DNA of 64,000 nucleotides, from NCBI RefSeq assembly GCF_024055725.1, contig NZ_JAMXMX010000002.1, positions 248,001-312,000 of the forward strand, read 5' to 3'. The notes beneath the pieces are model-generated. The model worked only from the letters and a program-made list of their open reading frames with translations. It made no database searches and had not been told where the DNA came from. The stretch is from Actinoallomurus spadix (GTDB lineage Bacteria > Actinomycetota > Actinomycetes > Streptosporangiales > Streptosporangiaceae). Below are positions 1-64,000 of the stretch, piece by piece; the first letter of the stretch is position 1, and each line of letters starts with the position of its first letter. Position numbers and translations under genes: made by a program.

Positions 1-378
1 GCCGGCGGCACCTCGCTGAACCCCGGGCAGACGGTCGCGATCATGGCGGCGTACGAACGGACGCCAGGAGTGTTCCTGCACCACGCGGGGCACACGCACC
101 GGAACAAGCGCACGGTGCTGCCCGGCAGCCGGCACGTGACCCAGCAGGAGGTCGGGGCGACGAAGGAGTATCCCGGCGGGTTCAACCTCCTCCGCGTGCA
201 CAGCGGCGGCTACGCGCTGAACTTCTACAAGACCCGGGACGACCTGGCCAGGGAGTGGAGCGAGCGCAGCCGGCAGGAGATCAGCGGGCTGTGGCCGCAG
301 TTCTCGTTCGGCCCGTCGGTCGCGGACCGCAACAGCGTGACCGCCCGCGACCTGTCCGGCCTGCGCGCGGCCCGCTGA
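1..378 (+). CDS. Metallophosphoesterase, C-terminal part (5' end outside window)
   Basis: The frame is open from the first base and stops at 376-378, so this is the last 125 residues of a longer gene. It contains GHTHRNK, the GHxH metal-binding motif near the C-terminus of calcineurin-like phosphoesterases. The preceding stretch (TPGVFLHHAGH) fits the usual hydrophobic strand before that motif. The substrate cannot be judged because the N-terminal metal motifs are missing. The ATG at 43 is internal and not the true start. Confidence 0.7.
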   Translation, partial: AGGTSLNPGQTVAIMAAYERTPGVFLHHAGHTHRNKRTVLPGSRHVTQQEVGATKEYPGGFNLLRVHSGGYALNFYKTRDDLAREWSERSRQEISGLWPQFSFGPSVADRNSVTARDLSGLRAAR

Positions 379-479
379 CGCGCGCACGCCCGGGTCGCCC
401 GTCGCCGAACGGTACGGGACGCCGATCCGGCGCACGGCGCGGCAGTGAGCCCGCGCTCGCCGCGAACCCGCTGCCGCGC

Positions 480-842
480 TCAGTAGACGAGGGCCTGGGC
501 GCCGTCGGCCGTGACCTCTTCGACGAAGGTCGGCGCGCCCGCGATGCGGATTCCGGGCAGCACCTCGTCGTCGGTGATGTCCCGGCGCGCCGCGCACTGC
601 GTGCAGACCGTGACCCGGCCGGCGGACAGGACGATCGCGAGCAGGTCGTCCAGTGGGGTCGCGTGTGGCAGCTCGAACTCCTTGGCCCGGCCCGGCAGCG
701 CGAACCAGGATGATTCGCCGGTCAGCCAGAGGGAGACGGGAACACCGCTGGCGACGGCGGCCGCGGCCACCGTGAACGCCTGGTTGCAGCGCTCGGGCGC
801 GTCGGCGCCCGCCGTCACCTTGATGACGAGTGATCGTGCCAT
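480..842 (-). CDS. DsrE-family small protein
   Basis: A 120-residue protein with a DsrE/DsrF-like layout: an N-terminal strand (LVIKVTAGADAPERCNQAF), a helix of the 'ASGVPVSLWLTGES' type, and a CTQCAARR segment. The last carries two cysteines, as in sulfur-relay proteins of this family. Family members bind or transfer sulfur, or act as regulators; the partner here is unknown. The ATG at 842 is preferred over a GTG at 851 because TAGTGT (850-855) lies exactly 7 nt upstream, as expected for a leaderless transcript. It is the last gene of a minus-strand group with the two GIDE-like membrane proteins. Confidence 0.75.
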   Translation of the reverse strand: MARSLVIKVTAGADAPERCNQAFTVAAAAVASGVPVSLWLTGESSWFALPGRAKEFELPHATPLDDLLAIVLSAGRVTVCTQCAARRDITDDEVLPGIRIAGAPTFVEEVTADGAQALVY

Positions 843-849
843 ATCCGGC

Positions 850-855
850 ACACTA
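850..855 (-). promoter_or_regulatory. -10 hexamer (TAGTGT) for the DsrE gene, overlapping the upstream stop codon
   Basis: On the minus strand TAGTGT is followed by 7 nt and then the ATG at 842. The TAG of the hexamer (853-855) is also the stop codon of the preceding membrane-protein gene. No Shine-Dalgarno is visible before 842. This is inference from spacing and motif only. Confidence 0.45.
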
Positions 856-1503
856 GTCGCCCGGGCTGGAAACCGGCACGTGGCGCGAGATGATCAGCGG
901 CAGCAGTGTGCTCTTGCCGAGGACCAGGTCCCCCAATTCGGTACGAGCGGCCCCCACGATCCGGAGCGGCTCACCGGCCGCGACCACGCGTTCCTCCACG
1001 AGGAAGCCGATCGTCCGATCCCGGTGGCGGGGGCGCGGAGGGGCGCCCAGGAGCGTCGCGAGCCGCGCGGCCAGCGGCCCGTACGGCGAGTCCTCGAACT
1101 CGGTGAACGACGGCTCGCCGAGCTCCAGTTCGGCGCCGCGCGGGTCGACGCGTACGGCGGCGGTGTCCCCGGTGACGTACAGCGGCCCGCTCGTCCGCTC
1201 CGCCGCCGTCAGCTCGCGGACGACCCTGGTCGGGCCGAAGGGGCCAGGCCGCCATGCCCGGTACCGCTCGACGACGGTCACGGAGTACCAGACGCAGGGC
1301 CGCCCCGTCAGCGGCGCCGTGACGAGCCCGGCCGGGCCGGCCACCGCCTGCCCGGTGACCTCGCGGGGCGACCCAGGCGTGTTGCCGGTGAGGGGCTCGG
1401 CGGCGCCCAGGGCCCGCCGGCGGCGCGCCCTGCCGATCGTCCTGGCCATCGCGCCGGCGCCCGCCTCGACTCCGGCCGAGATCAGTGTCATCAGGGCGTA
1501 CAC
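853..1503 (-). CDS. GIDE-like (MULAN-related) membrane protein 1
   Basis: A 216-residue protein containing a GRPCVWYSVTV segment and an 'EPLTGNTPGSPREVTGQAVAG' region typical of the GIDE domain, found in bacterial relatives of mitochondrial E3 ligases. No RING is present. The bacterial function is unknown. A basic RRRR stretch near residue 28 follows a weak N-terminal hydrophobic segment. The GTG at 1503 has AAGGAGGA 6-7 nt upstream. It is a paralogue of the gene at 1514-2278, 10 bp away on the same strand, so the pair probably form one operon. Confidence 0.6.
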   Translation of the reverse strand: MYALMTLISAGVEAGAGAMARTIGRARRRRALGAAEPLTGNTPGSPREVTGQAVAGPAGLVTAPLTGRPCVWYSVTVVERYRAWRPGPFGPTRVVRELTAAERTSGPLYVTGDTAAVRVDPRGAELELGEPSFTEFEDSPYGPLAARLATLLGAPPRPRHRDRTIGFLVEERVVAAGEPLRIVGAARTELGDLVLGKSTLLPLIISRHVPVSSPGD

Positions 1504-1513
1504 CCGTCCTCCT

Positions 1514-2278
1514 TCACTCCGGGCCGATCAGACGCAGCAGGTGCGCGGTCGGTTCAACGTGGACGAGTTCGAGCACCAGCCAGACCAGGCTCGCGGCGAG
1601 GGACAGGCCGCCCCCGATGTAACCGAGGTACGAGCCGAACCGCAGGGACGACGACAGTTCCTCCTCCGACCGGGTCGAGATGATGAACGGGCCCTTCTCC
1701 GGCCGCCGCATCACCGGTCCCGTGTCCCCGGCGGCCGCCGCGCCGAGGACGTACAGCGGCTGATCCACCGGAATGATCCACTCTTCGTAGCGGTGCCCCT
1801 GGATGTCGCTGAAGTTGACGCGGAACCGCAGGCCGAAGAGGTTGACGTCCCGGCCGGCACGCTCGAAGTGGGACAGGGAGCGCGAGGGCTCGTCGACCGG
1901 CTCCCCGTCGTGGACGATGGTGATCTCACCGGTGTGGTCGCGGACGGCGAAGGGCGTCGCGTGGACCTCGTCGTGCACCGTCCGCTCGCGCGTCGTCGTC
2001 TCGCTCTTGCCGTCGCGGTATTCGGTGTGCTCGTACCGGACCGTCACCTTGGTCCGATGCCACACGCACGGCCGTCCGGAGAACGGGGCCCGGGCCGGCC
2101 CGCCGGGACCGGGCACGGCCGTTCCCTTGACCTCGCAGGTGACGGGTTCGTCGTACTCGGCGATGTCGGCGCAGGTACGCGTCGGCGTCGCGCGCATCGC
2201 CCGGTGCCTCCGCTGCCGGAGGTACGCCCGTACGACGGGCGGCAGGCCGATGACGAGGAACATCAACGAAATGATCAC
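1514..2278 (-). CDS. GIDE-like membrane protein 2
   Basis: A 254-residue protein. An N-terminal membrane segment (residues 2-15) is followed by a soluble domain containing FSGRPCVWHRTKVTVRYEH, matching the GRPCVW motif of the neighbouring paralogue. A second hydrophobic segment near residues 220-240 (GYIGGGLSLAASLVWLVLEL) gives a two-membrane-span GIDE arrangement. The GTG at 2278 has GGAGGT 6 nt upstream. Family members are linked to membrane stress in other organisms; no function can be assigned here. Confidence 0.6.
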   Translation of the reverse strand: MIISLMFLVIGLPPVVRAYLRQRRHRAMRATPTRTCADIAEYDEPVTCEVKGTAVPGPGGPARAPFSGRPCVWHRTKVTVRYEHTEYRDGKSETTTRERTVHDEVHATPFAVRDHTGEITIVHDGEPVDEPSRSLSHFERAGRDVNLFGLRFRVNFSDIQGHRYEEWIIPVDQPLYVLGAAAAGDTGPVMRRPEKGPFIISTRSEEELSSSLRFGSYLGYIGGGLSLAASLVWLVLELVHVEPTAHLLRLIGPE

Positions 2279-2351
2279 GCGGGTACCTCCGGGGGCCGGT
2301 CGGGGCGTCGTCGTGCCGCCGGCGCGGTGTCGCCGGTCGGGCCGGGGCCAC

Positions 2352-2357
2352 TACGCT
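2352..2357 (+). promoter_or_regulatory. -10 hexamer (TACGCT) for the nitrobindin gene
   Basis: TACGCT ends 8 nt before the ATG at 2366 and there is no Shine-Dalgarno, which fits leaderless transcription. It lies in the 87-bp gap between divergent genes. Confidence 0.45.
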
Positions 2358-2365
2358 GGCCGAAC

Positions 2366-2851
2366 ATGGAACCTGAGCTGCATCCCGACCTCGAACCGTT
2401 GGCGTTCCTCCTCGGCGACTGGGAGGGCGCCGGGGTCGGCGGCTATCCGACGATCGAGAGCTTCCGCTTCGGACAGGAGATCTCCTTCAGCCACATCGGC
2501 AAGCCGTACCTGATCTACACGAGCCGTACCTGGCGGTTGGACGAGGAAGGCAACCTCGCGGATCCCCTCGCCCGCGAGACCGGTTACTGGCGCGCGCATC
2601 CAGGCGGGAAGGTCGAGCTGGTCCTGGCGCATCCGACGGGCATCGCCGAGATCTACGTGGGCCAGGCGGCGTTCAACCGGGTCGAGCTGATCACCGACGT
2701 GGTGGCGCGTACCGAGACCGCGAAGGACTACACCGCGGGCAAGCGGCTGTACGGGCTGATCGGTGAGGACCTCGGCTACGCGTACGACATGGCGGCGGAG
2801 GGACAGGGCCTGCAGTCGCACCTGTCGGCCCAGCTCAAGCGCGTGTCCTGA
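2366..2851 (+). CDS. Nitrobindin-like beta-barrel protein (FABP/THAP4-like)
   Basis: A 161-residue protein opening with LHPDLEPLAFLLGDWEGAG. The GxWxGxG signature at residues 16-22 is typical of the heme-binding nitrobindin family, a ten-stranded barrel related to fatty-acid-binding proteins. The size matches the family. Members bind ferric heme and are proposed to detoxify peroxynitrite or sense NO. The heme-ligating C-terminal His is not obvious in this copy (the C-terminal region reads GEDLGYAYDMAA, then LQSHLSAQL). It is transcribed away from the GIDE operon. Confidence 0.8.
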   Translation: MEPELHPDLEPLAFLLGDWEGAGVGGYPTIESFRFGQEISFSHIGKPYLIYTSRTWRLDEEGNLADPLARETGYWRAHPGGKVELVLAHPTGIAEIYVGQAAFNRVELITDVVARTETAKDYTAGKRLYGLIGEDLGYAYDMAAEGQGLQSHLSAQLKRVS

Positions 2852-2887
2852 GCGTCACGGGAGCCGGGGGCTCCTCCTCCGACGGCG

Positions 2888-3802
2888 TCACGACGTCGTC
2901 TGGTGCTTGCGGTAGTCGCCGGGAGGCACTCCCAGGACCCTCTTGAAGGCGACGCTGAGGGCGCTCTCCGATCCGTACCCCACGGAATGGGCGATGGAGG
3001 CGAGTGTCCCACTGCCTTCCCGCAACTGCCGGGCCGCGAGTTCGATGCGCCACCGCGTGAGGTACTCCAGAGGACCCTGGCCGACCGTGGCCTTGAAGCG
3101 GGCGGCCAGGGTGGACCGGGATACCGCGGCGGTGCTCGCCAGTTCGGCCACGGTCCACGAGCGTGCCGGATCGCGGTGCAGGGCGCTCAGCGCCGTCGCG
3201 ACCACGCGATCTCCGAGGCCCGCCAACCACCCGGACACCGCGTGCGGTTCCCGTTCGAGATGCAGACGCAGTACGTGGACGAGCATGACGACGGCGAGAT
3301 GTTCCGCCACCAGGGTGGAGGCCATCGACGGGTGCGTCAGCTCCCGGTCGATCGAGGTCAGCGCCCACTGCACCGTTTCCGCGTGCCGGGTGCCGGCCGG
3401 CAGGTGGACGACGGGGGGCAGCCGGTCGAGCAGCAGTTCCTGGGCGCGGCTCCCGAAGAAGAAACCGCCGCCGATGAGGAACACATCGTCGCCCTGACCC
3501 ACCCTGGCGATGCCGCCGTCCGCCCCGGCGAACACGGGGGCGGCTTCCACGGGGACGGCCTCCGGATCGCTGCGCAGCGTGAAGGGTCGCCGGCGGGTGA
3601 GGAGGTAGCAGTCCCCCTCCGCCAGTTCGATCGGCTCGTCGACCCCATCGACCTCCAGCAGGCAGGAGCCGCGCCGGACGGCGTTGAACTTCACCGCCGG
3701 CGGGGGATCGAACCGCAGGGCCCAGTGACCTCCCGCCGCCAGGCTCACGGACAGGTAGCTGCGGGTCTCCAACAGGGTCAGCACATCCTCAAGAGGATCC
3801 AT
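2888..3802 (-). CDS. AraC-family transcriptional regulator with N-terminal cupin domain
   Basis: A 304-residue regulator. Residues about 1-180 form a cupin-type sensing domain (EGDCYLLTRRRPFTLRSD). Residues about 200-300 form the AraC double helix-turn-helix: STAAVSRSTLAARFKATVG for the first, IAHSVGYGSESALSVAFKR plus GVPPGDYRK for the second. ATG 3802 is chosen over a GTG at 3808 because GAGGTGG lies 5 nt upstream. It is divergent from the SDR gene at 3886, which it probably controls; this pairing is common for AraC regulators. Inverted repeats lie between the two genes. Confidence 0.9.
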   Translation of the reverse strand: MDPLEDVLTLLETRSYLSVSLAAGGHWALRFDPPPAVKFNAVRRGSCLLEVDGVDEPIELAEGDCYLLTRRRPFTLRSDPEAVPVEAAPVFAGADGGIARVGQGDDVFLIGGGFFFGSRAQELLLDRLPPVVHLPAGTRHAETVQWALTSIDRELTHPSMASTLVAEHLAVVMLVHVLRLHLEREPHAVSGWLAGLGDRVVATALSALHRDPARSWTVAELASTAAVSRSTLAARFKATVGQGPLEYLTRWRIELAARQLREGSGTLASIAHSVGYGSESALSVAFKRVLGVPPGDYRKHQTTS

Positions 3803-3833
3803 GACCACCTCGGTCTGGACGATCGCTAAAGAA

Positions 3834-3861
3834 CCAGGGATCCTGGATGATATTCCATCCA
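3834..3861. promoter_or_regulatory. Overlapping inverted repeats between araC-type and SDR genes (candidate operator)
   Basis: CCAGG-GAT-CCTGG (3834-3846) overlaps TGGAT-N8-ATCCA (3844-3861). The site lies 13 to 40 bp upstream of the SDR -10 hexamer (3874-3879) and 32 bp beyond the regulator start. The position fits an operator for the AraC-type protein. No binding data exist. Confidence 0.4.
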
Positions 3862-3873
3862 GCCGGCTCGCCG

Positions 3874-3879
3874 TAGCGT
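3874..3879 (+). promoter_or_regulatory. -10 hexamer (TAGCGT) for the SDR gene
   Basis: TAGCGT is followed by 6 nt and the ATG at 3886, with no Shine-Dalgarno, which suggests a leaderless mRNA. Confidence 0.45.
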
Positions 3880-3885
3880 GGACCT

Positions 3886-4884
3886 ATGACAACAAACTCC
3901 CAGGCCGACGGGCATTCGCGGACCGACCCCGCCCTCCTGACCACTCCCTTCTCCTCCCGTGCTCGCGCGGACGAGGTCATCGCCGGCGTGGATCTCATCG
4001 GTCGACGTGCCGTGGTCACCGGCGGTGCCTCGGGCCTCGGCGCCGAGACCGTCCGGGCCCTGGCCGCCGCCGGGGCGGAGGTCACGATCGCCACCCGCCG
4101 CCCGGATGTCGCCGAACCGCTCGTCCGGAAGCCGGCCGCCGTCGGCGGAGCGGGCACGGTCCACGCAGAGGCCCTCGACCTATCCGATCTGACCTCGGTC
4201 GCCGCCTTCGTGCGGGCCTGGCGCGGGCCTCTCGACATCCTCGTCGCGAACGCCGGGATCATGGCCCTTCCCACCCGCACCCTCACCCCGTTCGGCTGGG
4301 AGATGCAGCTCGCCACCAACTACCTCGGTCACTTCGCGCTGGTCACCGGCCTCCACACGGCGCTGCGGGACGCCGGCTCGGCCCGCGTCGTGGTCGTCAG
4401 TTCCGGCGCCCACCAGGGCGCACCCTTCGACTTCGAGGATCCTCACTTCGAGCGGCGGCCGTACGACCCCTGGGCGGCCTACGGACAGTCCAAGTCCGCA
4501 GACATCCTGCTCGCAGTGGGCGCCCGCCGCTGGGCGGCCGACGGGATCACGGCCAACGCGCTCAACCCGGGATACATTCTGACCGGCCTGCAGCGGCACC
4601 TCGACGACGACACCATGCGTGCGTTCGGCGTGATGGACGACGAGGGCGACGTGAAGCCGCTGCCGTACTACAAGACTCCCGAGCAAGGTGCCGCCACGTC
4701 CGTACTGCTGGCCGCCTCGCCTCTGCTGGAGGGCGTCACCGGCCGTTACTTCGAGGACAACCAGGAGGCACGGATCACCTGGGAGTACGAGGGTGAACCC
4801 GGTCGCGTGGCCGCCCACGCACTCGACCCGGAGGCGGCGGACCGGCTGTGGGAGTACGGCACCGACGCCCTCCGCACCGCCTGA
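3886..4884 (+). CDS. Short-chain dehydrogenase/reductase
   Basis: A 332-residue NAD(P)-dependent oxidoreductase. The Rossmann glycine motif is TGGASGLG (residues about 45-52), followed by NAG (LVANAGIMAL). The catalytic Ser lies in VVVSSGAHQG and YGQSK supplies the catalytic Tyr/Lys pair. Downstream NPGYILTGLQ is the usual post-active-site loop. The length and GAPFDFEDPHFERRPYDPW insertion resemble the retinol-dehydrogenase/WW-oxidoreductase-like SDR subgroup. The substrate is unknown. It is divergent from and probably regulated by the AraC-type protein. Confidence 0.9.
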   Translation: MTTNSQADGHSRTDPALLTTPFSSRARADEVIAGVDLIGRRAVVTGGASGLGAETVRALAAAGAEVTIATRRPDVAEPLVRKPAAVGGAGTVHAEALDLSDLTSVAAFVRAWRGPLDILVANAGIMALPTRTLTPFGWEMQLATNYLGHFALVTGLHTALRDAGSARVVVVSSGAHQGAPFDFEDPHFERRPYDPWAAYGQSKSADILLAVGARRWAADGITANALNPGYILTGLQRHLDDDTMRAFGVMDDEGDVKPLPYYKTPEQGAATSVLLAASPLLEGVTGRYFEDNQEARITWEYEGEPGRVAAHALDPEAADRLWEYGTDALRTA

Positions 4885-5277
4885 GCACCGGCGCGTGCCG
4901 GGCCGACGCGGGCGGTCCGCCCGGCCGTCCGGAGAGTGGTGCGGTCATCCGGAGAAAAGGACAACCCCCGGGCTGCTCCTGCTGGCGCAGGGGTCGACAG
5001 GACTGGGTCGACCGGCCCGGGGGTCGGGTGTCTGTCTGGTACTCGCCGGCCGCGTCCTCGGCCGGTGGCCTCACCCGCTTTGGGGCGGGGCTGAGGCGGG
5101 ACAGCGGCTAACGGACAGCCACCTCACGAGTCCTCGTACTATGCATACTTTCGGACCACCTCCTTTCCCGCTTAGCCCGCAGATTAGGTCGCCGCCGAGC
5201 CGAAGGCAAGTGGATTTTCCGGAGGTTTTCGCCCCACCTGTCGCACGCGAGGCCCGGCGGGAAGGCGGCCGGGGACA
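4885..5277. other. Intergenic region, 393 bp, no gene seen
   Basis: This stretch between the SDR gene and the Fur-family gene has no reading frame with credible start and composition. Open frames run through it on both strands, as expected for high GC. Around 5130-5210 it becomes AT-richer (CTATGCATACTTTCGG, CAGATTAGG), as in promoter regions. No clear terminator hairpin was found. Confidence 0.4.
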
Positions 5278-5283
5278 TAAACT
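5278..5283 (+). promoter_or_regulatory. -10 hexamer (TAAACT) for the Fur-family gene
   Basis: TAAACT ends 7 nt before the GTG at 5291. No Shine-Dalgarno is present, so a leaderless transcript is likely and the GTG is favoured as the start. Confidence 0.5.
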
Positions 5284-5290
5284 CGGCGTC

Positions 5291-5707
5291 GTGGCGGAAC
5301 CATGGCACGAGGAGCTCAGGGCGCGGGGCTATCGCGTGACCCCGCAGCGCCAGCTCGTGCTGGAGGCGGTCACCGCGTTGCGGCACGGCACTCCCGAGGA
5401 GATCTGCACCGAGGTGCAGCGGACCGCGCGCGGCGTCAACATCTCCACGATCTACCGGACCCTGGAGCTGCTCGAACAGCTCGGGCTGGTCAAGCACACC
5501 CATCTGGGGCACAAGCCGCCGACCTACCACCTGGCGACCGAGGCGGACCACGTCCACCTGGTGTGCCGGGGCTGCGGCGAGGTCTACGACGTCACGCCGG
5601 CCGTCGCGAAGGGTCTGGTCGACGTCCTGGAGCAGGAGTACGGCTTCGAGACCGACGTCCAGCACCTCACGGTCTACGGCCGTTGCCGTGACTGCCGGAC
5701 GACGTAG
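5291..5707 (+). CDS. Fur-family metalloregulator
   Basis: A 138-residue protein of normal Fur length. It has an N-terminal winged helix (GYRVTPQRQLVLEAV, then NISTIYRTLELLEQLGLV, the recognition helix). The C-terminal dimer/metal domain contains DHVHLVCRGCGEVYD, with a CxxC, and a closing CRDC. The two CxxC pairs indicate a structural zinc site. Fur, Zur, PerR and Nur subtypes cannot be separated safely by eye. The start is set by the leaderless -10 at 5278. The gene ends 10 bp before ygfZ. Confidence 0.9.
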   Translation: MAEPWHEELRARGYRVTPQRQLVLEAVTALRHGTPEEICTEVQRTARGVNISTIYRTLELLEQLGLVKHTHLGHKPPTYHLATEADHVHLVCRGCGEVYDVTPAVAKGLVDVLEQEYGFETDVQHLTVYGRCRDCRTT

Positions 5708-5710
5708 TCT
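5705..5710 (+). promoter_or_regulatory. -10 hexamer (TAGTCT) for ygfZ, containing the fur-type stop codon
   Basis: TAGTCT starts with the TAG stop of the Fur-family gene and is followed by exactly 7 nt and the ATG at 5718. This implies that ygfZ can be transcribed independently as a leaderless mRNA. Confidence 0.45.
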
Positions 5711-5717
5711 TGCGGTC

Positions 5718-6680
5718 ATGGACAGCCCGCTGCTGAGCACGCCCGGAGCCGTACCGGCCGATTCGCCGGACGAGGGGGTCGCCGCGCACTACGGCGAGCC
5801 GTTCGCCGAGCAGCGCGCCCTGGAGTCGGGTGCGGCGATCGTCGACCGGAGCGACCGCGGCGTCGTACGGATCGCGGGCGCGGACCGCCTGCGCTTCCTG
5901 CACAGCCTCACCAGTCAGCACCTGGAGTCGCTGCCGCCGCACACGCCGACCGAGGCCCTGCTGCTCAGCCCGCACGGCCACGTGGAGCACCATCTCGTCC
6001 TGGTCGATGACGGCGAGGCCGTCTGGGCGCACGTCGAGCCGGGCACGGCGGCGGAGCTCGCGAGCTTCCTCGACAAGATGCGGTTCATGATGCGCGTCGA
6101 GGTCACCGACGAGTCCGACGCGTACGCCGTCGTGACGCTGACCGGCGTGGAGCCGCCCGCCGGCGCCCTGGTGACGACGGACGGCCTGATCGTGCCCCGC
6201 AAGGAGCTGGAGCGCGACTGGCAGGCGCGCCCGGCGGGCCTGTGGGCGTACGAAGCGCTCCGGATCGCCGCGCACCGGCCCCGGTTCGGGCTGGACACCG
6301 ACCACCGGACGATCCCGCACGAGGTCGGCTGGATCGGCGTGGCGGTCCACCTGGACAAGGGCTGCTACCGCGGCCAGGAGACGGTCGCCCGGGTGCACAA
6401 CCTCGGCCGCCCGCCCCGGCGGCTGGTCTTCCTGCATCTCGACGGGAGCGTCGACCGGCTGCCGGCGCACGGTGAGCCGATCGAGGCCGGTGGCCGTACG
6501 GTCGGGTTCGTCGGTTCCGCGGCCCGCCACTACGAGCTCGGGCCGATCGCCCTCGGCCTGATCAAGCGGAACGTCCCGGTCGACGAGCCGCTGCTGGCCG
6601 GTGGGGTCGCGGCCGCGCAGGAGGTCGTCGTCCCGCCGGACACCGGAGCCAACGCCAAGATCGATCTTCGACGCCGATAA
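5718..6680 (+). CDS. ygfZ: YgfZ/GcvT-like folate-binding protein
   Basis: A 320-residue protein with the YgfZ signature KGCYRGQE near residue 214, whose cysteine is the hallmark residue of the family. The N-terminal part (DRSDRGVVRIAGADRLRFLHSL) matches the GcvT fold. YgfZ proteins use tetrahydrofolate to help maintain or repair Fe-S clusters in some enzymes. The position directly after a Fur-type regulator agrees with a metal/redox role. An upstream in-frame start at 5688 would overlap the previous gene and is less likely than 5718. Confidence 0.88.
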   Translation: MDSPLLSTPGAVPADSPDEGVAAHYGEPFAEQRALESGAAIVDRSDRGVVRIAGADRLRFLHSLTSQHLESLPPHTPTEALLLSPHGHVEHHLVLVDDGEAVWAHVEPGTAAELASFLDKMRFMMRVEVTDESDAYAVVTLTGVEPPAGALVTTDGLIVPRKELERDWQARPAGLWAYEALRIAAHRPRFGLDTDHRTIPHEVGWIGVAVHLDKGCYRGQETVARVHNLGRPPRRLVFLHLDGSVDRLPAHGEPIEAGGRTVGFVGSAARHYELGPIALGLIKRNVPVDEPLLAGGVAAAQEVVVPPDTGANAKIDLRRR

Positions 6681-6776
6681 ATCCGTAAATCGCCGAGAAC
6701 CGGATCATGATGGGCGGCGCACATGGCAGGGTTTTCTCCGTCGGACGAGACCTCGACCTCGACGAGGAAAGAGCAC

Positions 6777-7229
6777 ATGGGGCGACGGCGGCGGCGGGTG
6801 CGCGAACCCGGCTACGTCTGGTGGGCAGGGATCGGTGTGCTGCTGGTGGCCGCCGTGCTGCTGACGTCGTGGCGGCTGGCGCTCATCGCGCTGCTGTGCT
6901 GGTGCCTGTATGAGTTCTCGCTGGTGCCGACGGCCTGCCGGGTGATGACCCGGCAGGGGTTCGCCTGTCACGAGCCGATCCGCGGGCGCCTGTTCGCGTG
7001 CTCCGCCGCGCACCAGCAGGTGAAGAACGACGCCCTGTGGGCCACGGTCCGGCTGCCGAACCCTTTTAAGCGGGAGAGCGTTCCCGACCCGAACCGCGAC
7101 ACGGGCGTCGTCGTCTACTCCCCGAGCGTCCGCGCCAAGCTGGCCGAGAACGACCGTAACCTCCTCGCCCTCGCCGCGGTCGGCACGATCGTCGCCCTCG
7201 TCCTCGCCGTGGCCGGCCTGAGCGCTTAG
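6777..7229 (+). CDS. Small actinobacterial membrane protein of unknown function
   Basis: A 150-residue protein. The basic N-terminus (MGRRRRRVREPG) is followed by two adjacent membrane spans at about 12-28 (YVWWAGIGVLLVAAVLL) and 30-50 (WRLALIALLCWCLYEFSLV), a soluble region with TRQGFACHEP and RGRLFACSAAH, and a C-terminal span near 127-148. The paired Cys-containing motifs suggest a metal or disulfide site, but no family is recognised. ATG 6777 is chosen because GAGGAAAG lies upstream; an in-frame ATG at 6723 lacks a ribosome binding site. Confidence 0.6.
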   Translation: MGRRRRRVREPGYVWWAGIGVLLVAAVLLTSWRLALIALLCWCLYEFSLVPTACRVMTRQGFACHEPIRGRLFACSAAHQQVKNDALWATVRLPNPFKRESVPDPNRDTGVVVYSPSVRAKLAENDRNLLALAAVGTIVALVLAVAGLSA

Positions 7230-7441
7230 GGCTTGCCGGCCGCGGGGCCGACCGCCCTGCCTGTGCCATGAGAGATGCCCAGCCGGTCGCGTCCGGCTCC
7301 ACGGTGACTTTGTCGCTCCCGTTGTCACGTTGCCGCCGTTGTGGTCTGACTGCCGTCGACGGTGACGGATGGATGACCGGTTTGCCGGACCTGTCACGTC
7401 ACGACCGGCGTCACAGTGGCTGATCGATCCGGCGGTGCCGC

Positions 7442-8005
7442 TCAGGACTGAGCGGTGGCCTGCCATTCGTCTTCGAGGATCGAGTGGACGATGGAGTCCC
7501 GCCATGCTCCGCGGATGAGAAGGTGGTGGCGGATACGGCCTTCAACGATCATGCCGAGTTTGCGCATGAGATGGTCGGAGGCCGTGTTGTTGGGGGAGCG
7601 GGCACCCCAGATCCGGTGCAGGCCGAGGTGATCGAACCCGAGCGTGAGCAACAACTCGACGGTCTGGGTTCCCAATCCCTGGCCCCAGGTATCTGGGCGG
7701 AGTGCGAAGCCGATCTGGGCGCTGTTCTGCCCGCTGTGCTGGGTGTCGATGGCCAGGCGGGCGAACCCGATCACTTCATCGGTGGAGGGCAGAGCCGCGG
7801 CGAGGGAGTACTCGGTCCGCGGTTCTGCGCGGGCGGCGTTGGTCACGGCGGTGATGGTGGCCTGGACCTGCTCGCGGGTCCGTGGTTCGAAACTAAGGTG
7901 CCGGGTGGCGACCGGGTCGCCATAGATCGCCAGAACCGCGTCGACATCTTCGGGAGTGAACTCCCGCAGGCTGACGCGGTCGCCTTTCACCGTGACCGGA
8001 TACAC
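7442..8005 (-). CDS. GNAT acetyltransferase (RimJ/RimL type)
   Basis: A 187-residue N-acetyltransferase. It opens with GDRVSLREFTPEDVDAV, has the acetyl-CoA loop as RPDTWGQGLGTQ (Q/RxxGxG/A type), and closes with PNNTASDHLMRKLGM, the conserved RimJ/RimL segment. The acceptor is unknown; relatives acetylate protein N-termini, aminoglycosides or amino acids. The GTG at 8005 sits 8 nt after a TAGGCT hexamer that overlaps the stop codon of the regulator gene upstream, so the two genes are close but may be separately transcribed. Confidence 0.85.
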   Translation of the reverse strand: MYPVTVKGDRVSLREFTPEDVDAVLAIYGDPVATRHLSFEPRTREQVQATITAVTNAARAEPRTEYSLAAALPSTDEVIGFARLAIDTQHSGQNSAQIGFALRPDTWGQGLGTQTVELLLTLGFDHLGLHRIWGARSPNNTASDHLMRKLGMIVEGRIRHHLLIRGAWRDSIVHSILEDEWQATAQS

Positions 8006-8013
8006 GAGTTGGG

Positions 8014-8019
8014 AGCCTA
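8014..8019 (-). promoter_or_regulatory. -10 hexamer (TAGGCT) for the GNAT gene, containing the upstream stop codon
   Basis: On the minus strand the TAG stop of the TPR regulator gene (8017-8019) begins TAGGCT, which is followed by 8 nt and the GTG at 8005. Confidence 0.4.
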
Positions 8020-9513
8020 ACGTCCGCGCGGCAGAGCTGCCGATGCGGGCACCTGGCAGTAGGACTCGATCTGCAGTTGCAAATCACGGGTAATAGGGGC
8101 GGTCCGGTATGCCGTAGTCCGCAATGCCTCATGCACGCGCATGACGCTCGCCAGGATGCCGCCGATCCGCTGGTCCGGCGCCAGATCCAGGACCGGACGC
8201 AGCGATTCGGCCGCGCCGTCCAGGTCGCCTCGGTTGACTCGCGCCAGTGCCTGATCGGCGCGGGCACCGGCCTCGTCGCTGAAGGACCGTTCGCCCGCAT
8301 CGGCGCTCTCGTAGGCGTCGAGGGCCTCGGCGGCGACATGTTCGGCTTGTTCGTCCGCCCCGGGGAGCCACACGCGTGTGTCGGCGGCGTAGTAGAGCTG
8401 GCGGGGCCGGGTGAAGGTCATGATCCCGCCAAAGCCGTCCAGGTCATCTGCTTGGGCCTGGTCACGTGCGGTGTGAGCGCGAGCGATCGCGGCTTCGGCT
8501 CGTTCGGCATCGCCAAGGATCGCCCAGGCGCGTGCCTCTTGAGCAGGCAACCACACCGAGGCGGTCCCGGTGGTGCGTCCGGCAGCCTCGGCGCCGGCTT
8601 CGGCATAGCGGACGGCGTCGTTCGGCCATCCGGCCCAATAACCGATCATTGACTGGAGGCTACGGGTCCAGGTTCGCAGCCCGTCGTGGCCGGCGTTGTC
8701 AGCGCACACGAATGCGGTACGGGCCTGGGTCATCGCCGAGTGCGGATCGCCCAGATCGTGGCTGGCCTTGGCGAGCATGCCGCAGATCACGCCGGTGAGT
8801 AGGTACAGATCCCGGGTCTCGGCAGGTCGCTGCCGGCCCTCGAGCAGCCGGAACCCGACGTCCTGCAGGTCGATCAGATCGGTCAGCAGCACCGGCAGGG
8901 GTTGTTGCGGATATGCGAGCGCCAGGCGGGCCACCTCGTCCCGGAGCTGATCGAGGGTTTCAGCGCCTACGTTGGTTCCCTCGACGGTAACGGCGAAGCG
9001 CAGTGCTTTACGAGCAGCCATTTCAACCTGCCTTTCCAGACGATCGACCTCAGGAAGGATTCGCGGCCGTGTTGCGGTGAGAGGAATGAGTCCGGCCTCA
9101 TCGCCCGTGGTCGGGCGGGGCAACGCGGTGAAGGCGGTATTGCAGCGGAGCAGCACGGCCCGCTCGTGCGGGTCGAGTCGGTCCAACGCCTCGGGGGTCA
9201 GTAGCCGTAATGGGGTCGTGTCATAGATCGTCGCCAACGTGATGATCTGCGTGGCCTGCGGCGTTCGGGCGCCGGAGGCCGGGAACATCTCCATGCGCGA
9301 CAACAAGGGCTGATCCATCACCGACGTAGGAGCGACCTGGGCATACCGCTCCACCACCTCCGGCTGACTCAGCCCATGCGCCATCCGGAAGGCGGCCAGC
9401 CGTGAACACCCCGTCAAGTGGCGGATCTCCTCGGCGGTCTCTTCAATACTGCGGCCCTGATCTTTCATCTGCGCGCGGAGACGGTTGACGTCCCGTTTGC
9501 TCCACTTGCCCAT
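8017..9513 (-). CDS. Large HTH/TPR-type transcriptional regulator
   Basis: A 498-residue protein. The N-terminal 100 residues contain a helix-turn-helix-like section (SRLAAFRMAHGLSQPEVVERYAQ) of XRE type. The remaining 400 residues are alpha-helical and Ala/Leu-rich with TPR-like spacing (AYPQQPLPVLLTDLIDLQDVG; ARAWAILGDAERAEAAIARAHTARD). This layout occurs in actinomycete developmental/antibiotic regulators of the NsdA kind; the exact target is not known. The ATG at 9513 has GGAGGCC 5 nt upstream. It is divergent from the accessory sugar cluster and may control it. Confidence 0.75.
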   Translation of the reverse strand: MGKWSKRDVNRLRAQMKDQGRSIEETAEEIRHLTGCSRLAAFRMAHGLSQPEVVERYAQVAPTSVMDQPLLSRMEMFPASGARTPQATQIITLATIYDTTPLRLLTPEALDRLDPHERAVLLRCNTAFTALPRPTTGDEAGLIPLTATRPRILPEVDRLERQVEMAARKALRFAVTVEGTNVGAETLDQLRDEVARLALAYPQQPLPVLLTDLIDLQDVGFRLLEGRQRPAETRDLYLLTGVICGMLAKASHDLGDPHSAMTQARTAFVCADNAGHDGLRTWTRSLQSMIGYWAGWPNDAVRYAEAGAEAAGRTTGTASVWLPAQEARAWAILGDAERAEAAIARAHTARDQAQADDLDGFGGIMTFTRPRQLYYAADTRVWLPGADEQAEHVAAEALDAYESADAGERSFSDEAGARADQALARVNRGDLDGAAESLRPVLDLAPDQRIGGILASVMRVHEALRTTAYRTAPITRDLQLQIESYCQVPASAALPRGR

Positions 9514-9919
9514 ATAGGGCCTCCCTTGGCGTGAGGCTCTGCACGACAGAATTCATCGCGGCGCCCCGCCTCGGCAACCACACAAACCGGACACCGTCGG
9601 TCGCTGCAACATGAGACTTCGCGTATTCGATGTGAATGCGCAGGTCAGGGCCCTGTCGGGATGCATAAGAAGGATGTCGTCGCCCACGGTGACGAGCATT
9701 GACTCGACGGCGTTAACTCAAGACCCAACCGCTTTCCACCCGGCTCATCTGGAAGGGAGTGCGGTGCATCTCAAGCCATCTCAACGCCACCCGCGCTGTG
9801 GATCAGCCGGTCGTGTCGTCGCGGCCGGACATCGAGGTCGCCGACGGTACGGCGTTCCACCATCCCGCTGTCACCGAGCCGGTTCCTAACCCCGGCCTGA
9901 CCAATCTTTAGGGGCAGCC
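9514..9919. other. Divergent intergenic region, 406 bp
   Basis: This lies between the TPR regulator and the ATPase gene. It is visibly less GC-rich than its neighbours. It contains a TTGACT at about 9698-9703 that could be a -35 for plus-strand transcription, but no well-spaced -10 is convincing. A 92-codon plus-strand frame (9611-9889) has no ribosome binding site or recognisable product and is not called. No hairpin terminator was seen. Confidence 0.4.
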
Positions 9920-10615
9920 ATGTCCGCGCTCCCAACCGAAGCGCCTACCAACATGCACTCACCGTTTCGACCCCGGCCCGAACGCGTCTCCGAAGACCTG
10001 CGGCTCCTCGCGCAGCCCACCGCTGTTGGTGCCGCCCGTGCCTTCGTCCGTGACCAGCTGAACCGCTGGCGGCTGAACGAACCGACCGGATACGACCTGC
10101 CCGGCACCGCCGAGCTGATCACCAGCGAGCTCGTCACCAACAGCCTCAAAGCCACGGGCGTGCCGCGTGCGCCTGCCAAAAGGTCATCGACGGTCAAGCC
10201 AGGCGTGATCGTTCTTCGGATGCGGTTGATCCGCCGCAGCCTGTTCGTGGAGGTCTGGGACGCGAACCCCTGCCCACCTGTCCTCGCCAATGGCGGGGAG
10301 CTGGAGGAGAACGGGCGAGGACTCGTTCTGGTCACCGCCTTGGCCAAAGCATGGGACTACTACGACTCCGACGCGGCAGTCGGCGGCAAGGTGGTCTGGG
10401 CAGAGCTCGACATCCCGGCCGAGCTCTCCGGCTTCACCCCGCTGACCAACATCCAGCAGGGCCCACCCCGGCTGGAACCGGATCCAGGATCACCGTCTTT
10501 GCCCACTCGCCATGTCCCTGGGCCGCCAACGCCCGATGGCAGCAGCCACCACTGGACGCATCCCGGCCGGTCCCTGGCCGACCGTCGATATTCGCCGTCC
10601 TCGCCAGTGCGGTGA
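9920..10615 (+). CDS. RsbW-like ATP-binding (HATPase_c) regulatory protein
   Basis: A 231-residue protein. Residues about 25-165 are an anti-sigma/histidine-kinase-like ATPase domain: the N box is in ELITSELVTNSLKATG and the G box in ENGRGLVLVTALAKAWDYY. Such single-domain ATPases in actinomycetes are often anti-sigma factors or partners of XRE regulators. The last about 60 residues (from GFTPLTNIQQG) are Pro/Ser-rich and not part of the fold. ATG 9920 has AGGGGCAG just upstream. It lies divergent to the TPR regulator, a frequent pairing. Confidence 0.75.
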   Translation: MSALPTEAPTNMHSPFRPRPERVSEDLRLLAQPTAVGAARAFVRDQLNRWRLNEPTGYDLPGTAELITSELVTNSLKATGVPRAPAKRSSTVKPGVIVLRMRLIRRSLFVEVWDANPCPPVLANGGELEENGRGLVLVTALAKAWDYYDSDAAVGGKVVWAELDIPAELSGFTPLTNIQQGPPRLEPDPGSPSLPTRHVPGPPTPDGSSHHWTHPGRSLADRRYSPSSPVR

Positions 10616-10820
10616 GCTGCGGTGACGAGAATTCGGCGTCCACTAATCGAGTTCGACGAGTCGGCATCCTCAATGAGCTCGCCTACCCGCGTGCGCGCCG
10701 TAGTCCGCCCATCTCTCAGGCAGATGGCCCCGGCCGCGGAGTGGCGGCCCTGTTCCATCCGCCTTTCTTACTGAAGGCGAACGCGCGCTCGTCGGGCGCC
10801 AGACCAGCAGGAGGAAAACA

Positions 10821-11852
10821 GTGCGGGTCACCGACCTAGAGCAGCTCGCAGGTACGACGGTGCTGGTCACCGGAGCCGGCGGTCTGATCGGCAGCCGTCT
10901 GACGGCCCACCTCCGGCGGATCGGCGCTCGGCCGGTATCGGTCTGCAAGATCGACGCCTATCCTCGCCAGGTCTACCACGACCACTTCGGCATCAGCCTC
11001 AACGACCTCGACTTCCATGTTGGAGACATCGCTAAGCCTGATCTAATCCCTGCGCTGATCGACGGCTGCGATTACGTCATCCACGCCGCGGCCCTGGCCG
11101 ACGTAGCGGCCTGCACCCGCCGGCCGTTGAAGGCCATCGAGGCGAACATCGTCGGCACACAACGGGTGCTGGAGGCCGCTAAAGCGGCTCCGCACGTGCG
11201 GCGTGTCGTATTCGTCTCCTCGGCCAGCGTCTATGGCAACACGACGGCCCAGTCCGGCGCATTCGCCGAGGACTCACCGCTTCACCCCGTGTCGGTGTAC
11301 GGCAGCAGTAAGGCGTGGGGGGAGTTCCAAACCGCAGCGATTCTGGGAGAAGCCGGGGTCTCCTATGCGATCGTTAGGTACTTCTCTGTCTACGGAGAAC
11401 CGCAAGTCATCAAGGAGAACAGCCACTCCTGGGTGGTGGCCTGGTTCTGCATGCGCGCTGCGCTCGGGCTGCCCCTGTACCTGAACGGCGGCGGCAGTCA
11501 GGTACGCGACCTGGTGCATGTCGATGACATCGCCGCCGGAACGCTGCGAGCTCTAATCGCCCCCGGGGCGCACAACCAGACCGTCAACATTGGCACCGGG
11601 ATCGGAACGACAATCCGGCAGGTCGCCGAGCTGATCCGTGTCCACTACCCGAACGTCACCTTGGTGGACGCACCACTGCCGCCCGGCGACCCCCTCGGGG
11701 GTTACGCCTCGACTCGGCACATGGCGGAGGTTTTGGGATGGCGGCCCGACGTCACGATCGTCGAGGGCATCGCCCGGTACGCGACGTGGCTGAACGAGAC
11801 GCCCTCGGCCATTCCCGACTGGCTGCGCCAGCCCGCCGCCATCCACCCCTGA
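10821..11852 (+). CDS. NAD-dependent epimerase/dehydratase (nucleotide-sugar type)
   Basis: A 343-residue extended SDR. The NAD motif is VTGAGGLIGS (residues 15-24). Conserved positions include D/V in HVGDIAKPDLI, the S of VVFVSSASVYG, and YGSSK for the catalytic Tyr/Lys. The C-terminal part (YLNGGGSQVRDLVHVDDIA) is typical of UDP- or dTDP-sugar 4-epimerases and dehydratases. GTG 10821 has AGGAGG 7-8 nt upstream. It begins the plus-strand sugar cluster. The precise sugar is not predictable. Confidence 0.85.
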   Translation: MRVTDLEQLAGTTVLVTGAGGLIGSRLTAHLRRIGARPVSVCKIDAYPRQVYHDHFGISLNDLDFHVGDIAKPDLIPALIDGCDYVIHAAALADVAACTRRPLKAIEANIVGTQRVLEAAKAAPHVRRVVFVSSASVYGNTTAQSGAFAEDSPLHPVSVYGSSKAWGEFQTAAILGEAGVSYAIVRYFSVYGEPQVIKENSHSWVVAWFCMRAALGLPLYLNGGGSQVRDLVHVDDIAAGTLRALIAPGAHNQTVNIGTGIGTTIRQVAELIRVHYPNVTLVDAPLPPGDPLGGYASTRHMAEVLGWRPDVTIVEGIARYATWLNETPSAIPDWLRQPAAIHP

Positions 11853-11881
11853 CAACATCCCTTCGCTCTCGAGGAGCCCGA

Positions 11882-12655
11882 ATGCCTTCGCAACCGCCGC
11901 AGCCGATCCCGCTTTGGGAGTTGGCCCGTGCCCGTTGCCTACCGCTCCGTCAGGTCATGGATCAGCCGACCTTAACGTGGATCGCCGAGCATCGTCCCAC
12001 TGCCGTGGCCGGTACAACTTTCATCGCGGATCAGCCGGTCATATTGGTGCCCGACGCCACATGGTTCGCAGCCCAGCAGGCCGACTCGATCCACGGGATA
12101 CGGCATAACGCCCGTGTCTGCCTACTAGCCGATCTGCTCGCCGCCCATCACGAGCTGGATCCCGACCAGACCCTGGCTCTGCGGCTCGCGGCTGCCGTCC
12201 ACGACTGCCGCCGTCGCAATGATCGGACCGATCCTGGACACGGGCAGCGGGCCGCCGTATGGCTGTCGCACCATCGCCAGGCCATCACTGCCGCGTTCGG
12301 CCTGAATCTGAGTCCGAGGATGGTCGCGGCGGCGAGTACGGCGATCAGCCTTCACGATGTTGCCTATCCGGCTTTCTCTCGCACCCAGCGCGACGCCTAC
12401 CGGCGTGCTGCATGTCTGACGGACCTGCTGAAGGCCGCTGATTGCTTGGACCGCTACCGACTACCGGTAACCAGGTGGTGGCCCGATACATCGCTGTTGC
12501 GCGTGCAGGTGCCGGACTGGATGTCCAGGGTCGCGTTCGACCTGATGTTGCACAGCGAGCAAGCCCGCCTCGATGGCGCCTCAGACCTTGACGCCCTCAC
12601 TCACGCCCGGGGGATCGTCTTCCATCCGCACAAGGAGACGCGCCTTGGCCCCTGA
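11882..12655 (+). CDS. HD-domain phosphohydrolase-like protein
   Basis: A 257-residue protein showing an ordered set of HD-superfamily ligands: H75 (GIRHNARV), H107-D108 (AAAVHDCR), H120 (DPGHG), H159 (ISLHD) and D188 (KAADCLDR). The spacing matches HD phosphohydrolases that hydrolyse nucleotides or nucleotide-linked compounds. The substrate is unknown. ATG 11882 follows a GAGGAG sequence. It starts 29 bp after the epimerase gene, and the next gene overlaps its 3' end, so the three are likely co-translated. Confidence 0.7.
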   Translation: MPSQPPQPIPLWELARARCLPLRQVMDQPTLTWIAEHRPTAVAGTTFIADQPVILVPDATWFAAQQADSIHGIRHNARVCLLADLLAAHHELDPDQTLALRLAAAVHDCRRRNDRTDPGHGQRAAVWLSHHRQAITAAFGLNLSPRMVAAASTAISLHDVAYPAFSRTQRDAYRRAACLTDLLKAADCLDRYRLPVTRWWPDTSLLRVQVPDWMSRVAFDLMLHSEQARLDGASDLDALTHARGIVFHPHKETRLGP

Positions 12656-14003
12656 CCCAGATTCGGTGTGGGAGGACGCCCACACCGACTACGGCCCTCA
12701 CCGCCGTCTGCGCGCCGCCCCCAGTGGATTGGCCGTCAGCGACATCGAGTGGTGCTCCCACCTACAAGAGACCCCTAACGGATGGCTCCTCCACGCGGGC
12801 TGCCTGCTGGAGACGCTGGTCAGCGGCCAGCCGATCTATCTGATGCACACCACCACCTACCTAGAGGCCATCCGGGCCAGCGGCCAGCTTTACCAAGCCG
12901 CCGGGTGCCTGGTCGGAGCCCTGTACTGTGCGCCGCTCACCCGCGAACCCACCGGTTTGCGCCCGCACAACCTCGGCTCCTGGCTGTTGGAAACCAAGCC
13001 CCGCGCGCGCACGATCGTGTTCGAAGTCACTCCCGGCCGCCCGGTCCCTGCGAAGGGGATCGACTACCTACGGCTGGGCGGTGTGCACCTGCGCACCTAT
13101 ATGGACCACCGCGCCTTCCTCACCGCTGCTGAAGATGATCAGCTCTGCCGGGCGGCCGTGGAACGGGTGCGGCGAGCGGCCGGCTTCCTCGACGTCCTGC
13201 TCGCAGGTGCTTGTGGAACCTACACGCCGGAGGCGCAGTTCCTCGACCAGCTCGCTGCCGCTGTACCGATCGTGCCGTTTCTGGGCTACTTGTACTTCGA
13301 AGTGGTGGCGGAGTATCTGATGCTCCACTCGATCTCCCCACAGACCAAGGCATATGCCCAGGTCGGAGAGATGAACAACCGTTTGTACAAGCAGTTGGCG
13401 TTCGCGGCTGTGGACACCATGGGGCATCTGTTCGACCTGGCACTGTTCCGCCCCGCTCATGACCGTCTCCGTGACCTGATCTGGCAGATCGAAACTGGCT
13501 TGGTCGCGGGTGCGGCCGACTACATCCGACGGCGACTGTCGCACCTGTTCGCCTGCGTAGCGCTGGCCCCATCCCAGGACGCGGCCTCCGTTTCCTTCCG
13601 CGACGCCACCTTCGACGCTCTCGCGCAGACCGCACCCGGGCTGCTGGGGCAGATGGTCTTCCGGCAACTGCGCACGAGCCTTCGCTACCCGCAGCTGTTC
13701 CCGATCTTCGAGCAGGCCAAGGCGACCGCCGCGTCCGCCTACTGGAACACCCACGGCATCCCGACACCGTTCAACGGCGTGACGCCCAAGGGGGAGATCG
13801 GCCTGAACCTGGCGTGGCCCACGGGCGCACGCGCTTGGGTAGCCGAGGCGTGTCAGCAAGGACTGCTCCACCCGACCGGCGAGCTCACGCTCACCTTCGT
13901 GCCTCGGCTGGCAGATCTGCGCGAAACCGCGCTGGGGCGGGCACGCTTCGCTGTCACTGCCGCGCCTTCATCCATCCCTCCTTCCGCCCCGAACAACTGC
14001 TGA
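12645..14003 (+). CDS. Unrecognised 452-residue protein, possible ADP-ribosyltransferase-like N-terminal domain
   Basis: No family is recognised with confidence. TTG 12645 is preferred because AAGGAG lies at 12632-12637 and the protein would overlap the HD gene by 11 bp; an ATG at 12573 is possible but would overlap by 83 bp. Residues about 55-150 hold PIYLMHTTTYLEAIRASGQLY, which resembles the 'yHxT...I...Gxl' opening of ADP-ribosyltransferase folds such as DarT, then LVGALYCAPL and RTIVFEV. The rest is helical, with FLGYLYFEVVAEYLML. Its place between the HD protein and a second epimerase suggests a role in the same pathway. Confidence 0.6.
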   Translation: MAPDPDSVWEDAHTDYGPHRRLRAAPSGLAVSDIEWCSHLQETPNGWLLHAGCLLETLVSGQPIYLMHTTTYLEAIRASGQLYQAAGCLVGALYCAPLTREPTGLRPHNLGSWLLETKPRARTIVFEVTPGRPVPAKGIDYLRLGGVHLRTYMDHRAFLTAAEDDQLCRAAVERVRRAAGFLDVLLAGACGTYTPEAQFLDQLAAAVPIVPFLGYLYFEVVAEYLMLHSISPQTKAYAQVGEMNNRLYKQLAFAAVDTMGHLFDLALFRPAHDRLRDLIWQIETGLVAGAADYIRRRLSHLFACVALAPSQDAASVSFRDATFDALAQTAPGLLGQMVFRQLRTSLRYPQLFPIFEQAKATAASAYWNTHGIPTPFNGVTPKGEIGLNLAWPTGARAWVAEACQQGLLHPTGELTLTFVPRLADLRETALGRARFAVTAAPSSIPPSAPNNC

Positions 14004-14016
14004 AAGGACCTGTTCC

Positions 14017-15072
14017 ATGCGTGTTGTGCTGCTCGGCGGCGCCGGGTACATCGGCACCGTCGCCACCCGTCATCTGACCGCTCTGGGCCACCACGTCACC
14101 GTGGTCGACGGCCTGATCTACCAGCGCGACGACGATCCGCAACGGCTGCTACCCACCGTGAGCGCCTTCGTTCACGCCGATCTGCGGGACAGCGCAGCGC
14201 TGCACCGTGCGCTCGCCGGCGCCGATGCGGTCGTGCACATGGGGGGCCTGGTCGGCGAGCCCGCCTGTGCTGTTGACGAGCGCCTGGCCGCCGAGCTCAA
14301 CTTCGCCTCGCCCGCCCTGGCCGCGGCCGCAGCCCGCGACCTCGGCGTGTCGCACTATGTGCTGTTCTCCTCCTGCAGCGTCTACGGACAGCACGAGGGA
14401 ACCGTCGACGAGGACACCGAGCCCAACCCGCTCGGCATCTACGCCCGTACCAAGGTGCTGGCCGAACAGTACGTGCGCCAAGCGCTGGCCGGTCACGCGA
14501 CCGTGACGGTACTCCGGCTGGCGACCGTCCACGGCCGTTCTCCGCGTCAACGCCTGGATTCGGTCGTCAACCGCATGACTGCCCAAGCGATCGCGACCGG
14601 CTGCATCCCGCTTAACGGTGGCGCGCAGCGCCGCCCGCTGGTTCACGTCACCGACGTCGCCGAGGTCCTGTCCGCTGTACTCACTCATCCTCACGGGTAC
14701 CGCGTCTTTAACGTAGGCGCCGACCGAGAGAACTACACAATCGCCCAGATTGCCGCGACCGTCGCACGGGCGGTGCCCGGCGCGCGCATCGATCGTGGCC
14801 CGGAACGCGACGAGGCGGATGCTCGCGACTACCGCACCAGCTTCCGCCGCCTTGCCGACGTGTTCCCCGGCGCCTGCCCGACCCCGTTGATCGACGGCGT
14901 CCGCCAGATCGCTGAGGCGATGACCGACCGACAGATCACCGACCCTGACCTCCCCGAGTACGACAACCTCCACGGCCTGTTGGCCTGCCGCGCCACCGGT
15001 CGTCTCCAACCACTCCGCTCCAGCGAATGCGACCCCCTGTTCCAGGAGTACACCGCGCATGCGGGGGCGTAA
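14017..15072 (+). CDS. NAD-dependent epimerase/dehydratase 2
   Basis: A 351-residue extended SDR beginning MRVVLLGGAGYIGT (glycine-rich NAD site). It has YVLFSSCSVYG and the catalytic YARTK. The C-terminal half contains NGGAQRRPLVHVTDVAEVL and FNVGADRENYTIAQIA, typical of nucleotide-sugar epimerases and C-3/C-5 modifying enzymes. GAAAGGA lies upstream of ATG 14017. The gap to the upstream gene is 13 bp and to the aminotransferase 5 bp. The final about 60 residues (from DRQITDPDLPEYDNL) extend beyond the usual domain. Confidence 0.85.
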   Translation: MRVVLLGGAGYIGTVATRHLTALGHHVTVVDGLIYQRDDDPQRLLPTVSAFVHADLRDSAALHRALAGADAVVHMGGLVGEPACAVDERLAAELNFASPALAAAAARDLGVSHYVLFSSCSVYGQHEGTVDEDTEPNPLGIYARTKVLAEQYVRQALAGHATVTVLRLATVHGRSPRQRLDSVVNRMTAQAIATGCIPLNGGAQRRPLVHVTDVAEVLSAVLTHPHGYRVFNVGADRENYTIAQIAATVARAVPGARIDRGPERDEADARDYRTSFRRLADVFPGACPTPLIDGVRQIAEAMTDRQITDPDLPEYDNLHGLLACRATGRLQPLRSSECDPLFQEYTAHAGA

Positions 15073-15077
15073 CGCCG

Positions 15078-16235
15078 GTGAACACTGACCTCCAGAGCCT
15101 GCCGGAGATTCCGTGGAACCGGCCGTCCATCGGGGACGAGGAGGTCGCCGAGGTCGTCGACACCTTGCGCTCGGGCTGGCTCACCCACGGCCCCAAAGCG
15201 ACCGCCTTCGAAGGCGCGGTCCGTGATGCGCTCGGCGTACAGGACGCCTTCGCCGTGTCCTCCTGCACCGCAGCCGTTCACCTGGGGCTGTTGGCTGCCG
15301 GCGTTGGTAGCGGCGACGAAGTGCTCACTCCGAGCCTGACCTTCTGCTCCGTCCCGAACGTACTGCGTCAAGTGGGAGCACGCCCGGTCTTCGTCGACGT
15401 CGACCCCGTCACCTACAACATCTGTCCGCGCGAGGCCGAGACAGCGATCACCGCCGACACCAAGGCCGTCATCGTTATGCATTACGGCGGCCACCCTTGC
15501 GACCTACGCGCCTTCCGTGACCTGGCCGACCAGCACGGCTTGCTGCTGATCGAGGACGCGGCCCACGCCCTGCAGGCCCACCGTGACGGGCTCCGCGCCG
15601 GGTCTGTCGGTGATCTGGCCGCCTTCAGCTTCTACGCCAACAAAGTCATCACCACCGGGGAAGGCGGCATGCTGGTCGGCCGCCATGACCTGGTCCACAA
15701 AGCTCGGCTGCTGGGTCGGCACGGCATCGACGCCTCGGTATGGCAGCGCCACGGTAGCCGCCGCACCGCCGACTACGACGTGACTGTGCCAGGCCTGAAG
15801 TACGTGATGTCGGATCTGGTTGCCGCGGTCGGACTCCAGCAATGGCGCAAGCTGCCGGCCTTCACAGCACGTCGAGCCGAGATCGCCGTCACATACACCC
15901 GTGCGCTGGGCGATCTGCCCGGCTTGGCCACGCCGACCGTCCTGCCCAGGACCGATCACGGCTGGTTCCTCTACTCGATCTTCATCGATCCTGATCGCAG
16001 CCCGCTCACCCGTGATCAGACCGCCGAACGCCTGCGCACTGAGTACAAGATCGCCACCAGTCAGCACTTCCGTCCAGCCCACACCCTGCAGGTCTACTCC
16101 GGAACTGCTACCCGCTCCCTGCCGGTCACCGAGAAGGCAGGCGCCCAGCAACTGTCTCTGCCCTGTTATCCCGCCATGACCGAAGACCAAGTGGTCCAGG
16201 TCGTCACCGCTATGCGCTCTCTGTGGAAGTGCTGA
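15078..16235 (+). CDS. DegT/DnrJ/EryC1/StrS-type aminotransferase
   Basis: A 385-residue PLP enzyme. IPWNRPSIGDEEVAEVVDTLRSGWLTHGPKA matches the family start in register (only short parts are cited). FAVSSCTAAVHLGLLAAGVG is the PLP phosphate loop, LIEDAAHAL the Asp that pairs with the pyridine, and FSFYANKVITTGEGGM contains the PLP-binding lysine. Such enzymes aminate keto sugars, usually at C3 or C4, in aminosugar biosynthesis. GTG 15078 is the likely start and lies 5 bp after the epimerase stop. It suggests that the cluster makes an aminosugar. Confidence 0.88.
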   Translation: MNTDLQSLPEIPWNRPSIGDEEVAEVVDTLRSGWLTHGPKATAFEGAVRDALGVQDAFAVSSCTAAVHLGLLAAGVGSGDEVLTPSLTFCSVPNVLRQVGARPVFVDVDPVTYNICPREAETAITADTKAVIVMHYGGHPCDLRAFRDLADQHGLLLIEDAAHALQAHRDGLRAGSVGDLAAFSFYANKVITTGEGGMLVGRHDLVHKARLLGRHGIDASVWQRHGSRRTADYDVTVPGLKYVMSDLVAAVGLQQWRKLPAFTARRAEIAVTYTRALGDLPGLATPTVLPRTDHGWFLYSIFIDPDRSPLTRDQTAERLRTEYKIATSQHFRPAHTLQVYSGTATRSLPVTEKAGAQQLSLPCYPAMTEDQVVQVVTAMRSLWKC

Positions 16236-16416
16236 CCGCGGCAGGAGCCGGTTCCAAGGCTCGAAGCGACCTGCGGCCCGATCCGGCCCCGCTCCTAGCG
16301 ACCGCCCATTAAGGTAGACCGCCAGCAGCATGACGACGCGGTGAGCAGCAGACGAATCTCACAGATCCATCATCTCGTCGCCAACAGCGCCTGATGCAGC
16401 AAAGGAACACATCCCG

Positions 16417-17295
16417 GTGAGCACTGGCACCCCACGGCCCATGATCGGCGCAGTGGTCCTGACCATGAACGACCGGCCCGATGAGTTCCCGGCCGCCATG
16501 GACTCTCTGCTGTCTCAGGAGAACATCGACCTGGACGTTGTCGTTGTCGGAAACGGCTGTGATCCAGCACAGGTGCCCGACGGCGTGCGCACCGTCGAAC
16601 TGCCCACGAACGTCGGAATACCTGAGGGCCGCAATGTCGGTGCCGCCAATGTCAAAGGCGACCTGATCTTCTTCTTCGACAACGACGCCGTACTCCCGAG
16701 CCGCGATATCCTCGCCCGGCTCGCGGCCGAGTTCGCCCGCGACCCACGCCGCGCCTACGTTCAGCCCCGCATCGCCGATCCCCAGACCGGCGTCACCATG
16801 CGACGCTGGGTCCCCCGCCTTCGTACCTCCGACCCGGACCGAGGCGGCATTGTGACCGTGATGGCCGAAGGCGTCGTCATGATTCGCCGCGACGCGTTCG
16901 AGGCCGTCGGTGGGTGGCCCGGCCACTTCTTCCTCTTCCACGAGGGAATCGACCTGGCCTGGCGCCTCTGGAACCACGGCTGCACAGGCCACTACGCGCC
17001 CGAGATCATCGTCTACCACCCGGCAACCCAACCGACCCGGCACGAGCTGTTCTACCGGCTCAACGCCCGCAACCGGGTCTGGCTTGCCCGCCGCAACCTG
17101 CCCGCCGCACTGATCCCCTTCAACCTCGCCGTCTGGACGCTCCTGACGCTCTGGCGCACCCGGCGCCTCTCGGCACTACGCGTCTCCCTGGCCGGACTCA
17201 TAGAGGGCATACGCGGAGGCCACGGCGCCCGATCGCCGATGAGCTGGTCAACGGTGGTCCGGCTCACCCGAGCGGGCCGGCCACCCGTCTGCTGA
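16417..17295 (+). CDS. Family 2 glycosyltransferase
   Basis: A 292-residue GT-A fold enzyme. The start is MIGAVVLTMNDRPDEF, then VVVGNGCDP, NVGIPEGRNVGAA and IFFFDNDAV, where DND is the likely metal/nucleotide-binding DxD. GWPGHFFLFHEGIDLAWRLW matches the acceptor-site E/D-W region. GTG 16417 follows AAAGGA about 14 nt upstream. The C-terminus (residues about 230-265) includes a hydrophobic segment, NLAVWTLLTLW, that may associate with the membrane. It probably transfers the sugar made by the preceding genes, but it lies 181 bp after the aminotransferase and may have its own promoter. Confidence 0.8.
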   Translation: MSTGTPRPMIGAVVLTMNDRPDEFPAAMDSLLSQENIDLDVVVVGNGCDPAQVPDGVRTVELPTNVGIPEGRNVGAANVKGDLIFFFDNDAVLPSRDILARLAAEFARDPRRAYVQPRIADPQTGVTMRRWVPRLRTSDPDRGGIVTVMAEGVVMIRRDAFEAVGGWPGHFFLFHEGIDLAWRLWNHGCTGHYAPEIIVYHPATQPTRHELFYRLNARNRVWLARRNLPAALIPFNLAVWTLLTLWRTRRLSALRVSLAGLIEGIRGGHGARSPMSWSTVVRLTRAGRPPVC

Positions 17296-17310
17296 AAGGC
17301 CGAGGGAACA

Positions 17311-17763
17311 TCAGACTTCGAGGATGAGGGTGATGGGGCCGTCGTTCACCAGGGAGACCTTCATGTCGGCGCCGAAGACGCCGGTCTCGACGTGGGCGCC
17401 GAGGCGGCGTAGCTCGGTGACGACCTCGTCGACGAGGGGCTCGGCCACGGGGCCGGGGGCGGCGGCGATCCAGGACGGCCGGCGGCCCTTGCGCGTGTCA
17501 CCGTAGAGGGTGAACTGGCTGATCACGAGCAGTGGCGCGCCGAGGTCGGAACAGGACGCCTCGGGCGCGTCCTCCGTGGCGCCGTCGAACACCCGCAGGC
17601 CCCACAGTTTGGCCGCGAGCCTGCGTGCCTGCTCGGGGGTGTCGTCGTGGGTCACGCCCACGAGGGCCAGCAGGCCCGGCCCGTCGATGGCGCCCACGAC
17701 GCGACCCTCGACGGTCACGTCGGCCCGGCTCACCCGCTGAACGACCGCTCGCACGCCCCGCAT
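17311..17763 (-). CDS. dtd: D-aminoacyl-tRNA deacylase (DTD)
   Basis: A 150-residue DTD of normal length. It begins [20 protein letters not shown], carries the catalytic loop [17 protein letters not shown], and ends with a [11 protein letters not shown] motif, the gly-cisPro-related conserved end. It removes D-amino acids (and glycine from tRNA-Ala) mischarged on tRNA. The ATG at 17763 starts at the conserved N-terminus; a longer in-frame version reaching 18084 is not credible because it overlaps the next gene's region and has no family match. Confidence 0.95.
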
Positions 17764-17825
17764 TCTGCCGTACGTGCTCCGGCCGACACTCGCGAGGCGG
17801 CTTTGCTGAAGATTCTCTCGCCAAA

Positions 17826-17831
17826 TAGGCT
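17826..17831 (+). promoter_or_regulatory. -10-like hexamer (TAGGCT) for the BKACE gene
   Basis: TAGGCT ends 14 nt before ATG 17846 and 23 nt before ATG 17855, giving a predicted leader of only a few nucleotides. No Shine-Dalgarno is visible before either start. It lies 62 bp upstream of the divergent dtd start. Confidence 0.35.
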
Positions 17832-17845
17832 CTGCTCTTGAAATC

Positions 17846-18691
17846 ATGCTGTCCATGACCAGAACGCTGATAACAGTTGCGCCGACCGGGGCCGAGACTG
17901 ACAAGGCCGACGCCCCGGCGCTGCCCGTCACGCTCGACGAGCTCGTGCAGACCGCCAAGGAGTGCGAGGCCGCGGGCGCCGCCGTCATCCACGTGCACAT
18001 CCGCGACGCCGAGGCCCGGCCCACGCTCGACCTCGGGCGGCTGAAGGATACGGTCGCCGCCCTGCGCGCGAGCACGAACCTCATCGTTCAGCTGTCCACC
18101 GGCGGCGCGGTCACCGACCCGTACGAGCACCGGCTCCAAGTCCTCGACGCCGAGCCGGACGCCTGCTCGCTGACCTGCGGCACCGTGAACTTCGGCGACG
18201 ACGTGTTCATGAACCCGTGGTCGTTCATGGTCGAGCTGTACCGGCGGACGCAGGAGCGTCAGGTCGTGCCGGAGTTCGAGCTGTTCGACCTCGGTCACAT
18301 CGCGGCGCTGCACCGGCTGCTGGACAAGTACGGCCCGCCGTACGGGGGGCACGTGCACTGTGACCTGGTGATGGGGGTGCCGGGCGGGATGCCGGGGGAC
18401 GCCCGGACCCTGGTCGCGGCCGTCGAAGCGCTGCCCGCAGGGGCCACGTGGTCGGCGACGGGCATCGGCCGGACGACCCTGCCGGTGATGTACGCGGCGC
18501 TGTCGGCTGGGGGCCACCTGCGTGTGGGCATGGAGGACACGCTGACGTACGCGAAGGGGCGGCCGGTGACGGCCAACGCCGAGCTCGTGGAGCGGGCGGC
18601 GACCCTCGCGCGGATCGCCCAGCGCGACCCGATGCCGGCCGACGAGGCGCGGTCGTTCCTGGGCGTACGGCCACGCCCTGGCCGGCCGTAG
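17846..18691 (+). CDS. BKACE-type 3-keto-5-aminohexanoate cleavage protein
   Basis: A 281-residue TIM-barrel enzyme. Family landmarks are [13 protein letters not shown], the zinc-binding IHVHIRD (HxH), [14 protein letters not shown] and [11 protein letters not shown]. The family condenses acetyl-CoA with a beta-keto acid and cleaves it to acetoacetate and a new CoA ester. The specificity in this copy is unknown. ATG 17846 and ATG 17855 are both possible; the second ([12 protein letters not shown]) is closer to the family's usual start. Confidence 0.85.
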
Positions 18692-18874
18692 CCCCGCCGA
18701 TCAGCTCGGACCTCGCCGGCCCCATCCGGGACCCTGTCCGCCCCGTCCGGGATCCCGCTCGGCCCATCCGCGACCCCGTCGGGTGCTCCGGGACCCCGGA
18801 CGGTGCTGCGGGATAACGCCTGCGTACGCTGCGGAACGAACCCCAGTAGACCGCCGACCCCCCGAAGAGAGAGC

Positions 18875-19795
18875 ATGCATCCCGTCCTCGTCGAAGTGGA
18901 ACGTTCCGGTTTCGTGGAGTCCCGGCACCGGGGATCGGTGGCCGCGCTCGCCGTCGACGGCTCGCCCGTGGTCCGCATCGGTTCCCCGGACGACCCGATC
19001 TTCCCCCGCTCGGCCAACAAGCCGATGCAGGCGGTGGCGATGGCCCGCAGCGGCCTCGCCCTCGAAGGGGAGTTGCTCGCGCTGTCGTCGGCCAGCCACT
19101 CCGGGGAGGACTTCCACGTCGCGGGCGTCCGCGAGATCCTCGCCGGGGCGGGGCTCACCCCGGACGCCCTTCAGTGCCCGCCGCAGTGGCCGCTCGACCC
19201 GGAGGTCGCCGTCCGGGCCGAGCGATCGCGGCTGCGGATGAACTGCTCCGGCAAGCACGCCGCCATGCTCGCCACCTGCGTCGTCAACGGCTGGCCGGCG
19301 GAGTCGTACCTCCACGTCGACCATCCGCTGCAGCTGATGATCCGGGGGACGGTCGAGGAGCTCACTGGGGAGCGGGTGGCGGCGACCGGCGTGGACGGGT
19401 GCGGGGCACCGCTGTTCGCCGTCTCGCTGATGGGCGTGGCGCGGGCGCTGCGCGCGATCGTGACCGCGGAGCCGGGCACGCCGGAGCGGCGTCTGGCGGA
19501 CGCGATGCGCGCCCACCCGGAGTGGACGTCGGGCACGCGGCGCGACGAGTGCCGGCTCATGGCCGCCGTGCCGGGTCTGCTGGTCAAGTGCGGGGCCGAG
19601 GGCGTCGACGCGTTCGCGCTCGCGGACGGTCGCGCCGGCGCCATCAAGATCGACGATGGGTCGATGCGGGCCCGTACGCCGGTGACCGTGGCGACGCTGC
19701 GCGCCCTCGGCGTCGAGGTCCCCGACGAGCTCGCCACCGTCCCCCTGCACGGTGGCGACGAGATCGTCGGCGAGATTCGCGCCGTCGGGATCTAG
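18875..19795 (+). CDS. Asparaginase family protein (L-asparaginase II type)
   Basis: A 306-residue protein. It has RSANKPMQAVAMARSGL near the start, then NCSGKHAAMLATCVVNGW, GVDGCGAPLFAVSL and SGTRRDECRLM, the standard features of actinobacterial and rhizobial-type asparaginase II. It hydrolyses L-asparagine to aspartate and ammonia in the cytosol. ATG 18875 follows GAAGAGAGA. It is adjacent to and in the same direction as the BKACE gene, but the gap is 183 bp with GC-rich imperfect repeats. Confidence 0.85.
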   Translation: MHPVLVEVERSGFVESRHRGSVAALAVDGSPVVRIGSPDDPIFPRSANKPMQAVAMARSGLALEGELLALSSASHSGEDFHVAGVREILAGAGLTPDALQCPPQWPLDPEVAVRAERSRLRMNCSGKHAAMLATCVVNGWPAESYLHVDHPLQLMIRGTVEELTGERVAATGVDGCGAPLFAVSLMGVARALRAIVTAEPGTPERRLADAMRAHPEWTSGTRRDECRLMAAVPGLLVKCGAEGVDAFALADGRAGAIKIDDGSMRARTPVTVATLRALGVEVPDELATVPLHGGDEIVGEIRAVGI

Positions 19796-19843
19796 GGTCC
19801 GTCGCCGAGCGGGGGCTTTGCGACAGCCCCCGACGATCGGCGG

Positions 19844-21517
19844 TCAGGCCAGGCTGCGGAACTGCCGGGAGGCGGAGATCGCCCCGGAGGTGGCGAGCGT
19901 GAAACTGCGGATCGACTCGGCGAAGTTCGACAGGTCCCACTCGGCCGGGCCCTCGTACCAGTAGAGGTTGTCGGAGGGCCCGCTGTTGCCCGCGCCGACG
20001 TCGGCCACCGTCTGCGCCCAGCGCTGCACGACGTCGAACACCACCGCGTACGGCAGGTAGTGCGAGAAGAGGGCCACCCGGTGACCCGCGGGCGCGTCCG
20101 GGACCTCGCCGCGGAACAGGTGCGCCCGGAACCCGAGCGTGTGCGCCAGCACGGTCGCGCCGCGCGTGGTCTTGGCCGGCATGTACTGCCCGCCGACGGC
20201 CAGCGCGGCGCCCGCGATGATCACGGCCAGGCCGATCAGCGCGAGGTTGCTGTAGACGGCCAGCGCGATCGTGCCGACCACGCCGAGGCCGGCCAGGATC
20301 ATGCCGATGGTCGTCCAGCGGGTGCGCTCGGAGTCCGGTCGCCGGGCGAACCAGCCCTGCCGGACGACGTCCTCGTACAGGGCCTTCCGCACCGCCGCGA
20401 GCTGGTCGGCGAACGTCCCGCCGAGTTCGGACAGGGCCACCACGTCGCGGCCGTCGAACAGGGCGTCGTACAGGAGCCGCTCGTACGGCAGCAGGTCGTC
20501 CGCCGGGCGCCGCAGGCGGCGCAGCTGCCAGTCGATGCGGCCGTACGTCTCGCGGGGCAGCTCCTCGATCAGGATGTAGCCGCGGACCGCGAGGTCGATG
20601 ATGGTCGCGGTCACGTCGACGACGTCGGCCTGCTCGTCGATGAGCGTGCCGATCTGGCCCGGCCGCACGCCGTCCGGCGGGGCGAACCCGGTCGAGTCGA
20701 GAGGCGCGTGGTCTCCCTCGGCGGCCTTCTTGTTGACGATGCGCGCGTCCCGGCCCCGGGTGACGTAGAGGAGGCCGACCCCGCCGAGCAGGAGGGCGAG
20801 CAGGCCGAGGAGCGTGCCGCCGGTGAGGCCGTTGACCGTGAAGGCGGTGGCCACGGTGTGCCGCTGCTCGATGATCGGGTTCCCTTTGGCGGTGCCGGGC
20901 GGGTACCCGACCATCACCGTGACGTACTCGCCGGGCTGCAGGTCCTCCTGTCGGAAGTCCGCCTGGGTGTGCGTGTGGTTGGTGAAGAACTGGGTGCAGC
21001 CGATCGTGCTCGCCAGGTCGCCGGCGAAGCAGTTGAGGTTCTGCACGACCGCGCTCGAGTCGACGGTCACCCGGGTCTGCGCGACCGGGACGTGCCATCC
21101 GCCCGCGGCCACCCAGTTCAGTTGCTCGCCGGTGCGCGAGGTCGTCATCGCGCCCTTGACCGCGTAGGAGAGCTGGGCGGTCCGCCGGCCCGCGCCACCG
21201 CTTCCGGAGACGCGGAGGACCACGTGGTCGCCCTCGTTCTTGAGGGTGCCGCCCTTGAGGTCGCCGACGTCGTACCGGCGGTCCTGCCGGTCGTCGAGGT
21301 GCTTGCGGCGGATGAGGGTGCGCGCGGGCGCGGCCCCCTCGTAGGTGACCGTCTCCTTGACCTGGAGCGTCCCGTCCGGCGTGACCGTGATCGCGACGGT
21401 GTCCTTGTCGATCCGCCCGGAGGCCGCCCACGCGGGGGTCGCACCGCTGAGGAGCCCGGCGGCGATGAGGGGGGCGGCGACGAGGGGGGCGATCAGAGGC
21501 CGCGTGCGAACCTGCAT
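19844..21517 (-). CDS. DUF2207 domain membrane protein
   Basis: A 557-residue protein. A signal peptide (residues 1-32, ending ATPAWAAS) is followed by an extracellular beta-rich domain of DUF2207 type (ITVTPDGTLQVKETVTYEGA) to about residue 240. A membrane span (TLLGLLALLLGGVGLLYVTRG) and a cytosolic region follow, then two more spans near residues 400-440. The family is found in many Gram-positives with no assigned role; it is usually linked to envelope functions. The start at 21517 is set by the leaderless TACGCT hexamer 8 nt upstream. Confidence 0.75.
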   Translation of the reverse strand: MQVRTRPLIAPLVAAPLIAAGLLSGATPAWAASGRIDKDTVAITVTPDGTLQVKETVTYEGAAPARTLIRRKHLDDRQDRRYDVGDLKGGTLKNEGDHVVLRVSGSGGAGRRTAQLSYAVKGAMTTSRTGEQLNWVAAGGWHVPVAQTRVTVDSSAVVQNLNCFAGDLASTIGCTQFFTNHTHTQADFRQEDLQPGEYVTVMVGYPPGTAKGNPIIEQRHTVATAFTVNGLTGGTLLGLLALLLGGVGLLYVTRGRDARIVNKKAAEGDHAPLDSTGFAPPDGVRPGQIGTLIDEQADVVDVTATIIDLAVRGYILIEELPRETYGRIDWQLRRLRRPADDLLPYERLLYDALFDGRDVVALSELGGTFADQLAAVRKALYEDVVRQGWFARRPDSERTRWTTIGMILAGLGVVGTIALAVYSNLALIGLAVIIAGAALAVGGQYMPAKTTRGATVLAHTLGFRAHLFRGEVPDAPAGHRVALFSHYLPYAVVFDVVQRWAQTVADVGAGNSGPSDNLYWYEGPAEWDLSNFAESIRSFTLATSGAISASRQFRSLA

Positions 21518-21525
21518 GGCCGCAC

Positions 21526-21531
21526 AGCGTA
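21526..21531 (-). promoter_or_regulatory. -10 hexamer (TACGCT) for the DUF2207 gene
   Basis: On the minus strand TACGCT is followed by 8 nt and the ATG at 21517; there is no Shine-Dalgarno. Confidence 0.4.
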
Positions 21532-21707
21532 CCGGTGAAGCGGCGGCGTCTGCGTGACCTGCGGCACTGACGGTCTTGTGAGGAAGGCCGGAATCCGCTG
21601 CCGCGAAAACGATCGACCTTTTCGGTGATATGGGATGATTCTCGTCGCGGTCGCCCCTCCCGCACGGAGCCCGGCGTGCCGGTCTCACGGGGGAGGAACG
21701 GACAGCA

Positions 21708-22697
21708 GTGGTAGGTCCCTATCGGCGGCGCCCGCCGGACGGCCCGGAGCCGCAGGGCCCGCCGTCCCGGTTGTGGCGCCGGCCGGCACGGGACCTCGGG
21801 TACCTGCCACCGCGCCGCCCGCCACGGCGGCGCAGCGCGGCCGGCACGGTCGTCGGCGTGCTCGGCGGCGTCGCCGGTCTGTGCGCGGTCGCGATCGTCG
21901 GCTACTCGCTCGCCGGCCCGAAGCGGCCGGCGCCGGGAACCGGCGCTCCCGGCGAATTCCCCCGCCCCGGGAGCCGGCAGGCCGCCTTCGCCGGACCGCT
22001 GTACCGCAGCGGGGCGCTCGACCCGGTCGGCTGTGAACTCTCGAAGATCCGGGAGCACGACGAGGACTCGATGCGGGTCTTCCTCGACCGGCTGGCGGAC
22101 TGCCTGGACGAGGCGTGGCGGCGGCAGTTCGCCAAGGCGGCCCTGCCGTCGTTCACCGCGCCGCACCGGGTGTTCTGGAGTGTGTCGGGCAGCAGCCCCT
22201 GCGGGTCCTACCCGGCCCCCGGCGCCGCGGCGTTCTACTGCCCGGCGAACGACACGCTGTACGTCGGCCTCGACGACATCGTGGAGACGGCGGGCGGCGA
22301 ACCGGTCTCGCACTACGGCGTGTACGCCCGGGTCATCGCACACGAGTACGGCCACCACGTCCAGGAGGACGCCGGGATCCTCGAGTACGGCCACGGGTTG
22401 ATGACGGCCGCCGCGGCCGCCGCCGCGAGCCACGAGGTCAGCCGCCGGATCGAACTGCAGGCGCAGTGCCTCGCCGGCGCGTTCCTGTCGGCGCAGCGCG
22501 ACAGCATCCCGATGACCTCCGAGCAGTACGACGCGGTCCTGGACGACGCGCGGGCGCGGGGTGACGAGGACGAGCCCGCCGACGAGCGCGACCACGGCTC
22601 CGGGACGCACTACGCGGACTGGGTGGCCCGCGGCTACACGCAGCGCGTCCTGTCGGCTTGCAACACGTGGACGGCTGCCCCTTCGGACGTTTGGTGA
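21708..22697 (+). CDS. Membrane-anchored zinc metallopeptidase 1 (YpfJ/neutral zinc metallopeptidase family)
   Basis: A 329-residue protein. Residues 1-42 are Pro/Arg-rich, a single membrane span lies at 46-66 ([21 protein letters not shown]), and the extracellular peptidase domain carries HEYGHHVQ, the HExxH zinc motif, near residue 210. The domain also includes four cysteines ([12 protein letters not shown] and others) that could form disulfides. It is a tandem paralogue of the next gene, 13 bp downstream. The substrate is unknown. GTG 21708 has GGGAGGAA 9 nt upstream. Confidence 0.8.
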
Positions 22698-22710
22698 CAG
22701 GAGGAGAGTG

Positions 22711-23895
22711 ATGGCTGGACCCGGCTCATGGGGACCCCCGCCCCGGGGTCACGGCCAAGGCCACGGCGCGGGCCAGGGCTACGGAGCAGGCCAGGGCCAC
22801 GGCGCCCCGCACGGCCACGGCGCTCCGCAGGGCTACGGCAACCCCCAGGGCTACGGAGGTCCCCAGGGCTACGGCAACCCGCAGGGTTACGGGCGGCCGC
22901 CGGGCCACGGTTCCGGGTACGGCCCGCCGGGCCCGCCTCCCGGCCCGCCCCGGCCACCGTACGGTCCCGGGTACGGACGGCCGCAGTACGCCGCGCCCGG
23001 CTACGGGTACGCGCCGCCGCCCCGGCGGCGAGGCGGCGGAGGCGTGCGCGCCATCGGCGTACTCGGCCTGCTCGCGATCGTCGGCGTCGGCGGCGCGATG
23101 GCACTGAAGCTGACCAGCAGGCCGGCGTATACGCCGCCCCGGCCGCCGATCAGCGCGCCGACCGCCCCGTCCCAGGCCCAGACCGCCGCCGACAGCCCGC
23201 TGTACAAGGTCGGCCGGCTGCCGTCGAACGGCTGCCAGGGCCGGCAGATCACCCAGGGCGACCCCGCGTCGTTCCGGGCGTTCCTCGACGCGACCACCGA
23301 CTGCCTGGACAAGGCGTGGGGGCAGGGCTTCGCCCAGGCGGGCCTGAAGTTCGCCGCACCGACCCGGGTCTTCTGGTCCACGGCGGGGTCGAGCCCCTGC
23401 GGGACGTACCCGTCACCGGGCGTCGCCGCGTTCTACTGCCCGAGCAACGCCTCGATCTACATCGGCGTCACCGACGCGCAGAAGGCCGCCGGTGGGATGC
23501 CCGTGCGCTACAACGTGGCGTACGCCCGGGAGGTCGCCCACGAGTACGGCCACGCGATCCAGGACCAGACCGGGATCCTGGAGTACAGCCAGCGGGCGCG
23601 GTCGGAGGCGACGGGCATCCTGGCCCGCAACGCCGTGACCAAGCGGAGTGAGCTGCAGGCCCAGTGCCTGTCCGGCGTGTTCATGGGCTCGGTGAAGGGG
23701 ACCTTCCCCGTGACGCCCGAGCAGTGGGCGGTCGCGCTCCGCGACTCGTACGAGCGCGGTGACGACGGGCGTCCCGCCTCGCAGCGGGATCACGGGACGG
23801 ACGCGCACTACCGGGGTTGGGTACAGCTCGGTTACACCCACGGCACGACGTCGGCCTGCAACACCTGGGCGGCCTCGCCCTCGTCGGTGAACTGA
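22711..23895 (+). CDS. Membrane-anchored zinc metallopeptidase 2 with Gly/Tyr/His-rich repeats
   Basis: A 394-residue paralogue of the preceding peptidase. Residues 10-90 form a low-complexity cytosolic tail of GYGNPQ/GHGAPQ-type repeats, a membrane span follows at about 109-130, then a peptidase domain with [12 protein letters not shown] (HExxH). Conserved landmarks ([29 protein letters not shown]) match the first paralogue. The tail resembles disordered, condensate-prone sequences. ATG 22711 has AGGAGGAG directly upstream. It forms a two-gene operon closed by the strong hairpin at 23908. Confidence 0.8.
22760..22925 (+). repeat. In-frame Gly-rich tandem repeats in peptidase 2
   Basis: Short units of the type CAGGGCTACGGCAACCCC recur in this stretch and encode [12 protein letters not shown] and related variants. 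Unit length varies between 15 and 30 bp, so copy-number change is possible. The paralogue at 21708 lacks this tail. Confidence 0.6.
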
Positions 23896-23907
23896 GGCTC
23901 CCCGCAC

Positions 23908-23963
23908 GCCGAACGTCCACGGCCGCCGGGCCCCTCGGGGCCCGGCGGCCGTGGACGTTCGGC
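23908..23963. terminator. Perfect 27-bp inverted repeat, strong terminator-like hairpin
   Basis: The left arm 23908-23934 and right arm 23937-23963 are exact reverse complements over 27 bases, separated by TC. The arms are GC-rich and no T-run follows. This is unusually long for a simple intrinsic terminator. It starts 12 bp after the metallopeptidase stop and lies 79 bp upstream of the XRE gene, so it probably separates the two units. Confidence 0.8.
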
Positions 23964-23994
23964 ATCGAGATGTGACTCGTTTCACCGCGAAGTG

Positions 23995-24024
23995 CTTGCA
24001 AGTCTGCTTGCAATAGCAAGCAGA
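23995..24024. promoter_or_regulatory. Palindromic operator upstream of the XRE gene
   Basis: CTTGCAAG (23995-24002), a self-complementary octamer, is followed by TCTGCTTGC-AATA-GCAAGCAGA (24003-24024), a 9-bp perfect inverted repeat with a 4-bp spacer. The common half-site is CTTGC. It ends 18 bp before the ATG at 24043. The likely ligand is the XRE protein encoded just downstream (autoregulation), by inference. Confidence 0.65.
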
Positions 24025-24042
24025 GCACCGCACAGTGGAGAC

Positions 24043-24429
24043 ATGGCGACTTCCAAAGTCGGCTCCATTGGGGAGTACATCCGAGAGCAGCGCAAGCGGG
24101 CCAAGGTCTCGCTGCGCCAGCTGGCCGAGGCCACGGGCGTTTCGAACCCGTACCTCAGCCAGATCGAGCGTGGGCTGCGCAAGCCGAGCGCGGAGATCCT
24201 GCAGCAGATCGCCAAGGGCCTGCGCATCTCCGCCGAAGCCCTGTACGTACAGGCAGGCATCCTCGACGAGCGAGAGACCGACACGGACGTCCAGGCCGCC
24301 ATCCGGGCGGACGTGACCCTGTCGGAGCGTCAGAAGCAGGTCTTGCTCGACATCTACGAGTCGTTCCGCCGGGAAGGGGAGCCCGGCGGAGAAGCCGCCA
24401 CCGAAGCGACCCCACCGACTGAAGGGTGA
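24043..24429 (+). CDS. XRE-family HTH regulator
   Basis: A 128-residue protein. The helix-turn-helix is at about residues 10-65 (REQRKRAKVSLRQLAEATG, then NPYLSQIERGLRKPSAEIL). The C-terminal section (DTDVQAAIRADVTLSERQKQVLLDIYESF) resembles the dimer tail of the Rv0474-type mycobacterial regulators that precede hbhA. ATG 24043 has GTGGAGA upstream. It is followed immediately by an HBHA-like gene and a DUF2516 gene, an arrangement also known in mycobacteria (recalled, not checked). Confidence 0.88.
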   Translation: MATSKVGSIGEYIREQRKRAKVSLRQLAEATGVSNPYLSQIERGLRKPSAEILQQIAKGLRISAEALYVQAGILDERETDTDVQAAIRADVTLSERQKQVLLDIYESFRREGEPGGEAATEATPPTEG

Positions 24430-24437
24430 ATCTGACC

Positions 24438-24818
24438 ATGGCGACCATCACCGAGAAGCTGCGCGACTCGAAGGCGTTCTACGTCGCGGCCGGCGCCGGC
24501 GACCTCGCGGTCGAGAAGCTCCGCGAGATGCCGAAGAAGATCGACAAGGACCTGGGCGGCGTCGCCCTGTCCTACGTGACCCAGGTCGGCGGCCGCGCCG
24601 CCGAGGTCATGGACGAGCTGGCCGAGCGCGGCAAGAAGATCGTCGGCCGTGTCGAGCGGCAGAAGTCCACGCAGGAGCTGGAGGAGCGCGCCAAGGCCAC
24701 CACGCGCCGGGCCCGCTCGACCACCGGCACCGCCAGGGACACCGCCGCCTCCGCGCGGGAGACCGCGAAGACGGCCGGCAAGGCCGCGACCGACACCGCC
24801 AAGAAGGTCGGCGACTGA
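24438..24818 (+). CDS. HBHA-like heparin-binding surface protein homologue
   Basis: A 126-residue protein. The N-terminal helical region (MATITEKLRDSKAFYVAAGAG, LAVEKLREMPKKIDKDL) is followed by a predicted coiled coil (AAEVMDELAERGKKIVGRVERQ) and a Lys/Ala/Thr-rich C-terminus (KATTRRARSTTGTARDTAAS...). The Lys/Ala-rich tail is the binding part in mycobacterial HBHA. In an environmental actinomycete the role may be different. A GTG at 24426 that overlaps the XRE stop is an alternative start. The gene is co-directional with the XRE regulator. Confidence 0.75.
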   Translation: MATITEKLRDSKAFYVAAGAGDLAVEKLREMPKKIDKDLGGVALSYVTQVGGRAAEVMDELAERGKKIVGRVERQKSTQELEERAKATTRRARSTTGTARDTAASARETAKTAGKAATDTAKKVGD

Positions 24819-25031
24819 CCGACCTCCGGCGGGCGCGGTGGCGGGCGCGGCAGATGATGTCGCGCCGCGTCCGCGACGCACCGAGGAGCCCGGGCGGACG
24901 ATCCGCCCGGGCTTCCGCCCTTTCCGTGCGCGGCATCGGCAGGACCCGGGCCGAGCACATACGCTGAGGCCGTACGTGATGAGAACTGACGCGGCGCTCG
25001 TACGACGCCGCCCCGGTCCAGGGGGTCGATC

Positions 25032-25370
25032 GTGCTCGAACCAGCCCAGAGTTTCGTCGGAATCGTGTTCTGGGTGGTGGCCATCGCCGCTTTCATCGTC
25101 GAGATCTGGGCGTTCGCCGACGCAGTGATGCGGCCGGCGGGGGCCTACGCGGCGGCCGGCAAGCTCACCAAACAGCTGTGGTTGATCATCCTCGGTGTCG
25201 CGCTGCTGTTCGGCCTGGCCGGCGCGGTGCGCTTCGTCTCGATCATCCAGATGCTGCCGGTGATCGGCTTCATCGCCGCGGCGGTGTACCTCGCCGACGT
25301 CCGGCCCGCCGTGCGCCCGTACGGCCGCCGGGGCGGCTCCTCCTCGTCCGGACCGTACGGCCCCTGGTGA
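25032..25370 (+). CDS. DUF2516 small membrane protein
   Basis: A 112-residue protein. Three hydrophobic segments are visible: 7-28 (SFVGIVFWVVAIAAFIVEIWAF), 47-66 (QLWLIILGVALLFGLAGAVR) and 68-88. A polar tail with SSSSGPYGPW follows. It belongs to the DUF2516 family by its 'VVAIAAFIVEIWAFADAVMRP' segment. Function unknown. GTG 25032 is the likely start. It follows the XRE-HBHA pair by 213 bp. Confidence 0.8.
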   Translation: MLEPAQSFVGIVFWVVAIAAFIVEIWAFADAVMRPAGAYAAAGKLTKQLWLIILGVALLFGLAGAVRFVSIIQMLPVIGFIAAAVYLADVRPAVRPYGRRGGSSSSGPYGPW

Positions 25371-25388
25371 GCGCCGGGGGCCGGGCCG

Positions 25389-26114
25389 TCACGGCTTGGT
25401 GAGCTTGAGCTTCCGCAGGTCGGCGGCGAGGCGCTCGGCGATGTGACGGGCGCCCGCCGCCGTCGGGTGGGTGCCGTCGGAGAGGATGTACTCCGGTGCG
25501 TTGCCGGTGCCCTTCTTGCGGTCCCCGGTGATCCACTGTTCCTGCAGCGGGTCGATGAACGGCACCTTCATCTCCGCGGCGGCCTGCGCCATGGAGTCGC
25601 GGATGGCCATGACCTCCTCAGGCGGGTCACCTCCGCCCCACATCGGCCCGATGAGCAGGAGCCGCGTGGAGCCCCAGCGCTGCCGGACGGTGTCCAGCAG
25701 CCGCCGGGCCGCCTCGCCGACGTCCTGGGCGGGATACCGCCGGTCGTTGTGGCCGCCCGAGACGATGACCAGGTCGGGGGCGGGCCGCCAGGAGAGCTGG
25801 TCGGCGAACAACCGCGCGAAGTCCTTGCCGACCTGCCCCTTGGCGATGAAGCCGGTGCGCCGGTAACCGCCGAGGATGACCTGCCAGCCCAGGAGCCGCG
25901 CGGTCTCGGCGGCGTACGTCTGCTCCGGCTCCTGCCCGAGCTTGCCCGTCGTGTAGCTGTCACCGAGGAACATGACGACCGGGGCGTGTGCCGCCTGCCG
26001 CTTCGGCGTGCGGGCCGAGCTGTCGGCCCGTGCCCTGCGCTCCGTACTGCCACAGCCCGTCAACGCGAGCAGGACGACGGCGGCCGCGAGGCAACGAAGG
26101 GCGCGTCGTCTCAT
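25389..26114 (-). CDS. SGNH/GDSL hydrolase lipoprotein
   Basis: A 241-residue exported lipoprotein. The signal peptide ends in the lipobox LTGC (Cys near residue 20). The hydrolase domain has MFLGDSYTTG (block I, catalytic Ser), GHND (block III; 'IVSGGHNDRRYP') and DGTHPTAAG (block V, Asp and His). These are the SGNH motifs of esterases/lipases and acetyl hydrolases. It would be anchored on the outer face of the membrane. Longer in-frame versions extending to 27092 cross the AlaX gene and are rejected. Confidence 0.88.
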   Translation of the reverse strand: MRRRALRCLAAAVVLLALTGCGSTERRARADSSARTPKRQAAHAPVVMFLGDSYTTGKLGQEPEQTYAAETARLLGWQVILGGYRRTGFIAKGQVGKDFARLFADQLSWRPAPDLVIVSGGHNDRRYPAQDVGEAARRLLDTVRQRWGSTRLLLIGPMWGGGDPPEEVMAIRDSMAQAAAEMKVPFIDPLQEQWITGDRKKGTGNAPEYILSDGTHPTAAGARHIAERLAADLRKLKLTKP

Positions 26115-26128
26115 CCCGCTCCTAAAAC

Positions 26129-26134
26129 TAGGCT
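26129..26134 (+). promoter_or_regulatory. -10 hexamer (TAGGCT) for the alaX gene
   Basis: TAGGCT ends 7 nt before ATG 26142 and there is no Shine-Dalgarno. It sits in the 27-bp gap between divergent genes, so the promoter overlaps the upstream region of the SGNH gene. Confidence 0.5.
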
Positions 26135-26141
26135 GCACTGT

Positions 26142-26867
26142 ATGACGACACACCGGACGCGGCGGCTTGAGCTGACCGACCAGACGCTGCGCGAATGGGA
26201 AGCGATCGTGCTCGACTCGGAACCCGGGGGGATCGTCCTCGACCGATCGGCATTTTATCCGGGTGGAGGCGGACAACCGCCGGATCACGGAGTTCTGTTG
26301 TGGCAGGGCGTGCAGACGCGGATCGTCGGCGCACGCAAGGGCGACGAGCTCTACCTGATCCCGGATGAGAACGACCCGCTGCCACCGGTGGGTACGGCCG
26401 TGCGCGGCGCCGTCGAGGACGAGCGGCGTACGAGCCTCATGCGGACCCACTCCGGCCTGCACGTCCTGTGCGGCGTCGTCTTCCGCGACTACGGCTGCCT
26501 CGTCACGGGCGGCAACATGGAGCCCGGCGTCGCCCGGATGGACTTCAACCTCCCCGAGGTCCCGCCCGGCTTCAAGGAGGCCGTGGAGGCCGCCTGCAAC
26601 GCGGAGATCGACGCGGACCGGCGCATCGACGTCAGGACCCTGCCCCGCACGGAGGCGTTCGCGATCCCCGACATCATCCGGACGGCGACGAACCTGGTGC
26701 CGCCGGAGGTGGAGGAGGTCCGTATCGTCGACATCGTCGGGCTCGACACCCAGGCCGACGGCGGCACCCACGTGGCCTCCACCCGCCAGATCGGCCGGCT
26801 TCAGGTCGCCAAGATCGAGAACAAGGGCCGCGGCTTCCGCCGCGTCCGCATAAGAATCGCCGACTGA
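26142..26867 (+). CDS. AlaX-like alanyl-tRNA editing protein
   Basis: A 241-residue stand-alone editing domain related to the C-terminal half of alanyl-tRNA synthetase. FYPGGGGQPPDHG is the glycine-rich motif, RTHSGLHVLCG supplies HxxxH zinc ligands, and DGGTHVAST replaces the usual CxxxH, with Asp in the Cys position. AlaX enzymes deacylate Ser- or Gly-tRNA-Ala. ATG 26142 is chosen by the leaderless hexamer. It is divergent from the SGNH hydrolase. Confidence 0.85.
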   Translation: MTTHRTRRLELTDQTLREWEAIVLDSEPGGIVLDRSAFYPGGGGQPPDHGVLLWQGVQTRIVGARKGDELYLIPDENDPLPPVGTAVRGAVEDERRTSLMRTHSGLHVLCGVVFRDYGCLVTGGNMEPGVARMDFNLPEVPPGFKEAVEAACNAEIDADRRIDVRTLPRTEAFAIPDIIRTATNLVPPEVEEVRIVDIVGLDTQADGGTHVASTRQIGRLQVAKIENKGRGFRRVRIRIAD

Positions 26868-27184
26868 GCCGATCCCGCGTTCCGTCGAGGGCCGGGCGCA
26901 GGAAGTCTCCGAAAAAGTCGTTTCGGAATTCAAAGCGTACGGAATCCGTCGCTCGGCCCCAGGTCTTTTCAGCCCGCGCAATCCGTCATGCTTTCGATGC
27001 GAAATCGTCTCGCCGTGAGGGCCTTTCAGTGGTGATCTAATCCCTTGCTGCGGTTGCCGTGGCTTGCCAGAGTCTGTGGCACACAGAGTCACGGTGCGAC
27101 CAAGTCTTCAGGGAGGCGGGGATGAATCCCGGCCGAATCGAGTCTTGGTGGCGCCTGCGCCGACGGCATCCGGAGGAGAAGTTA
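26868..27184. other. Leader/intergenic region before a secreted protein, 317 bp
   Basis: This contains about 200 bp with no gene followed by about 120 bp of likely 5' leader. Near its end are GCGGGGATGAATCCCGGCC and CGAATCGAG. These resemble, in order, the GGGGTGAATCC and CCCGAATC blocks of the c-di-AMP (ydaO) riboswitch. The other conserved blocks (GGAGGACCCA-like, GTAGGG) are not clear. GGAGGAGAAG at 27172-27181 is the ribosome binding site of the next gene. Confidence 0.3.
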
Positions 27185-27679
27185 ATGCGCAAGCAGATCG
27201 TGGGACTGCTCGGTGCGATTTCGATCGCATCGACGGGAATGATCGCCACGGCCTCGATGGCTGACGCCGCCACGGCTTCCAAACTCGTGAAGTGCGGCAA
27301 GGCGGGCAAGGTCACGAAGAAGATGTGCACCCTGTACAAGAAGGCCGGTCCGGCGGCCAGCAAGGGCGGCTACCACTGGGACTCCGTGGGGTGCCTCCGC
27401 AAGGACCCACTGCCCTATCACCCCGAGGGACGTGCCTGCGACCTCGTCTACGGAAAGATCGGTAAAAAGGCGACGGGCGACAACAAGTCCGACGGCACGA
27501 AGATGGTGAAGTGGCTGGTGGCGCACCACAAGAAGTACTCCATCGACCACGTCATCTGGCAGGGCGTCATCTACTCGCCCAATGGAAACTGGCGTGGCCA
27601 CAAGGACAAGAACTGCACCTCCAGGGCCGGTGTCACGGTATGCCACCGGGACCACGTGCACGTGGCGGTGACCCGGTAA
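27185..27679 (+). CDS. Secreted protein with HxxGRAxD...DHVHV motif (possible peptidase-type cell-wall hydrolase)
   Basis: A 164-residue exported protein. The signal peptide ends near residue 29 (MADAAT). The mature part has YHPEGRACDLVYG and RDHVHVAV, a His/Asp/His layout like D,D-peptidases and related actinobacterial C-terminal domains. HVIWQGVIYSPNGNWRGH lies between these motifs. The family name is uncertain. GGAGGAG lies directly upstream of ATG 27185. A terminator follows at 27696. Confidence 0.6.
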   Translation: MRKQIVGLLGAISIASTGMIATASMADAATASKLVKCGKAGKVTKKMCTLYKKAGPAASKGGYHWDSVGCLRKDPLPYHPEGRACDLVYGKIGKKATGDNKSDGTKMVKWLVAHHKKYSIDHVIWQGVIYSPNGNWRGHKDKNCTSRAGVTVCHRDHVHVAVTR

Positions 27680-27695
27680 GTAGAGCGCAGGCGAA

Positions 27696-27742
27696 CGGGT
27701 GGCTCGGAGTCGCACAGATCGTCTCCGGGCCACCCGGCTTTT
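27696..27742 (+). terminator. Rho-independent terminator after the secreted protein gene
   Basis: Arms CGGGTGGCTCGGAG (27696-27709) and CTCCGGGCCACCCG (27723-27736) form a 14-bp stem with one G-U wobble and a 13-nt loop, followed by GCTTTT. The gene stop is 16 bp upstream. Confidence 0.75.
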
Positions 27743-27818
27743 GGTCCCGTGCCCTCAGGAATTGGCAACATCCGGGATTCGCGGCTATCGCCGCACTTCG
27801 TGCATCGTCCGCCGGATC

Positions 27819-28847
27819 TTAGATCGCCTGCGGATCCTTCGGTCTCGGACCGGGTGAGTGCAGTTGCCTGATCGGCGTATTGACCGTCGAGGTGAGCAGG
27901 CTGAGGCCCAGGTCGGTGATCTCGTGGCAGACGGAGTACCCGTCGCGCCGGGTGGTGATGAGGCCGGCCTCGCGGAGAACCTTGGTGTGGTGGCTCACCG
28001 AGGCCGGGGAGATACCGGCGGCGCGGGCGATGTCCGTGGTGCTGCAGCCGGTCATGGCCGTCTTGAGGACCGTCGTACGCGTCCGGCCGAGCAGCCCTTC
28101 CAGCGGTTGGTTCCCGCCGGGCTCGTCGGTCTGCGGCTTCGCCAGCCAGGTGCGCCGGGCGATGGGGAAGACCAGCGAGGGTGGCAGTTCGGGTGCCCGT
28201 AGCGTGATCGGATGGTGCCGGCAGAAGAACGACGGCACGAGCACCAGGCCGCGCCCGCCGAGTTGGACGTCCTGGTCGACGTAGTGATCGACGTGCAGGA
28301 CGGGATGCTCCCAGCGCGCGTACGGGTGGAGCGTCCCCAGGAGGCGTTCGACGCCGTGCTCGGCGAGTATCTGCACGAGCTGCGAGCGCTCCACCTCGAT
28401 GTCCCGGGAGATCTGCTTCCAGTAGGGCGCCAGGGCGATCTTGTAGAACTCGTCCACGTCACGCGCCACTCGGCGGACGGCCTCGCGCGCGTCGAGCGAC
28501 CGGGCGATGAACGGTGTCCTGCCCTGGCGCGCGAACTCGGTGAAGTCGCGCGTGAGTTCATTCCGCGTGGTGGACAGGAGCCTGTCGACCGCCGTGCCGA
28601 GATCGGCCGTGCCGCGGGTCGGGGTGAGGAAGTCGGCCGAATAACCGCGCGGCGGCGCGATCTCCAGGAGCGGGCGGAGCGACGCCGGGATGATCGGGCG
28701 AGTGCGTCGCCGCCAGCCGTCGAGGGCGACCTCCTCATTACGTTCCTGGAGCGCGTGCAGACCCAGGAGGATCTCCCAGAGCACGTCCGCCGACGGAGCG
28801 ACGGTGGTGCGGGCGAGATCCTCGGAATCGAAATGCATCCGCAGCAT
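27819..28847 (-). CDS. ArsR-like winged-helix transcriptional regulator
   Basis: A 342-residue protein. The N-terminal 240 residues form a DUF5937-like sensory region with no clear motif. The C-terminal part carries the DNA-binding domain: LKTAMTGCSTTDIARAAGISPASVSHHTKVLREAGLITTRRDG fits an ArsR/winged-helix HTH in register. ATG 28847 is preferred over ATG 28838 because GGAGGG lies 5 nt upstream. The gene is isolated, with no obvious target nearby. Confidence 0.8.
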   Translation of the reverse strand: MLRMHFDSEDLARTTVAPSADVLWEILLGLHALQERNEEVALDGWRRRTRPIIPASLRPLLEIAPPRGYSADFLTPTRGTADLGTAVDRLLSTTRNELTRDFTEFARQGRTPFIARSLDAREAVRRVARDVDEFYKIALAPYWKQISRDIEVERSQLVQILAEHGVERLLGTLHPYARWEHPVLHVDHYVDQDVQLGGRGLVLVPSFFCRHHPITLRAPELPPSLVFPIARRTWLAKPQTDEPGGNQPLEGLLGRTRTTVLKTAMTGCSTTDIARAAGISPASVSHHTKVLREAGLITTRRDGYSVCHEITDLGLSLLTSTVNTPIRQLHSPGPRPKDPQAI

Positions 28848-28968
28848 TACAGCCCTCCGGTCGATTCGGCCTCGTCGGCAGTCGGCGCTCCGACGTAAAT
28901 TCAAGGAGCGGCGGGCCGCGTGGGCAAGACCGTGGCTGTTCGAGTCTGTTCGATATCGTTCGTGCTGA

Positions 28969-29010
28969 TCGAAGCCCTCATCGACACCGAGGTGTCGATG
29001 AGGGCTTCGA
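28969..29010. terminator. Perfect 20-bp inverted repeat, terminator for the secreted-protein gene
   Basis: TCGAAGCCCTCATCGACACC (28969-28988) and its exact reverse complement (28991-29010) are separated by GA. It lies 27 bp beyond the minus-strand gene stop at 29038. No T-run is present. It could serve as a bidirectional barrier. Confidence 0.75.
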
Positions 29011-29037
29011 GTGCCGCTACGCCGACCGCGAGACCGG

Positions 29038-29607
29038 TCAGGCCTTGGTGAGCTTGAAGTCGAAAGTCCAGAACTTCTTGGCCTTGCCGGTGCCGACCCA
29101 GGTGCTCTTCCCCGTCGGAGCGCAGTAGAAATTGCCGGGCCCGGTGGAGTGAAGCTCGCCCCGGCGGTCGTACACGTTGAACGCGTAGACCTTGTAGACC
29201 TCACCGGCCCGGAGCGTGTAGTGCGCCTTCTTCTTCAACTCGGCGCTGTAGGAGATGGTGGTCGTCCAGGTCTTGGTCACGTCGAACCCGACCGTGGCGC
29301 TGACTGATCCGTACGAGGCGCCGAACGTCCCACTGACCTTGTTCGCCACGGAGACCTGCTTGTCCAGCCGAAGCGTGGCATGCGGTCCCCAACCCGACAC
29401 GCGGTGCTTTGCGTCGTTCGGCCATCTCTTCTCGGTCTTGAGGTACTTCCGGTACTTGGCGAAGTGGCCGAGCGAGCATCCCCCGGAAGCGGCCTTGACG
29501 GCGTGAGGAGCCGATCTCGCTGACGTGGCCGCGTCGGCGGGAAGGGCGAACGCGGTGACGAGTCCCGCCGCCGCGATGGTCGTTAGCAGTAGCCGTTGCG
29601 TCTTCAT
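29038..29607 (-). CDS. Secreted protein of unknown family
   Basis: A 189-residue exported protein. The signal peptide (MKTQRLLLTTIAAAGLVTAFALPADAAT) is cleaved near residue 28. The mature part is rich in Ser/Thr/Lys and aromatic residues (WTTTISYSAELKKKAHYTLRAGE; KVYAFNVYDRRGELHSTG) and has two Cys. The sequence suggests a beta-rich fold. No family is recognised. ATG 29607 is set by AAGGGGCG upstream. Confidence 0.6.
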   Translation of the reverse strand: MKTQRLLLTTIAAAGLVTAFALPADAATSARSAPHAVKAASGGCSLGHFAKYRKYLKTEKRWPNDAKHRVSGWGPHATLRLDKQVSVANKVSGTFGASYGSVSATVGFDVTKTWTTTISYSAELKKKAHYTLRAGEVYKVYAFNVYDRRGELHSTGPGNFYCAPTGKSTWVGTGKAKKFWTFDFKLTKA

Positions 29608-29795
29608 CAACGCCCCTTCTGTGGCGCAATGCCGATCGGGACGCTGCAAAAGTCATTTGACCAGAGCACCCGGATCGATCTTGTACGTGCAGCGATGACG
29701 GTGCCTTAACGGCTCAAGAGGAGCAAGGCTTTAGACGACGCTCTAACGGCTGAAACGCCGGTCGAGAAATGACGGCCTGCGGTATGGGCGGTCGC

Positions 29796-30419
29796 CTATT
29801 CGGTCGCGCGGTGGGTGAGGGCGGGGACGGAGCCGAGGCCGTGTTCGACGATGGCCAGGGCGCGGTCGACCGCCCGGCGGGTGGCCTCCGGGGCGTATCC
29901 GTGGGCGCGGCAGTGGGTGATGACGGCCTTCATGCCGCCCACCAGCGCGCCGGCGATCACGACGGCGTCGATCTCGTCGATGCCCGGGCAGAGTTCGGTG
30001 AGCCGTTCGACGACGTACTGCTCGGTGTCGTTCATCCGTTTGAGGGCGCGTGCCTGCAGCGACGGGCGTTCGAGGACGAGCCGCACCTGGATCGCGCCGT
30101 ACTCGCCGTGCTCCGCGGCGATGGCCTCGATCATCTCCAGCACGATGCGGCGCATGGACTCCAGGGGGGTCTCGTCGGCGGGGCGGCGGTCGATGCCCTC
30201 GCGTACCTCGGTCAGGCGTTCGTCGATCTCGGCGAAGACCACGTCCTCCTTGGACGGGAAGTAGCTGAAGAACGTGCGGGGGGACACGTCGGCGGCCCCG
30301 GCGATGTCCGCGATCGTCGTCTCCTCGTAGCCGCGCTCGGCGAACAGGCGGAGGGCGGCCTCGGCGATCGCCCGGCGCGTCTGGCGCTTCTTCCGCTCCC
30401 GCAGGCCCATGTGATCCAT
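29796..30419 (-). CDS. TetR-family transcriptional regulator
   Basis: A 207-residue regulator. The N-terminal HTH is RRAIAEAALRLFAERGYEETTIADIAGAADVSPRTFFSYFPSKEDVVF in register with TetR consensus. The C-terminal ligand domain is variable. It is divergent from the MMPL transporter gene, with a candidate operator between them at 30441-30471. A TATATT hexamer (30428-30433, minus strand) is 8 nt before ATG 30419, so the transcript may be leaderless. The second ATG at 30410 is less likely. Confidence 0.9.
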   Translation of the reverse strand: MDHMGLRERKKRQTRRAIAEAALRLFAERGYEETTIADIAGAADVSPRTFFSYFPSKEDVVFAEIDERLTEVREGIDRRPADETPLESMRRIVLEMIEAIAAEHGEYGAIQVRLVLERPSLQARALKRMNDTEQYVVERLTELCPGIDEIDAVVIAGALVGGMKAVITHCRAHGYAPEATRRAVDRALAIVEHGLGSVPALTHRATE

Positions 30420-30427
30420 CTCACCAG

Positions 30428-30433
30428 AATATA
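30428..30433 (-). promoter_or_regulatory. -10 hexamer (TATATT) for the tetR-type gene
   Basis: On the minus strand TATATT is followed by 8 nt and ATG 30419. It lies 8 bp from the start of the candidate operator, so repressor binding would block this promoter. Confidence 0.45.
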
Positions 30434-30440
30434 CACTCAG

Positions 30441-30471
30441 TGCGAAGTTGCATGCGTTGCAATTTTGCGCA
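30441..30471. promoter_or_regulatory. Candidate TetR-type operator between tetR-like and MMPL genes
   Basis: TTGCA-TGCGT-TGCAA (30448-30462) is a 5-bp inverted repeat, flanked by TGCG (30441-30444) and CGCA (30468-30471), giving an extended imperfect dyad. It lies 20 bp upstream of the MMPL ATG at 30492. No repressor binding has been shown. Confidence 0.5.
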
Positions 30472-30491
30472 GCGCGTGCTGTTCTGTTGGT

Positions 30492-32750
30492 ATGTCGGGG
30501 ATTCTGGAGAGGATTGGGCGATTCTGCGCCCGGCGGGCGCGGTGGGTGACGCTCGTCTGGCTCGCCCTCGCGATCGGCATCGGAGTCCTCGGAGTGGCCC
30601 GGGGCGGCACCTTCGTCCAGCAGGACCGGCTTCCCGGCACCGAGACCCAGCGCTCCATCGACCTGCTCCGCAAGAACTTCCCCGACCTGACCGGGCCGAC
30701 GGCCACGATCGTGTTCCACCCGCAGCGGGGCGTCGCCCTGTCCGACTGGCGCGTCGCGGTGCAGGTCGGCAAGGCCATCCAGCAGGTGGGCGCGCTCCCG
30801 CGCGTCGCGATGGCGGAGAACCCCTACGGCGGCACCGGCGGCGCGAAGGGCGCGACCGCCGTCGTCGCGGTGGCGCACTTCAAGGGCACCGCCCGCGACC
30901 TGTCCATCGACGACCTGCACGCCCTGCAGGAGGCGACCGAGCCGGCCCGGCAGGCCGGCGTCGACGTCGAGTTCGGCGGCATCGTCACGACGATCCTCAA
31001 CCAGCCCAAGGCCGGTCCCAAGGAGGGCGTCGGCGTCGTGCTCGCCCTCGGGGTGCTGCTGTTCGCCTTCGGGTCGTTCCTCGCGGCCGGCGTCCCGATC
31101 GTCGTGTCCCTGTGCGCGATGGTCGTCGCGTACTCGCTCATCCACTTCGGCGCGTCGATCTGGCAGGTCCACCCGACGGCCCCCATGGTCGCGGCCATGC
31201 TCGGCCTCGGCGCGGGGATCGACTACGCGCTCTTCGTCGTCACCCGCCACCGGCAGCAACTCGCCGAGGGCATGGCCGTCGAAGAGTCGGTCGGCAAGGC
31301 CCTCGCCACCTCGGGACACGCGGTCGTGTTCGCGGGCGGCACGGTCGTGTTCGCGATCTGCGGGCTCTGGTTCTCCGGCATCACGTTCATCGGCATCATC
31401 GGGCTCGCGACGGCCATCGCCGTGGCCCTCATGGTGGCCGCCGCGCTCACCCTCCTGCCCGCCGTGCTCGGCGCCCTCGGCACGAACATCGACCGCTACC
31501 GCCTGCCCCGGATCCGGCCGGACCGCTCGACGTACCGCTGGGAGCGCTGGGGCCGGCACGTCGACCGGCACGCCTGGCCGTACGCGATCGCGGCGACGCT
31601 CCTCCTGGTCTTCCTCGCGCTGCCGGTGCTCACCCTGCGCCTGGGCATCATGGCCGACAGCACACTCCCGCACTCCAACAGCGCGCGCCGGGCGTACGAC
31701 GTGACGGCGAAGCAGTTCGGCCCCGGCTGGTACAGCCCCTTCGTGGTCGTCGCGACCGTGCCGAGCCCGGCGAAGACGCCGCAGGCGGCGGAGAGCACGA
31801 AGCAGGCCAAGGGATGGACCGCCCTGCGGCGGGAGCCGGGCGGCCGGCTGGCGGTCAGCCCGAACGACCGGCCCACCCCCAACCCGGAGGCCCGCCGCCT
31901 GGGTGACGACCTGCGGCGCAGCTTCCAGAAGGTCCCCGGCGTCGCCTCCGCCGAAGCACCCCTGGTCGTCGGCGACAGCGCGACCGTCAAGATCGTGCCC
32001 ACCTCGCCGCCGCAGGTCGCCGCGACCGCCGACCTCGTACGGCACCTGCGGGCGTCGGTGATCCCGCCCGTCATCGCCCGGCACCCCGGCGCCCGCGCCT
32101 ACCTCGGCGGCGAGTCACCGGCGATCATCGACGTGGCGACCATCGTGAAGCAGCGCATGAAGTACGTCGTCATCGCCGTCGTGACGGTCGCGCTCGTCCT
32201 GCTCGTCATCGCGTTCCGCTCGATCATCGTGCCGATCAAGGCCGCGGTGATGAACCTGCTGTCGATCGGCGCGGCGTACGGCGTGGTGGTCGCGGTCTTC
32301 CAGTGGGGCTGGGGCATCAACCTGCTGGGCCTCGACGGGGCGGTGCCGATCGTGTCGTTCGTGCCGTTGTTCATGTTCGCCCTGTTGTTCGGGCTGAGCA
32401 TGGACTACGAGGTGTTCCTGCTGTCCCGGATCCGCGAGGAGTACCTCCGCACCGACGACCCCCACGGCAGCGTCGTCACCGGCATCGCGTCCACGGCCCG
32501 GCTCATCACCTCGGCGGCGCTCATCATGATCTGCGTCTTCCTCAGCTTCCTGCCGCAGCCGGACACGACGGTCAAGATGATGGGCCTCGGCCTGGCCGCC
32601 GCCGTCGCCGTGGACGCCACGATCGTCCGCCTGGTTCTTGTCCCGGCCCTGATGAGCCTGCTGGGTCACGCCAACTGGTGGTTCCCCGGCCGCCGCCGCC
32701 CGACGGCACCGCCGGTCCGTCCCGAAGAACGCACCCTCGAACACGTCTGA
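30492..32750 (+). CDS. MMPL-family membrane transporter
   Basis: A 752-residue RND-superfamily protein. It has the expected two halves, each a membrane segment plus a large extracellular loop and five further spans: segments near 18-38 and the cluster 180-350, then 371-390 and 555-725. ATAIVF-like and GAGIDYALFVVTRHRQQL in the first half and LSMDYEVFLLSRIREEY in the second are the conserved MMPL cytosolic-end motifs (DY in both). Relatives export lipids or drugs. Regulated by the divergent TetR protein by inference. Confidence 0.9.
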   Translation: MSGILERIGRFCARRARWVTLVWLALAIGIGVLGVARGGTFVQQDRLPGTETQRSIDLLRKNFPDLTGPTATIVFHPQRGVALSDWRVAVQVGKAIQQVGALPRVAMAENPYGGTGGAKGATAVVAVAHFKGTARDLSIDDLHALQEATEPARQAGVDVEFGGIVTTILNQPKAGPKEGVGVVLALGVLLFAFGSFLAAGVPIVVSLCAMVVAYSLIHFGASIWQVHPTAPMVAAMLGLGAGIDYALFVVTRHRQQLAEGMAVEESVGKALATSGHAVVFAGGTVVFAICGLWFSGITFIGIIGLATAIAVALMVAAALTLLPAVLGALGTNIDRYRLPRIRPDRSTYRWERWGRHVDRHAWPYAIAATLLLVFLALPVLTLRLGIMADSTLPHSNSARRAYDVTAKQFGPGWYSPFVVVATVPSPAKTPQAAESTKQAKGWTALRREPGGRLAVSPNDRPTPNPEARRLGDDLRRSFQKVPGVASAEAPLVVGDSATVKIVPTSPPQVAATADLVRHLRASVIPPVIARHPGARAYLGGESPAIIDVATIVKQRMKYVVIAVVTVALVLLVIAFRSIIVPIKAAVMNLLSIGAAYGVVVAVFQWGWGINLLGLDGAVPIVSFVPLFMFALLFGLSMDYEVFLLSRIREEYLRTDDPHGSVVTGIASTARLITSAALIMICVFLSFLPQPDTTVKMMGLGLAAAVAVDATIVRLVLVPALMSLLGHANWWFPGRRRPTAPPVRPEERTLEHV

Positions 32751-32754
32751 CCCG

Positions 32755-33189
32755 CTACGGCTGGAGCGGCCCGTCGGGCAACTCGAAGGAGGCGCCGGGC
32801 TCGTCGCAGGTCTGGGAGTGAAAGATCCCGGTGCCGACGCGGGTGGCCTCGGAACCGACGAAGGCCTGGACGACGACCAGCGTCACCACCACCGCCAAGA
32901 GCACGGAACGCAGCACGGTTACCGGTGTCCGCCGCCGTCGGCTGAACAACGTCACCAACGCGATCGCGGCGACGAGAAAGGCCGCCTCGATGCCACGCCA
33001 CATCGTTCGATCCAACGCCTCGAAGTGACGGAACCCCGGAGCGTCGTCGCACAGGACGACCCACCGGGCCGGCAGATAGACCACGCCGACCCCGAGGATC
33101 ACGGCCAGGAGGCCGGCTAATGGGAGGAGCCGACTCAAGTCCACCTGCGGACCGGCCCGCCGCGTCTCCCCTTCCTGCGGGACGCTCAT
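32755..33189 (-). CDS. Small integral membrane protein
   Basis: A 144-residue protein. There are three hydrophobic segments: 21-44 (LLPLAGLLAVILGVGVVYL), about 68-83 (FLVAAIALVTLFS) and 90-110 (LRSVLLAVVVTLVVVQAFVG). Two Cys flank the ends. No known family is recognised. The ATG at 33189 lies 6 nt after TACCCT (33196-33201), consistent with leaderless expression. It is convergent with the MMPL gene (4 bp apart). Confidence 0.55.
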   Translation of the reverse strand: MSVPQEGETRRAGPQVDLSRLLPLAGLLAVILGVGVVYLPARWVVLCDDAPGFRHFEALDRTMWRGIEAAFLVAAIALVTLFSRRRRTPVTVLRSVLLAVVVTLVVVQAFVGSEATRVGTGIFHSQTCDEPGASFELPDGPLQP

Positions 33190-33195
33190 GGCCTG

Positions 33196-33201
33196 AGGGT
33201 A
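33196..33201 (-). promoter_or_regulatory. -10 hexamer (TACCCT) for the membrane protein gene
   Basis: On the minus strand TACCCT is followed by 6 nt and ATG 33189. No Shine-Dalgarno is present. Confidence 0.4.
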
Positions 33202-33228
33202 GCCCCGATGATCACCTTCAGTCGGCCT

Positions 33229-33272
33229 GCGCCGTGGATCCTGGTCGTGCGAGCGACCAGGATCCACGGCGC
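33229..33272. repeat. Perfect 19-bp inverted repeat between divergent genes
   Basis: GCGCCGTGGATCCTGGTCG (33229-33247) and its exact reverse complement (33254-33272) flank a TGCGAG loop. It lies between divergent genes (32755-33189 and 33350-34372), where a terminator is not expected. The stem core GGATCCTGGTCG resembles that of the hairpin at 34796, which suggests a dispersed palindromic element. It may also act in a leader RNA of the ADP-ribosylglycohydrolase gene. Confidence 0.6.
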
Positions 33273-33349
33273 TGATCTCAAGCGGCCGTCCTGCCGCGGT
33301 TGAACTCGTCTCGTCCCGTGCGTGAGAGTTGTGCGCCGGCACGGACGGG

Positions 33350-34372
33350 ATGAGACAGAGCATGAAGCGGGCGGCGACGGGGGCTTTGCTGGGGTTGGCG
33401 ATCGGGGATGCCATGGGCTTCCCGACGGAGTTCAACGACCTGGCGCAGATCTCCGCGAAGTGCGGTCCCTGGCGCACGATGGCGCTGCCGGTGGCCTCTG
33501 GGCGGGCGTACGTCACCGACGACACGCAGATGACCTTGGCGCTGGGTGAGGGCCTGGTCGAGGCCATGGCGGCCGGAGAACTGACGGCCGATCGGCTGGA
33601 GTCGCCGGTCCGGGCCCGGTTCGTCGAGTGGTCGCGGTCGCCGGAGAACAACCGCGCGCCGGGAATGACCTGCCTCCGGGCGTGCGAGGCCCTGAGCCAT
33701 GGCGGTGCCTGGCAGGCGGCGAGCCAGGTCGCTTCGAAGGGCTGCGGGGCGAACATGCGGGTCGCGCCCGTCGGCCTGATCCCCGGCCTGGACGAAGACC
33801 AGCGGTCGGGCGCCGCTCAGTTGCAGTCGGCTCTGACGCACGGCCACCCGACGGCGCTGGCGGCCAGCGACCTGACCGCATACACGATCCGGCTGCTGGC
33901 CCACGGGACCGGCACCGCCGAACTGCTGCCCGCTCTGCGTGATCATGCGGTCCGGTCCCGGACCGTCTACCGCGCCGACTGGCTGGGGGACCTGGCCGAG
34001 TACGCGCACGATCCCGATCGGGTGTCCTTCATCGCCCGGGGCTGGGACGAATGCCTGTCCGTGCTCGACCGGCTGGAGGCGGCGCTCGCCGTCGCGGACG
34101 CCGAGGCCGACCCGTGCCTGGCCACGGGCGCCGGATGGATCGCCGAGGAGGCGTTCGCGACCGGCCTGTACTGCTTCTTGATGCTGCCGGATGAGCCGCG
34201 TGCGGTGGTGCGGCGGGCGGCGTACTCCTCTGGCGACTCGGACTCCATCGCCGCCCTGGCCGGGGCCTTCGCCGGCGCGTACCTCGGCGCGGACGCGTGG
34301 CCGGAGGAGTGGGTCCGCGACATCGAGTACCGCGATCGTCTGCTGGCTCTGGGCGCCGCCTGGGACGAATGA
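33350..34372 (+). CDS. ADP-ribosylglycohydrolase family protein
   Basis: A 340-residue protein. RAATGALLGLAIGDAMGFPTEF is the family start, YVTDDTQMTLALGEGL carries the first metal-binding DDT motif, and YSSGDSDSIAALAGAFAGAYLG the second (GDSDS). These residues coordinate two Mg ions in ARH enzymes that remove ADP-ribose from proteins or hydrolyse related compounds. The starts at 33350 and 33362 are both possible. It is divergent from a small membrane protein. Confidence 0.9.
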   Translation: MRQSMKRAATGALLGLAIGDAMGFPTEFNDLAQISAKCGPWRTMALPVASGRAYVTDDTQMTLALGEGLVEAMAAGELTADRLESPVRARFVEWSRSPENNRAPGMTCLRACEALSHGGAWQAASQVASKGCGANMRVAPVGLIPGLDEDQRSGAAQLQSALTHGHPTALAASDLTAYTIRLLAHGTGTAELLPALRDHAVRSRTVYRADWLGDLAEYAHDPDRVSFIARGWDECLSVLDRLEAALAVADAEADPCLATGAGWIAEEAFATGLYCFLMLPDEPRAVVRRAAYSSGDSDSIAALAGAFAGAYLGADAWPEEWVRDIEYRDRLLALGAAWDE

Positions 34373-34433
34373 CACCTCGCGTGAGGACGGGGGTGCCGTG
34401 CCGGCGTTGGTCCCCGCTCGTCACAATGGCGCG

Positions 34434-34772
34434 GTGACACAGATCGAGTGGGCCGACTTCGAGAAGGTCGAGCTTCGGGTGGGTACCGTCGTGACGGCCG
34501 AGCCCAACACGCGCGCACGCAATCCCGCCTACGTTCTGACCGTCGATCTCGGAGAGGAAGTCGGCATCAGAACCTCGAGCGCGCAGATCACCGCCCACTA
34601 CACCCCGGAGGAGCTGGTGGGCCGTCAGGTGCTGTGCGTGTGCAACTTCGAGCCCAAGCGCGTCGCCGGGATCAAATCCGAAGTGCTGGTCACCGGAGCG
34701 TACGACGATCAGGGCCGTGTCGTGCTCGCCGGCTTCGATCACCCGGTGCCCAATGGCACCCGGCTGCTCTGA
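34434..34772 (+). CDS. CsaA-like tRNA-binding-domain protein
   Basis: A 112-residue OB-fold protein. IEWADFEKVELRVGTVVTAE fits the CsaA start, ARNPAYVLTVDLGEEVGIRTSSAQIT the middle, and NFEPKRVAGIKSEVLVTGAYDDQG the C-terminal half, in register with the family. CsaA is a small export-associated chaperone-like homodimer of about this length. GTG 34434 has CACAAT (34422-34427) 6 nt upstream as a possible leaderless -10. The gene ends 62 bp after the ADP-ribosylglycohydrolase stop begins the gap. Confidence 0.88.
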   Translation: MTQIEWADFEKVELRVGTVVTAEPNTRARNPAYVLTVDLGEEVGIRTSSAQITAHYTPEELVGRQVLCVCNFEPKRVAGIKSEVLVTGAYDDQGRVVLAGFDHPVPNGTRLL

Positions 34773-34795
34773 GGTCGGCTCGCGGGCTCGACTCT

Positions 34796-34835
34796 GCCGA
34801 GGATTCTGGTCGCGGAAGCGACGAGAACCCTCGGC
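34796..34835 (+). terminator. Imperfect 18-bp hairpin with GGAA loop after the CsaA-like gene
   Basis: GCCGAGGATTCTGGTCGC (34796-34813) pairs with GCGACGAGAACCCTCGGC (34818-34835) with two mismatches and a GGAA tetraloop. It lies 23 bp after the CsaA-like stop. The stem is similar to the perfect hairpin at 33229-33272. Confidence 0.6.
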
Positions 34836-34938
34836 GGTGACGCCCGGCCGATCGGTACAGGACCGGCGTTCGTGCGTTCTGGGGCGGACGGTGGCGAATC
34901 GGATTCGGTTTAATGGGTCCTCGGTAACCGCTGTTCGG

Positions 34939-35775
34939 GTGAGGTGGGCGTTGCAGCTGATCGATCATGAGGTGCCGACCGTGCTGGGCCGGATCCAGGT
35001 ACGGGTCGGGGGTGAGGGGCCGGCGATGCTGTTCTGGCCGAGCCTGCTCATGACCGGCGAGATGTGGCAGGCTCAGGCGGCTCACTTCGCGGACCGTTAC
35101 ACGGTCGTCCTGGTCGACCCGCCGGGCCATGGCCGTAGTGAGGCGCTCACCTCGATGTTCACCTTCGAGGACAACGTCCGCTGCATCACGCAGATCCTCG
35201 ACCACCTCCAGATCGACACCACCCACTTCGTCGGTAACTCCTGGGGCGGGATGATCGGCGGGACCTTCGCGGCGCGCTGCCCGGACCGGGTCGGTCACGC
35301 CGTCCTGATGAACTGCACCGGCTCGGCGGCGGGCCGGCGGCAGAAGCTGGAGTTCGCCCTCCTGCTCCGCATGGCCAGGGCACTGGGCGGCATCCGGCCG
35401 CCCGTGACCGGGCCGGCGGTCAAGGCGTTCCTCGGCCCCACCACGCTGCGGACCCGGCCCGACGTCGTGGCGACGGTGCGTGGATCGCTGGAGCGGGTCG
35501 ACATCCGCTCGGCGGCGTGGGCCGTCAAGAGCGTCGTACCGGCCCGCCCGGACCAGCTCGGCCTGCTCGGCTCCATCCGGACTCCGGTCCTGGTCATCGC
35601 CGGGAAGGAGGACGGGACGTTCCCCGTCGCCGAGACCCGTGTCATGGCCGACGCGATCCCCGGCTCCACCCTTCGGATCCTGGACGGGGTCGCCCACCTC
35701 GCCGCCCTGGAGAACCCAGAACTGACCAATCGGTTGATCGACGAGTTCCTCGCGTCGCCTGATCTCGCTCTTTGA
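34939..35775 (+). CDS. Alpha/beta hydrolase
   Basis: A 278-residue hydrolase. VLVDPPGHGRSEAL is the oxyanion region, VGNSWGG the nucleophile elbow (Ser), VIAGKEDGTFPV the acidic residue (Asp) and ILDGVAHLAALENP the catalytic His. The lid region is short. The product class is broad: esterases, haloalkane dehalogenase-like and lactonases share these motifs. The start is uncertain: GTG 34939 and TTG 34951 (with GAGGTGGG just upstream) are both possible, and an extended frame begins at 34717 within the previous gene. Confidence 0.8.
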   Translation: MRWALQLIDHEVPTVLGRIQVRVGGEGPAMLFWPSLLMTGEMWQAQAAHFADRYTVVLVDPPGHGRSEALTSMFTFEDNVRCITQILDHLQIDTTHFVGNSWGGMIGGTFAARCPDRVGHAVLMNCTGSAAGRRQKLEFALLLRMARALGGIRPPVTGPAVKAFLGPTTLRTRPDVVATVRGSLERVDIRSAAWAVKSVVPARPDQLGLLGSIRTPVLVIAGKEDGTFPVAETRVMADAIPGSTLRILDGVAHLAALENPELTNRLIDEFLASPDLAL

Positions 35776-35979
35776 CCGCGCCGCACCGAGACGAATCCGC
35801 ACCGAGACGAATCCGCCCGAGTGTGGTTCGATCGCAGCAGCGACGCCTGCTCGTAGCGGCGATGGGACGGATCTATGACCACCTGGCGGAAGTCCGGCCA
35901 CAGCGGTGGCACCAGCGTTCAGTCCGACCGCGTTGAGGCGGCTCTCCTCGGGGCCGCCGGCCGGCGCGGCTGAAGCGCC

Positions 35980-36894
35980 GTGGGCGGGGCGTCGGTGCCG
36001 TTCCGGTATCGGTCGTTGGACGCCGACAGCGGCCGGTGGGACGGATTTCCGTTCCGGGACGGCGACATCGTGATCAGCACGCGGCCCAGGAGCGGGACCA
36101 CCTGGATGCAGATGATCTGCGCGCTGCTGATCTTCCAGACGCCGGAGCTCCCCGCTCCGCTGAGCCGGCTGTCACCGTGGCTCGATCACCTGACGATGCC
36201 GCGTGGCGAGGTGTACGCGCTGCTCGCGCGGCAACGGCATCGCCGGTTCATCAAGACGCATACACCGCTGGACGGTCTGCCCATCGATCGCCGCGTCACG
36301 TACGTCGTGACGGCTCGGCACCCGCTCGACCTGGCGGTGTCGCTCTACCACCACACCACGAACATCGACATCGCCCGGATGCGGGAGCTGACCGGCAACG
36401 CGTTGCCCACCGAGGCGTCGGCGGCACGCAGGACGTTGCGGGACTGGCTGCTCGCCTGGATCGGGCATGACACAGATCCGCGTACGAACCCGGACTCGTT
36501 GCCCGGGGTCATGCGGCACCTGAGTGACGCCTGGGCCAGGCGCGGTGCCGGCAACGTGGTGCTGATCCGCTATGACGACCTGTGCCGCGACCTGGAAGGT
36601 CGGATGCGCGGGCTCGCGGAGCGCCTCGGCCTGGCCGTGCCCGAGCCCGTCTGGCCGGGGCTGGTGCGGGCGGCGACCTTCACGCGGATGCGGGCCGGCG
36701 CCGATCGGTACGTCCCCGGCGACGGGATCATCAAGAACGACACGTCGTTCTTCCGCCGTGGCAGTCCCGGTGCCGGCGAGGAGATCCTCACCGGCGAGGA
36801 GATCGCCCGCTATCACACCCGCGTGGCGGCACTGGCACCGCCGGACCTCGTCGCCTGGCTCCACGCGCCCGGCGGACCGTCTGCACGGCCCTGA
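35980..36894 (+). CDS. Sulfotransferase
   Basis: A 304-residue PAPS-dependent sulfotransferase. VISTRPRSGTTWMQ is the 5'-phosphosulfate loop. RFIKTHTPLDGLP follows, with YVVTARHPLDLAVSLYHH carrying the 3'-phosphate-binding Arg/Ser, and NVVLIRYDDLCRDLEGRM lies before the C-terminal helix. FFRRGSPG near the end completes the PAPS site. The acceptor is unknown. It is convergent with the LanM gene 91 bp away, which makes a tailoring role possible but unproven. GTG 35980 is the likely start. Confidence 0.85.
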   Translation: MGGASVPFRYRSLDADSGRWDGFPFRDGDIVISTRPRSGTTWMQMICALLIFQTPELPAPLSRLSPWLDHLTMPRGEVYALLARQRHRRFIKTHTPLDGLPIDRRVTYVVTARHPLDLAVSLYHHTTNIDIARMRELTGNALPTEASAARRTLRDWLLAWIGHDTDPRTNPDSLPGVMRHLSDAWARRGAGNVVLIRYDDLCRDLEGRMRGLAERLGLAVPEPVWPGLVRAATFTRMRAGADRYVPGDGIIKNDTSFFRRGSPGAGEEILTGEEIARYHTRVAALAPPDLVAWLHAPGGPSARP

Positions 36895-36985
36895 GCCGGG
36901 CCGGGAGGAAGGCGGGGTGGGCCGGCGCGACGCCGGGCTTGCGCGATGTCGGGCCGTCACCGCGCGGCTTGACGGCTCTGTCGCC

Positions 36986-39859
36986 TCAGTCCGGCTTCAG
37001 AATCGATGGCAGGTCGCTGTCGGGGTGTAGCCGCAACAACTGGTAGGCCATACCGCCCAGGCCGGCGAGCAGGCCCGGGGAGTACGCGTCCCGCGCCAGT
37101 CCGCTGACCGGCCCGTTGTCCTCGATGCTGGTGATGATCCGCGCGTCGAGCCCGAGCCGGTCCAGTCCGGCCGGGGCACGGCCGAGTGCCAGGGCGTCGT
37201 CGAACAGTTCCCAGCAGCCCAGGTCACCGTGGCACAGAGTGTGGTTCCAATCGAACCCGCGCCGGGCGGCGAGGTCGGCCGCCCGCCCCACCAGGTCGGC
37301 CGCGGCGTCCCAGCCTCGGCGCGTCAGGTCGGCGGCGGCGATTCCGATGCCGACGGCGCCGTGACACCAGGCGGCCGAGAACACGTCCTCGTCGGGGTCG
37401 CGGAGGTCGACCCAGCCGCCGGCGGCCGGGTCGTAGAGGGTCTCCTCGAAGGCGAACGCCGCCCGCGCGGCGGCGGCGAACCGCGTGTCACCGGTGGCCG
37501 ACGCGAGCCGCGCCAGGGCCCACCCGATGCCGGTGACGCCGTGGGCGAAGCCGCCGATGCCGTCGGGCCACTGCGGGGAGGGCCAGCACAGGGTCCCCGC
37601 CTTGTGCCGGGCGTCGGCGATGAGCCGCTCGCCGATGACGGCGGCCTGGCGTGTCCAACGCTCCTCGCCGGTCACGGCGGCGAGCCGGAGCAGCGGCACG
37701 ATCGCCCCGGCCATCCCGGTCAGCACGTCGAACCGGTCGTCGGCCGCGACCGCCTCGGGCAGCAGCGCGGCGAGCGCGCGGGCGCGGTCCAGGCCGTCCG
37801 GACCGGCCGCCTCCCAGGAGTGCAACGTCAGCCACGCCCAGATCTGCGACCCGAGCCCGATGTACCCGCCGGGCGGCGGTGGGCGCAACCGGGCCTCCGC
37901 CCGGCGTACGGCGGCGTCCTTGTCCTCCGCCGCGCGTACGGTGCGCAGCACGTCTTCGAGCAGCCCGGCCATGCCGTCGACGTCGTCCGCCCGGCCGGCC
38001 GCGCTCTCCCGACGGTACGCGGCGAGTAGGACGGCCACTCCGGACAGGCCGCCGTAGGTGTCCGGTCCCAGCGGTTGCACGGCCCAGCCGGCCGGGCCGA
38101 GCACCGGTGCGATCCACGTGACGGTGCCGTCCTCGGCGCGGAGCGCGGCGTCGCGGAGCTCGCGGATCAGCGCTGCGGCGATCCGGCGCCGCCTGCGGTC
38201 CAGGTCGTCGCGGCGTGGCCGGTCCGCCCTCATCCGCCGATCGCCCGGCAGCCAGCCGTCGTTGAGGTACGCGCTGACCAGCGTCGCCCGGATGACCTGG
38301 GTGTCCAGGCGGAGGTCCGCCGTACGCCACCGGTCCAGTGCAGCCGCCACGAGGTCCTGTTCGGGCAGGTACGCGGTGCCGCGCGGGCCGTCCAGCCGCC
38401 CGCGACGGGGTGTGGTGGAAAAGAACGGGACGTCCCCGTCGAGCAGGTCGGCGACCTCCGCCGCGACGACCTCCGGGTCGCCCGGTGCGCCGGGAACGTG
38501 CTCGGCCATCGTGGTCAGCAGGTCCACGGCGCGGTCCACGGCGGCGCCGGGGCCGTGCAGGGACACTGGATGCCACAGCATCCGTGCGATCTCGGTGTAC
38601 GCCTCGGTGGAACGCAGGACGACGCGGATCGGGCAGTCGGCGAACCGGGAGAGGAGCGGTTCCAGGCCGCCGGTCCGGTCCAGGGACCGCAAGGCGTCCG
38701 TCGCCTCGGCGAAGCCGTCGAGGACGCGTTCCCAGTGGTCGGCGAGGACCGGGACGGGGCTGGGGTGACTTGCGCCGATCGCCGGCTCGACCGGCCGGGT
38801 GCCGATGCGGGCCTGGTCGCTGCCGGCGTCGACGATGACCGGCAACTCGGGGAACGGCTGCTCGCCGGGCAGCGACCCCGCCGCGGAGGCGTCGACGCCG
38901 CGCCAACCGAGGGCGGTGCCCCGGTTGGGCAGCATTCCGGTCCGCAGGACGGTCGCGCCCACCAGGGCGCGGGCCCGGTCGGGGGCGAGCCCGAGCCCGG
39001 ACGGGGAAATCGGGTGCACCGGGGTGAACAGCGTCTCGCAGTCCACCACGACCGGCACCGGTCCGCAGGCGATGACGTTCTCGGCGTGCAGGTCGCTGCC
39101 GCCGAGCAGCCGCATGACGCCCAGCCAGTGCCCGATGCCGCGGTAGAAGGCGGACAGCTCCCCGGCGTCCGCGCAGTACCGGTGGGTCACGAACTCGGCC
39201 CAGCCGTATCCGTCGCGCGGCACAACGCGGGGGACCCGGATCCGTACGTTCTCCGGGACGTCGCGGAAGACCTCGGCCAGCGTCGCGCCGAGCACGGCGT
39301 CCACGCTCATCGATCGCGGCTTGTAGACGACCGTGCCGGCGCCGAACTGCAGAACGGCCACGGTCTGGCCGGATCGATGGCTGTCCCCGGCGCCGAAGGT
39401 GACCCGGGACAGCGGGCCGGGGTCCGCGCCGAGCAGCCGCGCCGGCACGTCCCGGTCCGCGGCGAGCCGGCGGGCCAGCGTCAGTGCCGCGGAACTCCGC
39501 CCCGACAGCATCGTGCGCAGCCGGGACAGCAGCGGAGGGTAATGCGCGGTCAGCGATTCCCAGTACCGCGGAGACGACGACAGCTCCGCGAATTCGGCCC
39601 AGCGCGCGGCGGGATCACCGGCCGTCAGACGGCCGGTGATCCGCGCGGCGTTCAATTCCAGGATGAGGACGCGGGCGACCTTCCGGTGGGCCGTCTCGTA
39701 CAGCGCGGTCGCCGTGCCGTTCCGGATCGCCGTCCGTTCGGATTCGGCGAGGCCCGGGACGGAGGCGAGGCGTTCCGACAGTTGGTCCAGGGTCGGTTCG
39801 ACCAGGCAGCGCAGCGACCGGGTGAGGTCACCGACGGCGGCACCCGTGCCGGTGCTCAC
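36986..39859 (-). CDS. Class II lanthipeptide synthetase (LanM)
   Basis: A 957-residue bifunctional enzyme. The N-terminal dehydratase half (residues about 90-550) has VVYKPRSMSVDAVLG, GWAEFVTHRYCADAG and GGSDLHAENVIA, the phosphorylation/elimination site. The LanC-like cyclase half (about 620-957) has the zinc ligands at WCHGAVGIG (near residue 832) and LCHGDLG (near 874). The order and size match LanM. It installs dehydrated residues and thioether rings in the small peptide encoded just upstream. No LanT transporter is adjacent. GTG 39859 is the likely start, 18 bp after the precursor stop. Confidence 0.93.
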   Translation of the reverse strand: MSTGTGAAVGDLTRSLRCLVEPTLDQLSERLASVPGLAESERTAIRNGTATALYETAHRKVARVLILELNAARITGRLTAGDPAARWAEFAELSSSPRYWESLTAHYPPLLSRLRTMLSGRSSAALTLARRLAADRDVPARLLGADPGPLSRVTFGAGDSHRSGQTVAVLQFGAGTVVYKPRSMSVDAVLGATLAEVFRDVPENVRIRVPRVVPRDGYGWAEFVTHRYCADAGELSAFYRGIGHWLGVMRLLGGSDLHAENVIACGPVPVVVDCETLFTPVHPISPSGLGLAPDRARALVGATVLRTGMLPNRGTALGWRGVDASAAGSLPGEQPFPELPVIVDAGSDQARIGTRPVEPAIGASHPSPVPVLADHWERVLDGFAEATDALRSLDRTGGLEPLLSRFADCPIRVVLRSTEAYTEIARMLWHPVSLHGPGAAVDRAVDLLTTMAEHVPGAPGDPEVVAAEVADLLDGDVPFFSTTPRRGRLDGPRGTAYLPEQDLVAAALDRWRTADLRLDTQVIRATLVSAYLNDGWLPGDRRMRADRPRRDDLDRRRRRIAAALIRELRDAALRAEDGTVTWIAPVLGPAGWAVQPLGPDTYGGLSGVAVLLAAYRRESAAGRADDVDGMAGLLEDVLRTVRAAEDKDAAVRRAEARLRPPPPGGYIGLGSQIWAWLTLHSWEAAGPDGLDRARALAALLPEAVAADDRFDVLTGMAGAIVPLLRLAAVTGEERWTRQAAVIGERLIADARHKAGTLCWPSPQWPDGIGGFAHGVTGIGWALARLASATGDTRFAAAARAAFAFEETLYDPAAGGWVDLRDPDEDVFSAAWCHGAVGIGIAAADLTRRGWDAAADLVGRAADLAARRGFDWNHTLCHGDLGCWELFDDALALGRAPAGLDRLGLDARIITSIEDNGPVSGLARDAYSPGLLAGLGGMAYQLLRLHPDSDLPSILKPD

Positions 39860-39877
39860 GGCCCGTGTCCAGGAGGT

Positions 39878-40069
39878 TCAGCAGCAGGGGTGAGTGTGCG
39901 AGGCGCTGCACGCGCTGCAGACGCCCGTGTAGCTGGTCTCGGCCTCGATGAGGTCCGCCTCCGCGAACGCCCCGGAGGCGTAGAGGGGGCCGGCGGGGTT
40001 GTCGGGGCCCGCGCTGGTCCGCCACTGCTCGGCGGTGCGTTCGGCGAGCTGTAGTTCCTGAACGGTCAT
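39878..40069 (-). CDS. Lanthipeptide precursor peptide (LanA)
   Basis: A 63-residue peptide. The acidic leader (residues 1-44, with AGPDNPAGPLYASG and AEADLIEAE) is followed by a Ser/Thr/Cys-rich core of about 19 residues. The core holds four Cys (51, 54, 62, 63) and seven Ser/Thr (45, 46, 48, 52, 55, 57, 59) with the ending CC. No GG/GA double-glycine site is present; the boundary after EAE at 44 is inferred. ATG 40069 has GGAGG 8 nt upstream. It lies 18 bp upstream of lanM on the same strand. Confidence 0.85.
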   Translation of the reverse strand: MTVQELQLAERTAEQWRTSAGPDNPAGPLYASGAFAEADLIEAETSYTGVCSACSASHTHPCC

Positions 40070-40287
40070 GGGGGTGCCTCCGGGTGGCAGTGCGCCGATC
40101 GATCGGATCAGCGATTCGGCTCATCGTGCCATCGCCGGAAAGCGCCACAAACTAACTCAAAAGGACCCGCAACCATCCTCGGCGGTAATGCTTGACTGTC
40201 CATTCCGGTACGCCCATTGACGGTTCGCTGGTTTTGGGGTGGCATCGAACCTTCATAAAGAGCCGACGTACGAAAAGGGCGTCCGCT

Positions 40288-41205
40288 TCAGGCCGGAATG
40301 GCGTAAAGAATCAGCGGGAGGACGGCGACGAGGGTCGCGGCGGCGAGCATCGCGCCGCGGAGCGGGCGCGGCAGCGGCGCGGGGGCCAGCAGTCGCCGGA
40401 CGCGGATGAGGATGGGGCTCGCCTCGGCGGCCAGGGCGTCGCCGGCGACACCGAGGGTGCCGGCCGGGGTCGGGGCCGGACGGGCGGCGGCGAAGCGCAG
40501 CAGGGCGGTGGCCAGCTCCTTGGCCGGGCGGTGGCGGCGGGCGCGGTCGTCGGCGGCCATCTCGACGAGCAGCTCGACGGCGTCGAGGGTGCGGGTGATG
40601 ATGCGGGCCTGCGGGAAGATCCGGCGCAGCGAGGTGAAGGGCAGCAGCACCAGGTCATGGCGTTCGCGGACGTGGGCGCGCTCGTGGTCGAGGACGGCCG
40701 CCAGCTCGTACGGGCCGAGGAGCTTCAGGGTTCCGGCGCTGACGACGACCTTGGGCGAGCGGACGCCGGGGACGCAGTACGCGGCGGCCGCCGGGTGGTC
40801 GAGGACGAGCGTGCCGGGCATCTCCGGGTCGCCGTGGGCCACGAGGGCCAGGAGGGTGCGGTGCCGCCGCCGCGCGCGTACGACGCCGGCGATCGCGGCC
40901 AGCAGCATGGCGATCAGCATCAGCATGAAGGTGAGACCGGCGGCGACCGAGGCGACGCGGATCGGCGACAGGGCGTGCGGGTCCGTGAAGAAGCGGATGA
41001 CGCCGCCGATGACGCCCTGGCCGTACGGGGCCACGCCGAACCCGAGCAGAGTGCCGATGGAGGCCAGGCCCCAGGCGAGGCCGAGGGCCTGCCAGAGGAA
41101 GATCGCGGTGCGCGGCGTCCGCCACGTCCAGCGGGCGCGCGTCAGCCGGTGGGCGCCGAACGCGCTGCCGGCTGCCACCAGGGCGAGTAGGGCCGTGCCG
41201 GTCAT
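40288..41205 (-). CDS. M56-family membrane metallopeptidase (BlaR1/HtpX-like)
   Basis: A 305-residue protein. There are four hydrophobic segments, near residues 4-22, 30-55, 85-110 and 285-305. The zinc motif HERAH (HExxH, in AVLDHERAHVRE) is followed by a second helix and DDRARRHRPAKEL. It has no BlaR1-type sensor domain, so it resembles the short M56 proteins paired with BlaI repressors in actinomycetes. It could cleave the repressor, a leader peptide, or another membrane protein. It is 6 bp downstream of blaI and 218 bp upstream of the lanthipeptide precursor. Confidence 0.85.
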   Translation of the reverse strand: MTGTALLALVAAGSAFGAHRLTRARWTWRTPRTAIFLWQALGLAWGLASIGTLLGFGVAPYGQGVIGGVIRFFTDPHALSPIRVASVAAGLTFMLMLIAMLLAAIAGVVRARRRHRTLLALVAHGDPEMPGTLVLDHPAAAAYCVPGVRSPKVVVSAGTLKLLGPYELAAVLDHERAHVRERHDLVLLPFTSLRRIFPQARIITRTLDAVELLVEMAADDRARRHRPAKELATALLRFAAARPAPTPAGTLGVAGDALAAEASPILIRVRRLLAPAPLPRPLRGAMLAAATLVAVLPLILYAIPA

Positions 41206-41211
41206 CCCCGG

Positions 41212-41580
41212 TTATGTCCCTTCAACCTCGTCGAGTGCGCGGCGCAGCAGGTCGGCCTCGTCGCCGGAGACGGAGCGCGCGAAGTGCGCCAGCGCGGCGT
41301 CGCGGTCGCCCGTCATGTTCAGCGCCCCCAGCATGAGTTCGGCGACGTACGCCTCCTTCGTCGCTACCGGACGGTAGCGCCAGGCGCGGCCTTCCCTCTC
41401 GCGAACCAGGAAACCCTTCTTTGCGAGCCTGTCCAAAACGGTCATGACGGTGGTGTGCGCGAGGTCGCGGTCGTCCGCGAGAGCGCGGCCCACCTCACGG
41501 GCGGTCGCGCCGTTGTCCCGGTCCCACAGGACCTCCATGACCGTGCGTTCAAGCTCTCCAAGACCCTTCACGGAATGCAT
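41212..41580 (-). CDS. BlaI/MecI/CopY-family repressor
   Basis: A 122-residue winged-helix protein. LGELERTVMEVLWDRDNGATAREVGRALAD begins the DNA-binding domain, TVMTVLDRLAKKGFLVREREGRAWRYRPV contains the recognition helix and wing, and the C-terminal helices dimerise. The ATG at 41580 is favoured over an upstream ATG at 41631 because it has GGAGATAGG just upstream and matches the family start. A double palindrome at 41591-41615 lies immediately upstream, which is the expected operator position. Confidence 0.92.
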   Translation of the reverse strand: MHSVKGLGELERTVMEVLWDRDNGATAREVGRALADDRDLAHTTVMTVLDRLAKKGFLVREREGRAWRYRPVATKEAYVAELMLGALNMTGDRDAALAHFARSVSGDEADLLRRALDEVEGT

Positions 41581-41590
41581 CCTATCTCCG

Positions 41591-41615
41591 GTAGTACTAC
41601 TGACTGTAGTACTAC
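41591..41615. promoter_or_regulatory. Double palindromic BlaI-type operator
   Basis: GTAGTACTAC occurs twice (41591-41600 and 41606-41615), each a perfect palindrome, separated by TGACT. The blaI start is 10 bp away. It resembles the TACTAC-type core of MecI/BlaI sites and would repress blaI-M56 transcription when bound. Whether the precursor is also controlled is not visible: no such site lies in 40070-40287. Confidence 0.75.
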
Positions 41616-41686
41616 GATACGTAGAGATCATCTCCGCGAGCGGCCACCCCCGCGATGGGTGTGATGCCGGGAGGGCGTAAAACCGA

Positions 41687-41716
41687 TTGCCGGGTCCGCG
41701 GACCCGCGGTTACGGT
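41687..41716 (+). promoter_or_regulatory. Promoter upstream of the alaS leader (TTGCCG-N18-TACGGT)
   Basis: TTGCCG (41687-41692) and TACGGT (41711-41716) are spaced by 18 bp. The predicted transcript would start at about 41723-41724, exactly at the leaderless ATG of the small open reading frame at 41724. Confidence 0.5.
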
Positions 41717-41723
41717 CCCGGGC

Positions 41724-41780
41724 ATGGATCTTCACGAGGTGGGGCGGCGAGCTAGTCACGCCGAGCCGGGGGACGGGTAG
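41724..41780 (+). CDS. Small upstream open reading frame in the alaS leader
   Basis: A leaderless 18-codon frame, MDLHEVGRRASHAEPGDG. TACGGT ends 7 nt upstream, the spacing typical of leaderless starts here. It contains two Ala codons and an Arg pair but no run of one amino acid. The stop at 41778-41780 lies inside the loop of the following stem. It could act as a sensor peptide for translation-coupled control of alaS. Expression is not proven. Confidence 0.35.
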   Translation: MDLHEVGRRASHAEPGDG

Positions 41781-41833
41781 TCCCGGCCCGGCCCGGCTCG
41801 GCGTGTGCGTGCCACCGTCCCGCCGACCTCGTG
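41733..41833 (+). promoter_or_regulatory. Structured 5' leader of the alaS gene (nested stems)
   Basis: Two inverted repeats are nested. CACGAGGT (41733-41740) pairs with ACCTCGTG (41826-41833), extended by GGCGG/CCGCC nearby. Inside it CACGCCGAGCCGGG (41757-41770) and CCCGGCTCGGCGTG (41792-41805) form a perfect 14-bp stem. No T-box sequence (TGGAACCGCG-like) is present. The outer stem would place the alaS start region close to the leader start. The function is inferred. Confidence 0.5.
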
Positions 41834-41843
41834 AGGCTTCCCC

Positions 41844-44384
41844 ATGCGTTCCACGCGGATCCGTTCCGTCTTCCTCGACTTCTTCACCGCGCGCGGGCAT
41901 CGCCCGGTGCCCTCCGGTTCCCTGGTCTCGCCCGATCCCGAGCTGCTGCTCACCAACGCGGGGATGAACCAGTTCAAGCCGTACTACCTCGCCCACCTCA
42001 CCCCCGACTTCCGCCGTGCCACCACGCTGCAGAAGTGCGTGCGTACCGGCGATCTGGACAACGTCGGCCGTACCGCCCGGCACGTCACGTTCTTCGAGAT
42101 GCTCGGCAACTTCTCCTTCGGCGACTACTTCAAGGAGGAGACGACGGCGTGGGCGTGGGAGCTGGTCACCGAGGGGTTCGGCCTGCCCCGTGACCGGCTC
42201 TGGGTCACCGTGTACGAGGACGACGACGAGACCGAGCGCCTGTGGCGGCGGATCGGCGTGCCCGGTGATCGGATTCAGCGCCTCGGCGCGGCGGACAACT
42301 ACTGGTCGATGGGCATGGCGGGGCCGTGCGGGCCGAGCTCGGAGATCCACTACGACCGCGGCCCGGCGTACGGTCCCGATGGCGGGCCCGCGACCGGCGG
42401 GGACCGCTACCTGGAGCTGTGGAACCTCGTCTTCATGCAGGACGTCCGCGACGAGGACTTCCGCATCGTGGGGGAGCTCCCGGCCAGGAGCATCGACACC
42501 GGTCTCGGCGTCGACCGCCTCGCGATGGTGCTCCAGAACGTGCCCGACGTCTTCCACACCGACCTGCTGCTCCCGGTCCTGGAGACCGTACGGGAGCTGG
42601 CGGGTGGCGGCGACGAGACCGCACTGAAGATCGTCGCGGACCACGCGCGGACGGCCGCGTTCCTGATCGCGGACGGCGTCCTGCCGTCGGGCGATGGACG
42701 CGGGTACGTGCTGCGGCGGCTCCTGCGCCGGGCGATCCGGCACGCGCGCCTGCTCGGCGCCGGCGACGCCGTCCTGCCCGCGCTCACCGGCGCGGTGGTG
42801 GATCTGCACGGCACGACCTGGCCGGAGCTGGAGACGGCGCGCCCGCTGATCGAGAAGGTCGTGACCACGGAGGAGGAGGGTTTCGCGCGGACGCTGCGGC
42901 AGGGAACGCGCATCCTCGACACCGCGATCCGGGAACGGCGCCTGTCGCCGAAGGTCGCGTTCGACCTGCACGACACGTACGGCTTCCCGTTCGATCTCAC
43001 GGTCGACGCGGCGCGGGCGGCGGGGCTCACCGTCGACGAGGATGCCTTCGCCGCGCTCCTGGAGGAACGCCGGCGGCGCAGCCGGTCCGGCCGTACCGAA
43101 CCGGGCCGGGAACGCCGCGCGGAAACCGGTACCACCGCTTTCGTCGGCTACGACGCGACCCGCGCGGGGGCGCGGCTGCGCGCGATCCTGCGCGACGGCG
43201 CGGAGGTTCCGGCGGCGGCCGAAGGGGACGAGATCGAGGTGCTCCTCGACCGGTCGCCGTTCTACGCGGAGGCGGGCGGCCAGGTCGGCGACCGCGGCGT
43301 CATCCACACGGCGTCCGGCGCGGTCCTCACCGTCACGGACACGCGACCCGGTCACGTCCACGTCGTACGCGTCGAGACCGGCGAGGTCGTGCCGGGAGAG
43401 GAGGCGGAGGCGGTCGTGGACGCGCAGCGGCGGGCGGCGGTCGCCCGTTCCCACACCGCGACGCACGTCCTGCACGCGATGCTGCGCCGGGCCCTGGGTC
43501 CGCACGCGTCACAGCGCGGCTCGCTGGTCGACGCGGGACGGCTGCGGTTCGACTTCGCGCACTTCGAGCCGCTTCCGCCCGAGCGGCTGCGCGAGGTGGA
43601 GGCCCTCGTCAACGAGCACCTGCTCGCCGACCCGGAGATCCGCGTGTGGCACGCCGACCGGGCGCGGGCGGAGGCGGCCGGGGCGATGGCGCTGTTCGGC
43701 GAGACGTACGGGGAGCGGGTGCGGATCGTCGACATCGGCGACTTCTCGCGTGAACTGTGCGGGGGCACTCATGTGGGGCACGGCTCGCAGGCGGGCCCGG
43801 TCCACCTGCTCGGCGAGTCCTCGATCGGCTCGGGCGTACGCCGGATCGAGGCGCTGACCGGCGCGGACGCGCTACGGCACCAGGATCACGAGCGGGCGCT
43901 GCTGACCGAGCTCGCCGACCTGCTGCGGGTCCGCCCGGACGAGGCGCCGCAACGCCTCCGGCAGCGGCTGGCCGAGCTGGCGGAGGCGCGCCGGGTGCTG
44001 GAGGCGCAGCGCCGGGAGCAGCTGACCGCGGAGGCCGTACGCCTGGCCGGGCACGCCAAGCGCGTCGGTACGGGCTGGCTGGTCGTCCAGCGGGTCTCCG
44101 GCGTCGGCGCGGACGAGCTGCGGCCGCTGGCGGCGGAGGTGCGGCGGCGCCGTGGCGACGTCGTCGTGCTCGGCGCGGAGGTCGGCGGACGGGCGCTGAT
44201 GGTGGCCACGGTGAGCCCGGACCTCGGTGCACCGGCGCGTACGGTCCTGACCACCGCGGCGGCCGCGATCGGCGGCGGAGCGGGCGGCAAGGGCACCGTC
44301 GCGAACGCGGGCGGCCAGCGGACCCGGCACCTGGACGAGGCGCTGCGGCTGGCGGCGGCCTCGGCGCGTGACCTGCTGGGGTGA
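41844..44384 (+). CDS. alaS: Alanyl-tRNA synthetase (possible second copy)
   Basis: An 846-residue class II synthetase with all parts: an N-terminal catalytic core (RGHRPVPSGSLV, TGDLDNVGRTARHVTFFEMLGN), a tRNA-recognition region, the editing domain with SHTATHVLHAML (HxxxH) and CGGTHVGHGSQ (CxxxH), and a C-terminal region. It is somewhat shorter than the usual 870-890 residues. The neighbourhood (BlaI/M56 and WXG100-type genes) is not that of the usual housekeeping alaS, so it may be an additional copy, but this cannot be settled from one window. The ATG at 41844 follows the structured leader with no clear ribosome binding site. Confidence 0.93.
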   Translation: MRSTRIRSVFLDFFTARGHRPVPSGSLVSPDPELLLTNAGMNQFKPYYLAHLTPDFRRATTLQKCVRTGDLDNVGRTARHVTFFEMLGNFSFGDYFKEETTAWAWELVTEGFGLPRDRLWVTVYEDDDETERLWRRIGVPGDRIQRLGAADNYWSMGMAGPCGPSSEIHYDRGPAYGPDGGPATGGDRYLELWNLVFMQDVRDEDFRIVGELPARSIDTGLGVDRLAMVLQNVPDVFHTDLLLPVLETVRELAGGGDETALKIVADHARTAAFLIADGVLPSGDGRGYVLRRLLRRAIRHARLLGAGDAVLPALTGAVVDLHGTTWPELETARPLIEKVVTTEEEGFARTLRQGTRILDTAIRERRLSPKVAFDLHDTYGFPFDLTVDAARAAGLTVDEDAFAALLEERRRRSRSGRTEPGRERRAETGTTAFVGYDATRAGARLRAILRDGAEVPAAAEGDEIEVLLDRSPFYAEAGGQVGDRGVIHTASGAVLTVTDTRPGHVHVVRVETGEVVPGEEAEAVVDAQRRAAVARSHTATHVLHAMLRRALGPHASQRGSLVDAGRLRFDFAHFEPLPPERLREVEALVNEHLLADPEIRVWHADRARAEAAGAMALFGETYGERVRIVDIGDFSRELCGGTHVGHGSQAGPVHLLGESSIGSGVRRIEALTGADALRHQDHERALLTELADLLRVRPDEAPQRLRQRLAELAEARRVLEAQRREQLTAEAVRLAGHAKRVGTGWLVVQRVSGVGADELRPLAAEVRRRRGDVVVLGAEVGGRALMVATVSPDLGAPARTVLTTAAAAIGGGAGGKGTVANAGGQRTRHLDEALRLAAASARDLLG

Positions 44385-44401
44385 CCAGGACGTCGACCGA
44401 G

Positions 44402-44445
44402 GGCGACTACCGACCGATAACGTGAAGCGACGGTCGGTAGTCGCC
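44402..44445. terminator. Perfect 15-bp inverted repeat, terminator after alaS
   Basis: GGCGACTACCGACCG (44402-44416) and CGGTCGGTAGTCGCC (44431-44445) are exact complements with a 14-nt loop. It starts 17 bp after the alaS stop. No T-run follows directly. Confidence 0.75.
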
Positions 44446-44516
44446 GCTGAATCGATAAAGATCACGTCGACTATTGCGTCCTTTAATTAAGGGTGGTTTA
44501 CTTCCGTGAAACATAT

Positions 44517-44539
44517 GTTCACATGAGATTCATGTGAAC
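44517..44539. promoter_or_regulatory. 10-bp inverted repeat (candidate operator)
   Basis: GTTCACATGA and TCATGTGAAC are exact reverse complements separated by GAT. The size is typical of a homodimeric repressor site. No regulator gene is adjacent, so the cognate protein is unknown. Confidence 0.45.
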
Positions 44540-44614
44540 GTTGCCTCGTCCGGCACAGACTACGGGGGCGGTAGCCGGTGGGTGTCCGTTATCCCGATCG
44601 AGGAGAGCGGGGGG

Positions 44615-44632
44615 CTGGTCGCATGCGACCAG
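44615..44632. promoter_or_regulatory. 18-bp perfect palindrome
   Basis: CTGGTCGCATGCGACCAG is its own reverse complement. It lies 262 bp upstream of the small helical protein gene. It could be an operator. No downstream T-run is present. Confidence 0.4.
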
Positions 44633-44876
44633 GTCAGCCCGCTTCCGCGGTCGCGTCTGGCGTCCGGCCCGCCCAGAGCGATCGACCACTAGTCGTGACG
44701 AGTCCGATCGCCATCGGTGACCTTCCTCTCCATGCCTCGCCTCCCGTTCGTTACATCGGCATGAACCGGAGATCACCGGGCACTGTTACCAAGGTGGATC
44801 TTGGTCCGGGATCGCGTGTGCGAATTCCTCATCCGTGCGGCGGGCCAATTGTGCGTGAGAATGCGCGAAGGGAGTG

Positions 44877-45233
44877 GTGACCACAATGAATCACTCTGCA
44901 AACCACCTCACGATGAGTACCTCCGAGTTGCGCAGGCTCCGGCAGATGTACGCGGACGCCGTCCGGCAACTGGAGGAGGGGCACCAGGCCTCGGCCGTCC
45001 AGGCGGGGGACATCAGCCAGGCCTATGGGGGCTACGAGGAATGCGTGTGGGCCGCGGATCAGGTCGCCGGCCTGCGGGATGACTTCAACGGGCTCATCAA
45101 GAACGTCCTGCTCGAAGATCTGCGGCTGATCGCCGAGCGTGCGGGGGTCTCGGCCGGTATCTACGGCGCCGCCGAGGAGGCGGGTGCGGAGGCGGCCGGA
45201 GGACGGCTCCCGTCAGGGATCGCGGAGGTGTAA
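44877..45233 (+). CDS. Small helical protein, type VII secretion (ESX) associated
   Basis: A 118-residue alpha-helical protein with no known family. It has LRRLRQMYADAVRQLEEGHQ, a DISQAYGGYEECVWAADQ region, then RDDFNGLIKNVLLEDLRLIAERAG. The size, helical content and location 45 bp upstream of a WXG-type protein gene resemble EsxA/EspC-like partner genes. GTG 44877 is preferred because GAAGGGA lies about 4 nt upstream; GTG 44874 and ATG 44886 are alternatives. Confidence 0.55.
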   Translation: MTTMNHSANHLTMSTSELRRLRQMYADAVRQLEEGHQASAVQAGDISQAYGGYEECVWAADQVAGLRDDFNGLIKNVLLEDLRLIAERAGVSAGIYGAAEEAGAEAAGGRLPSGIAEV

Positions 45234-45278
45234 TCCCCGGACCCACGGTGCGAGAGCTGAGAGCGGAAACGCCGTTCC

Positions 45279-48200
45279 ATGAACATTAACGAGCCCATAG
45301 CCGAGACGTTGACCTCGGGCGTGCTCGGGCTGCTGCATGCGGTCGGCATCGACCTTCCCGGGCTCGGTGATCCGGTGGCGCAGCGCCGGCAGGCGGCCTC
45401 CCTCCGCGGCTGCGCGGCGTCGCTCCGGCAGGGCTGCGTCTCGGTCGCACTCTCGCAGCAGAACCAGAAGTGGTCGGGTGCCGCCCATGATGTCCAGCAG
45501 CAGAAGGCCGGCAATTCGTATGCGCGGCTCATAGCCAGCGCGGAGCTGATGGACCAGGCGGCCGAGAAGCTCGACAAGCACGCCGAGTTCTGGGAGAAGT
45601 TCATCAAAGAGCTCTTCCAGCTCCTGCTCGAGCTCTACGAGATGATCAGGATCGGCATGCTCTTCTCGTGGGCGACGGGACTCGTGGGCACCGCGATCTT
45701 CGAAGCCCGGCTGGGCGTCACCCTGCAGCGCGTCTTCGAGGTCATCCGCGCCGGGAAGCTGGCCGTCGAGGAGTTCGGCAAGTCGATCCAGGCCATGCGG
45801 GTGGCGACCGCCGGGATCGTCAACCCGATCCGCCTCGCGGGCTGGTACATAGAGCGTTCTCCCTCCATGGCCCGGTACGTCGCGGAAGGCATGATCGGCG
45901 GCGATATCGCCAAGCTCCTGAGCGGCCAGGACCCGTGGAACCGCCAGACCCAGTGGGGGATGTTCGAGGGCAACGTCCTCGGCATCATGATGGGTTTCAA
46001 GATGGGCGACCTGGAGGAGCGGGCCGCCGCGCGGTTCGTCCCTCTCGCGAAGTTCAAAAGCAAGATCACCGGCAAGGAGATCGAGGACATCCTCGATCCG
46101 AAGTACCTCTACAAGCTCGAACCGAAAGATCTCACCACCCGCGCCGCCACCGGGGAGGCGAAGGCCGCCTCGGAGACCAACCTGGCGTCCCACACGACTC
46201 AGCAGCCCGCACAGGCGGCGTCCCGCACCGGGCCGCCCCACGCGGGGAGCGGAGATCCCGCGGCGGGAGGCACGACGGCCGTACCGCCCACGACGACGGC
46301 CGGTGCGAACACCGCGCGCTCAACCGGCGGCGGATCGACCCGGGTGGCCGGCGCAGGCAAGCCGGCGGCGGCTCATCCGGATCCGGCGGTTACGAGTGGT
46401 GGTAAGCCGGCCGTGGCCCACCCGGATCCGGCGGTTACGAGTGGCGGTAAGCCGACGGCGGCTCATCCGGATCCGGCGGCCAGCGGCGGCAGGCCGACCG
46501 GTGCTCATCCGGCCGGTGACCCGGGGGCCGCTGGTGGAGGGAGGCCTGCCGGAGCGGCGGGTCACCCGGATCCGGGCGCGCCTCCCGCCGGTTCCGGCAC
46601 GACCACCACGGCGGGCGGCGCCTCGGTTGCGCATCCGGCGGGTGGGAACACCGGCGGCGCCGCGGCCTCGCACTCCGGGAGCGGCGCGGCGGCGTCCCAC
46701 TCCGCCGGCGGTACCGGCGGCACGGCGGAGGAGCGGCTCGAACGCGCCCGGTATCTCCGCGACCAGCTCGAGGAGCATCAGCGGAACTACTCCGAAGCGA
46801 TCCATAACTACAAGAAGGAGCTCGAGGAACTCGGTGACGTGATTCCCGAGCGGACCGAGGGCCTCCTCAAGGTGAAGGCCGGTTCCGGGGACCTGACCCT
46901 CTCCGAGGCCGAGCAGAAGCTGACGAGCGCGCAGCACGACCTCGACGCCAGGCGCGCGCTGACCAAGCAGGCGGAGGCGGACGCCAAGGCCGCGTCCCAG
47001 CAGGAGGCCGCGGCCAAGCAGGAGGCGCTGAAGGCGGCACAGGCCGAACAGCGCAAGGCCGAAGAGGAAGTGCGAAAGGCCCAGGACATCCGGGACGCCG
47101 CGCAGCGGCACGAGGAGGTCGTGGCCAAGCACAAGACGGTCACCGAGTGGAAGAACAAGGCGGACGACGAGCTCAATCACGTCCGTGATCTGCGCAAAGA
47201 GGTCAACAAGGCGTTCCCCGAGGCCAGTGAACAGGCCGAGCGGGAGCTGGCGCACGCGCGGCAGGAGCTGACGCACGCGACGAGGGAGAGGGAGGCCGCC
47301 GAGAGCCGGGCGCAGAATCAGCGCGCCGCCCACCGCGTGGCGGACAGGCAGCTGAAGGACGCCGAGGCGACGGCCTCACAGGCCGAGCGGACCTTCCAGG
47401 ACACGGCGGCTCGCCGCCAGCAGGCGGCCGGGGACTCCGCCGACGCCTCCGCGGTCGCGAGCCAGAAGGCGGTCGACGCGTCGGTCAAGGCGCGGCATGC
47501 CGATGACCTCGCGGCGGAGGCCGAGCGCAGGAGACAGACGTTGCGCGAGGCTCGGGAGCGCCTCAGCCAGGCGGAGCAGAACGGCGGGAACGCCAGGGCC
47601 CTCCGAGGGGAGGTCCAGCGCGCGGAGCAGGACGTGGCCGCCGCCGAGTCGCAGGCCGACAAGGCGAGGCGTGAGGCGGAGGCCGCGCGGGCCGAGCACC
47701 TTCGTGCCGAAGACGCGGCGCACAGCGCCCGGGCGAGGGCGCAACGGCTGAGCGAGGACGAGAATCACGCCCAGGCTCAGGCTCAGGCGGCGCAGCGCAA
47801 GGTGGAGGAGGCGGCGGGGAAGGCCAAGGTCACCGAGACTCAGGCCAAGCAGGCCGATGAGGCACTCGCGCGGGCGCGTGAGCAGGAGCGGAGGATGGAG
47901 GATGAGGTCCGTCAGAGGACCGATCTGAGCCGGGAGGCGCATCAGGAGGCCAAGAGCCGGTTCACCCACTCTCGCTCGGTCAGTTCGATGTGGCACTCGA
48001 CCGCGGACGTCGAGAAGAAGTTGTTCGCCGTGCAGAGCCGCCGGGAGACGGTCTACAACGAGCTCATCCGGAGCACGTTCAACTCGGCCATGATCAATCT
48101 CACCTTCGACCTGTCCGCGAACGCCATTCACAAGCTCGGCCTGCCGAGCTGGCTCATGATGGGCATGCCGGAGAAGGGCTGGAAGGAGATCGCGCTCGAT

Positions 48201-49109
48201 TCGGTCGTCGGCGGTATTACGTTCGGTAGCCGTGAATACCTGCGGCACCAGGTCATCTCGGGTGACACCAGCGCGGTCGGCAACGCCGAACGCCTCCCCG
48301 GTGGACCGCTCCATAATCCCGATCCCGCCCACATCGGCTCGGACGGTAAGCCGGTGGACCCGAAGAGCCTCGCCCACCGGGACCCCGAGGCTGCGAAGGC
48401 GCGGTCAGGCCGCTGGAATCCGCCCGCTTCGGCGGCCATCTTCGCCCCGCCGAAGCCGCGGGTGCTGTTCCGGTCCTTCGGGGACTTCATGTACACCCGG
48501 AAGACGATCCCGTTGAAGATTCCGGGCCTGGGCGGGCATTCGGTCCCGCTGCCGCGACTCGGCATGTTCCCGGCGGCGCACCGGAACTCCGCGCAGGACG
48601 CCCCCGCGGCCGTCCGTTCCGGCGCGGAGATGTTCCTCGGCGCCATCAACAACGGCGGCGAGGGACTCGTCAACGGCTTCATCAAGAACAACATCAAGGA
48701 ACTGCTCAACATCACCCCGCCGGCGGCATCGACTCCGCAGCCCGCGCCCGCCCAGCCGTCCCCGTCTCCATCCCATCCGTCTCCGTCTCCGACGTCTCCG
48801 TCGCCGGCGCCGCCGTCCCACTCACCGTCTCCCTCGCCGAGTCCGAGTGGGCCGCCCGACAGCACCTCACCGTCCCCCGCCCCGCCGTCCCCGACCCCTT
48901 CGGCGCCGACGGTCGGCGGCGGTCACGTCACCGTTGGCCCCTCCGCGCCGACGCTGTGGGACATCGCCGTCGATGTGTACGGGGACGGCAGCAAGTGGGT
49001 GGACATCTGGCACGCCAATCCCGATATCAGCGATCCGTCTCAACTAAAGAACGGGATGAAGCTGGAGCTTCCTGAGCTCCCGAGCCCGTCGGCCCGAGCG
49101 CACCGGTGA
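45279..49109 (+). CDS. Giant multidomain protein: WXG-type N-terminus, repeat linker, coiled coil, LysM
   Basis: A 1276-residue protein. Residues about 1-300 are helical, with a W-S-G motif at 65-67 (KWSGAAHD) and hydrophobic helices. Residues 310-480 form a low-complexity Ala/Gly/Pro linker with HPDP repeats. Residues 483-895 form a long coiled coil (LDARRALTKQAEADAKAASQ type). Residues about 900-1145 are a globular region of unknown fold. A Pro/Ser-rich linker (1147-1213) leads to a C-terminal LysM at about 1216-1266 (APTLWDIAVDVYGDGSKWVDIWHANP). No signal peptide is seen. It fits a type VII-secreted cell-wall protein. Confidence 0.75.
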   Translation: MNINEPIAETLTSGVLGLLHAVGIDLPGLGDPVAQRRQAASLRGCAASLRQGCVSVALSQQNQKWSGAAHDVQQQKAGNSYARLIASAELMDQAAEKLDKHAEFWEKFIKELFQLLLELYEMIRIGMLFSWATGLVGTAIFEARLGVTLQRVFEVIRAGKLAVEEFGKSIQAMRVATAGIVNPIRLAGWYIERSPSMARYVAEGMIGGDIAKLLSGQDPWNRQTQWGMFEGNVLGIMMGFKMGDLEERAAARFVPLAKFKSKITGKEIEDILDPKYLYKLEPKDLTTRAATGEAKAASETNLASHTTQQPAQAASRTGPPHAGSGDPAAGGTTAVPPTTTAGANTARSTGGGSTRVAGAGKPAAAHPDPAVTSGGKPAVAHPDPAVTSGGKPTAAHPDPAASGGRPTGAHPAGDPGAAGGGRPAGAAGHPDPGAPPAGSGTTTTAGGASVAHPAGGNTGGAAASHSGSGAAASHSAGGTGGTAEERLERARYLRDQLEEHQRNYSEAIHNYKKELEELGDVIPERTEGLLKVKAGSGDLTLSEAEQKLTSAQHDLDARRALTKQAEADAKAASQQEAAAKQEALKAAQAEQRKAEEEVRKAQDIRDAAQRHEEVVAKHKTVTEWKNKADDELNHVRDLRKEVNKAFPEASEQAERELAHARQELTHATREREAAESRAQNQRAAHRVADRQLKDAEATASQAERTFQDTAARRQQAAGDSADASAVASQKAVDASVKARHADDLAAEAERRRQTLREARERLSQAEQNGGNARALRGEVQRAEQDVAAAESQADKARREAEAARAEHLRAEDAAHSARARAQRLSEDENHAQAQAQAAQRKVEEAAGKAKVTETQAKQADEALARAREQERRMEDEVRQRTDLSREAHQEAKSRFTHSRSVSSMWHSTADVEKKLFAVQSRRETVYNELIRSTFNSAMINLTFDLSANAIHKLGLPSWLMMGMPEKGWKEIALDSVVGGITFGSREYLRHQVISGDTSAVGNAERLPGGPLHNPDPAHIGSDGKPVDPKSLAHRDPEAAKARSGRWNPPASAAIFAPPKPRVLFRSFGDFMYTRKTIPLKIPGLGGHSVPLPRLGMFPAAHRNSAQDAPAAVRSGAEMFLGAINNGGEGLVNGFIKNNIKELLNITPPAASTPQPAPAQPSPSPSHPSPSPTSPSPAPPSHSPSPSPSPSGPPDSTSPSPAPPSPTPSAPTVGGGHVTVGPSAPTLWDIAVDVYGDGSKWVDIWHANPDISDPSQLKNGMKLELPELPSPSARAHR
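46360..46500 (+). repeat. In-frame tandem repeats (GKPAAAHPDPAVTSG type)
   Basis: Units of about 48 bp encode repeated GKPxxAHPDPAxxSG blocks in the linker of the giant protein; the first two are almost identical. Repeat copy-number change is a plausible source of strain variation. Confidence 0.65.
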
Positions 49110-49116
49110 GTCGCCG

Positions 49117-50124
49117 TCAGTAGCCGACGTACGGGCCGGCGTGGTGGATGATGTTCCGGATGCCGGGGACGTTGGCCAGTGAGTGGTACCGGTGCAGCGC
49201 GTAGTTCACGCCGGCGACGATGTTGTCGACCGGGTTCCAGACGTTGGGCGCCGCACCGCCCGCCTGGCGCAGCGCGTACGCGTTGAAGGTGCCGTCGATG
49301 GTCTGCATGAGGCCCTTCGACGGGTGACCGGCGGCGGCGTTGGAGTCCCAGAGGTTGATCGCGTGCGGGTTGCCGCCGGACTCGTACTGGATGATGGTCG
49401 CGATGTAGCTCGCGTCGTTCGGGCCCAGGTGGATGCCGTGCTGTTGCAGGACGGCGATCGCCTGCCGGATCCACTCCGCGACGTTCCCGCTGGGCTTCTG
49501 GAGTGGCGGCGCCCCGCTGGGGCCGTAGTCGCCGTTCCAGCCGCTCGGGCCGTGGCCGCCGGTCGGGCCGCCGCCGTTGTTGCCCGGTCCGCCGTTCTTC
49601 GGGGGGAACAGGCCGTTCAGGGCCTTCTCGACCCCGCCGTCGATCTGGTTCGCCCGGTAGAGCGCCGCCCGCATCGTCGTCTGCGCCTCGGACGCGGCCG
49701 TCTTGACCCGGTCGATCTCTGAGGGAGAGTGTTTGCTCTCATCGAGGAGGTCGGCGGGGATCGTGACGGTCACCTCCTCGCCCGTGGAACTGATCGCCAG
49801 GTGGTTGTCGTTCGCCTGTGCTATCCCCTTGCGAAGATCCTGCTGGGCCTGCTCGAAGTCCTGACCCGCCTGAACGAGCACGGTCTCGATGCTCTTCAGG
49901 TTCCCGGCGGTGTTGGTCAGCCGCGTCTTGGCGTCGGTCACCTTCCCGCGGGCCATCTCGGCGACCATGCCGTCCCAGTGCCCCGGCCGGATGTGCGGGT
50001 GGACCCGGTCGTCGACGTATCCGGCGTGGATCAGGGCGGCGTCGGCCCAGTCCTTCCACGCCGTCGCGCTCTGCTGGAACATCGCCGGGTTGGCGTCCCT
50101 GAGCTGCTCGAAGGAGATCGCCAC
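49117..50124 (-). CDS. WXG100-like protein fused to a lytic transglycosylase domain
   Basis: A 335-residue protein. Residues 1-135 are helical and similar in type to WXG100/EspC proteins (ATAWKDWADAALIHAGYV). A Gly/Pro-rich linker (about 172-215) follows. The C-terminal domain has ATIIQYESGGNPHAINLWDSNAAAGHPSKGLMQTI, with the catalytic Glu and SxGLMQ of lytic transglycosylases. GTG 50124 is chosen over 50136 because GTGAGG lies 6 nt upstream. It overlaps the upstream gene by translational coupling and is convergent with the giant LysM gene (7 bp between stops). Confidence 0.8.
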   Translation of the reverse strand: MAISFEQLRDANPAMFQQSATAWKDWADAALIHAGYVDDRVHPHIRPGHWDGMVAEMARGKVTDAKTRLTNTAGNLKSIETVLVQAGQDFEQAQQDLRKGIAQANDNHLAISSTGEEVTVTIPADLLDESKHSPSEIDRVKTAASEAQTTMRAALYRANQIDGGVEKALNGLFPPKNGGPGNNGGGPTGGHGPSGWNGDYGPSGAPPLQKPSGNVAEWIRQAIAVLQQHGIHLGPNDASYIATIIQYESGGNPHAINLWDSNAAAGHPSKGLMQTIDGTFNAYALRQAGGAAPNVWNPVDNIVAGVNYALHRYHSLANVPGIRNIIHHAGPYVGY

Positions 50125-50125
50125 A

Positions 50126-50470
50126 TCAGACCTCACGCTCGGATTCGGCCAGCTGCCGGACCTGGCCGACCGCCTCCCAGGCGGCGTGCTCGGCTCCCGT
50201 GTAGGAGGTGCCGGTGTTCAGGAAACGGCGGGTCAGCTCGTCGGCGTCAAGCGCGTGGCCCTCGAAGTGCGCGGAATGTGCCTCATGCAGCCGCGCGAGC
50301 GTATCCATGCACGCGAAACCCTGGTGGCCCGCCGTGACGGCCAGGCACCCCGCCGCGGTTTCGGAGATCGTCCTGCGCAGGCCGCGGGCGAGCTCATAGG
50401 CCCCATCCGCGGCCGCGGACAGCTTTTGGTGGTGCACCTGCCAATTCAGGGCGTTGTCACTCGTCGTCAT
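50126..50470 (-). CDS. EspC/WXG100-like small helical protein
   Basis: A 114-residue protein. WQVHHQKLSAAADGAYELARGLRR and CMDTLARLHEAHSAHFEGHALDADELTRRFLNTGTSYTGAEHAAWEAVG fit the two-helix EspC-like layout in register. Such proteins are small partners or substrates of type VII secretion. ATG 50470 has AGGGGAACG just upstream. It is directly followed by the WXG-transglycosylase gene, so the two are co-transcribed. Confidence 0.7.
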   Translation of the reverse strand: MTTSDNALNWQVHHQKLSAAADGAYELARGLRRTISETAAGCLAVTAGHQGFACMDTLARLHEAHSAHFEGHALDADELTRRFLNTGTSYTGAEHAAWEAVGQVRQLAESEREV

Positions 50471-50586
50471 GCGTTCCCCTCGTAATGGCCGACGTGGCAT
50501 GACGGATGTCGCACCGGAAAAAAGCGACTTCACATTACCGGGCAGATCATGACTTCGGCCAGAGAGACACGGCCTGTTCCGTACGG

Positions 50587-51297
50587 TCAGGCGCGGCGGG
50601 GCCCCATGATGTGCGGCGCGCGCATCCGGAGGGCCGGCAGGCGCTTCCGGACGAGGAGCCCGCTCGCGGTCAGCACCCAGAGCGCGGCGAGGATGCCCGG
50701 GGCGTACGTCTCCAGCCATCCGCCGGGCACCAGGACGCCTCCGGTGATCCCCAGGGTGAAGGCGGCGAGTAGCCGGACCGCCGCGACGGTCCCGGCGAAC
50801 AGCGCCATCCATCTCGGGAGGACGCGGGTGCGGGCGATGGCCACGGCGATGGCCGCGAAGGTCAGGGCGATGGCGACGCCCGTGACCGTCCCCACGACCG
50901 TCATCGCGGCGTACGGGGCCGGCGCGAACAGGAGCAGCGCGCGGTACTCGGTCATGGCGTACGTCACGCCGGCGAACACCGAGACGGCCATGAACGCGAG
51001 GGTGGAGACGAGGATGAACCCGGCGAGGACGACGGTGGGCGCGTCGCCGGCCTCGTCCGCGCGCCGGAACGCCGTGGACAGCGTCGCGCCGAACCACAGG
51101 AACAGGGCGACTCCGATCGCGAGGAGCACGGTGCCCCACATGATCTGCGTCCGGTGGGTCGCGAGGTACATGGTGACCGTGCCGACGGGGCTGGTGAGCT
51201 GGGGCATGGGGCCCATCACGATCCGGCCGGCGGCCGCGAAGACGACCGCGCCGATGCCGGCCAGCCCGCCCCATCGCATCTCGTGGCGTTCGCCCAT
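50587..51297 (-). CDS. Multi-span membrane protein of unknown function
   Basis: A 236-residue protein with about seven hydrophobic segments: GLAGIGAVVFAAAGRIV, MWGTVLLAIGVALFLWFGA, VVLAGFILVSTLAFMAVSVFA, YAAMTVVGTVTGVAIALTFAA, ALFAGTVAAVRLLAAFTLGI and PGILAALWVLTASGLLV. There are no catalytic motifs. ATG 51297 is preferred over ATG 51306 because of the GAGGAGA 8 nt upstream. It is not clearly part of the type VII-like group. Confidence 0.6.
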   Translation of the reverse strand: MGERHEMRWGGLAGIGAVVFAAAGRIVMGPMPQLTSPVGTVTMYLATHRTQIMWGTVLLAIGVALFLWFGATLSTAFRRADEAGDAPTVVLAGFILVSTLAFMAVSVFAGVTYAMTEYRALLLFAPAPYAAMTVVGTVTGVAIALTFAAIAVAIARTRVLPRWMALFAGTVAAVRLLAAFTLGITGGVLVPGGWLETYAPGILAALWVLTASGLLVRKRLPALRMRAPHIMGPRRA

Positions 51298-51396
51298 GGA
51301 AATCATCTCCTCGGTGAAGTCGACCGGTACTCCAACGGTCGTTCGCCCGAAAAGCCGTTTCTATGGCGATATGTCGTTATTAGCGCAAAGACGGCA

Positions 51397-52347
51397 TCAA
51401 GGGGATCCAGGGCCTGCCCCGGCGTCCCCGTCCGGGGCGACGGCCGCCCAGGGGAGGGTGACCTCCCCCAGCCGCCAGCGGGCCCGGCCGCCGTACGGCG
51501 GCGCGGTGAGCACCGGGTGGTCCCGCGCCAGGAGCTCCACCGCCGCGACCCAGCGCTGGCGTGGCCCGAACACCGACCGCGGCGCGGCGGCCGCCCACGC
51601 GCGGTCGAAGGCGGCCAGCAGCCCGTGCACCCGCTCGCCGGGAACGTTGCGGTGGATCAGCGTCTTGGGCAGGCGCTCCGCCAGATCCGAAGGCCGCTCC
51701 AGCGTCGGTAGGTGGGCCGCCAGCGTGATCGTGCGCGGATCGGCCCCGCCCGGCCGCACCGCACGGCGTCCCCGGCCGCCCGCGTCCCGGCTGCCCGTGG
51801 TCCGAGTGCCCGCGTCCCGGGCACCCGCGTCCCGGGCACCCGCGTCCCGGGCACCCGTATCCCGGGTGCCGAGTGTCACCCACGTGGCACGGCGGCCGGT
51901 CTCCGCGCAGGTGCCCTCGACGAGAACGCCGCCGGGGGCCAGGCCCGCGCACAGCCGCTCCCACGCCGCCCACGCCTCGCCCTCCCCGTACTGGCGCAGC
52001 ACGTTGAACGCCCGGACCAGCGTGGGAGGGCGGTCGACGGGCAGTTCGAAACCGCCGAGGCGGAAGGACAGGCCCTCGCGCTCGCGCGGTTTCGCGGCGG
52101 CGACCCGCGCCGGATCGATCTCGACGCCGACCACCTCGACGCGGGGGTGCACCGCGCGCAGCCGCGCGAACAGCTCGGCCGTCGTGACCGGTGAGGCCCC
52201 GAAACCCAGGTCGACGACGAGGGGCCGGTCGGCCCGCCGGAGCAGCGGGCCGTGCACCGCGACGATCCAGCGGTCGGCGCGGCGCAGCCGGTTCGGCGCG
52301 GTCGTGCCGCGGGTGATGACGCCTTCGGGCCGCAGGGGACGGGACAC
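51397..52347 (-). CDS. SAM-dependent methyltransferase-like protein with in-frame repeats
   Basis: A 316-residue protein. PLVVDLGFGASPVTTAELFARLR is motif I, VEVVGVEIDPARV motif II, and an acidic APGGVLVEGTCAETG follows, all in class I methyltransferase order. Residues about 160-190 are tandem repeats (ARDAGARDAGARDAG type) that interrupt the fold. The C-terminal part has RNVPGERVHGLL. GTG 52347 is the likely start. The substrate is unknown. Confidence 0.65.
   Translation of the reverse strand: MSRPLRPEGVITRGTTAPNRLRRADRWIVAVHGPLLRRADRPLVVDLGFGASPVTTAELFARLRAVHPRVEVVGVEIDPARVAAAKPREREGLSFRLGGFELPVDRPPTLVRAFNVLRQYGEGEAWAAWERLCAGLAPGGVLVEGTCAETGRRATWVTLGTRDTGARDAGARDAGARDAGTRTTGSRDAGGRGRRAVRPGGADPRTITLAAHLPTLERPSDLAERLPKTLIHRNVPGERVHGLLAAFDRAWAAAAPRSVFGPRQRWVAAVELLARDHPVLTAPPYGGRARWRLGEVTLPWAAVAPDGDAGAGPGSP
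51781..51870 (-). repeat. 15-bp tandem repeats in the methyltransferase gene
   Basis: Six 15-bp units run through 51781-51870; the three central ones (51811-51855) are identical (CGCGTCCCGGGCACC on the plus strand) and encode ARDAG on the minus strand. Being in frame, their number can vary without breaking the gene. Confidence 0.75.
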
Positions 52348-52430
52348 GCACCCAGTGTGCGGCCATCGAGGGACCGCCGGGGACGGGGCCGGCACCGAGC
52401 AGCCGGCCACGCGCCGACCCGCCCGCGACG

Positions 52431-53195
52431 TCAGACCCGGTGGACCTTGTGGGCGGCGGCCTGGGCGCGCGGCTTGACGTCGATCCGGTCGATGTTCACG
52501 TGCGACGGCCGGGTGACGGCCCAGGCGATGCAGTCGGCGACGTCCTCGGCGACCAGCGGCTCGGCCACGCCGTCGTAGGTCTTGGCGGCCTTCTCCTCGT
52601 CGCCCTTGAACCGGACGAGGGAGAACTCCTCCGTCTTGACCATGCCCGGCGCGACCTCGGTGACGCGGACCGGCCGGTCGTACAGCTCGAGGCGGAGCGT
52701 GTCGTTGACCGCGGCGGCGCCGTGCTTGGCCGCGGTGTACCCGGCGCCGCCCTCGTACACGGCGTGCCCGGCCAGGGAGGTGACGTTGACGATGTGGCCG
52801 TCGCCGCTCTCGATGAGCTTGGGCAGCAGCGCCTTGGTGACGCGCATCAGCCCGAGGACGTTCGTCTCGAACATCCACTGCCAGTCGGCCGGGTCCGTGG
52901 TCGCGACCGGGTCCAGGCCGGCCGCGCCGCCCGCGTTGTTGACGAGGACGTGGCACTGCCGCAGGGACGCGGCGAGCGCGTCGACCGACTCCTGGGACGT
53001 GACGTCGAGGGCGACCACCGCGACGGCGTTCCGCCGCCCGGCGGGGTCGGCGCTCTCGATCTCCGCCTTCAGCTTCTCCAGGCGGTCGACGCGGCGCGCG
53101 GCGAGCACCACGTCGAACCCCTCCGCCGCGAGCCGCCGCGCGGTCGCGGCGCCGATTCCACTGCTTGCACCCGTGATCACTGCTGTCTTCCGCAC
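52431..53195 (-). CDS. Short-chain dehydrogenase/reductase (classical)
   Basis: A 254-residue SDR. AVITGASSGIGAA is the NAD(P) motif, VLVNNAGGAAGLD the structural NAG, IVNVTSLAGHAVYEG carries the Ser, and YTAAKHG the Tyr/Lys. GTG 53195 is the start; no other in-frame start is close. It is divergent from mshA (103 bp). The preferred substrate is not predictable. Confidence 0.9.
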   Translation of the reverse strand: MRKTAVITGASSGIGAATARRLAAEGFDVVLAARRVDRLEKLKAEIESADPAGRRNAVAVVALDVTSQESVDALAASLRQCHVLVNNAGGAAGLDPVATTDPADWQWMFETNVLGLMRVTKALLPKLIESGDGHIVNVTSLAGHAVYEGGAGYTAAKHGAAAVNDTLRLELYDRPVRVTEVAPGMVKTEEFSLVRFKGDEEKAAKTYDGVAEPLVAEDVADCIAWAVTRPSHVNIDRIDVKPRAQAAAHKVHRV

Positions 53196-53298
53196 GATCG
53201 CAATCCTCTCAGGCGCATGTCCTGCGCCTTCAAGGGGAGACCAGGCCGGGGGAATGCGGTGGTGTGGCCGGTAAGTTGCTCTATCGGAGGTGGTGTCC

Positions 53299-54555
53299 GT
53301 GTCGGGTCTCGCCCGGGTAGCGACGATCAGTGTTCACACATCGCCATTGGAGCAACCGGGGACCGGCGACGCCGGCGGGATGAACGTCTACATCGTCGAG
53401 GTCGCCAAGCGCATGGCCGAGCGCGGCGTCGAGGTCGACGTGTTCACCCGCGCGACCTCGCGGACGCTCCCGCCCGTCACCGAGCTCGCGCCGGGCGTGT
53501 CGGTCCGGCACGTCGCCGCCGGGCCGCTGGAGGAGCTCGACAAGTCCGAACTGCCCGGCCACCTGTGCGCGTTCACCTCCGACCTGCTGCGTACGGAGGC
53601 CGCGCACGAGCCCGGCCACTACGACCTGATCCACTCGCACTACTGGCTCTCCGGCCAGGCGGGCTGGGCCGCGCGGCAGCGCTGGGGCGTCCCGCTCGTC
53701 CACTCGATGCACACCCTGGCCAAGGTCAAGAACCTCGCCCTGGCCACCGACGACGCGCCCGAGCCGCTCGGCCGGGTCCTCGGCGAGCAGCAGGTCGTCG
53801 ACTCGGCCGACCGGCTCGTCGCCAACACCGCCGAAGAGGCCCGGCAGCTGATCTCGCTGTACGACGCGGACCCCGTCCAGGTCGCCACCGTGCCACCCGG
53901 CGCGGACCTGTCCCGGTTCACCCCGCGCGGCGGCGCGCGGCGCCGGCTCGGCCTCCCGGAGGACGCGGCCGTCCTGCTGTTCGTCGGCCGGATCCAGCCG
54001 CTCAAGGCTCCCGACGTCCTCGTCCGCGCCGCCGCCCGCATGATCGAGGACGACCCGGCGCTCCGCGGCCGGCTGATCGTTGCGATCGTCGGCGGGCCGA
54101 GCGGGTCCGGCCGCGCCCGGCCGGAGGAGCTGCGGCACCTCGCGCACCGGCTCGGCGTCGCGGACGTCGTCCGCTTCGAGCCGCCCTGCCCGCAGGACGA
54201 GCTGGCCGACTGGTACCGCGCCGCCGACGTCACCGTCGTCCCCTCGCACAGTGAGTCGTTCGGCCTGGTCGCCGTCGAGTCGCAGGCGTGCGGCACCCCG
54301 GTGGTCGCCGCGGCGGTGGGCGGACTGCGCATCGCCGTACGGGACGGCCGGTCCGGAGTGTTGATCGACGGGCACGATCCCTCCGACTACGCTCGCGTCC
54401 TGCGCGGCCTGCTCGGCACGCCGGGGCGGCTGCGCGCGATGTCGGACGCCGCCGTACGCCACGCCAGGGCGTTCGGCTGGGACGAGACGGCCGACCGCCT
54501 CCTGGAGGTGTACGCCGAGGCCGTCGAGGCCCGCACCATGGCCGTCTCGGCCTGA
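53299..54555 (+). CDS. mshA: D-inositol-3-phosphate glycosyltransferase (MshA)
   Basis: A 418-residue GT4 enzyme for the first step of mycothiol synthesis, linking GlcNAc from UDP-GlcNAc to inositol phosphate. [65 protein letters not shown] and [21 protein letters not shown] are family landmarks in the right order. GTG 53299 is preferred over 53290 because the GGAGG at 53286-53290 is properly spaced. A YbjN-type gene follows 22 bp downstream. Confidence 0.95.
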
Positions 54556-54577
54556 CCAACGAGAGGGCGGAGGGCAC

Positions 54578-55114
54578 ATGAGCGCCGATGAGACGCTGAA
54601 GGAGATCCTCGACGAGCAGGGGCTGGAGTACGACCGGCCGCGGCCCGGCGCTTACCTCGTCAAGCTGCCCGGACGCCACAAGCTGGCCACGATGACCTGG
54701 CTGATCGCCGGCGACCACAGCCTGCATGTCGAGGCGTTCTTCTGCCGGCAGCCGGACGAGAACCACGAGGAGTTCTACCGCTGGCTGCTGCGCAAGAACG
54801 GCGGCATGTACGGCGTCGCCTTCACCCTCGACCCGATCGGGGACGTGTACCTCGTCGGGCGGCTGCCGCTCTCGGCGGTGACGCCGGAGGAGATCGACCG
54901 CATTCTCGGCTGTGTGCTCACGTACTCTGACGACAATTTCGACCGCGCGTTGGAACTCGGGTTCGCCGCGTCGATCAGGCGCGAATGGGAGTGGCGCGTG
55001 AGCCGCGGGGAGAGCGTCGCGAACCTCCGGCCGTTCGCCCGGATCCTGCCCGACGCCGCCGAGGGCGGCGCGGCGGGTCAGACCGCCTCCGGCTCCTCCC
55101 TCGGCCCGTCCTGA
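54578..55114 (+). CDS. YbjN-domain protein
   Basis: A 178-residue protein. The YbjN-type domain spans about residues 5-140 (DEQGLEYDRPRPGAYLVKLPGRHKLATMTWL; EEFYRWLLRKNGGMYGVAFTLDPIGDVYLVGRLPL). This family resembles chaperones of type III secretion, but in actinomycetes it is a cytosolic protein of unknown role. It is coupled to mshA as in many actinomycetes. The start is ATG 54578 with AGAGGGCGGAGGG upstream. Confidence 0.88.
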   Translation: MSADETLKEILDEQGLEYDRPRPGAYLVKLPGRHKLATMTWLIAGDHSLHVEAFFCRQPDENHEEFYRWLLRKNGGMYGVAFTLDPIGDVYLVGRLPLSAVTPEEIDRILGCVLTYSDDNFDRALELGFAASIRREWEWRVSRGESVANLRPFARILPDAAEGGAAGQTASGSSLGPS

Positions 55115-55238
55115 CCGGCGGACCCGGCACTCCGCCCGAAACCGGGTTTAGCGGCGATATTCATATTGCGCATCATTGGTGGCTTTAAGTAGCTAAACTA
55201 CCTCTGGTCGCAGCAGTCCAGCCCGGAGGGGGCGCGGA

Positions 55239-56051
55239 GTGACGGATCGGGACGAGGCCCCTAAGAGTGTCGATCTGAGCACGCCCAACGCGGCTCGGAT
55301 GTACGACTACTTCCTCGGCGGCAAGGACAACCTGGCGCCCGACCGCGCCGCCGCCGAGATGGTCCTCGGCATCGCCCCCCAGATCCGCCTCGCCGCCCGC
55401 CAGAACCGCGCCTTCCTCGGCCGGGCCGTGCGGTACCTCGCCGAGGCGGGCATCCGGCAGTTCCTCGACATCGGCACCGGCCTGCCCACCCAGAACAACG
55501 TCCACGAGGTCGCGCACACGATCGCCCCCGACGCCTCCGTCGTCTACGTCGACAACGACCCGGTCGTGCTCGCCCACGGCCGCGCGATCCTCGCCGGCTC
55601 CCAGAACGTCCACATCGTCCAGGCCGATCTGCGCCGCCCCGAGGAGATCCTCGATGACCCCGAGGTCCGCGAGCGCCTCGACTTCGACCGGCCCGTCGCG
55701 ATCCTGCTCGTGGCGATCGTGCACTTCCTCCAGGACGCCGACGACCCCGAGAAGGTCGTGGCGCGGTTCCGGGACGCCCTTCCGTCCGGCGGGTACCTCG
55801 TGCTGAGCCACGTCTGCGGGGACGCGCTCCCGGAGGCCGTCGAGCCCGTCACCGAGATCTACCGGCGCTCCTCCACCCCGATCATCACCCGCTCCACCGA
55901 GCGGATCCGCGGCCTCTTCGGCGACCTGGAACTGGTCGAACCCGGGCTGGTCAACGTCTCGGCGTGGCGCCCCGACAACGTCGAGTCCAAGCTGATCACC
56001 GAGCGTTACCCGCAGAGCTACTTCCTCGCAGGGGTCGCCCGCAAACCCTGA
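55239..56051 (+). CDS. SAM-dependent methyltransferase (DUF574/PF04672 type)
   Basis: A 270-residue protein. The start VDLSTPNAARMYDYFLGGKDN is the signature of this actinobacterial methyltransferase family. QFLDIGTGLPTQNNVHEVA is motif I and VVYVDNDPVVLAHGRA motif II, followed by ILLVAIVHFLQDADDPEKVV. The family is abundant in actinomycetes and mostly uncharacterised. GTG 55239 has GGAGGGGGCG upstream. Confidence 0.9.
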   Translation: MTDRDEAPKSVDLSTPNAARMYDYFLGGKDNLAPDRAAAEMVLGIAPQIRLAARQNRAFLGRAVRYLAEAGIRQFLDIGTGLPTQNNVHEVAHTIAPDASVVYVDNDPVVLAHGRAILAGSQNVHIVQADLRRPEEILDDPEVRERLDFDRPVAILLVAIVHFLQDADDPEKVVARFRDALPSGGYLVLSHVCGDALPEAVEPVTEIYRRSSTPIITRSTERIRGLFGDLELVEPGLVNVSAWRPDNVESKLITERYPQSYFLAGVARKP

Positions 56052-56067
56052 GGTCCAGGGGAGGCAC

Positions 56068-56073
56068 TAGGCT
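56068..56073 (+). promoter_or_regulatory. -10 hexamer (TAGGCT) for gpmA
   Basis: TAGGCT ends 8 nt before ATG 56082, and no Shine-Dalgarno precedes the start, which suggests a leaderless mRNA. Confidence 0.45.
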
Positions 56074-56081
56074 CATCTGCC

Positions 56082-56828
56082 ATGGCGACATTGGTACTTC
56101 TCCGGCATGGCGAGAGCGTCTGGAACGCCGAGGGCCTGTTCACGGGCTGGGTGGACGTCGATCTTTCCGAGAAGGGGGAAGAGGAGGCGGTCACCGGCGG
56201 TGAGCTGCTCCTCGACGCCGACCTCAAGCTCGACGTCGTGCACACCTCGGTGCTCAAGCGGGCGATCCGCACGGCCAACATCGCGCTCGACGCGGCCGAG
56301 CAGCTCTGGATCCCCGTACGCCGGTCCTGGCGGCTCAACGAGCGGCACTACGGCGCCCTCCAGGGCAAGAACAAGGCGCAGACGCGCGAGGAGTACGGCG
56401 ACGAGCAGTTCATGACCTGGCGCCGGTCGTACGACACGCCGCCGCCGCCGATCGCCGACGACGACCCGCTCTCCCAGATCAACGACCCGCGGTACGCCCT
56501 GCTGCCCTCGGAGCTCATCCCGCGCACCGAGTGCCTCGCCGACGTCGTCGACCGCCTTCTGCCGTACTGGTACGACGCGATCGTCCCCGACCTCGCGGCC
56601 GGCCGCACGGTCCTGATCGCCGCGCACGGCAACTCCCTGCGCGCGCTGGTCAAGCACCTCGACGGCATCTCCGACGAGGACATCGCGGGCCTCAACATCC
56701 CCACCGGCATCCCGCTCCGCTACGAGCTGGACGAGGACTTCGAGCCGCTGAAGAAGGGCGGCGAGTACCTCGACCCCGAGGCCGCCGAGAAGTCCATCGC
56801 GGCCGTCGCGAACCAGGGTAAGAAGTAG
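56082..56828 (+). CDS. gpmA: Phosphoglycerate mutase (2,3-bisphosphoglycerate-dependent)
   Basis: A 248-residue glycolytic enzyme interconverting 3- and 2-phosphoglycerate. [20 protein letters not shown] carries the catalytic His within [18 protein letters not shown] the substrate segment, and [16 protein letters not shown] the second His. The length is normal. The start is ATG 56082. It is followed by a terminator at 56849. Confidence 0.97.
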
Positions 56829-56848
56829 TCGTTCCCCGTCAGACAGAA

Positions 56849-56876
56849 GATCCCGGCAGCGGTCGCTGCCGGGATC
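56849..56876. terminator. 13-bp perfect hairpin between gpmA and phoU
   Basis: GATCCCGGCAGCG (56849-56861) and CGCTGCCGGGATC (56864-56876) are exact complements with a GT gap. It lies between convergent genes, so it serves both. Confidence 0.8.
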
Positions 56877-56896
56877 CGTTCGTCGTGGGCGGGGGA

Positions 56897-57553
56897 TTAC
56901 TCGGCGATGTCCGCGGCGTGCTCGCCGGTGACCAGGTAGACGACGTTCTCCGCGACGTGCACGGCGTGGTCGGCGAACCGCTCGAAGTAGCGGCCGGCCA
57001 GGGAGATGTCCACGGCCGGCTCGACGCCGTGCCGCCACTTCGGCGACAGCAGCGCGTCGAACAGCTTCCGGTGCAGCCGGTCCATCTGGTCGTCGTCGCC
57101 GTCGAGCTCAAGGCCCATCTCGACGTCGTGCGAGGCGATGACGCTGCCCGCCTTGGCGATCATGCGCTCGGCGATCTGGCCCATCTCCAGGACCGTCGCC
57201 TGCAGCTCCGGCGGGATCGCCGACTCGGGGTGCCGCCGACGGGCGGTCTTGGCAAGGTGGACGGCGAGGTCGCCCATGCGCTCGATGTCGCCGCTCATCC
57301 GGAGCGCGGCGATCAGCATCCGCAGGTCGCGGGCGACCGGCTGCTGCCGCGCCATCAGGTCGAAGACCGTCTCCTCGATCTCCGTGTTGATCTTGTTGAC
57401 CTGCTCGTCGCAGCTGATGACCTCTTCGGCGAGGCGCAGGTCGGCGTCCAGCAGAGCCGTGGAGGCGCGGGTCATGGCCGACCGCACCAGTCGCGTCATC
57501 TCCACGAGCTTGTCGGAGAGCCCGTCGAGCTCCTCGTGGTAGGCGTCTCGCAT
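56897..57553 (-). CDS. phoU: Phosphate-transport regulator PhoU
   Basis: A 218-residue protein built of two PhoU repeats: MRDAYHEELDGLSDKLVEMTRLV and RSAMTRASTALLDADLRLAEEVISCDEQVN in the first half, ARDLRMLIAALRMSGDIERMGDLAVHLAK in the second. It controls phosphate uptake through the Pho two-component system. AAGGATC precedes ATG 57553. It is divergent from phoR, and the PHO box at 57627-57644 lies in the 153-bp shared region. Confidence 0.95.
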   Translation of the reverse strand: MRDAYHEELDGLSDKLVEMTRLVRSAMTRASTALLDADLRLAEEVISCDEQVNKINTEIEETVFDLMARQQPVARDLRMLIAALRMSGDIERMGDLAVHLAKTARRRHPESAIPPELQATVLEMGQIAERMIAKAGSVIASHDVEMGLELDGDDDQMDRLHRKLFDALLSPKWRHGVEPAVDISLAGRYFERFADHAVHVAENVVYLVTGEHAADIAE

Positions 57554-57626
57554 AAAGATCCTTAAAAGAGGCGTGGATATCCAGTCGGCAGCATCGTCGG
57601 ACGGCATGAACGGTCGCGGAGTTGCA

Positions 57627-57644
57627 GGTTAACTTTTGACGAAC
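57627..57644 (-). promoter_or_regulatory. PHO box between phoU and phoR (GTTCGTC-AAAA-GTTAACC)
   Basis: On the minus strand GTTCGTCAAAAGTTAACC has two 7-bp direct repeat units spaced by four bases, as in Streptomyces PHO boxes (GTTCACC-type units). It starts 74 bp upstream of phoU and 63 bp before the phoR start. It is the likely site of the PhoP (RegX3) response regulator encoded here. Confidence 0.7.
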
Positions 57645-57693
57645 GTCCTTGCGGCCGCCCGGGTCCGCGCGTGGACCTAGGCGGACTCCCGCC

Positions 57694-57699
57694 TACGAT
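57694..57699 (+). promoter_or_regulatory. -10 hexamer (TACGAT) for phoR/senX3
   Basis: TACGAT is followed by exactly 7 nt and the GTG at 57707. No Shine-Dalgarno is seen, suggesting leaderless transcription. Confidence 0.45.
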
Positions 57700-57706
57700 C
57701 CAAGAT

Positions 57707-58888
57707 GTGAATGTGGAGGTTGTCGCCGGCCTGGCGAGTGGCGTCGGGCTCCTCACCGGTCTGGTGGCAGGGCTTGCCGTACGCGCCAGCGAGCGCGCCC
57801 AGCGCCCCGCCGATACCCCGTCGCCGGTGTCGGGGCTGCCCAGCGGCGTGGCGTCCGTGCTGAGCGTCCTCCCGTCCTCGGCGGTCGTCATCGACGGTGA
57901 GGACCGCGTGCTGCGCGCCAGCTCGGCCGCCCGGGCCTTCGGCCTGGTCAGCGGTGACCGGCTGCTCGTCGACGAGCTCATCGCGATGGCGCGGCTCGTG
58001 CGCCGCGACGGGGAGATCCGCGAAGAGGAGATCGAGGTCGTCCACGGCCGCCGGGAGGGCCGCTGGTTCTCGGTCCGGGTCGCGCCCATGGGCTCGCACG
58101 GTCTCGTGCTCGTCCTTGCCGAGGACCTGACCGAGTTCCGCCGCGTCGAGGCCGTCCGCCGCGACTTCGTGGCGAACGTCAGCCACGAGCTCAAGACCCC
58201 CGTCGGCGCGCTGTCCCTGCTGTCGGAGACGGTCGAGGAGGCCGCCGACGACCCCGAGGCCGTACGCCGCTTCGCCGGGCGCATGCAGCACGAGTCCGCG
58301 CGCCTGACGAACGTCATCCAGGACCTGATCACGCTGACCCGGCTCCAGGGCGGTGAGGTCGTCGAGCGGCCCCGGACGGTGGCCCTCGACGACGTCATCC
58401 ACGAGGCCGTCGACCGGTGCCGCCTCAAGGCGGAGCCGAAGGAGATCACCCTGGCCATCGGCGGCCGCGACGACCTGCGGGTGTACGGCGACGAGGAGTT
58501 GCTGATCACCGCCGTCCGCAACCTCATCGACAACGCCATCGCCTACAGTCCCGAACGCACGCGGGTCGTCGTCTGCACCCGGCTGGCCGACGAGAAGCAC
58601 GTCGAGGTCAGCGTGACCGACCAGGGCATCGGGATCCCCGAGGCCGACCTCGAGCGCATCTTCGAGCGGTTCTACCGCGTCGATCCCGCGCGGTCCCGGC
58701 AGACCGGCGGCACCGGTCTGGGGCTCGCGATCGTCAAGCACGTCACGACCCGGCACCGGGGCGATGTGAACGTCTGGAGCAAGGAGGGATCCGGCTCGAC
58801 CTTCACCATCCGCCTTCCGCTGCTTTCCACCTCCGCATCCGCGAAGGAAACACCTGAGCAAGACACCGTACGGGAGGCCCCCCAGTGA
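57707..58888 (+). CDS. phoR: Sensor histidine kinase (PhoR/SenX3)
   Basis: A 393-residue kinase. A membrane span (residues 6-26, VAGLASGVGLLTGLVAGLAV) is followed by a PAS-like region (PSSAVVIDGEDRVLRASSAARAFGL) and the HisKA domain with FVANVSHELKTPVGALSLLSE, containing the phosphorylated His. The ATPase follows, with NLIDNAIAYSP and GTGLGLAIVKHV. It is the actinobacterial phosphate-responsive kinase. GTG 57707 is favoured over 57671 by the leaderless hexamer. It overlaps phoP by 4 bp. Confidence 0.93.
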   Translation: MNVEVVAGLASGVGLLTGLVAGLAVRASERAQRPADTPSPVSGLPSGVASVLSVLPSSAVVIDGEDRVLRASSAARAFGLVSGDRLLVDELIAMARLVRRDGEIREEEIEVVHGRREGRWFSVRVAPMGSHGLVLVLAEDLTEFRRVEAVRRDFVANVSHELKTPVGALSLLSETVEEAADDPEAVRRFAGRMQHESARLTNVIQDLITLTRLQGGEVVERPRTVALDDVIHEAVDRCRLKAEPKEITLAIGGRDDLRVYGDEELLITAVRNLIDNAIAYSPERTRVVVCTRLADEKHVEVSVTDQGIGIPEADLERIFERFYRVDPARSRQTGGTGLGLAIVKHVTTRHRGDVNVWSKEGSGSTFTIRLPLLSTSASAKETPEQDTVREAPQ

Positions 58889-59571
58889 CCCGAGTGCTCG
58901 TCGTGGAAGACGAGGAGTCGTTCAGCGACGCGCTGTCGTACATGTTGCGCAAAGAGGGTTTCGAAGTCGCCGTCGCGGCGACCGGGCCGGACGCCCTGGA
59001 GTCCTTCGACCGTTCCGGCGCCGACCTCGTCCTGCTCGACCTCATGCTGCCCGGCCTGCCCGGCACCGAGGTGTGCCGGGAGCTGCGCACCAAGTCGAAC
59101 GTCCCGGTGATCATGCTCACGGCCAAGGACAGCGAGGTCGACAAGGTCGTCGGCCTCGAACTCGGCGCCGACGACTACGTCACCAAGCCGTTCTCCTCCC
59201 GGGAGCTCGTCGCCCGCATCCGCGCGGTGCTCCGGCGCCGCGGCGACGGCGAGGAGCTCGCGCCCGCGACCCTGGAGGCCGGACCGGTCCGCATGGACGT
59301 CGAGCGGCACGTCGTGACCGTCTCCGGCAACGAGGTGCCGCTGCCGCTGAAGGAGTTCGAGCTGCTCGAGGTGCTGTTGCGCAACGCCGGGCGGGTGCTG
59401 ACCCGGATGCAGCTGATCGACCGCGTGTGGGGCGCCGACTACGTCGGGGACACCAAGACGCTCGACGTGCACATCAAGCGCCTGCGGGCCAAGATCGAGC
59501 CGGCCCCCTCGACGCCGCGTTTCATCATCACCGTGCGCGGGCTCGGCTACAAGTTCGAGCCCGACGAGTAG
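58885..59571 (+). CDS. phoP: Response regulator (PhoP/RegX3)
   Basis: A 228-residue OmpR/PhoB-type regulator. Receiver landmarks are VEDEESF, LVLLDLMLPGLPG (the phosphorylated Asp), PVIMLTAKD and YVTKPFSSRELVARI. The winged-helix DNA-binding domain ends with YVGDTKTLDVHIKRLRAKIE and TVRGLGYKFEPDE. It overlaps the kinase gene by GTGA, so the two are coupled. It should bind the PHO box at 57627 and others. Confidence 0.95.
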   Translation: MTRVLVVEDEESFSDALSYMLRKEGFEVAVAATGPDALESFDRSGADLVLLDLMLPGLPGTEVCRELRTKSNVPVIMLTAKDSEVDKVVGLELGADDYVTKPFSSRELVARIRAVLRRRGDGEELAPATLEAGPVRMDVERHVVTVSGNEVPLPLKEFELLEVLLRNAGRVLTRMQLIDRVWGADYVGDTKTLDVHIKRLRAKIEPAPSTPRFIITVRGLGYKFEPDE

Positions 59572-59580
59572 GCCCCGGCA

Positions 59581-59648
59581 CCGAGGAGACCGCGGTACCG
59601 GGTAGGCCGCGGTAGCGAGTAAGCCGCGGTACCGAGGAGGCCGCGGTA
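59581..59648. repeat. Four tandem 17-bp repeats after phoP
   Basis: Four units of 17 bp (variants of CCGAGGAGGCCGCGGTA) run contiguously from 59581 to 59648. They start 9 bp after the regX3/phoP stop. They contain the palindrome CCGCGG repeatedly, so they could form hairpins in the mRNA end. Confidence 0.75.
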
Positions 59649-59682
59649 CGCCTGCCCCGCCGCGAGGGGCACCGGGAACGCC

Positions 59683-59721
59683 AGAGCCCGCCGACCCCGA
59701 TACGGAAGGTCGGCGGGCTCT
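59683..59721. terminator. 14-bp perfect hairpin between phoP and the lipoprotein gene
   Basis: AGAGCCCGCCGACC (59683-59696) and GGTCGGCGGGCTCT (59708-59721) are exact complements with an 11-nt loop. It lies between convergent genes and could act in both directions. Confidence 0.8.
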
Positions 59722-59765
59722 CTCGTGCGCGCTCCGTGGCCCTCAGGGGCCGGATGCCGTGACGC

Positions 59766-60665
59766 TCAGGCGCCGGGCTTCGCGGAGGACTTCTTGCCCT
59801 TGGGGTGCTTGGTGGGCTTCACCGCGCCCGCGCTGGGGCTGCCGGTCGCGCCCGGCGTGGGGCTCGCGGCCGGGGTCGCGGGCGAGCCGGTGGTGGCCGG
59901 GCTCGGCGTGGTCGCCGTGGTCCCGCTCGGCGCCGGCGGGTAGGTCCCGTAGTAGTCGGCGCGCGGCAGGACGGGGACGCTGATGGTCAGCGCGCCGGCC
60001 TGCTGGAAGTGCAGGGTCAGCCGGACGTTCTCGCCACCGCTCAGCGGGGTCTGGAGCCCGCTGAGGAACACCGGCGGGGTCGCGGCCCCCGTGGTGCCGG
60101 CCGGGCTCGACGCGGGGCCGCTCGGGGTGCCCTGAGGGGTGGCCGCGCCGCTGGGCGCTCCCGGCTTGCCCGACTTGGCGGGCGTGCCCTTCTTCGCGGT
60201 GCCCTTGCTCGGGGTGCCGCTCGCGTTCGGCGAGGCGGCGGGGGCCGGCGTGCCGCTCGGCGAGGTGCCGGGCGTCGGGACGCCGGTCGGCCGGCCGGCG
60301 GACAGCGGGTTGAGCGAGATCAGCTGGTTCGGCGGCAGGTCGATGCCGCCGCCCGCGATCTGCGCCGAAGCTGCCAGGCCCGTCGCCTCGATGCCGACGA
60401 GCCGGTCCGGGGCGGAGCCCTTCTCGACGATGGAGGCGTAGAACGGCGCGTTCGCGCCCTTGGGAAGTCGCTGGCCGGGATCGGGGCCGAGCAGGAAGGC
60501 GTTGCGTACGTCGATGTGGCCCACGGAGGCGTTGACGCCTTCGGTCAGGCGGGTCGGCAGCACCGACTGCGGATGCTGGCCGGCACCGCAGGCGGACACC
60601 AGCGGCGCGACGGCGAAGGCACCGGCGATGGCCATGGCGGCGGCCCGGCGACGGTTGCGGCTCAC
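59766..60665 (-). CDS. Putative lipoprotein with low-complexity linkers (copper-chaperone PCuAC-like?)
   Basis: A 299-residue exported protein. The lipobox is VSAC (Cys near residue 26) after a hydrophobic signal. Residues about 44-115 (GHIDVRNAFLLGPDPGQRLPKGANAPFYASIV) and 205-245 (LSGGENVRLTLHFQQAGALTISVPVLP) resemble the copper-chaperone PCuAC beta-fold, but the Met/His copper motif is not seen. A long Pro/Ser/Thr-rich linker separates them. The C-terminus (TKHPKGKKSSAKPGA) is basic. GTG 60665 is the start. Confidence 0.6.
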   Translation of the reverse strand: MSRNRRRAAAMAIAGAFAVAPLVSACGAGQHPQSVLPTRLTEGVNASVGHIDVRNAFLLGPDPGQRLPKGANAPFYASIVEKGSAPDRLVGIEATGLAASAQIAGGGIDLPPNQLISLNPLSAGRPTGVPTPGTSPSGTPAPAASPNASGTPSKGTAKKGTPAKSGKPGAPSGAATPQGTPSGPASSPAGTTGAATPPVFLSGLQTPLSGGENVRLTLHFQQAGALTISVPVLPRADYYGTYPPAPSGTTATTPSPATTGSPATPAASPTPGATGSPSAGAVKPTKHPKGKKSSAKPGA

Positions 60666-60864
60666 GGCGTCGTTCTCTCCTTGGGCAGGGCTTGGGTCTT
60701 GCCGAGGCGTACGGAACGCCCGGTCTGAAGGGTAGCGAGGGTGTCCGCACCGCCCTTGACGGGGGGCGGGTTCCGTGCTTCCCCGGGAAGGCGGGGCCGG
60801 GCCGGTGTTCTCCGAACGACCTCGCCCGGCGGGCCGTGCGGACGTCCTGCCGGGCTCGGAACGC

Positions 60865-61587
60865 TCAGCCCGGGGTGTGCAGCGCCTGCAGGGCCGGGGT
60901 CAGGTTCCGGTCCGGCAGAACGCCGCGGACGATGTCGCGGACGATCTTATCCGGCCCGACGAGCACGGCCGTGAGACCCGCCGCGCGGAAGGTGGTCGAC
61001 AGCACCCGGCCGGGATCCTCGGCGGGGATGGCGTCGCCGCGCGGGACCGTGTCGGCGAGCCGGCGGACGTCGTCCGCGTCCTTGCCCGTGCGCCCGTCCG
61101 CGATCACCCAGGTCTGGACCCCCTGGCTGACGGCCTGCTGGGCGACGTGCGTGACGGTGGCGTCGCAGCGGCAGTCGCGCGGCACGATCAGGACGACGCC
61201 GGCGACGTTGACCAGCGTGTCGATGGGCATCCCCCGGCCGTTCACGATGAGGGTTCCGGTCGGCAGGGCGCCGCCGGGGTCCCCCGGCCGGTGGCGTACG
61301 ACGCCGGTGGGCGGGACCTGGACGGCGCGGGTGGTGGGCCGCGGCGAGACGACGGTCATCAGCACTCCGCTGATGAGGGCGACGAGAACGGCGCTGGCGA
61401 TGAAGGGCGCGGCGATGCCGTAGCGGGTGAAAGGACGGGCGAGCCGTCGCCACCGCTCGCGGCGGCGTTTCTGGCGCAGCTCGCGGCGGTACGCGAGCAC
61501 GTCGCGGTCGAGTTCCCGCGCGTCGTCCGGGACGACGATGTCGACCTTGGGAAGCCCGTAGTCGTCAGGGTCGCCGTGAAGCCCCAC
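60865..61587 (-). CDS. Single-span membrane protein, function unknown
   Basis: A 240-residue protein. The cytosolic N-terminus (residues 1-55, Arg-rich: RRELRQKRRRERWRRLAR) is followed by one membrane span near 57-80 (GIAAPFIASAVLVALISGVLMTVV). The extracellular part contains a LIVPRDCRCDATVTHVAQQAV segment with a CxC and ends LQALHTPG. No family is recognised. GTG 61587 has AAGGTAGGTG upstream. Confidence 0.55.
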   Translation of the reverse strand: MGLHGDPDDYGLPKVDIVVPDDARELDRDVLAYRRELRQKRRRERWRRLARPFTRYGIAAPFIASAVLVALISGVLMTVVSPRPTTRAVQVPPTGVVRHRPGDPGGALPTGTLIVNGRGMPIDTLVNVAGVVLIVPRDCRCDATVTHVAQQAVSQGVQTWVIADGRTGKDADDVRRLADTVPRGDAIPAEDPGRVLSTTFRAAGLTAVLVGPDKIVRDIVRGVLPDRNLTPALQALHTPG

Positions 61588-61872
61588 GCCACACCTACCT
61601 TCTCGGACCGCTGCCGGCCCCACCCCGGTCCCGCGCCCCGTCCACAGCGGGATCACGGGCCCGTGTCGGCTCGTCCATCTCCAGTATGAGCCGCTTCCGG
61701 CGCCGTGTGAGCGGTGTGGCCCAAACCAATCGTCATGGGCCGGTGTTGCACCGAATTGGCGCTTTGTCAATACCCTAATTACCGCGCTGACCTGCGTATA
61801 TGTCCAGATGGTCGGTTCAGCAGGTCCCTGCAGCGTGCTACCCTTATCCATAGCGGAAGGGGTACTTGTCAC

Positions 61873-62355
61873 ATGACTTTCAAGGTCGGCGACACTGTCG
61901 TCTACCCCCACCATGGGGCTGCTCGGATCGAAGCCATCGAGACTCGTGCCATCAAAGGTCAGGACAAGACCTACCTGGTCCTGAAGGTCGATAAGGGCGA
62001 TCTCACCGTTCGCGTTCCCGCGGAGAACGCCGAGCTGGTCGGTGTTCGTGACGTCGTGGGCCAGGAGGGGCTCGAGAAGGTGTTCGAGGTGCTCCGCGCA
62101 CCCTACACCGAAGAGCCCACGAACTGGTCGAGGCGTTACAAGGCGAACCTCGAGAAGCTCGCGTCCGGCGACGTCAACAAGGTCGCCGAGGTCGTCCGGG
62201 ACCTGTGGCGGCGTGACAAGGAGCGCGGGCTGTCGGCCGGCGAGAAGCGGATGCTGGCCAAGGCGCGGCAGATACTGGTCAGCGAGCTGGCGCTGGCCGA
62301 GAAGACCAACGAGGACAAGGCCGAGGCCCTCCTCGACGAGGTCCTGGCCAACTAG
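61873..62355 (+). CDS. carD: CarD-family transcription factor
   Basis: A 160-residue RNA-polymerase-binding protein that stabilises open complexes at rRNA and housekeeping promoters. [20 protein letters not shown] is the Tudor-like RNAP-binding domain and the C-terminal DNA-binding part has [52 protein letters not shown] lies 10 nt upstream of ATG 61873. It is followed immediately by ispF. Confidence 0.96.
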
Positions 62356-62359
62356 CGTC

Positions 62360-62842
62360 TTGGCGACTCGGTTTCCACGGGTGGGCGTCGGAGTCGACGT
62401 CCACCCGTTCGCGTCCGGCCGTCCGCTCCGGGTGGCGGGCCTCGACTGGCCCGGTGAGGGCGACGGTCTCGCGGGACACTCCGACGGCGACGTGGCGGCG
62501 CACGCGGCGTGCGACGCGCTGCTGTCGGCCGCCGGTCTCGGCGATCTGGGCGCCGTCTTCGGCACCTCCGACCCGCGCTGGGCGGGTGCCTCCGGCGTCG
62601 ATCTCCTGCGGGAGGTGGAGCGCCGCATCACGGCGGCCGGCTTCGCGATCGGCAACGTCTCGATCCAGGTCATCGGCGTACGCCCGCGGATCGGCAGGCG
62701 CCGCGCGGAGGCGGAGAAGACGCTGAGCGAGGCGCTCGGCGGCGTCCCGGTCGGCGTGGCCGGCACCACGACGGACGGGCTGGGTCTCACGGGCCGCGGA
62801 GAGGGCCTGGCCGCCATCGCCACGGCCCTCGTCCTCGTCTAG
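62360..62842 (+). CDS. ispF: 2-C-methyl-D-erythritol 2,4-cyclodiphosphate synthase
   Basis: A 160-residue IspF. GVDVHPF carries metal ligands (DxH), [11 protein letters not shown] the active-site segment, [14 protein letters not shown] the helical part, and the end [20 protein letters not shown] the typical C-terminus. It is a step of the MEP isoprenoid pathway. TTG 62360 gives the family-length N-terminus; GTG 62381 is an alternative. The gap to carD is 4 bp. Confidence 0.95.
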
Positions 62843-62906
62843 CGCGATCACCACCAACGCCCGGCGGTCGTCGCCGGCCGCTGGGCGGCCGGACATCCGG
62901 GGCAGG

Positions 62907-64000
62907 TCAGCGGGAGGCGGGCAGGACCGTCCCCGTCACCTCGCCGAACCCGATCGGCGCGCCGCCGGGCCCGCTCGCGGTCGCCTGGATCCGTACGGTA
63001 TCGCCGTCCTCCAGGTACGCCCGTCGCCGCCCGTCCGGCAGCTCCAGCGGCTCCCGGCCGTCCCGGGTGAGCTCGATGAGGCAGCCGCGCTGGTCCCGCT
63101 CCGGCCCGGACACCGTCCCCGAGGCCATCAGGTCGCCGGTGCGCAGCGCCGCGCCGTTCACGGTCGCGTGCGCGAGTTGCTGCGGCGCGGTCCAGTACAT
63201 CGTCGCGAACGGCGGGTGGCTCACCACGTGCCCGTTCAGCTCGATCCGCAGCGTCAGGTCGAGCCCCCAGGGCTCGTCGCACCGCAGGTACGGCAACGGC
63301 TCCGGGTCCTGGGGCGGCGGGGCCGTACGAGCGCTCTCGAGGGCCGCCAGGGGCACCACCCAGGGGGAGATCGACGTCGCGAACGACTTGCCGAGGAACG
63401 GCCCGAGCGGCTGGTACTCCCACGCCTGGATGTCCCGGGCGCTCCAGTCGTTCACCAGCACGAAGCCGAACACGTGGTCCCGGAAGCCGGCCGTCGGCAC
63501 CGGCTGGCCGAGCGCCGAGGGAACGCCCACGACGAAGCCGACCTCCGCCTCGATGTCCAGCTTCAGCGACGGCCCGAACACCGGCCCGTCCTCGCTCCGG
63601 CGCTGCCCGCAGGGCCGTACGACCGGCGTCCCGGACGGCACGACGGTCCCGGCCCGGCCGTGGTACCCGATCGGCAGGTGCAGCCAGTTCGGGGGAAGGG
63701 GTTCGGCGTTCGGCCGGAAGATCCGGCCGACGTTGGTCGCGTGGTCGCGTGAGGAGTAGAAGTCGACGTAGTCCGCGACGTCGAACGGCAGGCGCAGGTC
63801 GGCGTCGCTCAGCGGGACCAGGTGCGGTTCGACCCGGCCGCGGTGCTCCGGGCCGGTCAGCAGCGCGGTGAGGCGCTCCCGGGTCGCCTGCCAAACGGGG
63901 CGCCCGGCGGACATGAAGGAGTTCAGCGTCCCGGCGGCGAACCACCCCCGGTCGGTGAGCAGGCCCGCCTCCGCGAGCCCGGCCAGGTCCAGCACCCGGT
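62907..64000 (-). CDS. fahA: Fumarylacetoacetase, 3'-terminal part (5' end outside window)
   Basis: The frame is open past the window edge. The visible 364 residues include YVDFYSSRDHATNVGRIFR, WLHLPIGYHGRAGTVV, DIEAEVGFVVG, FVLVNDWSARDIQAWEYQPLGPFLGKSF and GTVSGPERDQRGCLIEL. These are the catalytic-domain landmarks of FAH, which cleaves 4-fumarylacetoacetate in tyrosine degradation. The GTG at 63995 is in frame, but full-length FAH is usually about 400 residues, so the true start probably lies beyond 64000. Confidence 0.92.
   Translation of the reverse strand, partial: RVLDLAGLAEAGLLTDRGWFAAGTLNSFMSAGRPVWQATRERLTALLTGPEHRGRVEPHLVPLSDADLRLPFDVADYVDFYSSRDHATNVGRIFRPNAEPLPPNWLHLPIGYHGRAGTVVPSGTPVVRPCGQRRSEDGPVFGPSLKLDIEAEVGFVVGVPSALGQPVPTAGFRDHVFGFVLVNDWSARDIQAWEYQPLGPFLGKSFATSISPWVVPLAALESARTAPPPQDPEPLPYLRCDEPWGLDLTLRIELNGHVVSHPPFATMYWTAPQQLAHATVNGAALRTGDLMASGTVSGPERDQRGCLIELTRDGREPLELPDGRRRAYLEDGDTVRIQATASGPGGAPIGFGEVTGTVLPASR

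Follow-up and report, generated by a model that had tools for sequence, protein, structure and literature searches.

A DUF6229-type gene pair for a class II lanthipeptide in Actinoallomurus spadix and a cysteine-free branch among its relatives

The DNA analysed here (the window) is a stretch of 64,000 nucleotides from Actinoallomurus spadix. Its minus strand carries two complete genes of a lanthipeptide system. The first, lanA (39878..40069), begins with ATG and encodes a peptide of 63 residues. The second, lanM (36986..39859), begins with GTG and encodes a synthetase of 957 residues. The lanA stop and the lanM start lie 18 bases apart; both frames and their spacing are as described in a sequence-only reading of the same DNA. 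GGAGG is found 7 bases 5' of the lanA ATG, at the end of a 218-bp intergenic stretch (40070..40287, minus strand) that is presumed to hold lanA's own promoter. Beyond this stretch, also on the minus strand, are the genes for an M48/M56-type metallopeptidase (40288..41205) and a BlaI/CopY-type repressor (41212..41577; PF03965, E 2.9e-27). A convergent sulfotransferase gene (35980-36894) ends 91 bp from the lanM stop. Of the 118 loci compared, none but the window gave a match to the sulfotransferase at E<=1e-4, and a tailoring role was rejected on this ground.

The identity of both genes is supported by profile matches. The precursor matches Pfam PF19740 (DUF6229) over residues 9-63 with an E value of 1.4e-16 and 60.6 bits (cut-off 25), whereas NCBIfam gave no hit for it at E<=1. 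LanM scores 539.7 bits against NCBIfam TIGR03897 (cut-off 304) and contains a DUF4135 dehydratase domain (PF13575, E 1.9e-89) and a LanC-like cyclase domain (PF05147, E 1.7e-36, 126 bits). Both CHG motifs of the cyclase and the dehydratase motifs are present, and the alignment columns of the zinc ligands read Cys-Cys-His. The locus thus has what defines a class II system, namely a LanM with a DUF4135 dehydratase and a zinc LanC-like cyclase beside a precursor with a C-terminal core rich in Ser, Thr and Cys. It also belongs to the DUF6229 family, with a profile score over the curated cut-off and a LanM partner in the same clade. The genome holds one DUF4135 gene and one DUF6229 match, and the two adjoin. 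A weak second precursor match (G000:C15, E 0.07) was discarded, having no PF19740 match at E<=0.1. The sequence-only reading of a compact class II lanthipeptide locus with a real precursor was therefore borne out by PF19740 and TIGR03897.

The leader of lanA contains the motifs NPAGPL and FAEAD and, on direct reading, has no GG; the core reads ...TSYTGVCSACSASHTHPCC. If the core is taken to start after ...EAE, its seven Ser/Thr and its four Cys, with CC at the end, agree with what had been read before. These features were compared among 109 peptides distinct in their last 45 residues, drawn from profile hits at E<=1e-5 together with 50 earlier peptides. In 102 of the 109, CC stands at the C-terminus or no more than three residues from it, which makes it the norm in the family; two have no Cys, and the five with another end are from Luteibacter (four peptides at two loci) and Luteimonas (one locus). 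The CSACSAS of the window falls in a CSxC[ST]xS group of 8/109 peptides, which includes members from Catenulispora, Kitasatospora, Streptomyces and others. The wider module C-x2,3-C-[ST]-x-[ST] is present in 64/109.

The precursor had been called new-looking. However, DUF6229 is a published family of class II precursors with one product solved by NMR (PMC9576775; PMC11451712). A DUF6229 peptide of Dyella sp. 333MFSha, modified by its LanM in E. coli, was reported to receive four dehydrations and three rings (PMC9576775). The NMR ring map of this rhodanocin (LanII) was given as Thr6-Cys11, Thr12-Cys23 and Cys8-Ser14. The name rhodanocins was given to the group of the Dyella peptide, and the cut peptide was described as weakly active (126 uM) against one species (PMC9576775). 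According to the same authors, DUF6229 comprises at least two groups that differ in ring pattern. A preprint survey of Lysobacter genomes counted DUF6229 peptides as 21 of 27 unique class II precursors and sorted them into six families whose ring topologies seem to differ and whose products are uncharacterised (PMC11451712). These precursors are of the window's family and likewise stand beside class II synthetases. Hence the core differs from the textbook lantibiotics, as the earlier reading had it, but the comparison had overlooked the DUF6229 family. The possibility raised in that reading, that the precursor belongs to a known family with a described product, holds at the level of the family (DUF6229, rhodanocin); for the exact core of the window, no described product was found in the open-access literature.

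The window shares with rhodanocin the Pfam family of the precursor and the type of synthetase. It probably also shares C-x2-C-[ST]-x-S, placed at the published Cys8, Cys11, Thr12 and Ser14 by way of Luteibacter peptides. When these are numbered after their GG, two of the four match all of the published positions (Thr6, Cys8, Cys11, Thr12, Ser14, Thr18 and Cys23); the other two match through Ser14 and have their last Cys at 24. The transfer of rhodanocin positions to Luteibacter in this way is a reading of the peptide sequences and should be taken as provisional. The window core has four Cys, a CC end and no GG before it, whereas rhodanocin has three Cys, one of them terminal, and comes from a different phylum. 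The window core is thus outside the rhodanocins proper, which are marked by a core of 23 residues with one Cys at the C-terminus and, possibly, GG in front of the core.

The pairing of the peptide with LanM is widely conserved. DUF6229 was found in 6/394 genomes of the class and 36/341 of the family, the window's genome being counted in each. Within the genus, the window peptide was matched in one of eight genomes, which is the window's own; PF19740 had no match in the other seven. In 37/38 DUF6229 loci (that of the window and those of 37 relatives), LanM starts no more than 192 bp downstream of the peptide. The exception (L071), on a short contig, has no LanM alongside, and its genome, which is 81% complete, gave no match to DUF4135. 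In a second set from named genomes, a DUF6229-type peptide was found upstream of LanM on the same strand in 80/80 loci (weakest E 2.9e-8). These 80 are a biased sample, being the best 80 of 168 confirmed loci and picked by LanM patterns taken from DUF6229-linked LanMs; 18 of them are on the same contigs as loci of the earlier set. The peptide profile used in this test was built from the earlier loci with two NTR peptides (described below) left out. The frame, which might have proved unconserved beside LanM, is therefore conserved there.

The named loci (best 80 of 168) include members of Pseudomonadota, among them Dyella, Lysobacter, Luteibacter and Xanthomonas, and MAGs of Acidobacteria and Chthoniobacterales. 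DUF6229-LanM cassettes are thus taken to occur in Actinomycetota, Pseudomonadota, Myxococcota and MAGs of Acidobacteria and Verrucomicrobia, the assignment of some names to phyla being our assumption. Removal of 19 loci that shared an identical LanM stretch of 600 bases with another (one of which, L046, is from a different genome than its merge partner) and of L071, in which no LanM was found, left 98 distinct LanM loci. The window LanM is 44-60% identical to the other 97, of which 96 stand beside a canonical or Cys-free DUF6229 peptide, all being from such loci by selection. In the LanM tree, the window groups with three Catenulispora loci (L075, L079 and L081; support 0.967), although the branches are long and the highest single identity is to Lentzea (59.5%, versus 54-57% for Catenulispora). 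The Catenulispora cores read CSSCTASRG[SG]QCC and are uncharacterised. No family exporter was found behind their LanMs in the same orientation; L075 has an exporter homologue (39% identity) there on the opposite strand, and the contigs of L079 and L081 stop less than 0.5 kb past LanM, which makes the absence uninformative in these two.

Class II systems of the lacticin 481 and mersacidin type have a leader that ends in GG and a LanT with a C39 peptidase domain. LanM chemistry is common to them and the window, but the window leader lacks the GG end. No homologue of the family exporter was detected in the 64-kb window at E<=1e-5, and no C39 peptidase was detected at E<=0.01 in the genome, which is 98.3% complete; a control search for C39 was positive in 8/14 known genomes. 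The locus is accordingly not a LanT (C39 peptidase-exporter) system, which would have C39 in the locus or genome, and the earlier remark that no LanT or dedicated protease is adjacent was confirmed. The lack of LanT is real, yet it is a recurrent state in the family. By tblastn, 18/38 DUF6229 loci have an ABC exporter behind LanM in the same orientation, and 32/98 distinct LanM loci, across phyla, have one directly behind it. The other 66/98 have no such exporter, including all Streptomyces, Sphaerisporangium and Streptosporangium loci of the set; in 11/98 the absence is an incomplete test because less than 1.9 kb lies behind LanM. Three of the exporters were scanned with Pfam and have ABC_tran but no C39 domain. 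As the genome yielded no C39, removal of the leader by a C39 LanT is not expected, and processing of the C39 type can be excluded to the extent that 98.3% completeness permits. The rhodanocin precursor was reported to be left uncut by the C39 protease LahT150 despite its possible double-Gly motif (PMC9576775).

Other explanations of the locus have been considered. Short frames are common in DNA of 70% GC, and the 63-residue frame could have arisen by chance next to an orphan LanM whose real precursor is encoded at another place. This is refuted by the strength of the DUF6229 match together with the adjacency of peptide and LanM in 37/38 loci and in 80/80 of the named set (best 80 of 168), and its probability is negligible. 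The cassette might also be decaying, with the ABC exporter lost and little or no product exported. The exporter found right behind LanM in about a third of distinct loci is indeed missing here, and one genome of the same genus (G003) retains just a 61-bp relic of lanM at the site. However, lanA and lanM are open, the catalytic residues and the ribosome-binding site are in place, and the many loci that likewise have no exporter (some, as above, with too little sequence to tell) speak against a loss peculiar to the window. Decay is therefore unlikely.

The sequence-only reading had named the upstream peptidase, called M56, as the only one on the strand, a hint that it could be the protease for the leader. 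Extended to BlaI as regulator, this would give a self-contained system of four genes. The peptidase is on the strand of lanA, 218 bp upstream, and has an HExxH motif; its Pfam match is better to M48 (2.8e-9, over the cut-off) than to M56 (5e-4, under the cut-off). Yet six of the genus's seven other genomes carry adjacent copies of the peptidase (79-94% identity) and of BlaI (91-97%), where neither lanA nor lanM was found around them at E<=1e-6 in 15-20 kb per genome and no DUF6229 peptide is present; in the seventh (G006), the peptidase match is only 40% identical. Five of these six genomes have DUF4135 genes elsewhere. Furthermore, neither protein has a match at E<=1e-4 in the other 117 loci (stretches of about 3-20 kb). 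The pair was thus rejected as part of the cluster, being conserved in six genomes with no lan pair beside it, and a dedicated role in leader removal is very improbable. In G003, the relic (L194:8421-8481) corresponds to the 3' end of lanM with 85% identity (E 5.6e-14), has the same orientation and encodes 20 residues, 16 of them identical to LanM. Between the relic and the peptidase are 1.3 kb that hold another open frame, and two short matches to window positions 35801-35944 lie beyond the relic, so it is taken as the same site. No lanM relic was found in the other five genomes at E<=1e-5. On the simplest reading, the lan pair would predate the split of G003 and the window's species and have been lost in G003; separate gain and loss is the alternative.

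The window locus is, then, another DUF6229 class II lanthipeptide locus with an uncharacterised core; the original observation was sound and its kind is ordinary. The two genes very probably work together as a modification cassette. LanM, for which lanA would be the substrate, is expected to bind the DUF6229 leader, and its DUF4135 domain to phosphorylate and then eliminate Ser/Thr of the core. The zinc LanC-like domain would then add Cys thiols to form thioether rings. When the core is aligned to the ring map of rhodanocin, its module C7-S-A-C10-S11-A-S13 (numbered from the T of TSYTG) is predicted to give a probable T4-to-C10 ring and a reversed C7-to-S13 ring, while S11 and possibly T15 may close onto the C-terminal Cys pair. 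The maximum would be four rings and seven dehydrations. Two points count against the prediction: the reference member of the ring map has one C-terminal Cys and the window two, and several ring patterns are described within DUF6229 (PMC9576775; PMC11451712). Unlinked proteins of the cell would remove the leader and export the product, which may have an antimicrobial or signalling role.

A more surprising branch of the family was found in two relatives of a genus (g7) presumed to be Nonomuraea. In loci L072 and L073 (genomes G511 and G510), a DUF6229 leader (E 1.2e-8 and 7.3e-8, respectively) is joined to a core of NTR repeats (19 or 23 copies) that has no Cys, and LanM lies 49 bp downstream of the precursor. 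When 345 genomes of the order were searched with the entire NTR precursor, 44 gave some match, mostly partial and in the repeat stretch; full-length matches were in G511 and G510 only. Six dehydratase residues that were checked are kept in both LanMs and are invariant in 98/98. The zinc ligands, Cys-Cys-His in the other 96/98, read Ala-Ala-His in L072, while in L073 only the first, an Ala, is readable because the contig end cuts the gene. WCHG has become WAYG in both, and LCHG has become LAHG in L072, whose LanM has a weak and partial LANC_like match (46 bits, residues 802-981, versus 126 bits for the window LanM). The loss of Cys from the substrate and of zinc ligands from the enzyme thus coincide in these two loci and nowhere else among the 98. 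Since L072 and L073 are sisters (support 1.0), this counts as one event and not two.

From these sequences it can be proposed, tentatively and with slightly less confidence than doubt, that the NTR branch makes a Cys-free dehydropeptide. Its LanM would dehydrate the Thr of the NTR repeats to give a linear, ringless peptide rich in Dhb and Arg. Related cases have been described. The LanMbC enzymes of dehydrazoles are reported to have a zinc-free cyclase of class III type, unlike the LanMs of the NTR branch (PMC10676384). Another study put at 47 the number of predicted peptides that combine DUF4135 with an undefined cyclase triad (PMC11251773). A large precursor survey, as its procedure is described, discarded Cys-free frames, and therefore NTR-type precursors would be missed there (PMC7268733).

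To conclude, the window locus adds one uncharacterised core to a family that Pfam still labels as of unknown function. DUF6229 emerges as a widespread cassette of precursor and LanM that may or may not include an exporter; the three exporters scanned lack C39. How is the leader cleaved in a genome with no detectable C39 peptidase? The locus sharpens this question. If the proposal for the NTR branch is true, its LanM would be a natural enzyme with a single function, derived by ligand replacement inside a canonical clade, and the branch would test naturally how dehydration and cyclisation by LanM separate.

A LuxR-type response regulator was predicted in 14 of the 38 loci compared and a histidine kinase in 12 of 38, with types assigned from sequence. 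In L013, L014 and Nonomuraea loci, the putative LuxR-type response regulator, which is divergent, and the putative histidine kinase lie 5' of the precursor. The window carries neither the LuxR-type regulator nor the histidine kinase of its relatives.

In L070 (G569:C23) and in L077 of Rhizohabitans arisaemae, one LanM gene is preceded by seven tandem DUF6229 precursors whose cores differ. The DUF6229 peptide of L071 (G426:C289) has a core (CSICSAS..CC) that resembles that of the window, and the next gene, in place of lanM, is predicted from its sequence to encode a nitrite/sulfite-reductase-like protein. A DUF4135 search of this genome (G426, 81% complete) gave no match. In a same-genus genome, a 61-bp remnant of a lanM 3' end (L194:8421-8481) has the orientation of the window lanM, and the two apparently occupy one site.

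Two loci, L072 (6014-9626, minus strand) and L073 (9436-12523, plus strand), pair LanM with a precursor in which the DUF6229 leader is joined to a Cys-free core of 19 and 23 NTR repeats, respectively. Both lanM genes start 49 bp after the precursor. The cyclase zinc ligands, normally Cys-Cys-His, are substituted in the LanM of L072 (AAH); in that of L073 the first ligand is substituted, and the sequence ends after it. Both LanMs retain the dehydratase residues checked, a combination with zinc-ligand substitution seen in only these two of 98 LanMs.

Elsewhere in the window, positions 44874-49109 encode two proteins: a small EspC-like one, which scores slightly below the Pfam cut-off, and, after it, one of 1276 aa. 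On visual inspection the larger protein contains charged, Pro/Ser-rich and coiled-coil-like regions, and its C terminus matches Phage_tail_X weakly, also below cut-off. The two may form a type VII secretion substrate pair.
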